From IMG/VR virus record IMGVR_UViG_3300027782_000387, positions 1-22,597 of that record: a DNA stretch of 22,597 nt, one strand, 5' to 3'. The position numbers and the translations under genes were made by a program. The notes beneath the pieces were generated by a model. That model had not been told where the DNA came from. It saw nothing but the letters and a program-made list of their open reading frames with translations, and did not search any database. This DNA is from a virus. The stretch's first letter is position 1. Every line of letters starts with the position of its first letter. Shown here piece after piece: positions 1 through 22,597 of this stretch.

Positions 1-21
1 GACCAATGTCTTTGTACGCAT
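1..21 (-). CDS. start of an unidentified gene, cut by the window edge
   Basis: Only seven codons (MRTKTLV) lie inside the window. An ATG at 21-19 follows a GGAG Shine-Dalgarno at good spacing. The TAA of the upstream gene lies at 31-33, so it would be the next gene of the same minus-strand operon. Nothing can be said about function. Confidence 0.5.
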
Positions 22-30
22 ATTTTCTCC

Positions 31-345
31 TTACCAAGCCAACTCTTTTGCTGGGAAACGAATCTTACCCTCATAGTCAAGCTGTGACTGCTCGAACTCT
101 GTCAAGTAGTCGTCACCGACAATGTTCCAGCTCAGGATATACTCACGATAAAACTCGTCATCGCTCTCGATCTTTGGACGTAAACAAAAGATTGCTTTGA
201 CAGCTTCCTCATCGCCACCTTTGAAACGCTTGATAACGTAATCGCTACCGCCCTTAGCTTTCCAGTATTGAGGACACTCGCCGGTGCCGTCCCAATCATG
301 TGCGCCATAATTTTCATATACTTGAGTTGATATTACTAATTTCAT
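31..345 (-). CDS. conserved-looking phage protein of unknown function, 104 aa
   Basis: The protein starts MKLVISTQVYENYG and has an early aromatic and glycine-rich stretch (GAHDWDGTGECPQYWKAKGG), followed by an acidic second half. The ATG at 345 is chosen because AAGGA sits just upstream and a consensus promoter (370-398) lies before it. The longer reading frame to 402 would start inside that promoter. No signal peptide or membrane segment is visible. It resembles small uncharacterised proteins of T4-type phages from memory, but I can name no function. It is the first gene after its own promoter and is followed closely by another minus-strand gene. Confidence 0.8.
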   Translation of the reverse strand: MKLVISTQVYENYGAHDWDGTGECPQYWKAKGGSDYVIKRFKGGDEEAVKAIFCLRPKIESDDEFYREYILSWNIVGDDYLTEFEQSQLDYEGKIRFPAKELAW

Positions 346-369
346 ATATTTCCTTCTTACTATGACTCT

Positions 370-398
370 ATTATAGCACATTTTGGACAAGTCGTCAA
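370..398 (-). promoter_or_regulatory. sigma70-type promoter for the 31-345 gene
   Basis: On the minus strand it reads TTGACG, a 17-base spacer, then TATAAT. The spacer carries GTCCAAAATGTGC, almost the same as in the promoter at 2140-2168. The transcript should start about 25 bases before the ATG at 345, leaving room for the AAGGA site. Consensus quality suggests use by the unmodified host polymerase, that is, early expression. Confidence 0.8.
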
Positions 399-435
399 GC
401 ATTCCCTAGCAACTTGTATGGGTACTATAAAACGC

Positions 436-464
436 TTGACAGAACACTTGAACGATGTTAAAAT
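436..464 (+). promoter_or_regulatory. possible plus-strand promoter reading antisense to the next genes
   Basis: TTGACA, a 17-base spacer and TAAAAT are seen on the plus strand. A transcript would start near 471 and run antisense to the minus-strand genes at 470-1079. No plausible plus-strand gene follows it. Its -35 box and that of the promoter at 370-398 form a 7-bp inverted repeat (GTCAAGC 394-400, GCTTGAC 434-440), as at the divergent pair near 2190. Only the match to consensus supports it. Confidence 0.4.
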
Positions 465-469
465 GCACA

Positions 470-784
470 CTAGGCCTTGATCCATTCAGCGTCATTATCT
501 CTGAATATAATAGATTCCGCGCCATCATATTCATCGATTCTAAATTCTCGATTAACCTCAATCCAAGCTATCTGTAAATCATCAGCTCCACCATAATATC
601 CTTTGGGATATTTCTCTTCGCAATATAATAGAATAGTTTCATAACTAGTATTATCCTCTACCATTTTGACGATAAAAGGATCAAATAATATCTCGGGATA
701 TTGATTATTCCAAGTATACCACCCAGACCCAAAATCTGGTGAATATAATACTGCTACTTTATTATCTCTTATTAACTTATTCAT
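470..784 (-). CDS. phage protein of unknown function, 104 aa
   Basis: A soluble acidic protein beginning MNKLIRDNKVAVLYSPDFG, with aromatic motifs such as GWYTW and a KYPKGYYGGADDLQ segment. The end is acidic (FRDNDAEWIKA). I do not recognise a fold or active site; similar short proteins starting MNKLIRD with a YSP motif occur in T4-type phages from memory. Its ATG overlaps the stop of the preceding gene (777-1079), which implies translational coupling. It is the last gene of the ATPase operon. A predicted antisense promoter lies at its 3' end. Confidence 0.75.
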   Translation of the reverse strand: MNKLIRDNKVAVLYSPDFGSGWYTWNNQYPEILFDPFIVKMVEDNTSYETILLYCEEKYPKGYYGGADDLQIAWIEVNREFRIDEYDGAESIIFRDNDAEWIKA

Positions 785-1079
785 GATGAACCACTAATAG
801 TAAATTACTGTTGTTAACCGCAGATAAATCCGCAGGTTGATATATTGCTTGTTCTCCATCCCAGCCATCTTCATCGTATCTGGGATGCTCTGGTTTAATA
901 TGATTAAATCGTACTATTTTGCCTGTCTTATGTGACTGAACTTGCACATATAATGGGAATATACCTTCAGTATAACTGCTAGGCATTACGATATAATCAT
1001 GCCCATTCACACTCTTTCTAAATTCTAAATCCTTTAGATTATGTATTTTCTTAGATATATTTTGATTATATGTCGTCAT
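777..1079 (-). CDS. phage protein of unknown function, 100 aa
   Basis: Starts MTTYNQNISKKI. The ATG at 1079 is preferred over a GTG at 1088 because AAGG lies eight bases upstream and the site immediately follows the ATPase stop (1081-1083). The central part (MPSSYTEGIFPLYVQVQSHK) suggests beta strands, and the C-terminal half has HIKPEHPRYDEDGWDGEQ. No catalytic motif or membrane segment is seen. The 3' end overlaps the next gene by eight bases. Position suggests co-expression with the AAA+ ATPase, but no joint function can be shown. Confidence 0.72.
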   Translation of the reverse strand: MTTYNQNISKKIHNLKDLEFRKSVNGHDYIVMPSSYTEGIFPLYVQVQSHKTGKIVRFNHIKPEHPRYDEDGWDGEQAIYQPADLSAVNNSNLLLVVHHE

Positions 1080-1080
1080 A

Positions 1081-1989
1081 TCAAGCACCTTGTGTCAAAA
1101 CATATTTCGCCAGATTCTTCCAGTCGCCACCTTCAGCGCGAATCTTGGTCGTTGAGATTAATGAGCGTAAACTCAAATTCTCAATGCTGTTGCTAATGCT
1201 ACGAATAAACGCAATTGCGTCAGCTTTATGCGATGTTTCAAACTCTGGCATAAATGCTTCGTCATTAATCAATACTTCCATACGCTCGATCTTTTGATCT
1301 TGTGTCATGCTCAAGTCAACGCACATAGCACGAGACTTAACAGCTTGGTCTACACGATCAAGATCCATATTACTGATAAACACAATGCTACCAGTAAACT
1401 TGAAATTCCTGGGCAGATCGTCATCTTTCATATCTGCATTCCAATTGATCCAGCGTTCGCCGTATGAATCTAACGCACCCTTGAGTAAGTTAAGCGCAAC
1501 TGGGTCTTTGAGTACGCTATCGCAGTCGTCAAACACTAACACTTGGCCGTTGCCTTCGAACAATGTGCGATACAAACCCTTTGCTGTGCTGTAACCTTTC
1601 ACAACACGATATGACTTACTAGTATTAATGCGCTCACCTTCTTCGAATGATGCTACATCTGTAGTGTCAATCAAGTTCTGTGCTTTGAGTGATTTCAAAA
1701 CAGTATGAGTCTTTCCCAAGCCACCTTGACCTGTGATAATAGCAGATGCAATAGTTTTCTTAGCAACCATCGTCACCATTTGTTCAACAAATGCAAAACG
1801 CTTGTTGATACCAAACTCGTCAACCTTGGGTTGTGTGTTAACAGCGCCGCTGGTCAATTCAACTTGCAAACCCAGCTTAGCAATCTGGTCGCGCACATAT
1901 GATTCGTGACGTGATCTTGAGACCATTTTGCCGTCAACAAAGCCCTCGAAACGATTCTTAGCTTTGTTAAATGTTACTTTTACACGCAT
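1081..1989 (-). CDS. AAA+ family ATPase, 302 aa
   Basis: A P-loop ATPase: Walker A GQGGLGKT at residues 87-94, Walker B VLVFDDCD around 150-157, a sensor-1 type FISN near 204-207 and a possible arginine finger in VKSRA (R220). The first 70 residues form a small basic N-terminal region without a recognised domain. The start at 1989 is chosen because AGGAG lies directly upstream and a consensus promoter (2023-2051) precedes it. The frame stays open to an ATG at 2133 that coincides with the predicted start of transcription from a second promoter (2140-2168), so a 350-aa form is possible. AAA+ proteins of this size in phages are usually of unknown substrate. The gene heads an operon with two small genes. 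Confidence 0.85.
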   Translation of the reverse strand: MRVKVTFNKAKNRFEGFVDGKMVSRSRHESYVRDQIAKLGLQVELTSGAVNTQPKVDEFGINKRFAFVEQMVTMVAKKTIASAIITGQGGLGKTHTVLKSLKAQNLIDTTDVASFEEGERINTSKSYRVVKGYSTAKGLYRTLFEGNGQVLVFDDCDSVLKDPVALNLLKGALDSYGERWINWNADMKDDDLPRNFKFTGSIVFISNMDLDRVDQAVKSRAMCVDLSMTQDQKIERMEVLINDEAFMPEFETSHKADAIAFIRSISNSIENLSLRSLISTTKIRAEGGDWKNLAKYVLTQGA

Positions 1990-2022
1990 ATTAGCTCCTG
2001 TGTTTTGCGCTACAATGTCATT

Positions 2023-2051
2023 ATTATAAATGCTTTTGGACACTTCGTCAA
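2023..2051 (-). promoter_or_regulatory. sigma70-type promoter for the ATPase operon (proximal)
   Basis: TTGACG, 17 bases and TATAAT on the minus strand, with GTGTCCAAAA in the spacer as in neighbouring promoters. The predicted start is about 27 bases before the ATG at 1989, giving a normal leader with AGGAG. Confidence 0.8.
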
Positions 2052-2053
2052 GC

Positions 2054-2080
2054 AAAGACCCTTTACTACGCCGGGTCTTT
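2054..2080 (-). terminator. hairpin between the two ATPase promoters, possible terminator
   Basis: AAAGACCC (2054-2061) pairs perfectly with GGGTCTTT (2073-2080) around an 11-base loop. In the minus direction the stem ends in TCTTT followed by GCTT, a weak U-tract. It lies between the distal promoter and the proximal -35 box, so it could end transcripts from the distal promoter after roughly 80-90 bases. It could also act on plus-strand transcripts. Confidence 0.45.
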
Positions 2081-2139
2081 TGCATTTGCACATTATTTGC
2101 ATTTGCATTATTTGACTGTTTTCTTGTGTTCATGTCCCA

Positions 2140-2168
2140 ATTATAGCACATTTTGCACTATCTGTCAA
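2140..2168 (-). promoter_or_regulatory. sigma70-type promoter, distal, possibly leaderless
   Basis: TTGACA, 17 bases and TATAAT on the minus strand. Only six bases (TGGGAC) separate the -10 box from an ATG at 2133, so that ATG would be at or next to the transcription start. Translation from it would yield an N-terminally extended ATPase. It faces the divergent promoter at 2213-2241, and the two -35 boxes form a perfect 9-bp inverted repeat. Confidence 0.75.
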
Positions 2169-2218
2169 CCGAAAACCCTTATCATATCATGGTCTTTTGA
2201 ATACCCTTACGGTTGACA
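2163..2218. promoter_or_regulatory. dyad between two divergent promoters, possible operator
   Basis: TGTCAACCG at 2163-2171 is the exact inverted repeat of CGGTTGACA at 2210-2218. Each arm contains one -35 hexamer plus CCG. CCCTTA also occurs twice as a direct repeat inside the dyad (near 2177 and 2204). The symmetry beyond the hexamers could be a regulator site controlling both directions, or partly a by-product of two consensus -35 boxes facing each other. Confidence 0.35.
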
Positions 2219-2241
2219 CGGATACTAAAAGATGTTATAAT
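2213..2241 (+). promoter_or_regulatory. sigma70-type promoter for the plus-strand gene block
   Basis: TTGACA, 17 bases and TATAAT, then TATGAC and the ATG at 2248. The predicted transcription start falls on the ATG itself, implying a leaderless message for the GIY-YIG gene. Confidence 0.8.
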
Positions 2242-2247
2242 TATGAC

Positions 2248-2553
2248 ATGATTAGAAAAAAACGCATTGATCGTAAGCACATTGTCTACTGTCTGACTAA
2301 CGTCGAGACAGGCGACTTTTATATTGGTATTACTCAGGGTTTCAGAAAAAGAGACCTTAAAATACGCGTACAAAAGCACATTAGACGAGCATTGACTGAG
2401 CATAAGTCCTGGGCGTTATGCGACGCTATCAGGTCCTACGGGGTCTCAGCGTTTGTTGCACAGGAACTTGCTGTCATCAGGGGCAAGCGTGAAGCACACG
2501 CTTTGGAAAGATCGCTAATAGGTGAGTTGGCGCCAACATTGAATTCACATTAA
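2248..2553 (+). CDS. small GIY-YIG endonuclease, 101 aa
   Basis: A single-domain GIY-YIG nuclease. The first motif is VYC at residues 13-15, the second YIG at 25-27. Basic residues around 36-48 supply the expected arginine and histidine, E87 in ALERSLIGE is the likely metal-binding glutamate, and N99 closes the fold. Family members cut DNA; free-standing phage versions are often homing endonucleases, but this one lacks a recognisable separate DNA-binding domain. The ATG at 2248 is the only usable start: the longer frame begins upstream of the promoter, and no in-frame GTG or TTG lies before the VYC motif. There is no Shine-Dalgarno, so translation would be leaderless. The stop is two bases before the next ATG. 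Confidence 0.82.
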   Translation: MIRKKRIDRKHIVYCLTNVETGDFYIGITQGFRKRDLKIRVQKHIRRALTEHKSWALCDAIRSYGVSAFVAQELAVIRGKREAHALERSLIGELAPTLNSH

Positions 2554-2555
2554 TC

Positions 2556-2807
2556 ATGAAAAAAAGCGGATGGAGAAAGAAACAGATTATGGATAATCGC
2601 GATATAAATAACTTACAGTTCTTAATGAATGCTTCCAATGAAGAATTTGAACAATGGTGTTTGCGTGCAACGCCAGATGATTATGATTATGCATTAAGTC
2701 TATTTAAGGCAAAACGTGCAATTGACATGATGCATCAATTAGAAACTCCTGTAAAGGATATATCTGAAGCAAAAGATGTATTAAAAAAATATATGCTTAA
2801 AGGTTAG
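2556..2807 (+). CDS. small phage protein of unknown function, 83 aa
   Basis: A mostly helical, acidic protein; the core FLMNASNEEFEQWC and ATPDDYDYALSLFKAKRAID looks like two amphipathic helices. The ATG at 2556 is two bases after the upstream stop and has no clear Shine-Dalgarno, suggesting coupling. An ATG at 2589 (MDNRDINNL) is an alternative start, and the helical core lies after it. No catalytic motif is seen. Confidence 0.7.
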   Translation: MKKSGWRKKQIMDNRDINNLQFLMNASNEEFEQWCLRATPDDYDYALSLFKAKRAIDMMHQLETPVKDISEAKDVLKKYMLKG

Positions 2808-2811
2808 TATA

Positions 2812-3051
2812 ATGGGAAGACAATCGGATTGGTTTAATGCTGTTGGTTATAAACATACTTACGATTTAGGCGACAGGATAATGGGATTGTGGAATGGCAT
2901 ACCATTTGTCGGTAGTGTAGGTAATGATCGCTTGGTTAATCTTATTGACGGACCTGAGATTACTGTGCATTTAGATTTGCCTATTAGATTTGAAGACAAA
3001 ATACATCGCATTATTATAACCAAGCACAAAGATGTGGTACGATTTAAATAA
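2812..3051 (+). CDS. small phage protein of unknown function, 79 aa
   Basis: A beta-rich small protein with WNGIPFVGSVGNDRLVNL followed by HLDLPIRFEDKIHRIIITK; the alternating strands suggest a compact barrel. An AAAGG Shine-Dalgarno overlaps the stop of the preceding gene. It resembles a conserved uncharacterised family in T4-type phages from memory, but I cannot name a function. Its last 20 bases overlap the start of the tiny membrane-protein gene at 3032. Confidence 0.75.
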   Translation: MGRQSDWFNAVGYKHTYDLGDRIMGLWNGIPFVGSVGNDRLVNLIDGPEITVHLDLPIRFEDKIHRIIITKHKDVVRFK

Positions 3052-3145
3052 AGCTGATTGGATATTCTTATCCATTGTAGTATCAATTGAATTATGCGTT
3101 GTCATAATGGTATTGACATACTTAGCTAGATGCGTTATAATATAA
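3032..3145 (+). CDS. tiny single-pass membrane protein, 37 aa
   Basis: The reading frame starts MWYDLNKADW and then has about 20 hydrophobic residues (IFLSIVVSIELCVVIMVLTY), ending LARCVII. That is one membrane span with few charges, as in small phage membrane proteins. It overlaps the previous gene by 20 bases, and its 3' end contains the whole promoter at 3113-3141. No strong Shine-Dalgarno is seen, only a purine-rich AAGCACAAAG. It could interact with a host membrane protein, but that is a guess. Confidence 0.5.
   Translation: MWYDLNKADWIFLSIVVSIELCVVIMVLTYLARCVII
3113..3141 (+). promoter_or_regulatory. sigma70-type promoter for the 3164-4775 genes
   Basis: TTGACA, 17 bases and TATAAT, fully consensus. 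It lies inside the 3' end of the tiny membrane-protein gene. The transcript should start about 16 bases before the ATG at 3164, leaving room for AAGGA. Confidence 0.8.
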
Positions 3146-3163
3146 AGATTCACAAGGAACAAT

Positions 3164-3370
3164 ATGGATTTTAGAACAGAGATTATTGATGTTACTCGAC
3201 GTCATTATGAGACAAAAATCGAGCAACATCGAATCAATGCAGAGGTGATTCTTAATCATGTAGTTAGTATTGGATTAGGTGAAAATATCACTCAAGCATT
3301 TGATAATGAGATTGCTAAGATGTCAGAGTATGAGAATAAACTCTTGACATTGAAACACTATTTTAAATGA
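3164..3370 (+). CDS. small phage protein of unknown function, 68 aa
   Basis: A predominantly helical protein, MDFRTEIIDVTRRHYETK then EVILNHVVSIGLGENITQAF and a C-terminal helix ending LKHYFK. AAGGA precedes the ATG and a consensus promoter lies just upstream. The stop overlaps the next start as ATGA, so the two are translationally coupled. No motif for a known activity is visible. Confidence 0.75.
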   Translation: MDFRTEIIDVTRRHYETKIEQHRINAEVILNHVVSIGLGENITQAFDNEIAKMSEYENKLLTLKHYFK

Positions 3371-3600
3371 ATAATGACTGGGCAGAAGAAGCTAGATTAA
3401 AAGCATTAAATGCTGCCCTTAAAGATATTAAATCTGGTAAAGATATAGATGTTGTATTAGAAACTATGTCTAAATCGTTAACCGCAAAGTTAATGCATCC
3501 TGTTATTGCTAAGATAAAGGATACTAAAATAGATTTAGATATTGAAGAACATAGAAGAACATATAATGAGGCGTTTAATAAATGTCTGATACGGAAATAG
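3367..3600 (+). CDS. helical protein with a glutamyl-tRNA reductase dimerisation-like helix, 77 aa
   Basis: The central segment LETMSKSLTAKLMHPVIAKI has the spacing of hydrophobic, NK/AK-LxH and P residues found in the C-terminal dimerisation helix of glutamyl-tRNA reductase. The catalytic and NADPH domains of that enzyme are absent, so this cannot be a reductase. It may be a small dimeric protein sharing the helix, or a chance likeness. The ATG overlaps the preceding stop. It overlaps the next 48-aa gene by 19 bases. Confidence 0.72.
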   Translation: MNNDWAEEARLKALNAALKDIKSGKDIDVVLETMSKSLTAKLMHPVIAKIKDTKIDLDIEEHRRTYNEAFNKCLIRK

Positions 3601-3728
3601 AATTAATTGCTAATCAAATGCGCGAAGCATTCGGGGATAATCTCCCCTCGCCGGTCCATTATCCAGCGTTATTCGATTACTATCTAAAACTATTTGTTTA
3701 TTATTATAGAAAAGATTTAACACTATGA
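3582..3728 (+). CDS. small phage protein, 48 aa
   Basis: Starts MSDTEIELIANQMREAFG and continues HYPALFDYYLKLFVYYYRK. The tyrosine-rich segment looks amphipathic rather than a membrane span. The gene fills the gap between its neighbours exactly: it overlaps the 3' end of the preceding gene, and its stop overlaps the next start as ATGA. This perfect coupling is the main reason to call it. A short GGGGA/TCCCC hairpin occurs inside it, around 3632-3646. Function unknown. Confidence 0.65.
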   Translation: MSDTEIELIANQMREAFGDNLPSPVHYPALFDYYLKLFVYYYRKDLTL

Positions 3729-4009
3729 TTGTTAATAATATTCCTAAACCTATTATAGATTATAATGTTAAACACGATCGTGTGGACAGACAAATCGATG
3801 ATATTAAACGATTAGATGCGTTTAGATCAGATGCACATAATAAACAGCGTTTAGAAAAAGTAGATGCGAATATACAAGCAAATATAAACTATTTGCGTAA
3901 AAAAGAACTAGAAGAATTGAATCTATATACTGCGCACGATAAACGGCAAGAGTATTATGATTATAAAAGATTATTATTTGTTGGAATGAACTTTGACCGA
4001 TATGCGTAA
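3725..4009 (+). CDS. charged helical protein of unknown function, 94 aa
   Basis: Residues 15-70 are rich in charged and heptad-like positions (DRQIDDIKRLDAFRSD, NINYLRKKELEELNLY), suggesting one or two long helices, possibly a coiled coil. It starts by ATGA overlap with the previous gene and ends by an 8-base overlap with the HAD gene. No catalytic motif is seen. Confidence 0.72.
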   Translation: MIVNNIPKPIIDYNVKHDRVDRQIDDIKRLDAFRSDAHNKQRLEKVDANIQANINYLRKKELEELNLYTAHDKRQEYYDYKRLLFVGMNFDRYA

Positions 4010-4517
4010 TACAATATACATTGATATGGATGGAGTCGTTGCTGATTTTGATGGCTATGTCAGCAAACAGCTCGGCAGGTCTGTGCATTGGACAGACAGA
4101 ACAATTACAAAATCAGAATGGGCTGAGCTAACCGCCATTGGTGATTTGTACTGGCGTTTGCCATTACTTGCTAATGCTACATCGCTTGTGGGTTATTGCT
4201 CAAGCATTGTGCCGAATTACAATGTAGAGTTTTTAACTGCGTTGCCCAGCAAGACAACGATGCCGGAAGCTGAAGATGATAAGACGCGTTGGATTAAAAA
4301 ATACTTTCCAACGTACAAAGTCAACTTTGGTCCGTTCAGTACTGATAAATGGAAATGGTGCAAACCCGGAGACATCTTAATCGATGATAGAGTTTCCAAT
4401 ATTGAAGATTGGTATGAGAAGGGCAATGGTATTGCTATTCTATACAAAGATGATTTACTTAAAACTGTTGGTATACTTGACAGTGTTAAACATAAAAAAG
4501 ATAGGATGAAATTTTAA
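4002..4517 (+). CDS. HAD-family phosphatase, 5'(3')-deoxyribonucleotidase-like, 171 aa
   Basis: The N-terminus IYIDMDGVVADFDG carries the HAD nucleophile and acid (D8 and D10), and FLTALPS gives motif II. The C-terminal GDILIDDRVSNIEDW holds the metal-binding aspartates of motif IV. The length and motif pattern match 5'(3')-deoxyribonucleotidases, which remove phosphate from deoxynucleoside monophosphates. That would fit the dNTP genes elsewhere in the window, though other small-molecule substrates are possible. An ATG at 4002 overlaps the previous stop by eight bases. A TTG at 3993 with GGA upstream would add three residues (MTD). The next gene starts immediately after the stop. Confidence 0.8.
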   Translation: MRNTIYIDMDGVVADFDGYVSKQLGRSVHWTDRTITKSEWAELTAIGDLYWRLPLLANATSLVGYCSSIVPNYNVEFLTALPSKTTMPEAEDDKTRWIKKYFPTYKVNFGPFSTDKWKWCKPGDILIDDRVSNIEDWYEKGNGIAILYKDDLLKTVGILDSVKHKKDRMKF

Positions 4518-4775
4518 ATGAATAAACTAACTGAAGAGCTTGCTAAAGAAGCTGGCTTTATATTTTGGGATGAGACTGAAATCGGAGACGGCATTGATTG
4601 GTCTTGCGATTATACCAAATCACTTGAGGATTTTGTTGAACTAATCGTTGCCGAATGCGTTGATGCTGTGGAACAATCAGATACACATCATGCAGCTACA
4701 TCATTTACGGTTACTATAGCACAGGCATCTAAAGTCAAAGCAATCAAGGCAATTAAAGATAGATTTTATGGTTAA
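4518..4775 (+). CDS. small phage protein of unknown function, 85 aa
   Basis: A helical acidic protein: MNKLTEELAKEAGFIFWDE, then SLEDFVELIVAECVDAVEQS and a C-terminal helix AIKAIKDRFYG. The layout (short N-terminal helix, aromatic linker, long helix with FVELIV.EC) recurs in small T4-type phage proteins, from memory, with no assigned function. The start directly follows the preceding stop. An 8-base overlap links it to the tiny membrane-protein gene downstream. Confidence 0.75.
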   Translation: MNKLTEELAKEAGFIFWDETEIGDGIDWSCDYTKSLEDFVELIVAECVDAVEQSDTHHAATSFTVTIAQASKVKAIKAIKDRFYG

Positions 4776-4854
4776 ATCAGCTTTATATTATTTTCTAGTG
4801 AGTGCAATTACAATTGCTATGGTTGTTTTACAGATTGTTCATCCGCAACCGTAA
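4768..4854 (+). CDS. tiny membrane protein, 28 aa
   Basis: MVKSALYYFLVSAITIAMVV followed by LQIVHPQP: one hydrophobic span with a short basic N-terminus and a polar tail. It overlaps the preceding gene by eight bases in the coupled arrangement used throughout this block. Its last 38 bases overlap, tail to tail, the minus-strand gene at 4817-5140. Size alone makes it uncertain. Confidence 0.45.
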   Translation: MVKSALYYFLVSAITIAMVVLQIVHPQP

Positions 4855-5140
4855 ACTCGTCTCCAGCAATTACAAATGCTGTATCGGGATAATACTTCAA
4901 GCAATTATCCTTTAGTTCTTCAATCGTAGCACCTTGGGTTATAAACTTTTTAGTTTCATCTTCCCATAGATATATCAAGCCATCATACAATTCAATTGAA
5001 CATATTACTGTGTTCTTTTGAATTTGGTCTATTGCTGTCTGTAATCTATACTGTAGTATTGCTTGCTTTCTTCTGAAGAAAATAAAGTTCAATAGTATAT
5101 GCACCACAAATGCAAGGATTATAATTTCAAGTATACTCAT
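4817..5140 (-). CDS. membrane-anchored small protein of unknown function, 107 aa
   Basis: One N-terminal membrane span (MSILEIIILAFVVHILLNFI) followed by FFRRKQ, a positive stop that places the C-terminal domain in the cytoplasm. The remaining 80 residues look like a small alpha/beta domain (ICSIELYDGLIYLWEDETK, EELKDNCLKYYPDTAFVIAG). The start is four bases after the stop of the last adhesin gene, so it may be co-transcribed with the late array. Its 3' end overlaps the convergent gene at 4768-4854. Proximity to late genes could suggest a role at the envelope, but nothing in the sequence proves it. Confidence 0.75.
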   Translation of the reverse strand: MSILEIIILAFVVHILLNFIFFRRKQAILQYRLQTAIDQIQKNTVICSIELYDGLIYLWEDETKKFITQGATIEELKDNCLKYYPDTAFVIAGDEFTVADEQSVKQP

Positions 5141-5144
5141 TGGG

Positions 5145-6101
5145 TTAACCGTAGCTTGCGGCTGCTAAACCATATCTAGCAGTACCAACACCAGTTGTAT
5201 CAGTTGCTACAACACCTGTGTTTGATACTAGATTGGTCATTGATAATACGCCGGGGGTACTAAGAGTACCATATCCAAAGATAGCTTTATCGGTACCGTA
5301 ACCTGCGGCAGCTAGCTCTAATCTAGCTGTACCTACACCAGTTGTATCAGTTGCTACAACACCTGTATTTGATACGAGATTGGTCATTGATAACGGAGTA
5401 CCGGAACTATTTTCACCATATCCAAAGATAGCTTTATCGGTACCGTAACCTGCGGCAGCCAAAAAACGTCTTGCAGTACCTACCCCTGTTGTATTTGTAG
5501 CAACTACGCCAGTATTTGATACTAGGTTGGTTATAGATGTGACGTCGTAGCCACCATATCCAAAAATAGCTTTATCAGTTCCATATCCAGCTGCTGCTAA
5601 AACGTATCTAGCAGTACCTACCCCTGTTGTATCTGTAGCAACTGTGCCAGTATTTGATACTTTATTTGTTGTAGATACGTCACCAGCTGCGCTGTTACCA
5701 TATCCAAATATAGCTTTATCAGTACCATAGCCTGCGGCCGCAAGATAGAACCTAGCAGTACCAACCCCTGTAGTATCAGTAGCGACTACTCCTGCATTTG
5801 ATACAAGATTGGTCATTGAAAATTTAGTAGAAGACTCAATCCCATATCCAAATATAGCCTTATCTGTGCCATAACCTGCGGCAGCCAGTCCGTATCTAAT
5901 TTGACCAACACCTGTTGTATCAATGGCAACGATACCTGTATTGGAAACTAGGTTAGTTATTGCAGTGCGAGTATAACTAACAGCCATACCATATCCAAAT
6001 ATAGCTTTATTGCCGCCCGGAGGAGGAGGCAAATCCCATACTGCCATTGTCATATAAGTGCCGGGTGTTCCGCCGCCCATTGATATTCCGCTTATAATCA
6101 T
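5145..6101 (-). CDS. adhesin-like tail protein with a six-repeat kelch-like propeller, 318 aa
   Basis: An N-terminal tag (MIISGISMGGGTPGTYMTM) and a PPPPGG linker precede six tandem repeats of about 48 residues from residue 32 to the end. Each repeat runs KAIFGYG, a variable 6-12-residue loop, TNLVSNTGVVATDTTGVG, (T)AR and LAAAGYGTD. Repeat length and the R...GYG pattern resemble kelch blades. The protein begins with KAIFGYG and ends with R..LAAASYG, so the ends would complete one blade, as in closed beta-propellers. Variation is concentrated in the loop after KAIFGYG and the two residues after AR, a likely binding face. TAAGGA overlaps the previous junction and gives the Shine-Dalgarno. Receptor binding is inferred from context. 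Confidence 0.85.
   Translation of the reverse strand: MIISGISMGGGTPGTYMTMAVWDLPPPPGGNKAIFGYGMAVSYTRTAITNLVSNTGIVAIDTTGVGQIRYGLAAAGYGTDKAIFGYGIESSTKFSMTNLVSNAGVVATDTTGVGTARFYLAAAGYGTDKAIFGYGNSAAGDVSTTNKVSNTGTVATDTTGVGTARYVLAAAGYGTDKAIFGYGGYDVTSITNLVSNTGVVATNTTGVGTARRFLAAAGYGTDKAIFGYGENSSGTPLSMTNLVSNTGVVATDTTGVGTARLELAAAGYGTDKAIFGYGTLSTPGVLSMTNLVSNTGVVATDTTGVGTARYGLAAASYG
5148..6008 (-). repeat. six tandem repeats of about 144 bases coding propeller blades
   Basis: Six in-frame units, each coding KAIFGYG to LAAAGYGTD. Units differ mainly in a short variable loop. The same repeat family occurs at 6125-6994 and 10500-11354, also six times each. Confidence 0.85.
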
Positions 6102-6121
6102 TTTTATTTTTCCTTAGAATG

Positions 6122-7390
6122 TTATGACGAATAACTTGAAGCTGCTAGTTGTTGTCTACCAGTACCTACACCTGTAGTATCTGTAGCCACAGCACCTGTA
6201 TTAGATACTAAATTGGTAATTGAATATTTGGTGCCACCATTATTCTCACCATATCCAAATATTGCTTTATCTGAGCCATATGTCGCGGCCGTTAAATTAA
6301 TTCTTGCAGTACCGACTCCTGTAACATCATTGCCAACAACGCCTGTGTTTGATACTTGATTGGTCATTGACTGAACCGCACCACCATTCCAACCATATCC
6401 AAAAATAGCTTTATCAGTACCATAACCCGCGGCCGCCAAATTCATTCTAGCGGTACCAACGCCTGTAGTATCAGTAGCTACAACCCCGGTGTTACTTACT
6501 CGATTTGTTTTTGTGTATATTCCGTATCCACTGAAATACCCATATCCAAATATTGCTTTATCCGTACCGTAACGGGCGGCCGCCAATCCACGGCTAACAG
6601 AACCAACACCTGTTGTATCTGTAGCAACAACACCTGTGTTTGATACTAGATTTGTCAACGACGTCTCATTAGAATAATTACTATCACACCCATATCCAAA
6701 GATAGCTTTATCAGCACCATAACCTGCGGCTGCTAGTGCCATTCTTGCAGTTCCAACACCAGTCGTATCTGTAGCAACAACACCTGTGTTTGATACTTTG
6801 TTGGTTAGCGATAATGCTGCTGCACTTGTTTTCCCATATCCAAATATTCCTTTATCCGTACCGTACCCGGCGGCTGCTAGGTTCCACCTAGCAGTACCTA
6901 CACCGGCAATATCTGTAGCAACTACGCCCGCGCTTGATACTAAGTTGGTCATCGATAAGTCACTACCATTATATCCATATCCAAATATAGCTTTGTTTCC
7001 TGCAGGAGTTGTACTGGTATCATTGATAGTTAATGACGATGTGGTTGCTACTACTGGACCACTTTCACTACCTGTTCTAATTGATAAGGTAAATGTTTCT
7101 GCACCTTCTGTTGTATCATCTGCCGTCGGTGTTATGGTAAATGAACCAGTATTGTTTGTAATTGAAAATGATCCAGTATTGGCTGCAAAATCTCCAGCAT
7201 TTGAATTTATTGTCCAATAATAAGTACCATTTGGAATAGAGCTTCCGCCTACATTTATAGTTAGAGCACTTCCTTCATTTATATTTGCTGCAGCTGCAGT
7301 TGCAACGTATAACGGAGTACTATCTCCCGTTATCATTGTCATATAAGTGCCGGGTGTTCCACCGCTAATAGATATTCCAGTTATAATCAT
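6122..7390 (-). CDS. adhesin-like tail protein: tag, Calx-beta-like domain, six-repeat propeller, 422 aa
   Basis: Residues 1-20 repeat the shared N-terminal tag. Residues 26-125 are a Calx-beta-like beta-sandwich (INEGSALTINVGG, TTEGAETFTLSIRTG), closely similar to those in the genes at 7403 and 12744. From residue 133 come six kelch-like repeats, more diverged than in the neighbouring gene (KGIFGYG, VGSVSRGLAAARYG, VGNDVTGVG). It is the only protein here joining the Calx-beta-like spacer to a propeller. The stop lies just before a leftover CATTCTAAGGAA, the usual end of neighbouring genes, as if the 3' end had been replaced. Likely role: receptor binding or virion decoration, by inference. 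Confidence 0.85.
   Translation of the reverse strand: MIITGISISGGTPGTYMTMITGDSTPLYVATAAAANINEGSALTINVGGSSIPNGTYYWTINSNAGDFAANTGSFSITNNTGSFTITPTADDTTEGAETFTLSIRTGSESGPVVATTSSLTINDTSTTPAGNKAIFGYGYNGSDLSMTNLVSSAGVVATDIAGVGTARWNLAAAGYGTDKGIFGYGKTSAAALSLTNKVSNTGVVATDTTGVGTARMALAAAGYGADKAIFGYGCDSNYSNETSLTNLVSNTGVVATDTTGVGSVSRGLAAARYGTDKAIFGYGYFSGYGIYTKTNRVSNTGVVATDTTGVGTARMNLAAAGYGTDKAIFGYGWNGGAVQSMTNQVSNTGVVGNDVTGVGTARINLTAATYGSDKAIFGYGENNGGTKYSITNLVSNTGAVATDTTGVGTGRQQLAASSYSS
6125..6994 (-). repeat. six tandem propeller-blade repeats, diverged copy
   Basis: Six units of about 144 bases, same family as 5148-6008. Loop lengths vary, but the number of units is the same. Confidence 0.85.
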
Positions 7391-7402
7391 TTTTGTTTTT
7401 CC

Positions 7403-8647
7403 TTAGAGTGTTAGTGTACCGGAACTTGTGAATGTTAGTACCGTTTTTCCGGGAGCATTCGCGGGAGTTGAAACTGATGCTCCAGGTGCAGACCCTGGAT
7501 ATGCTGGTGTCGGAATTGCAAGCATAACTCTGCCAGAGCCGCCTGCGCCACCTTGCCATGCGGTTGGACTTGGGCTAAAACCCGGACCACCATTACCACC
7601 ACCGCCGCCGCTGCCAGTGTTGGTTGCACCCGCAGCGCCAGCAGTAGCGCCGGCCGGAGACGGATTAGCGCCTGCGCCACCGCCACCTGGACCACCTGCT
7701 CCGCCTGGGCCTGCTACACCTTGTGGGGTCCACATCGATCCGCCACCGCCACCGCCACCTGCAAAAGTAGATCCTGGTGCATAAATTGACCCAGGATAAC
7801 CGGGGCCGCCCGAGCCACCGCCTTCTGGGTGTGTAGGTCCGTATGGAGCAACAGCATCACCACCTGTGCCGCCACCGCCACCGCCACCGCCACCTCCATA
7901 ATAACCATATCCTCCAGGATTTCCCTGTCCGGGTGTTCCTGTTCCGCCTGTAGTCGCATATCCGCCGCCACCACTACCACCAGGCCCACTACCACCATGG
8001 CCACCACCAATTGCTTGTATAGTTGTTAACCCGGATCCTGAAATATTACTATTAAATCCTTTGGTGCCGGTTGTACCAGTAACAGCGCCGCCTGCACCAA
8101 CTAGAATTGTGTATGTTGTTCCAGGATTAAGCGACGTTGTTCCTTCAAATGCTCCGCCAGCACCACCGCCTCCTGCACCATTACCGCCACCGGCAGGGTA
8201 GCCAGCACCACCGCCGCCAATTATTAAATAAGTTACTGAAACTGCTGTAGGTGTTAAACTTGTATCACTTATTGTCAAGGAAGAAGTTGTTGCTACAACA
8301 GTACCACTTGTACTACCTGTTCTAATTGATACCGTAAATGTCTCTGCACCTTCTGTTGTCACATCAGCTAGTGCTGTTACTGTAAATGAACCAGTGTTGT
8401 TTGCAATTGCAAATGAACCCGATACAATATTAGATGTAAAATCTAATGTATTTGATGTGATATTATTTACTGTCCAATAATATGTTCCATCCGGAATATA
8501 ACTACCGGAAACAGTAATAGTTAAATTGCTTCCTTCACTTACATTTGCAGTTGCTGCAGTTGCAATATACAATGGTGTGGGTTCTGCAAGAAATGTCATA
8601 ACAGTGCCAGGTGTTCCCCCGCTAATAGATATTCCGCTTAGAATCAT
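7403..8647 (-). CDS. adhesin-like tail protein: tag, Calx-beta-like domain, glycine-rich tip, 414 aa
   Basis: N-terminal tag MILSGISISGGTPG, then a Calx-beta-like domain at about 25-129 (VSEGSNLTITVSG, TTEGAETFTVSIRTG). A glycine-rich domain follows from 137, opening with VTYLIIGGGGAG and carrying long runs of glycine. The glycine-rich part resembles the phage and environmental glycine-rich domains that open with LVV.GGGGGG, and recalls the polyglycine tips of T-even gp38-type adhesins, though homology is not shown. The C-terminus (TVLTFTSSGTLTL) is a variant of the array's shared SGSITF end. AAGGA with the upstream gene's stop supports the start. Confidence 0.83.
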   Translation of the reverse strand: MILSGISISGGTPGTVMTFLAEPTPLYIATAATANVSEGSNLTITVSGSYIPDGTYYWTVNNITSNTLDFTSNIVSGSFAIANNTGSFTVTALADVTTEGAETFTVSIRTGSTSGTVVATTSSLTISDTSLTPTAVSVTYLIIGGGGAGYPAGGGNGAGGGGAGGAFEGTTSLNPGTTYTILVGAGGAVTGTTGTKGFNSNISGSGLTTIQAIGGGHGGSGPGGSGGGGYATTGGTGTPGQGNPGGYGYYGGGGGGGGGGTGGDAVAPYGPTHPEGGGSGGPGYPGSIYAPGSTFAGGGGGGGSMWTPQGVAGPGGAGGPGGGGAGANPSPAGATAGAAGATNTGSGGGGGNGGPGFSPSPTAWQGGAGGSGRVMLAIPTPAYPGSAPGASVSTPANAPGKTVLTFTSSGTLTL

Positions 8648-8655
8648 TTTTTTCC

Positions 8656-9555
8656 TTAGAATGTTATTGACCCTGATTGCCAGAATCTGTAAATTATGTT
8701 TCCGCCGGATAATATCACATTGGGATTGCCGGTTGTTGCAGTAGCGGTTGCGTATGTGTTTGCATAACTAACAATTACAATGCCAGAACCTCCAGATCCA
8801 CCAACAGAGGCGCTAGAACCATTAGCACCTCCACCGCCACCGCCGGTATTATTAGAACCATTAGTAGAATTTCCAGCACCACCGCCACCATCACCACCTG
8901 CACCTGCAGTACCGCCAGTACTTGCTCGGAAACCACCTCCACCGCCTCCGGCGCGAGTAATGCTTGAACCCGTAACTGAAGATGCTATTCCACTACCGCC
9001 GGCGCCGCCATTTCTGGTGCTGTTTCCATCCGCGCCTACTGTATAAGCACCACCGCCGCCACCACCGCCGTCATCATTAGAAGCACCGCCCCTACTACCC
9101 TGTCCCGCAGTTCCATTTCCGTAGTTGGCTACCCCTATTTTTCTAGCACCACCACCGCCGGCGCCACCACTACCGGCCTGCCCCACATTAAGTCCGCCAG
9201 AATCTTTAGCCGCTCCAAAACCCCCTCCGATTGAGGTTATAGACGAGAATACAGAATCACTCCCTGCAGTGCCACTTCCTGCAGCGGTAGCGCTGCCACC
9301 ATTGCCGCCGGCACCAACAGTTACTGTAATTTCAATTCCCGAAGACACCGCAAAGCCTGTTGCAGTTCTATATCCACCAGCGCCACCGCCACCAGAACCA
9401 ATTTGGTCACCACTAGTACCACCGCCACCCCCACCACCAGCAACTACAAGATATTCTACCGTAGGTGTAACCTGGGTAGAAGGAATATCCTCCCCTGTAG
9501 GCCAAACAGCATATGGGCCGAGGCCCCCACCTATATCTACTCCGCTTATGATCAT
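8656..9555 (-). CDS. adhesin-like tail protein: tag and glycine-rich tip, 299 aa
   Basis: A short tag (MIISGVDIGGGLGPYAVW) leads to a glycine-rich domain opening VEYLVVAGGGGGGG at about residue 33. The body has repeated GGGGGG and GGAGG runs and ends with GIVIVSYANTYATATATTG and FWQSGSITF. There is no spacer domain. The GIV-xx-Y strand before a short beta-rich end is shared with most glycine-rich members here. The ATG overlaps the stop of the upstream coiled-coil gene as ATGA, unlike other array junctions. Function as a receptor-binding tip is inferred. Confidence 0.83.
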   Translation of the reverse strand: MIISGVDIGGGLGPYAVWPTGEDIPSTQVTPTVEYLVVAGGGGGGGTSGDQIGSGGGGAGGYRTATGFAVSSGIEITVTVGAGGNGGSATAAGSGTAGSDSVFSSITSIGGGFGAAKDSGGLNVGQAGSGGAGGGGARKIGVANYGNGTAGQGSRGGASNDDGGGGGGGAYTVGADGNSTRNGGAGGSGIASSVTGSSITRAGGGGGGFRASTGGTAGAGGDGGGGAGNSTNGSNNTGGGGGGANGSSASVGGSGGSGIVIVSYANTYATATATTGNPNVILSGGNIIYRFWQSGSITF

Positions 9556-10217
9556 TTTTTCTTTTTCTTTATGGATACCACTGTAGATGGTTTCTCTTGT
9601 TTTGTTTCAAGTGCGGGTGTTGTCTGATTAGAAAGTTGTAGCATAATATCTTTCTGCTCTAACAATACTGTTTCTTTAGGAACAAGTCCAACCATCTTAA
9701 GTGCTTCTAGTGTTTGTGGATTACTCATTGCATTAAGTAGCTTAGCAGGGCTAGGTCTACCCATTGCAATGATTTCGGATTGTATCTCACGACCAACCAT
9801 AACAGTAAACTCATAATTGGCATTGGCCTCAAACATCTCATCATCTGTATATGGCGTACCATCTTCATGCTTTAATCTAGTTGGTTCTACCTCAGCATAG
9901 ATCTCTGCCATAATCTTTTCAAGTATTTTAATCTCTTTACGGTTAAGATCAAACGCATGCTTTTGATCGTCCAAATGAGATTCCAACTCAATAATTTCAG
10001 CTTGCAGATTAAGAATAATATGTGGCAACGCCGGTACTGTTTTAAGGTGCTTTAGTTCTTCAAGTTTTGCTTGATACTTTAGTGCTGCTACTTCTTCAAG
10101 TACTGCTGCTCTGTTTCTTCCAACTAAAAACCCCTGTAGTGTTTTTAATTTTTCCCACGGTGTGTTACCAATAACTTGATAACGATAATTAAATTCTGAA
10201 TTTAGATTTGAAGCCAT
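9552..10217 (-). CDS. coiled-coil phage protein inside the adhesin array, 221 aa
   Basis: A soluble helical protein. Residues 20-50 are basic (LKTLQGFLVGRNRAAVLEEV); residues 55-115 form a probable coiled coil (ILNLQAEIIELESHLDDQ, LNRKEIKILEKIMAEIYAE). Then comes a conserved-looking IQSEIIAMGRPSPAKLLNAM segment, and the protein ends in a run of lysines. It has none of the adhesin modules. It has its own late promoter (10248-10255) and GAGGA Shine-Dalgarno. Its position between adhesins suggests a tail-fibre assembly chaperone or an anchor protein, but this is inference. The stop overlaps the next gene. Confidence 0.78.
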   Translation of the reverse strand: MASNLNSEFNYRYQVIGNTPWEKLKTLQGFLVGRNRAAVLEEVAALKYQAKLEELKHLKTVPALPHIILNLQAEIIELESHLDDQKHAFDLNRKEIKILEKIMAEIYAEVEPTRLKHEDGTPYTDDEMFEANANYEFTVMVGREIQSEIIAMGRPSPAKLLNAMSNPQTLEALKMVGLVPKETVLLEQKDIMLQLSNQTTPALETKQEKPSTVVSIKKKKK

Positions 10218-10247
10218 AATGATTCCTCATAACGATGTTTAAAATTA

Positions 10248-10255
10248 TATTTATA
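10248..10255 (-). promoter_or_regulatory. T4-type late promoter core for the coiled-coil gene
   Basis: TATAAATA on the minus strand, in the 47-base gap upstream of the 9552-10217 gene. A start near 10242 leaves a 25-base leader with GAGGA. This octamer is the T4 late promoter -10 element; no -35 box is expected. Confidence 0.65.
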
Positions 10256-10264
10256 GGTTGAGAT

Positions 10265-10474
10265 TTACTCTCTAGGATAATCTGGGAATGGAACCCAGCT
10301 TACTGTAGCATCATCCCATAGGTATGGAAAGCCATCAGTTGGAGGAGCAACAGGCGCAACATATGTAGTTGCTGCCTCATCCCATGTCCATGAAGCTGGA
10401 TGCTCTGCATTAAATGCGTTTTCTCTTGCTTGTGCAATTTCCTCAGCTGTTGGAGGAGTTGTGTTTTCTATCAT
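10265..10474 (-). CDS. small W-rich protein within the adhesin array, 69 aa
   Basis: MIENTTPPTAEEIAQAREN is followed by two similar W-x-WD motifs: SWTWDEAATTYVAP (29-42) and YLWDDATVSWVPF (51-63). The tandem motif with Pro spacers suggests two copies of a short beta hairpin. It starts at 10474 with AAGGAAAAC upstream, the same signal used by the adhesins. Small proteins with repeated WDE motifs occur in marine T4-type phages without an assigned role, from memory. It could be a tail assembly factor. Confidence 0.7.
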   Translation of the reverse strand: MIENTTPPTAEEIAQARENAFNAEHPASWTWDEAATTYVAPVAPPTDGFPYLWDDATVSWVPFPDYPRE

Positions 10475-10496
10475 TTTGTTTTCCTTTTTAAAAAAT

Positions 10497-11447
10497 TTAT
10501 GTTGTTGAATATCCGGCTGCCGCCAAAGTGTATCTAGCAGTACCCACACCTGTTGTGTCGGTAGCAACAACACCTGTATTATTTACTAAGTTTGTCATTG
10601 ATAAGCTACCGCTAATATACCCATATCCAAATATTGCTTTATCAGTACCATATCCAGCGGCAGCAAGATATTGTCTAGCAGTACCAACGCCTGTTGTGTC
10701 GGTAGCAACAACACCTGTGTTTGATACTACGTTGGTTACGGATGTATTTGACCCAGCATTTCCGTATCCAAAAATAGCTTTATCAGTGCCATAACCAGCG
10801 GCTGCTAGACCTTGTCTAGCAGTACCAACCCCAGTAGTATCTGTGGCCACTACTCCGGTGTTTGATACTAAATTAGTCAGGGAATACAAAGTAGGACTGT
10901 TAAATCCATATCCAAAAATAGCTTTGTCTGTCCCGTAACCTGCGGCGGCTAGCCCATTTCTAACAGTACCGACACCAGTTGTATCAGTAGCTACAACACC
11001 GGTGTTTGACACTAGGTTAGTAACTGCAGTATTAGCAGGAACAGTATTATATCCATATCCAAAAATAGCTTTATCAGTGCCATAACCAGCGGCCGCTAAT
11101 AATTGTCTAGCAGTACCGACACCAGTTGTGTCAGTAGCTACTACTCCAGTATTTGATACTAGGTTGGTTATTGCTGTATTTGTGCCGGTAGTTCCATATC
11201 CAAAAATAGCTTTATCAGTGCCATAACCTGCGGCCGCTAAATAATATCTAGCAGTGCCAACGCCAGTTGTGTCAGTAGCTACTACTCCAGTATTTGATAC
11301 TAGGTTGGTTATTGAAGAACCACTATTACCATATCCATACCCAAATATAGCTTTTGTAGTGCTAGTGGCCGCGGCAGGCGCATCCCCCATATCCCAACCA
11401 ACGTATGGGCCGGCACCGCTAATTATATTTACTCCGTCTACTATCAT
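10497..11447 (-). CDS. adhesin-like tail protein with a six-repeat kelch-like propeller, 316 aa
   Basis: Residues 1-20 are a variant tag (MIVDGVNIISGAGPYVGWDM). Six repeats start at residue 32, the same position as in the 5145-6101 protein, and run to the end. Their loops differ from those of the other two propellers (GTTGTNTA, YNTVPANTA, FNSPTLYS). The last unit has NNTG in place of SNTG. The start at 11447 is set by AAGGAAAAC; a longer frame to 11510 would run into the previous gene. Six copies again, with the open blade split between the two ends, support a closed six-bladed propeller. Confidence 0.85.
   Translation of the reverse strand: MIVDGVNIISGAGPYVGWDMGDAPAAATSTTKAIFGYGYGNSGSSITNLVSNTGVVATDTTGVGTARYYLAAAGYGTDKAIFGYGTTGTNTAITNLVSNTGVVATDTTGVGTARQLLAAAGYGTDKAIFGYGYNTVPANTAVTNLVSNTGVVATDTTGVGTVRNGLAAAGYGTDKAIFGYGFNSPTLYSLTNLVSNTGVVATDTTGVGTARQGLAAAGYGTDKAIFGYGNAGSNTSVTNVVSNTGVVATDTTGVGTARQYLAAAGYGTDKAIFGYGYISGSLSMTNLVNNTGVVATDTTGVGTARYTLAAAGYSTT
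10500..11354 (-). repeat. six tandem propeller-blade repeats, third copy
   Basis: Six units of about 144 bases coding KAIFGYG to LAAAGYGTD, same family as 5148-6008 and 6125-6994. Confidence 0.85.
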
Positions 11448-11457
11448 TTTGTTTTCC

Positions 11458-12732
11458 TTAGAATGTGATTGAACCAGATGAAGTCCATTTGTATACTCTA
11501 TCCGCGCCATCTATCAGAGGATATCCTGGAGCTACTCCGGTTGTCGAACTAGCAGCACCTATTGCAGTAGGATATCTCATTATTACAACACCGCCACCAC
11601 CAGCGCCACCTGATTTGGCAACTCGGCTACCAGACGGTGCATTACCATTGTAAAGTGCACCACCTCCGCCACCGCCTGTACCCGGACCGCCTGCACTGCC
11701 GTCTGCACCAACCCACATATTTCCGTCATTACCGCCAGCGCCGCCACCACCTTGTCCACCACCGCCACCGCTAGAGGCCCATGAACCACCGCCGCCACCG
11801 CCTCCATAGTATGTAGCCGAACTAGTTGGCCATTCTATACCTGGGCCACCTGGGCCACCGTATCCACTACTACCTGTACTGCCTGCGCCGCCAGCACCAC
11901 CGCCACCCCCGCCACCACAATAATTATTGGCGCCGGGTGCTGTTTGATTACCACCGTCATACCCTTGTCTTGGTCCTGGATTATACGGAGATCCTGGGTA
12001 TACACCTTTACCGCCAGTATAATTTTTATTATATGCACTATCACCTGCACCGCCGCCTGAGCCCCCATTTCCTCCAGGCCAGCCGCTATTGTCACCGAGA
12101 CCGCCAGAACCGCCACCATATGTAGTTATAGTTGTTAAACCTGTTGCAGAAACTGTACTCTGAGCACCTGAACTACCTGCTCCAGAAGGCGGCCCGCCAC
12201 CTCCACCTCCACCGATTGAAATTGTATGAGCTACGCCAAAACTTGCATTAATAGTTCCAGTTAATGCGCCACCCGCACCACCGCCACCAGCTGCAACATA
12301 CCCGTTATAATTGCCTGAACCGCCGCCACCACCACCGCCTGCAACTACCAAATATGATACTGTTACACTTAAAGCGCTTGTAGTAGTACTATTACTTGGT
12401 GCACTTGCCGCACTTGTTCCTGCTGAATTTGTAGCAGTCACTGTAAATGTATAACTGGTACTTTGTGTTAATCCTGTGACACTAATAGTACCAGATCCTG
12501 CTTGATTTAGTGTGGCCGTAACATTTCCCGGAGTACTTGTTGCGGTATATGATGTAATGGTTGCGCCTCCATCATTAATCGGTGCAGTGAATGTGACATT
12601 AGCTGTTGTAGCACCCGTAGCAGTTGCTGTACCTATTGTAGGTGGTGCTGGAATTTTTTTCGGCTCTCCCATTGACCAACTAACGAATGCGCCAGGTGTT
12701 CCGCCACCTATGTTTACTCCGCTTATTAACAT
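11458..12732 (-). CDS. adhesin-like tail protein: tag, FN3 domain, glycine-rich tip, 424 aa
   Basis: Tag MLISGVNIGGGTPGAFVSW, then an FN3-type domain at about 28-118 (ANVTFTAPINDGGATITSY, STSYTFTVTATNSAG). A large glycine-rich domain follows from about 127 (VSYLVVAGGGGGGG). Inside it lies the shared insert GGKGVYPGSPYNPGPRQGYD and the strand GGPGIEWPTSSATYY. The end is VVIMRYP... YKWTSSGSITF. FN3 domains in phage tails commonly act as spacers. TAAGGA junctions flank it on both sides. Confidence 0.85.
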   Translation of the reverse strand: MLISGVNIGGGTPGAFVSWSMGEPKKIPAPPTIGTATATGATTANVTFTAPINDGGATITSYTATSTPGNVTATLNQAGSGTISVTGLTQSTSYTFTVTATNSAGTSAASAPSNSTTTSALSVTVSYLVVAGGGGGGGSGNYNGYVAAGGGGAGGALTGTINASFGVAHTISIGGGGGGGPPSGAGSSGAQSTVSATGLTTITTYGGGSGGLGDNSGWPGGNGGSGGGAGDSAYNKNYTGGKGVYPGSPYNPGPRQGYDGGNQTAPGANNYCGGGGGGGAGGAGSTGSSGYGGPGGPGIEWPTSSATYYGGGGGGGSWASSGGGGGQGGGGAGGNDGNMWVGADGSAGGPGTGGGGGGALYNGNAPSGSRVAKSGGAGGGGVVIMRYPTAIGAASSTTGVAPGYPLIDGADRVYKWTSSGSITF

Positions 12733-12743
12733 TTTGTTATTCC

Positions 12744-14063
12744 TTAGAATGTAATTGAGCCAGATGAATTAAAGGTATAATTTCTATATCCCGCTGCCAC
12801 CACTACAACGGGTGTGCCTACTGTATTTGAAGCAGCTGCATATGAATCAGGATATCTAATAACTACAATGCCTGGACCGCCAGTGCCACCACTAAAAGAT
12901 CCATATGGTTGAGGAGCAGCAACTCCGGCGCCACCTCCACCTCCGCCTGTATTAGTAGTACCAGGAGTTCCTACCCCATTGCCCGGCCCGTTTCCAGGGC
13001 CACCACCACCTTGGCCACCACCACCACCACCTGCATAACCAACGCCATAGTTGGAGAAGGAGCCACCGCCACCCCCACCCGCATAGTATACAGCTGAACC
13101 AGTTGGCCATTCTATACCTGGGCCACCTGAACCACCATAATTGAAACCATAACTACCTGCGCCACCAGCTCCACCACCGCCACCTCCGCCATACCCTGTA
13201 TAGCTAGGAGTGCCCGAGGGAGGAGAATCATTGCCACCATCATATCCTTGTCTTGGCCCTGGGTTATACGGAGATCCTGGATATACACCTTTACCGCCAG
13301 AGTAAATTCTGTTATAGTTAAATGCTGGGCCCATACCGCCTCCAGATCCACCATCGCCACCTGCTGTGCCTGCTGTTTGGTTTCCTCCACCACCAGCTCC
13401 CCCACCGTACGCATATATTGTTGTTAATCCTGTTGCAGTAATACTACTTGCGGTACCTTGGTATCCTGTACCAGTGGGACTTGGATTGCCTGCGCCACCT
13501 GCGCCTCCGGTACCAACTGTTACTGTAAATGCCACACCCGGCGATGCATTGATATTGCCAGATAATAGGCCACCTGCGCCCCCACCTCCAGAAGCGCTAT
13601 ATTGGTTAGCGTTTGATCTTCCACCACCGCCTCCACCGCCAGCAACGACCAAATATTCAAACGGGGTAACTACAGGAGTTGTACTCGTATCACTTATAGT
13701 TAATGAAGAAGTTGTTGCTACAACAGTACCACTTGTGCTGCCTGTTCTAATTGATAAGGTGAATGTTTCTGCACCCTCAGTTGTCAAATCAGCAGTAGGC
13801 AGTATGTTAAATGATCCTGAATTATTTGCAATTGCAAATGATCCAGTGTTTGCTGTAAAATCTCCAGCATTTGAATTTATTGTCCAATAATACGTATTAT
13901 CGGGAATTCTACTACCGCTGACACTAATAGTTAAATTGCTTCCTTCGCTTACATTTGCAGTTGCTGCAGATATAATGTATAAAGGATTATTATCAACAAG
14001 CCCCATTGTAAATTGTCCGCCTGGGCTTGTCCAACCGCCCATGTTTACTCCGCTTATTATCAT
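12744..14063 (-). CDS. adhesin-like tail protein: tag, Calx-beta-like domain, glycine-rich tip, 439 aa
   Basis: Tag MIISGVNMGGWTSPGGQF, a Calx-beta-like domain at about 27-128 (VSEGSNLTISVSG, TTEGAETFTLSIRTG) and a glycine-rich tip from about 135. The tip contains the shared GGKGVYPGSPYNPGPRQGYD insert and GGPGIEWPTGSAVYY, and ends GIVVIRYPDSYAAASNT then FNSSGSITF. The tip is closest to that of the FN3-bearing 11458 gene while the spacer is closest to that of the 7403 gene, a mosaic pattern. Likely receptor-binding or decoration role by inference. Confidence 0.85.
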   Translation of the reverse strand: MIISGVNMGGWTSPGGQFTMGLVDNNPLYIISAATANVSEGSNLTISVSGSRIPDNTYYWTINSNAGDFTANTGSFAIANNSGSFNILPTADLTTEGAETFTLSIRTGSTSGTVVATTSSLTISDTSTTPVVTPFEYLVVAGGGGGGGRSNANQYSASGGGGAGGLLSGNINASPGVAFTVTVGTGGAGGAGNPSPTGTGYQGTASSITATGLTTIYAYGGGAGGGGNQTAGTAGGDGGSGGGMGPAFNYNRIYSGGKGVYPGSPYNPGPRQGYDGGNDSPPSGTPSYTGYGGGGGGGAGGAGSYGFNYGGSGGPGIEWPTGSAVYYAGGGGGGSFSNYGVGYAGGGGGGQGGGGPGNGPGNGVGTPGTTNTGGGGGGAGVAAPQPYGSFSGGTGGPGIVVIRYPDSYAAASNTVGTPVVVVAAGYRNYTFNSSGSITF

Positions 14064-14072
14064 TTCTTTTCC

Positions 14073-15092
14073 TTAGAATGTGATTGTGCCTGGACTAATC
14101 CATCTGTATACTCGGTAACCCCCAGCTGTTGTTATAGTAACAGAACCTGTTGTATTCGATGCGGCTGCATATGAATCAGGATATTGTATTGCGGCTACAC
14201 CAGGATTAGCGGCCTGGCCGGTACTATACGGTGTTGCTGAACCCCAATCAGTACCAATATTATTCCAAGAGGAAGAATTCCAATCTCTTTGACCACCTGC
14301 GCCACCGGCTCCGCCAGCAATGTTTGTGCCGATTGTTGTAGAGCCAGATCCTCCGCCACCGCCTCCCCCGCTAAATGTCCCAGGACTCCCTGCACCACCT
14401 GGAGCATAATAGCCACCCACACCCCCTGTACCGCCTGTTGCAGTATTTCCGTCTCCTACTGCGCCCCCGCCGCCGGCAAAACCGGGCCAGCCTGGATCAT
14501 TTGGGTTATTATTTGAAGCAGCGCCACCGCCACCACCATATGCAGTTCTAGTGAAACCTGTACCAACTAACATAGTAGATGCGCCGCTTGAAGTGCCAAC
14601 TGTTACAGTCAATCCGGTAGTAATATTTGTACTGCCATATGAAGCCCCACCAGATCCGCCGCCGCCGCCATAACTACGGCCTGGCCCACCCGATGCTCCA
14701 CTTGCACCAACGACCAAATATGTTATAGGAATTGTAGCTGAAGCTGTAGTAGTACTATTACTTGATTCACTTGCTGCACTAGTACCAACTGAATTTGTGG
14801 CAGTAACTGTAAATGTGTAACTTGTACTTGCGGTTAATCCGGTTACTGTAATAGTACCAGACCCTGCTTGATTTAATGTACCTGTGATTCCACCTGGACT
14901 ACTTGTTGCAGTATATGACGTAATATTTGCACCACCGTTATTAGTCGGTGCAGTAAATGTTACGTTTGCAGTTGTAGCACCTGTAGCAGTTGCTGTACCT
15001 ATTGTGGGTGGCGCTGGAATTTTTATAGGTTCTGCCAACCCCATTACAAATGCTGGGCCACCGCCGCCAAAATTTACTCCGCTTATTATCAT
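14073..15092 (-). CDS. adhesin-like tail protein: tag, FN3 domain, glycine-rich tip, 339 aa
   Basis: Tag MIISGVNFGGGGPAFVMG, then an FN3-type domain at about 24-115, near-identical in places to that of the 11458 gene (PAPPTIGTATATGATTANVT). A shorter glycine-rich tip follows, opening ITYLVVGASGASGG, where several glycines are replaced by serine and alanine. The end YPDSYAAASNTTG then YRVYRWISPGTITF matches the 12744 gene. The start is preceded by AAGGAATATC. Confidence 0.84.
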   Translation of the reverse strand: MIISGVNFGGGGPAFVMGLAEPIKIPAPPTIGTATATGATTANVTFTAPTNNGGANITSYTATSSPGGITGTLNQAGSGTITVTGLTASTSYTFTVTATNSVGTSAASESSNSTTTASATIPITYLVVGASGASGGPGRSYGGGGGSGGASYGSTNITTGLTVTVGTSSGASTMLVGTGFTRTAYGGGGGAASNNNPNDPGWPGFAGGGGAVGDGNTATGGTGGVGGYYAPGGAGSPGTFSGGGGGGGSGSTTIGTNIAGGAGGAGGQRDWNSSSWNNIGTDWGSATPYSTGQAANPGVAAIQYPDSYAAASNTTGSVTITTAGGYRVYRWISPGTITF

Positions 15093-15102
15093 TTGATATT
15101 CC

Positions 15103-16110
15103 TTATACGTTTGCTGTATTGGTGTTTGGATAAGATCTATTCACACCCCATATAATACGAACTGCGCCGTTTACGCCTGGGGCGCCTGTGGAGCCGCCGC
15201 CAAATCTGGTTCCATATCCACCGCCGGTACCGCCTCCTCCATATCCAGTGGGAGAAGTAGGATCGGCCGAACCAGCACCCCCTATGGTTCCTGTGCCTGG
15301 GCTAGGCGAAGGGTACGTTGCCCCAGAACCACCGGTGCCACCTGTTCCATTTGTGCCAAGGCCGTAAATACCAACGCCACCACCTTTACCACTATCGCTG
15401 CCAATAAATCTACCATCGTCATATTGATAATCTCCGGCTCCGCCACCACCACCACCACCGCCACCTGTGCTGTTGGCCCCTGTTGCTCCATTTGCGGGTG
15501 CTGAATTACGATTACCAGATCTGCCGCCATCGCCACCGGGAGCAGTATACCCACCGGCACCACCGCCACCACCGCAAGACTTGCCATCTGTAAAACCACC
15601 ATATGAACCCAAGTTAGTGAACCCTGTGCCTGCAGTACCACCGTTGCCGCCACCATCACCAACGTATCCTCCGCCAGCACCCCCTGCAGTAGGGCCCGCT
15701 GGATAGTTATTGCCTGCAGTGCCGCCTACGCCGCTAACAGTAGGGGCTCCTATGAAATATGATGTGCCTCCAGAACTAGGAGACGGTTGACTAAGACCTG
15801 CTGCGCCAACAACAACTGTGTAAGGAGATCCTGGTGTTACAGGAATATTATTTTTCCAACCTAGACCACCTCCCCCGCCAGATGAACCTCCAGGTGCAGA
15901 AGGTGCCGCCGGCCATGCACCGCCACCACCGCCGCCACCGACTGCAACAACTGATACTGAGGTTGTGCCAACAGGAGCAACCCATGAATATGTACCAGCA
16001 GTTAAAAATTCTGATTGACCACTAGGTGGAATAGGCGCGGCCGACAATGTAAATGTCAATGGTGTCCCTGTTCCTGGTCCAGGTAATACTGTAACGTTAT
16101 TTATTATCAT
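15103..16110 (-). CDS. adhesin-like tail protein with glycine-rich tip, 335 aa
   Basis: A different tag type (MIINNVTVLPGPGTGTPLTF) shared with the 16121 gene. A short AGTYSWVAPVGTTSVSVVAV lead-in opens a glycine-rich domain with several GGGGGGG runs. The end GAVRIIWGVNRSYPNTNTANV differs from the SGSITF end of the other members; a RIIWG...S-P-NT end is, from memory, common in glycine-rich proteins of marine T4-type phages. It may represent the ancestral, non-shuffled version. The single-Cys site KSCGGG is unusual in this array. Confidence 0.82.
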   Translation of the reverse strand: MIINNVTVLPGPGTGTPLTFTLSAAPIPPSGQSEFLTAGTYSWVAPVGTTSVSVVAVGGGGGGGAWPAAPSAPGGSSGGGGGLGWKNNIPVTPGSPYTVVVGAAGLSQPSPSSGGTSYFIGAPTVSGVGGTAGNNYPAGPTAGGAGGGYVGDGGGNGGTAGTGFTNLGSYGGFTDGKSCGGGGGAGGYTAPGGDGGRSGNRNSAPANGATGANSTGGGGGGGGGAGDYQYDDGRFIGSDSGKGGGVGIYGLGTNGTGGTGGSGATYPSPSPGTGTIGGAGSADPTSPTGYGGGGTGGGYGTRFGGGSTGAPGVNGAVRIIWGVNRSYPNTNTANV

Positions 16111-16120
16111 TTGCTATTCC

Positions 16121-16912
16121 TTAGAATGTGATTGAGCCTGAACTAGTAAATACGTATCTCCTATAACCGCCAGATACTGTATAGTTAGGGCTTCCTGTTG
16201 TAGTTGTTGCTGCAGGATAAGTGTCTCCGTATCTAATGACTACAATTCCGTTACCTGAATTGCCCGCTCCTACATTATATAATCCAGATCCCCCGTCACC
16301 GTAATTACCCGATCCTGTTAATGCTCCAACCGGCGGCCCGCTGTAGTATGTACTACCATTTGATCCAGGCCCACCTGAACAATAAGTGTAGCTAGTACCA
16401 GTTATATCATTGGATACACCTGGGCCTCCAGTAAGCCCGGAACCTGCCCCGCCTGCACCGCCGCCACTTCCATATCCTCCTGCAGATCCACCATCATATC
16501 CTTGTCTAGGTGCGTCTATATAAGTAGATCCTGGATATACACCTTTAGCTCCTGCACCGCCAGATCCTCCGTTGGCGCCGGTTAAACCATTTCCACCTTT
16601 GCCGCCACCATATGAAGTTAAACCAAATGCACTGGAATTTGTACCATTTACATTATAACCACCGCCTGCGCCAATTGTAATAGTATATTGTGTTCCGAGA
16701 GTTGGAGTAAATTTACTACTACCTATGGTAGTTAGATATCCACCTGCGCCTGCGCCACCACCGCCAATGTCTCCTCTACCGCCACCACCGCCGCCGGCTA
16801 CTATAAGATAATCAATTGACAATGGCGGTGGAACATAATTATCTGCCAATGTAAACCTAAGAGGTGTTCCTGAACCCGTAAACCCTGATAATGTAACGTT
16901 TTCTACTATCAT
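16121..16912 (-). CDS. adhesin-like tail protein with glycine-rich tip, 263 aa
   Basis: Tag MIVENVTLSGFTGSGTPLRF, paired in type with the 15103 gene. A glycine-rich domain opens IDYLIVAGGGGGGRG and carries the insert GAKGVYPGSTYIDAPRQGYD. The end GIVVIRYGDTYPAATTTTG then YVFTSSGSITF matches the main group. So it combines the second tag type with the common C-terminal end. The shortest of the glycine-rich members. Confidence 0.83.
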   Translation of the reverse strand: MIVENVTLSGFTGSGTPLRFTLADNYVPPPLSIDYLIVAGGGGGGRGDIGGGGAGAGGYLTTIGSSKFTPTLGTQYTITIGAGGGYNVNGTNSSAFGLTSYGGGKGGNGLTGANGGSGGAGAKGVYPGSTYIDAPRQGYDGGSAGGYGSGGGAGGAGSGLTGGPGVSNDITGTSYTYCSGGPGSNGSTYYSGPPVGALTGSGNYGDGGSGLYNVGAGNSGNGIVVIRYGDTYPAATTTTGSPNYTVSGGYRRYVFTSSGSITF

Positions 16913-16932
16913 TTATGTTTCCTTAGAATAGT

Positions 16933-17661
16933 TTAATATCCAAATCTTGTTTTATACTTAGCATGTTCTTCTTGTATTTGTGCTAAGGATAATTCTTTAT
17001 CCCATACTTTAACGAATCCTACATCAGCATCTACTCCTTCAGAAATAGAAGTAGGGGATGCATATCTACCAAATAATCTCAATCCATTAAAGCCGCTATT
17101 AAAGTTATCAGTACCATTTGTAGTAGATGGTGCTGTACCGGTAGCTATATAACTTTTAGATTTCTCAGCATCTGTTGTTCCCGTAGAAGTAAACCATATG
17201 AAGTGCCAATTGGTATCTGCTACAGTATCGGTTGGTCCTATAAATCCCTCAGTGAATGCAATATTCATACGAGCTGTACCTGAACCCCATAATCCCATTA
17301 AGAAATCAGGAGAATCTGAATTAGCATTAAGTAATCTACCTGGGGTAGTTCCATTCCATTTATATGCCATGCCAACAGTATATGCCTGTGCACCGCCACT
17401 ATAATTAGGACCGAATGCCAAGAAGTTTGTGTTGCTTGCAGTAGTTACTCTAAACACACCACCATTTACACTATTCCAGCTAATGTTATTTCCAGGATTT
17501 GCCACACTAATAGCATATGCGCCTGTGCCAGCTACTATATTTCCATCTGTAGGTACTGCTGAGTAATATGCTGCATCAAAATCTATAACAGGTAGTAACG
17601 GTGGAGGAGTAGTGATAATTTTCATTCCACCTAATAATTGCAAGCCATCTAATATTCGCAT
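16933..17661 (-). CDS. LamG-like lectin-fold tail protein, 242 aa
   Basis: MRILDGLQLLGGMKIITTPPP is a third tag type, followed by a concanavalin A-like (LamG) domain at about 27-235. Typical strands are NWHFIWFTSTG, GLRLFGRY and the closing VDADVGFVKVWDKELSLAQI followed by EEH..YKTRFGY. Such domains bind sugars or proteins in many phage tail adhesins. It is the first adhesin gene in transcription order. Its start lies one base after the stop of the GIY-YIG gene with AAAGG upstream, so both share the late promoter at 18087-18094. A leftover TATTCTAAGGAA lies after its stop. Confidence 0.85.
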   Translation of the reverse strand: MRILDGLQLLGGMKIITTPPPLLPVIDFDAAYYSAVPTDGNIVAGTGAYAISVANPGNNISWNSVNGGVFRVTTASNTNFLAFGPNYSGGAQAYTVGMAYKWNGTTPGRLLNANSDSPDFLMGLWGSGTARMNIAFTEGFIGPTDTVADTNWHFIWFTSTGTTDAEKSKSYIATGTAPSTTNGTDNFNSGFNGLRLFGRYASPTSISEGVDADVGFVKVWDKELSLAQIQEEHAKYKTRFGY

Positions 17662-17662
17662 C

Positions 17663-18064
17663 TTATGCCTTTAAATTCTTGATATGGGTTTTATGAACAC
17701 GGCATTGCACCTGGCCGTTGTAATAATCTTCTGTCTCTAAAACTCGTCTATCCATTTGTTCTCTTGCTTCTAAATAATTGCACAACCCCTTGTTAGGGCA
17801 TATATGCAGTATTTCTCGTATAAAACTATCTGCGCCGTGTTTTTCCACATCAGCTTTAACTTCATCAGATGAAGACCAATAATCTCTCCAATCTGACTCA
17901 ACTTTTAATCGTTTCTTCTTGCCCTTAACAACCTTTGTCCTACGAAACCAAAACAACTTTTTACCTATATACTTCCGATTCGTGGCAGTATTAGTAATCA
18001 AGTACACATAACCATAAGCTTCTTCTGGAACAGTTTCTAAGGGCTTTTCTTTATAAATCCACAT
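17663..18064 (-). CDS. GIY-YIG family nuclease at the head of the adhesin array, 133 aa
   Basis: GYVYLITN (residues 18-25) and KYIGKK (31-36) are the two signature strands. ESDWRDYWSSSDEVK supplies the conserved aromatic and serine region, E99 or E102 in YLEAREQM is the likely metal ligand, and YYNGQ (114-118) closes the domain. Compared with T4 Seg and I-TevI proteins, it is the catalytic domain without an obvious DNA-binding extension. The ATG at 18064 has only a weak GGT Shine-Dalgarno inside an 11-bp hairpin that also contains the late promoter. It is followed without a gap by the LamG gene. DNA target unknown. Confidence 0.82.
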   Translation of the reverse strand: MWIYKEKPLETVPEEAYGYVYLITNTATNRKYIGKKLFWFRRTKVVKGKKKRLKVESDWRDYWSSSDEVKADVEKHGADSFIREILHICPNKGLCNYLEAREQMDRRVLETEDYYNGQVQCRVHKTHIKNLKA

Positions 18065-18065
18065 C

Positions 18066-18092
18066 TAAATACCAATATTAAATTAGTATTTA
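18066..18092 (-). promoter_or_regulatory. start-site hairpin, probable translational switch
   Basis: On the minus strand TAAATACTAAT (18092-18082) pairs with ATTGGTATTTA (18076-18066) over 11 positions with one G-U pair and a 5-base loop. The right arm includes the GGT ribosome site, and the ATG at 18064 is one base beyond the stem. The left arm includes most of the late promoter. Late transcripts would start in the loop near 18081 and lack the left arm, so only read-through transcripts would be blocked. Confidence 0.6.
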
Positions 18093-18094
18093 TA
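18087..18094 (-). promoter_or_regulatory. T4-type late promoter core for the GIY-YIG and adhesin genes
   Basis: TATAAATA on the minus strand; it overlaps the TAA stop of the upstream zinc-finger gene (18090-18092). Predicted start about 18081, giving a 17-base leader for the GIY-YIG gene. It is the only late promoter seen upstream of the LamG to 10497 adhesins. Confidence 0.7.
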
Positions 18095-18425
18095 CAGGTT
18101 CCCAATAGTCGTTTCCATCCGAAAAGTTATCACCCTCATCCCTAGGGGGTACAAAGAAGTAATCATCGGGATTTGTCATTATATCTTCAGCATCTTCGGC
18201 TAATTCGCCGGTACCCATAATGCCAGCTCTTTGTAGCATTTGGGTTTGTATAGACTTTTTATATCTATGCTCTTCGGATTCTTCACGACTCATATATGCC
18301 GCTTGCTTTTCCGAAAAGACTTTCTTCTGTTCTTCATTCCATTGTCGGGAATTGGCACAAGCCCGAGAACAGAAAGTTCCGGGCTTGTTATGAACAGTAC
18401 CACATTTAGGACAAGTCTTCGTCAT
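18090..18425 (-). CDS. zinc-finger protein of unknown function, 111 aa
   Basis: An N-terminal zinc-binding site, CPKC (C5, C8) and FCSRAC (C19, C23), then a helical, charged region (NSRQWNEEQKKVFSEKQ) and an acidic tail ending DYWEPV. The CxxC...FCSxxC pattern with NSRxW after it is common in short DNA-binding or nuclease-associated zinc modules. The ATG at 18425 lies 20 bases inside the 3' end of the preceding zinc-ribbon gene; a GTG at 18452 is an alternative. Its stop is part of the late promoter. Confidence 0.72.
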   Translation of the reverse strand: MTKTCPKCGTVHNKPGTFCSRACANSRQWNEEQKKVFSEKQAAYMSREESEEHRYKKSIQTQMLQRAGIMGTGELAEDAEDIMTNPDDYFFVPPRDEGDNFSDGNDYWEPV

Positions 18426-18555
18426 CCTCTTCTTTATCTTCCATTTCTGCACCGCAGAAAGGACAATTCGTTACTGTGTAGTAATCTTCGTCAAGTGTAT
18501 GACTTATCTTGAAGACTGCATCGCATTCGACGCATTCATAGATTTTTCTGGCCAT
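18406..18555 (-). CDS. zinc-ribbon protein, 49 aa
   Basis: Starts MARKIYECVECDAVFKI and contains CVEC (8-11) and CPFC (31-34), a complete four-cysteine zinc ribbon, followed by an acidic tail (MEDKEEDDEDLS). AGGAG precedes the ATG at good distance, which supports it as a real gene despite its size. The first 52 bases overlap the 3' end of the nucleotidyltransferase gene in another frame. Small ribbons of this form are common in phages and of unknown role; they may bind RNA polymerase or nucleic acid. Confidence 0.68.
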   Translation of the reverse strand: MARKIYECVECDAVFKISHTLDEDYYTVTNCPFCGAEMEDKEEDDEDLS

Positions 18556-18995
18556 TGTGCTCCTCTTTTCTTAGCTTCTGCGTCAAATACTCGCTGACGT
18601 AAATCAGATGAGCTGAAGAAGTGATCTCGTTTGTTAAAATATAACTCTATTCCGCGTTTCATGCAAATCTCTTTGCCGGTATAGTCTGTATCTTTATATT
18701 CCTCGCCCAAGATGCGAACATCAATAGGTAAAGCCATGAAGATGTCTTCAAGTTCTTTTTCTGTCGAATATACTATAATCTCATCAACATGTTTACATGC
18801 CGATACTTGAATCTGTCTTTCAATAATAGACTGAACCGGTTTGTTTTTAGTTTGTCTATCAAGCGTAGGATCAACTTGAATCGCTGCAATTAGATAATCG
18901 CATTGACGCTTTGCCTCTTCGAGCATAATGACATGCCCAGAGTGAAAAAGATCAAATGTTGAACAAGTCAAACCAATTTTTTTATTTGTACTCAT
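18504..18995 (-). CDS. cytidylyltransferase-type nucleotidyltransferase, 163 aa
   Basis: The HxGH nucleotide-binding motif is FHSGH (17-21) and the second signature is SSSDLRQR (128-135). The body LIAAIQVDPTLDRQTKNKP and RILGEEYKDTDYTG matches the glycerol-3-phosphate cytidylyltransferase (TagD) and RfaE-C type. These join a nucleotide to a small phosphorylated substrate such as glycerol-3-phosphate or heptose phosphate. In a phage it could modify an envelope sugar or a nucleotide cofactor; the substrate cannot be read from the sequence. ATGA overlap with the dCMP deaminase gene couples them. The last 18-19 residues are in a region that also codes the zinc ribbon. Confidence 0.82.
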   Translation of the reverse strand: MSTNKKIGLTCSTFDLFHSGHVIMLEEAKRQCDYLIAAIQVDPTLDRQTKNKPVQSIIERQIQVSACKHVDEIIVYSTEKELEDIFMALPIDVRILGEEYKDTDYTGKEICMKRGIELYFNKRDHFFSSSDLRQRVFDAEAKKRGAQWPEKSMNASNAMQSSR

Positions 18996-19459
18996 ATTTT
19001 CTCCACTTCAATGTTACATTTATTTAAAAATTCTATACCATCTGTATTTCTATAACTATTTCTATAAAATACTTTTTTAATGCCCGCTATATGTATAAGT
19101 TTTGCACAATCAAAACAAGGTGCATAGGTAATATACATTGTAGCACCCGCACCCGATTCATTAGACTGAGCTAGCTTACCAATAGCATTCATTTCAGCAT
19201 GAATAACTTCTTGCTTTGTTTCATATCTATATGTTCCCATAGTATGCCAAGGGCCGCCCGGATCTATTACATATTGTGATTCTTCATATATTTCATTCTC
19301 ACAATTATTATCCCATCCAGCAGGAGTACCGTTGTATCCAATAGATATAATTCTATTATCTTTTTCAACAACCGCACCAACCTTTAATCGTTTAGCTGAA
19401 GATAGAGCAGCATAACTTTCTGCTGCTTGCATATGTGCATTATCAAATTTATTCGGCAT
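18992..19459 (-). CDS. deoxycytidylate (dCMP) deaminase, 155 aa
   Basis: The zinc-binding and catalytic motifs are HAE (87-89) and PCFDC (114-118). SIGYNGTPAGWDNNC near 39-53 matches the substrate loop of the dCMP deaminase family. It converts dCMP to dUMP, the precursor of dTMP, in the cytoplasm. The ATG at 19459 has AGGA upstream, inside the 3' end of the preceding small gene. It belongs to the nrd operon, and the product works downstream of ribonucleotide reductase to balance pyrimidine pools. T4 gene cd is the functional counterpart. Confidence 0.88.
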   Translation of the reverse strand: MPNKFDNAHMQAAESYAALSSAKRLKVGAVVEKDNRIISIGYNGTPAGWDNNCENEIYEESQYVIDPGGPWHTMGTYRYETKQEVIHAEMNAIGKLAQSNESGAGATMYITYAPCFDCAKLIHIAGIKKVFYRNSYRNTDGIEFLNKCNIEVEKI

Positions 19460-19625
19460 TCCATTTTCCTATAGGACATTTAGCAATAGGTATCATAGTC
19501 TTTGCCCATATAGAGCAACCACATTTATCGCATACCTTAGCGCCAATAATAGTAGTAAGATGTTCGCATTTATTGCAAATATCCCTACGCTTTTCAGTAA
19601 AGGTTATTTTTCTATCTTCACCCAT
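19449..19625 (-). CDS. cysteine-rich small protein, 58 aa
   Basis: Starts MGEDRKITFTEKRRD. Cysteines at 17, 20, 32, 35, 37 and 50 (ICNKC, VCDKCGC, KCPIGKW) make one or two metal sites. The CxxC...CxxCGC...CPxGKW pattern is shared by small uncharacterised phage proteins, from memory. It overlaps the HiPIP-like gene by 22 bases and the dCMP deaminase by 11, as usual in this operon. It could hold zinc or an iron-sulfur cluster; no function is known to me. Confidence 0.72.
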   Translation of the reverse strand: MGEDRKITFTEKRRDICNKCEHLTTIIGAKVCDKCGCSIWAKTMIPIAKCPIGKWNAE

Positions 19626-19816
19626 TTTTTACAATAATATTCTGGACGCACTTTGGCATCCCAAGTTTTACAATACTTTGTGCCAGGTACATAAGCACCG
19701 CAGTTGGCACAATTCTTATCACCTTTGGCTTTTTCATACGCAGGTGGTAGCTTTGCTGATATTAACGCACCATCGGCATAATGCCTGGGTGCAATTACTT
19801 CTTTAAATGATTTCAT
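19604..19816 (-). CDS. four-cysteine protein resembling HiPIP or a zinc ribbon, 70 aa
   Basis: Cysteines at 36, 39, 49 and 62 in NCANCGAYVPGTKYCK and YYCKKWVK. The CANC motif, the later C, and a valine a few residues before the final aromatic-C site recall high-potential iron-sulfur proteins. However, the cysteine spacing is shorter and there is no export signal, so a zinc site is also possible. The ATG at 19816 overlaps the nrdB stop as ATGA. Placement directly after nrdB fits a redox helper, but that is inference. Confidence 0.7.
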   Translation of the reverse strand: MKSFKEVIAPRHYADGALISAKLPPAYEKAKGDKNCANCGAYVPGTKYCKTWDAKVRPEYYCKKWVKIEK

Positions 19817-20805
19817 TTTTGTTTTGCCCAAACATCTTCCCAAGAACCAGTTTGAGCAGCTTTAGCATAGTCGGTTGCTCTATTCTCAAAGAAGTTAGTG
19901 TGAATTGGTGCGTTAATCATTTCCTCTACCCACGGTAACGGATTCTTTTTAACTTTCATAATACCCTTAAGACCAAGACTAATAAGTCGACGATCAGTAA
20001 TATAGCGAATATATTGTTTGACATCAGCCGATGACAAATTCTCCATAGCACCCATAGCGAATGCCAGATCAATAAATCTATCCTCAAGCATAACCATTTG
20101 TTCAGCAATTGTATACAACTGACCTTTTAGTTCATCGTTCCATATCTCGTTATTTTCTTGTATGTATGTTCTGAATAACTTAATCATTCCTTCACAGTGT
20201 TGAGTCTCATCCACAATAGACCAAGTAACAATTTGACCCATCCCTTTCATCTTACCATGACGAGGAAAATTTAACAACATGATAAAGGAACTAAACAACT
20301 GCATGCCTTCCGTAAATGCTGAGAAGATAGCAATATGTTTTGCTGTGTTTTCTTTTGTAGAGTTTTGTTGAGATATATTTAAGACATAATCATGCTTAGC
20401 TTTCATTTCTTCATATGCTAAGAACTCATTATACATTGTCTCAGGCAATCCCAATGTCTCAATCAAATGAGAATATGCTGCAATATGTAGCGCTTCGCGT
20501 GCCGCAAATCCCAATAGCATCATGCGTACTTCAGGCTGTGGGAAATATGGCAAGTAATTGTTGACATATCCGCCAGCAACATCAATATCACCTTGAGTAA
20601 AGAATCTAAAGATGTGTGTTAAGAATTGTTTTTCTTCTGCGCTTAGCTTCTTTTTCCAATCTTTAACATCTTCTACCATTGGTACTTCGGTGTGCATCCA
20701 ATGAGATTGCTCGTGCTTCAACCAGGCATCATATGCCCATGGATAATTAAATGGCTTAAAGGAATCTCGTGTATCTGCAAGATTCGATTTTAGTTTTTTA
20801 ATCAT
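19813..20805 (-). CDS. nrdB: class Ia ribonucleotide reductase beta subunit, 330 aa
   Basis: The diiron and radical site is present: D73, E104 and H107 in AREALHIAAY, with the radical tyrosine Y111 at the E. coli Y122 position. Later ligands follow in EGMQLFSS and DETQHCEG. The subunit generates the tyrosyl radical passed to NrdA for reduction of ribonucleotides to deoxyribonucleotides. The ATG at 20805 follows AGGA and overlaps the thioredoxin stop by eight bases; a longer frame to 20844 has no ribosome site. The length is a little below E. coli NrdB. The usual C-terminal tail that docks on NrdA is present as a short basic end. Confidence 0.92.
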   Translation of the reverse strand: MIKKLKSNLADTRDSFKPFNYPWAYDAWLKHEQSHWMHTEVPMVEDVKDWKKKLSAEEKQFLTHIFRFFTQGDIDVAGGYVNNYLPYFPQPEVRMMLLGFAAREALHIAAYSHLIETLGLPETMYNEFLAYEEMKAKHDYVLNISQQNSTKENTAKHIAIFSAFTEGMQLFSSFIMLLNFPRHGKMKGMGQIVTWSIVDETQHCEGMIKLFRTYIQENNEIWNDELKGQLYTIAEQMVMLEDRFIDLAFAMGAMENLSSADVKQYIRYITDRRLISLGLKGIMKVKKNPLPWVEEMINAPIHTNFFENRATDYAKAAQTGSWEDVWAKQK

Positions 20806-21043
20806 TAAACCATTCCTGTAATTGTTTTGTATTCTGCATACCAACTAAGCGTTTTAATACAGTACCATCCTCAATCATTACCATTGTAGGTACACCACGA
20901 ATACCATACTCAATAGCAACATCAGAATCTTTATCAATATCAACAACCTCAATTGGTAAGTTGGTTTGTACATCTTCTAATGTTTTGGCCAACATTTTAC
21001 ATGGCTGGCACCATGATGCTGTAAATCTTATTACTTTTTTCAT
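20798..21043 (-). CDS. thioredoxin, 81 aa
   Basis: MKKVIRFTASWCQPCKML has the redox site WCQPC (11-15), and the cis-proline lies in GVPTMVMIEDG. At 81 residues it is a compact thioredoxin or glutaredoxin-size reductant, shorter than E. coli TrxA. It likely reduces the active-site disulfide of the phage NrdA. It sits between nrdA and nrdB, with AAGGA overlapping the nrdA stop and an 8-base overlap with nrdB, so all three are made together. T4 has a thioredoxin-like nrdC in a different place. Confidence 0.9.
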   Translation of the reverse strand: MKKVIRFTASWCQPCKMLAKTLEDVQTNLPIEVVDIDKDSDVAIEYGIRGVPTMVMIEDGTVLKRLVGMQNTKQLQEWFND

Positions 21044-21045
21044 TT

Positions 21046-22597
21046 TTATCCTTCACATGCTAGACAAACGTCTTCTGTTGCTAATGCTTTCAAGTCAATC
21101 TCTTCCATGACCTGACGCTCTATTTTCTTTGATATCTTATCTGCTTTACCAATCTTTTCAGAACGGCAATAGTATAATGTCTTTAGGCCTTGTTTCCACG
21201 CTTGAAAGTGAACAGCATGAATATACTTAATATTACTATCTGGTCTAAAGAATAGATTAAGAGATTGTGCCTGATCTATATATTGCTGTCTATCAGCAGC
21301 GTGTTGTACTACCCAACGCTGATCTATTTCCATGGATGTTTTAAACACATCCTTTGTCCAGTCATCTAAGATATCAAGATGTTGAACCGACCCATCATTT
21401 GCAATAATGCTAGACCAAATTTCATTATAGTCTAATTTACTATTTTCCGCACATTTGTCGTTGATAATTTTATCTAACCATTTGTTTTTGTTTAACGATG
21501 ATCCGCTGAGAGTATCTTGTCTATACGCGTTCGCACGAAGGGGCTCAATAGAAGGGGAAGTATTGCCCATAATGATAGAAGAAGAAGCGTTTGGAGCAAC
21601 AGCAAGCATATGAGAGAAACGGCGTCCAGTACCTGCCGCATCAGGTGCCTCACCTCGTTCTTTACCCAATTGAATGTTAGCATTATCTAGTTCCTTACGA
21701 ATGTATCCAAATATCTTATGATTCAATCCTGTTGCTGATGCTGATTCCCACGGGAGATTGTTCTTTTGTAAAAGAGCATGCCAACCGAGAGCACCAATAC
21801 CAATAGACCGTTCGCGGCTAGCGCTAAATCGTGCGCGCGATATGCTGTCAGGAGCATTATCAATGAAATACTGCAAGACGTTATCGAGCATCTCCGCAAC
21901 GTCCCGAAGAAAAAGTTTGTCATCTTTCCAATCATCATAATACTCCAAGTTCAAAGAGGACAAGCAACATACCGCAGTACGATCTTTATCCGTAGGTAAA
22001 ATAATTTCACTGCACAAATTAGATTGTTTAATACTTAGTCCCAACTTCTTTTGGAACTCAGGCATTGCTCTATTACTACTGTCGATAAAATGTAAATAGG
22101 GCTCGCCTGTTTGCATACGCATATCTAGAATGCGTTGCCATAATTCTCTTGCTGATACTGTATCTCTAACTTCGCCATTGTGAGGATCTTTTAATTCCCA
22201 TGTATCATCCATCTCTGGATCAATCATAGCGCGCTCAATTAAATGCATAAAGTCATCGGTAATATTAATACCATGATGCAGATTTAAACAACGCATATTG
22301 GGATCGCCTGTTGGCTTTCTCATCTCTAAAAAGATAAGAATATCGGGATGAGATATATTAAGATAAGCAGCATAAGACCCCCGCCTTGTCCGCCCCTGTC
22401 TGTATGCCAAACTACTAGCGTCATAAGTACGAAGATGAGGCATAACCCCAACGCTTTTATCATCTGAAGAACGAATTCCGATTCCAATTCCAACTCCTCC
22501 GCCCATCATGGACAACCAGTTTACTTCGGCAAGACAATCAACCAAACCTTCCGCACTATCATGTAGATAAGGTAGGAAACATGATATAGGAAGGCCG
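21046..22597 (-). CDS. nrdA: class Ia ribonucleotide reductase alpha subunit, N-terminus outside the window
   Basis: The last 516 residues are present. ISC near the window edge is the first redox cysteine. NLCSE carries the substrate-site Asn, the thiyl-radical Cys and the catalytic Glu. PNASSS and SIEP form the phosphate-binding loop. LYYCR near the C-terminus carries the two radical-transfer tyrosines, and the end CLACEG gives the C-terminal cysteine pair recycled by thioredoxin. All key residues visible are intact. The reading frame continues off the window at 22597, so the true start and the allosteric ATP-cone, if any, are not seen. First gene of the operon in this window. Confidence 0.93.
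   Translation of the reverse strand, partial: GLPISCFLPYLHDSAEGLVDCLAEVNWLSMMGGGVGIGIGIRSSDDKSVGVMPHLRTYDASSLAYRQGRTRRGSYAAYLNISHPDILIFLEMRKPTGDPNMRCLNLHHGINITDDFMHLIERAMIDPEMDDTWELKDPHNGEVRDTVSARELWQRILDMRMQTGEPYLHFIDSSNRAMPEFQKKLGLSIKQSNLCSEIILPTDKDRTAVCCLSSLNLEYYDDWKDDKLFLRDVAEMLDNVLQYFIDNAPDSISRARFSASRERSIGIGALGWHALLQKNNLPWESASATGLNHKIFGYIRKELDNANIQLGKERGEAPDAAGTGRRFSHMLAVAPNASSSIIMGNTSPSIEPLRANAYRQDTLSGSSLNKNKWLDKIINDKCAENSKLDYNEIWSSIIANDGSVQHLDILDDWTKDVFKTSMEIDQRWVVQHAADRQQYIDQAQSLNLFFRPDSNIKYIHAVHFQAWKQGLKTLYYCRSEKIGKADKISKKIERQVMEEIDLKALATEDVCLACEG

Follow-up and report, generated by a model that had tools for sequence, protein, structure and literature searches.

Exchangeable modules in a tandem array of eleven adhesin-like genes from an uncultured phage

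The DNA analysed, here called the window, is a metagenome contig of 22,597 nt (IMG/VR virus record IMGVR_UViG_3300027782_000387, positions 1-22,597). Megablast of the whole window against isolate phages gave no match, tblastn of G4, G5, G11, X1 and X2 (genes as listed below) against isolate phages found nothing, and G2 gave weak partial matches only. An Rfam scan and a tRNA scan were both empty. Eleven intact genes beginning with a short tag, together with two untagged genes (X1 and X2), were found, all on the minus strand, between a gene for a SegE-type GIY-YIG endonuclease and a gene for a 107-aa protein. The G+C content of the array is 46.6%, as against 37-38% in the flanks. A preliminary description had placed eleven tagged minus-strand genes at 5145-17661, which the ORFs confirmed, although X1 and X2 interrupt the series. 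Gene calls were simple ORF choices; for G5, a start at 11447 replaced the mechanical ORF start at 11510. The features, in order along the minus strand, are as follows.

18087-18094, minus strand: TATAAATA, core of a T4-type late promoter, ahead of the SegE-type gene (placement suggestive only)
17663-18064, minus strand: SegE-type GIY-YIG endonuclease gene (PF19835, E 8.5e-38), the conserved upstream edge of the island
16933-17661, minus strand: G11, tag MRILDGLQLLGGM and LamG-like (ConA-like lectin) tip, from its ORF; first gene after the nuclease gene
16121-16912, minus strand: G10, tag MIVENVTLSGF and glycine-rich tip (PF21722, E 2e-13)
15103-16110, minus strand: G9, tag MIINNVTVLPG and second-type glycine-rich tip ending in ...TNTANV (phrog_4474, E 6e-37)
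14073-15092, minus strand: G8, tag MIISGVNFGGG, FN3 (fn3, E 1.1e-9) and glycine-rich tip
12744-14063, minus strand: G7, tag MIISGVNMGGW, Ig-like spacer and glycine-rich tip (PF21722, E 2e-11)
11458-12732, minus strand: G6, tag MLISGVNIGGG, FN3 (fn3, E 1.6e-10) and glycine-rich tip (PF21722, E 1.6e-9)
11454-11464, minus strand: ATTCTAAGGAA, example of the junction block (last codons, stop codon and RBS)
10497-11447, minus strand: G5, tag MIVDGVNIISG and six-repeat propeller without spacer, resembling Photorhabdus PHL/PLL lectins
10265-10474, minus strand: X2, untagged 69-aa Trp-rich protein resembling the C-terminal part of phrog_7759
10248-10255, minus strand: TATAAATA, upstream of X1 (placement suggestive only)
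9552-10217, minus strand: X1, untagged 221-aa all-helical protein, propeller-linked in relatives
8656-9555, minus strand: G4, tag MIISGVDIGGG and glycine-rich tip (PF21722, E 8e-24), without spacer
7403-8647, minus strand: G3, tag MILSGISISGG, Ig-like spacer and glycine-rich tip, from its ORF (PF21722 above cut-off)
6122-7390, minus strand: G2, tag MIITGISISGG, Ig-like spacer and six-repeat propeller, from its ORF and repeat alignment
5145-6101, minus strand: G1, tag MIISGISMGGG and six-repeat propeller without spacer, from its ORF and repeat alignment
4817-5140, minus strand: gene for the 107-aa protein, from its ORF; hydrophobic N-terminus, taken as a membrane protein; the downstream edge of the island

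Six repeats were present in each of the propellers of G1, G2 and G5, and the Pfam fn3 matches in G6 and G8 bear out the FN3 domains proposed earlier. The glycine-rich tips also stand, PF21722 (Gly_rich_2) being above cut-off in G3, G4, G6, G7, G9 and G10, although G8 is glycine-rich without matching this family. The LamG label needs qualifying: G11 gave no direct Pfam match, but homologues at the same island position match Laminin_G_3, those of L166 (E 3e-5) and L175 (E 1e-4) lying just below cut-off while the more distant ones of L180 and L182 pass. What had been called a Calx-beta-like domain gave only weak Ig-/cadherin-like matches in Pfam and the PDB, and was therefore named the Ig-like spacer. 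A 'YscJ' Pfam match in G1 was sub-threshold and was discarded as chance. The architecture as such is not accidental, because dozens of independent contigs show the same combination of tag and tip.

The propeller repeats are 43-53 aa long, mostly 47-49. Across 351 repeats, most scaffold columns are near-invariant (entropy <1 bit), and there are two hypervariable patches (2.4-3.8 bits), one being a loop of variable length that follows GYG and the other the dyad of GTAR-xx-L; the 17 loops from G1, G2 and G5 are all different. A diversity-generating retroelement was considered and rejected: such elements are recognised by a nearby reverse transcriptase and a length-constant variable region, whereas a crude motif scan gave no RT-like ORF and the loops differ in length. 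Similarity to the Photorhabdus PHL/PLL lectins, which are also multi-site propellers, extends over several blades (E 4.6e-7 with a single sequence, 1.2e-5 with a profile). These lectins are, however, seven-bladed (PMC6943638), whereas the phage tips have six repeats and a phage context, and the consensus phage repeat is without the Trp that serves for sugar stacking in PLL sites. The structure model of the propeller was poor (pLDDT 52; TM ∼0.17 to propellers); its Foldseek matches were nearly all propellers, at low TM.

When the glycine-rich profile was compared with the PDB, the only matches were to the tail fibre of Pam3, at a marginal E of 0.048; the glycine-rich domain of this fibre has been proposed to recognise the receptor (PMC9608196). 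In the alignment of glycine-rich tips the near-invariant columns are mostly Gly, with variable segments between them (mean identity 31%). The lectin-propeller similarity, the weak Pam3 similarity and the hypervariable patches agree with the earlier view of the genes as adhesin-like, and these tip features may be read as signatures of binding surfaces, short of proving adhesion.

Tag, spacer and tip have separate histories. The FN3 domains of G6 and G8 are 85% identical in amino acids and their tips 51%; the tips of G6 and G7 are 65% identical and their spacers unrelated; G2 and G3 share an Ig-like spacer (75% identity) and have unrelated tips. G1 and G2 have tags with 87% DNA identity, though only G2 has a spacer. 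With synonymous divergence taken as a clock, the spacers are much younger than the tips of the same gene pair, dS being 0.68 for the spacer and 1.67 for the tip in G6/G8, and 0.55 and 1.35 respectively in G3/G7 (1 contrary codon bootstrap in 2000 for each pair; dS values above 1 are rough). Since whole-gene duplication would yield a single age per pair, these unequal ages point to module exchange. Among themselves the tips are paralogues of long standing, with dS of 1.05-2.4 and saturation in one pair. In homologous tips and spacers dN/dS was 0.11-0.46, the tip dS being mostly near-saturated; as these values are below 1, the homologous copies have been retained under purifying selection. The tree comparison suggested in the preliminary description gave a divided answer: on the tree of glycine-rich tips, tag class changed 16 times, as against a shuffled mean of 22 and a minimum of 2, but a single QN-tag clade was not rejected by the AU test (P = 0.066), and the conclusion on modules is not rested on the tree.

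The genes are separated by 4-22 bp, except for 47 bp ahead of X1 and a 4-bp overlap after it. Each of the eleven ORFs has its own start and its own AGGAA-type RBS, weaker in G4 and G11. The junction block ATTCTAAGGAA is also found, exact, at 6110, 8652, 12740, 14069, 16117 and 16919, and with one mismatch at 7399, making seven junctions without mismatch and an eighth with one. It encodes ...TF-stop in most of the glycine-rich genes, and is retained behind the stop codon after the G2 propeller and the G11 LamG-like tip, a placement that suggests a remnant of exchange within the block. The count of TATAAATA in the window is not above chance. The TAAATA core was present in 22 of 48 X1 relatives as against 10% of other genes; only this and the placement are suggestive.

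X1 gave a good, all-helical model (pLDDT 85) with no match in the PDB. Among the best 80 loci of 331 relatives there were 49 distinct X1 genes, 31 of them with a propeller gene immediately upstream, for which reason X1 probably serves the propeller tips, as a chaperone or connector. The phrog_7759 family lies next to fibre genes in relatives, and some X1 genes lie with X2 beside tail, neck and baseplate genes, as in L088, where propellers are also present.

Relatives of the island were located through the nuclease gene, from which numerous contigs sharing the gene order of this locus were reached. They carry 0-6 tagged genes per island, so that the eleven of the window are the top of the range seen; the counts come from contigs that are often fragmentary, and tag class was assigned by pattern. 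The nearest relatives (L159 and L160) have both edges, X1, X2 and two propellers in common with the window, and four clear tagged genes. Two tagged genes were found in L163-L165, L167-L169, L184 and L186, three in L171 and L180, at least five in L194 and L199, six in L192 and L196, and none or one in some others. G11 is orthologous to the first gene of L163 (82-90% DNA identity over the tag and the first half of the tip). Between L163 and L167, 92-100% identity covers the greater part of the nuclease gene and the opening part of the tag MRLSGLELLGGM; it then falls to ∼35%, a LamG-like tip following in L163 and a glycine-rich one in L167. To judge from the aligned DNA, this is a direct tip swap behind a constant tag. 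L163 and L165 present the opposite case, with different tags and similar LamG-like tips. The combinatorial use of modules proposed beforehand is thus supported by the module identities, the module-specific dS and this swap, and the suggested look at gene number and order in relatives revealed one locus with varying numbers of genes and exchanged tips.

The tags of the relatives (MIISGV.., MQITNV.., MSITITGGITLNGG.., MDIGAGITFGAG..) have alternating hydrophobic residues and Gly-Gly in common, and in many a Pro-rich linker follows. Across relatives the short-tag class carries propeller, two types of glycine-rich, LamG, RCC1 and another kelch-like tip; in other phages the same tips occur on quite different N-termini, including those of fibre-like proteins of more than 700 aa. 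A search with a degenerate DNA pattern of tag plus RBS brought up no further viral contig. Terminase, sheath and neck genes of T4 type were not seen in the window, but a 202.7 kb relative (G001) has a T4-type terminase and, recognised by eye, sheath, tube and portal-like genes, and shares the island position. Its SegE-type island holds two tagged genes, and a second array elsewhere holds ∼16 genes with the tag MFTFQNLSxxGNF and mostly glycine-rich tips, adjoining a 2406-aa fibre-sized gene. One tag type thus corresponds to one array in this single genome, whose record ends are not proven, and this fits the idea of tags as addresses. A 524 kb record has 17 propellers and a single terminase match; it is possibly composite and was left out as a per-phage count.

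These observations make it fairly likely that the array forms an operon encoding small tail adhesins that dock through the tag, in a phage of the T4 superfamily. Each protein would be incorporated into the virion by its hydrophobic/Gly tag of 12-20 residues, docking at one common receiving site, most likely on a protein of the tail fibres or the baseplate and thus on the tail rather than the head. The optional Ig and FN3 spacers would set the reach, and the lectin-like propeller, polyglycine and ConA-like tips would bind different surface glycans. If several were displayed at once, a multi-receptor virion, as put forward in the preliminary description, would be plausible. Homologous recombination at the near-identical tag and stop/RBS blocks, or within spacers, could exchange spacers and tips and alter gene number. 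Such exchange might be assisted by the SegE-type nuclease at the island's edge, though that it cuts here is a supposition.

The proteins might instead be Hoc-like decorations, carried on the capsid or along the shaft of the tail and binding mucus, particles or cells non-specifically, which would aid encounter and not the receptor-binding step. Ig-like and FN3 domains are typical of phage decoration proteins, no tail gene was found in the window, and some of the structural families flanking the island in a relative are labelled head and packaging. However, the tips resemble lectins and, weakly, a phage tail fibre, the same propellers are found elsewhere on long fibre-like proteins and by tail and neck genes, and a gene block that includes fibre genes precedes the island (in the nearest relative the island lies ∼11 kb past a virion/tail-fibre gene block), and we regard decoration as unlikely. 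Somewhat more doubtful still is a store of silent or lowly expressed cassettes, in which one or two adhesin genes would work and the others would be recombination donors. Recombination could take place at the conserved junction blocks and in the DNA of the tags, and tip swaps do occur in evolution, but each gene keeps a start and an RBS of its own, with close spacing or overlap, no copy is broken, and the dN/dS values are below 1, which together make a silent reservoir improbable. Of the receptor-switching reservoir suggested earlier, tip exchange over evolutionary time is therefore kept and the silent store given up. An assembly artefact, with one or two genes strung together in versions from several strains, is very improbable, for although this is a metagenome contig with conserved junctions and no second contig was found in the same order, its longest exact repeat is 52 bp and lies within one gene, repeats between genes are ≤36 bp, and independent long contigs carry arrays of 6 and ∼16 tagged genes.

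Phages with many adhesins and docking peptides are already known, and the tag/spacer/tip layout of the operon proposed here is a variation on them. The Klebsiella phages phiK64-1 and phiKp24 have eleven and fourteen putative receptor-binding proteins; in phiK64-1/RaK2 and phiKp24, with five to fourteen such proteins per phage, short conserved N-terminal peptides are thought to plug the secondary ones into an anchor fibre, and the genes are horizontally swapped (PMC6872550, PMC9700779). With these counts, and with even larger arrays in near relatives, the earlier statement that phages usually carry one or a few tail adhesins overstated the novelty of the set. That interpretation is partly supported: combinatorial modules, adhesin-like character and tip exchange are upheld, and of the reservoir idea the silent form is disfavoured. 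The shared short N-terminal peptide, on eleven genes here and ∼16 in G001, is the point of likeness, their identity as receptor-binding proteins being presumed. The Klebsiella proteins are large beta-helical depolymerases, whereas those of the array are small (240-440 aa), with lectin or polyglycine tips, a 12-20-residue tag and optional spacers that are reassorted; no depolymerase (beta-helix) domain was matched by Pfam among the array genes, and no known anchor fibre, which in such systems bears a T4gp10-like docking domain, was seen in the window.

The polyglycine tips, with conserved Gly motifs and variable segments, resemble gp38 of T-even phages, which shares the probable T4-superfamily context, and gp24 of Pam3, glycine-rich adhesins with a host-range role in cultured viruses (PMC8651126, PMC9608196). 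Those adhesins attach by N-terminal helical domains, that of gp38 binding gp37, and one gene is described per phage; the array has many copies, and its 12-20-residue tag leaves no room for such a domain. The Pfam scan gave PF21722 and no gp38 model, and the sequence match to Pam3 was marginal (E 0.048). A haloarchaeal hafunavirus likewise has a glycine-rich adhesin in a hypervariable region, correlated with host range and followed by a small gene, but one adhesin per virus is described, with no reassortment of tag and spacer (PMC8651126). The array thus resembles the Klebsiella multi-adhesin and the glycine-rich adhesin systems and is a member of no single one, since it lacks the gp38 profile and N-terminal domain, depolymerase domains and the blade number of PLL.

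A further, tentative reading is that the virions are mosaic, the tag being a universal plug and each particle displaying a random mix of adhesins, with separate plugs for separate arrays. Eleven to twenty adhesins would then compete for the same docking sites, host range would be hedged without a genetic switch, and the sGG and QN tags would address tips to different sites on the virion. The array offers a large natural set of exchangeable, putative receptor-binding tips that share a very short peptide thought to attach them; they come from uncultured T4-like phages and have no close isolate match. If the proposed reading is true, questions open to test would include how phages can maintain many adhesins side by side, how a tag of 12-20 residues directs proteins to the virion, and whether receptor use varies among the particles of a single clone.

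X1, an untagged minus-strand gene inside the array (9552-10217, 221 aa), encodes an all-helical protein, and its family is associated with propeller genes. Relatives of X1 numbered 331 among viral contigs, and none was found among isolate phages. A CTCTATA..TATAGAG inverted repeat lies directly ahead of the start codon in several genes of the family. Record G004 (524565 bases; loci L032, L047, L092, L109 and L156) bears two X1 copies, as against one terminase match, and holds 17 propeller genes in several clusters, a count that applies to the record, which may comprise more than one genome.

The second untagged gene, X2 (10265-10474), corresponds to the Trp-rich C-terminal part of family phrog_7759, the members of which in relatives have a longer N-terminal part and lie near fibre genes. 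Outside the array, one further feature was recorded:

2197-2553, plus strand, second GIY-YIG-like ORF

Among related viral contigs, a gene of 213-216 aa, of the MKKTIAIFVKHPECSLDS.. type, recurs inside the tagged-gene islands of L184, L186, L189, L192, L196, L197, L199 and L200. The 202.7 kb relative G001 (L240, L241 and L242) carries a second array of ∼16 genes, with tags of the MFTFQNLSxxGNF type and tips that are for the most part glycine-rich, adjoined by a fibre-sized gene of 2406 aa.
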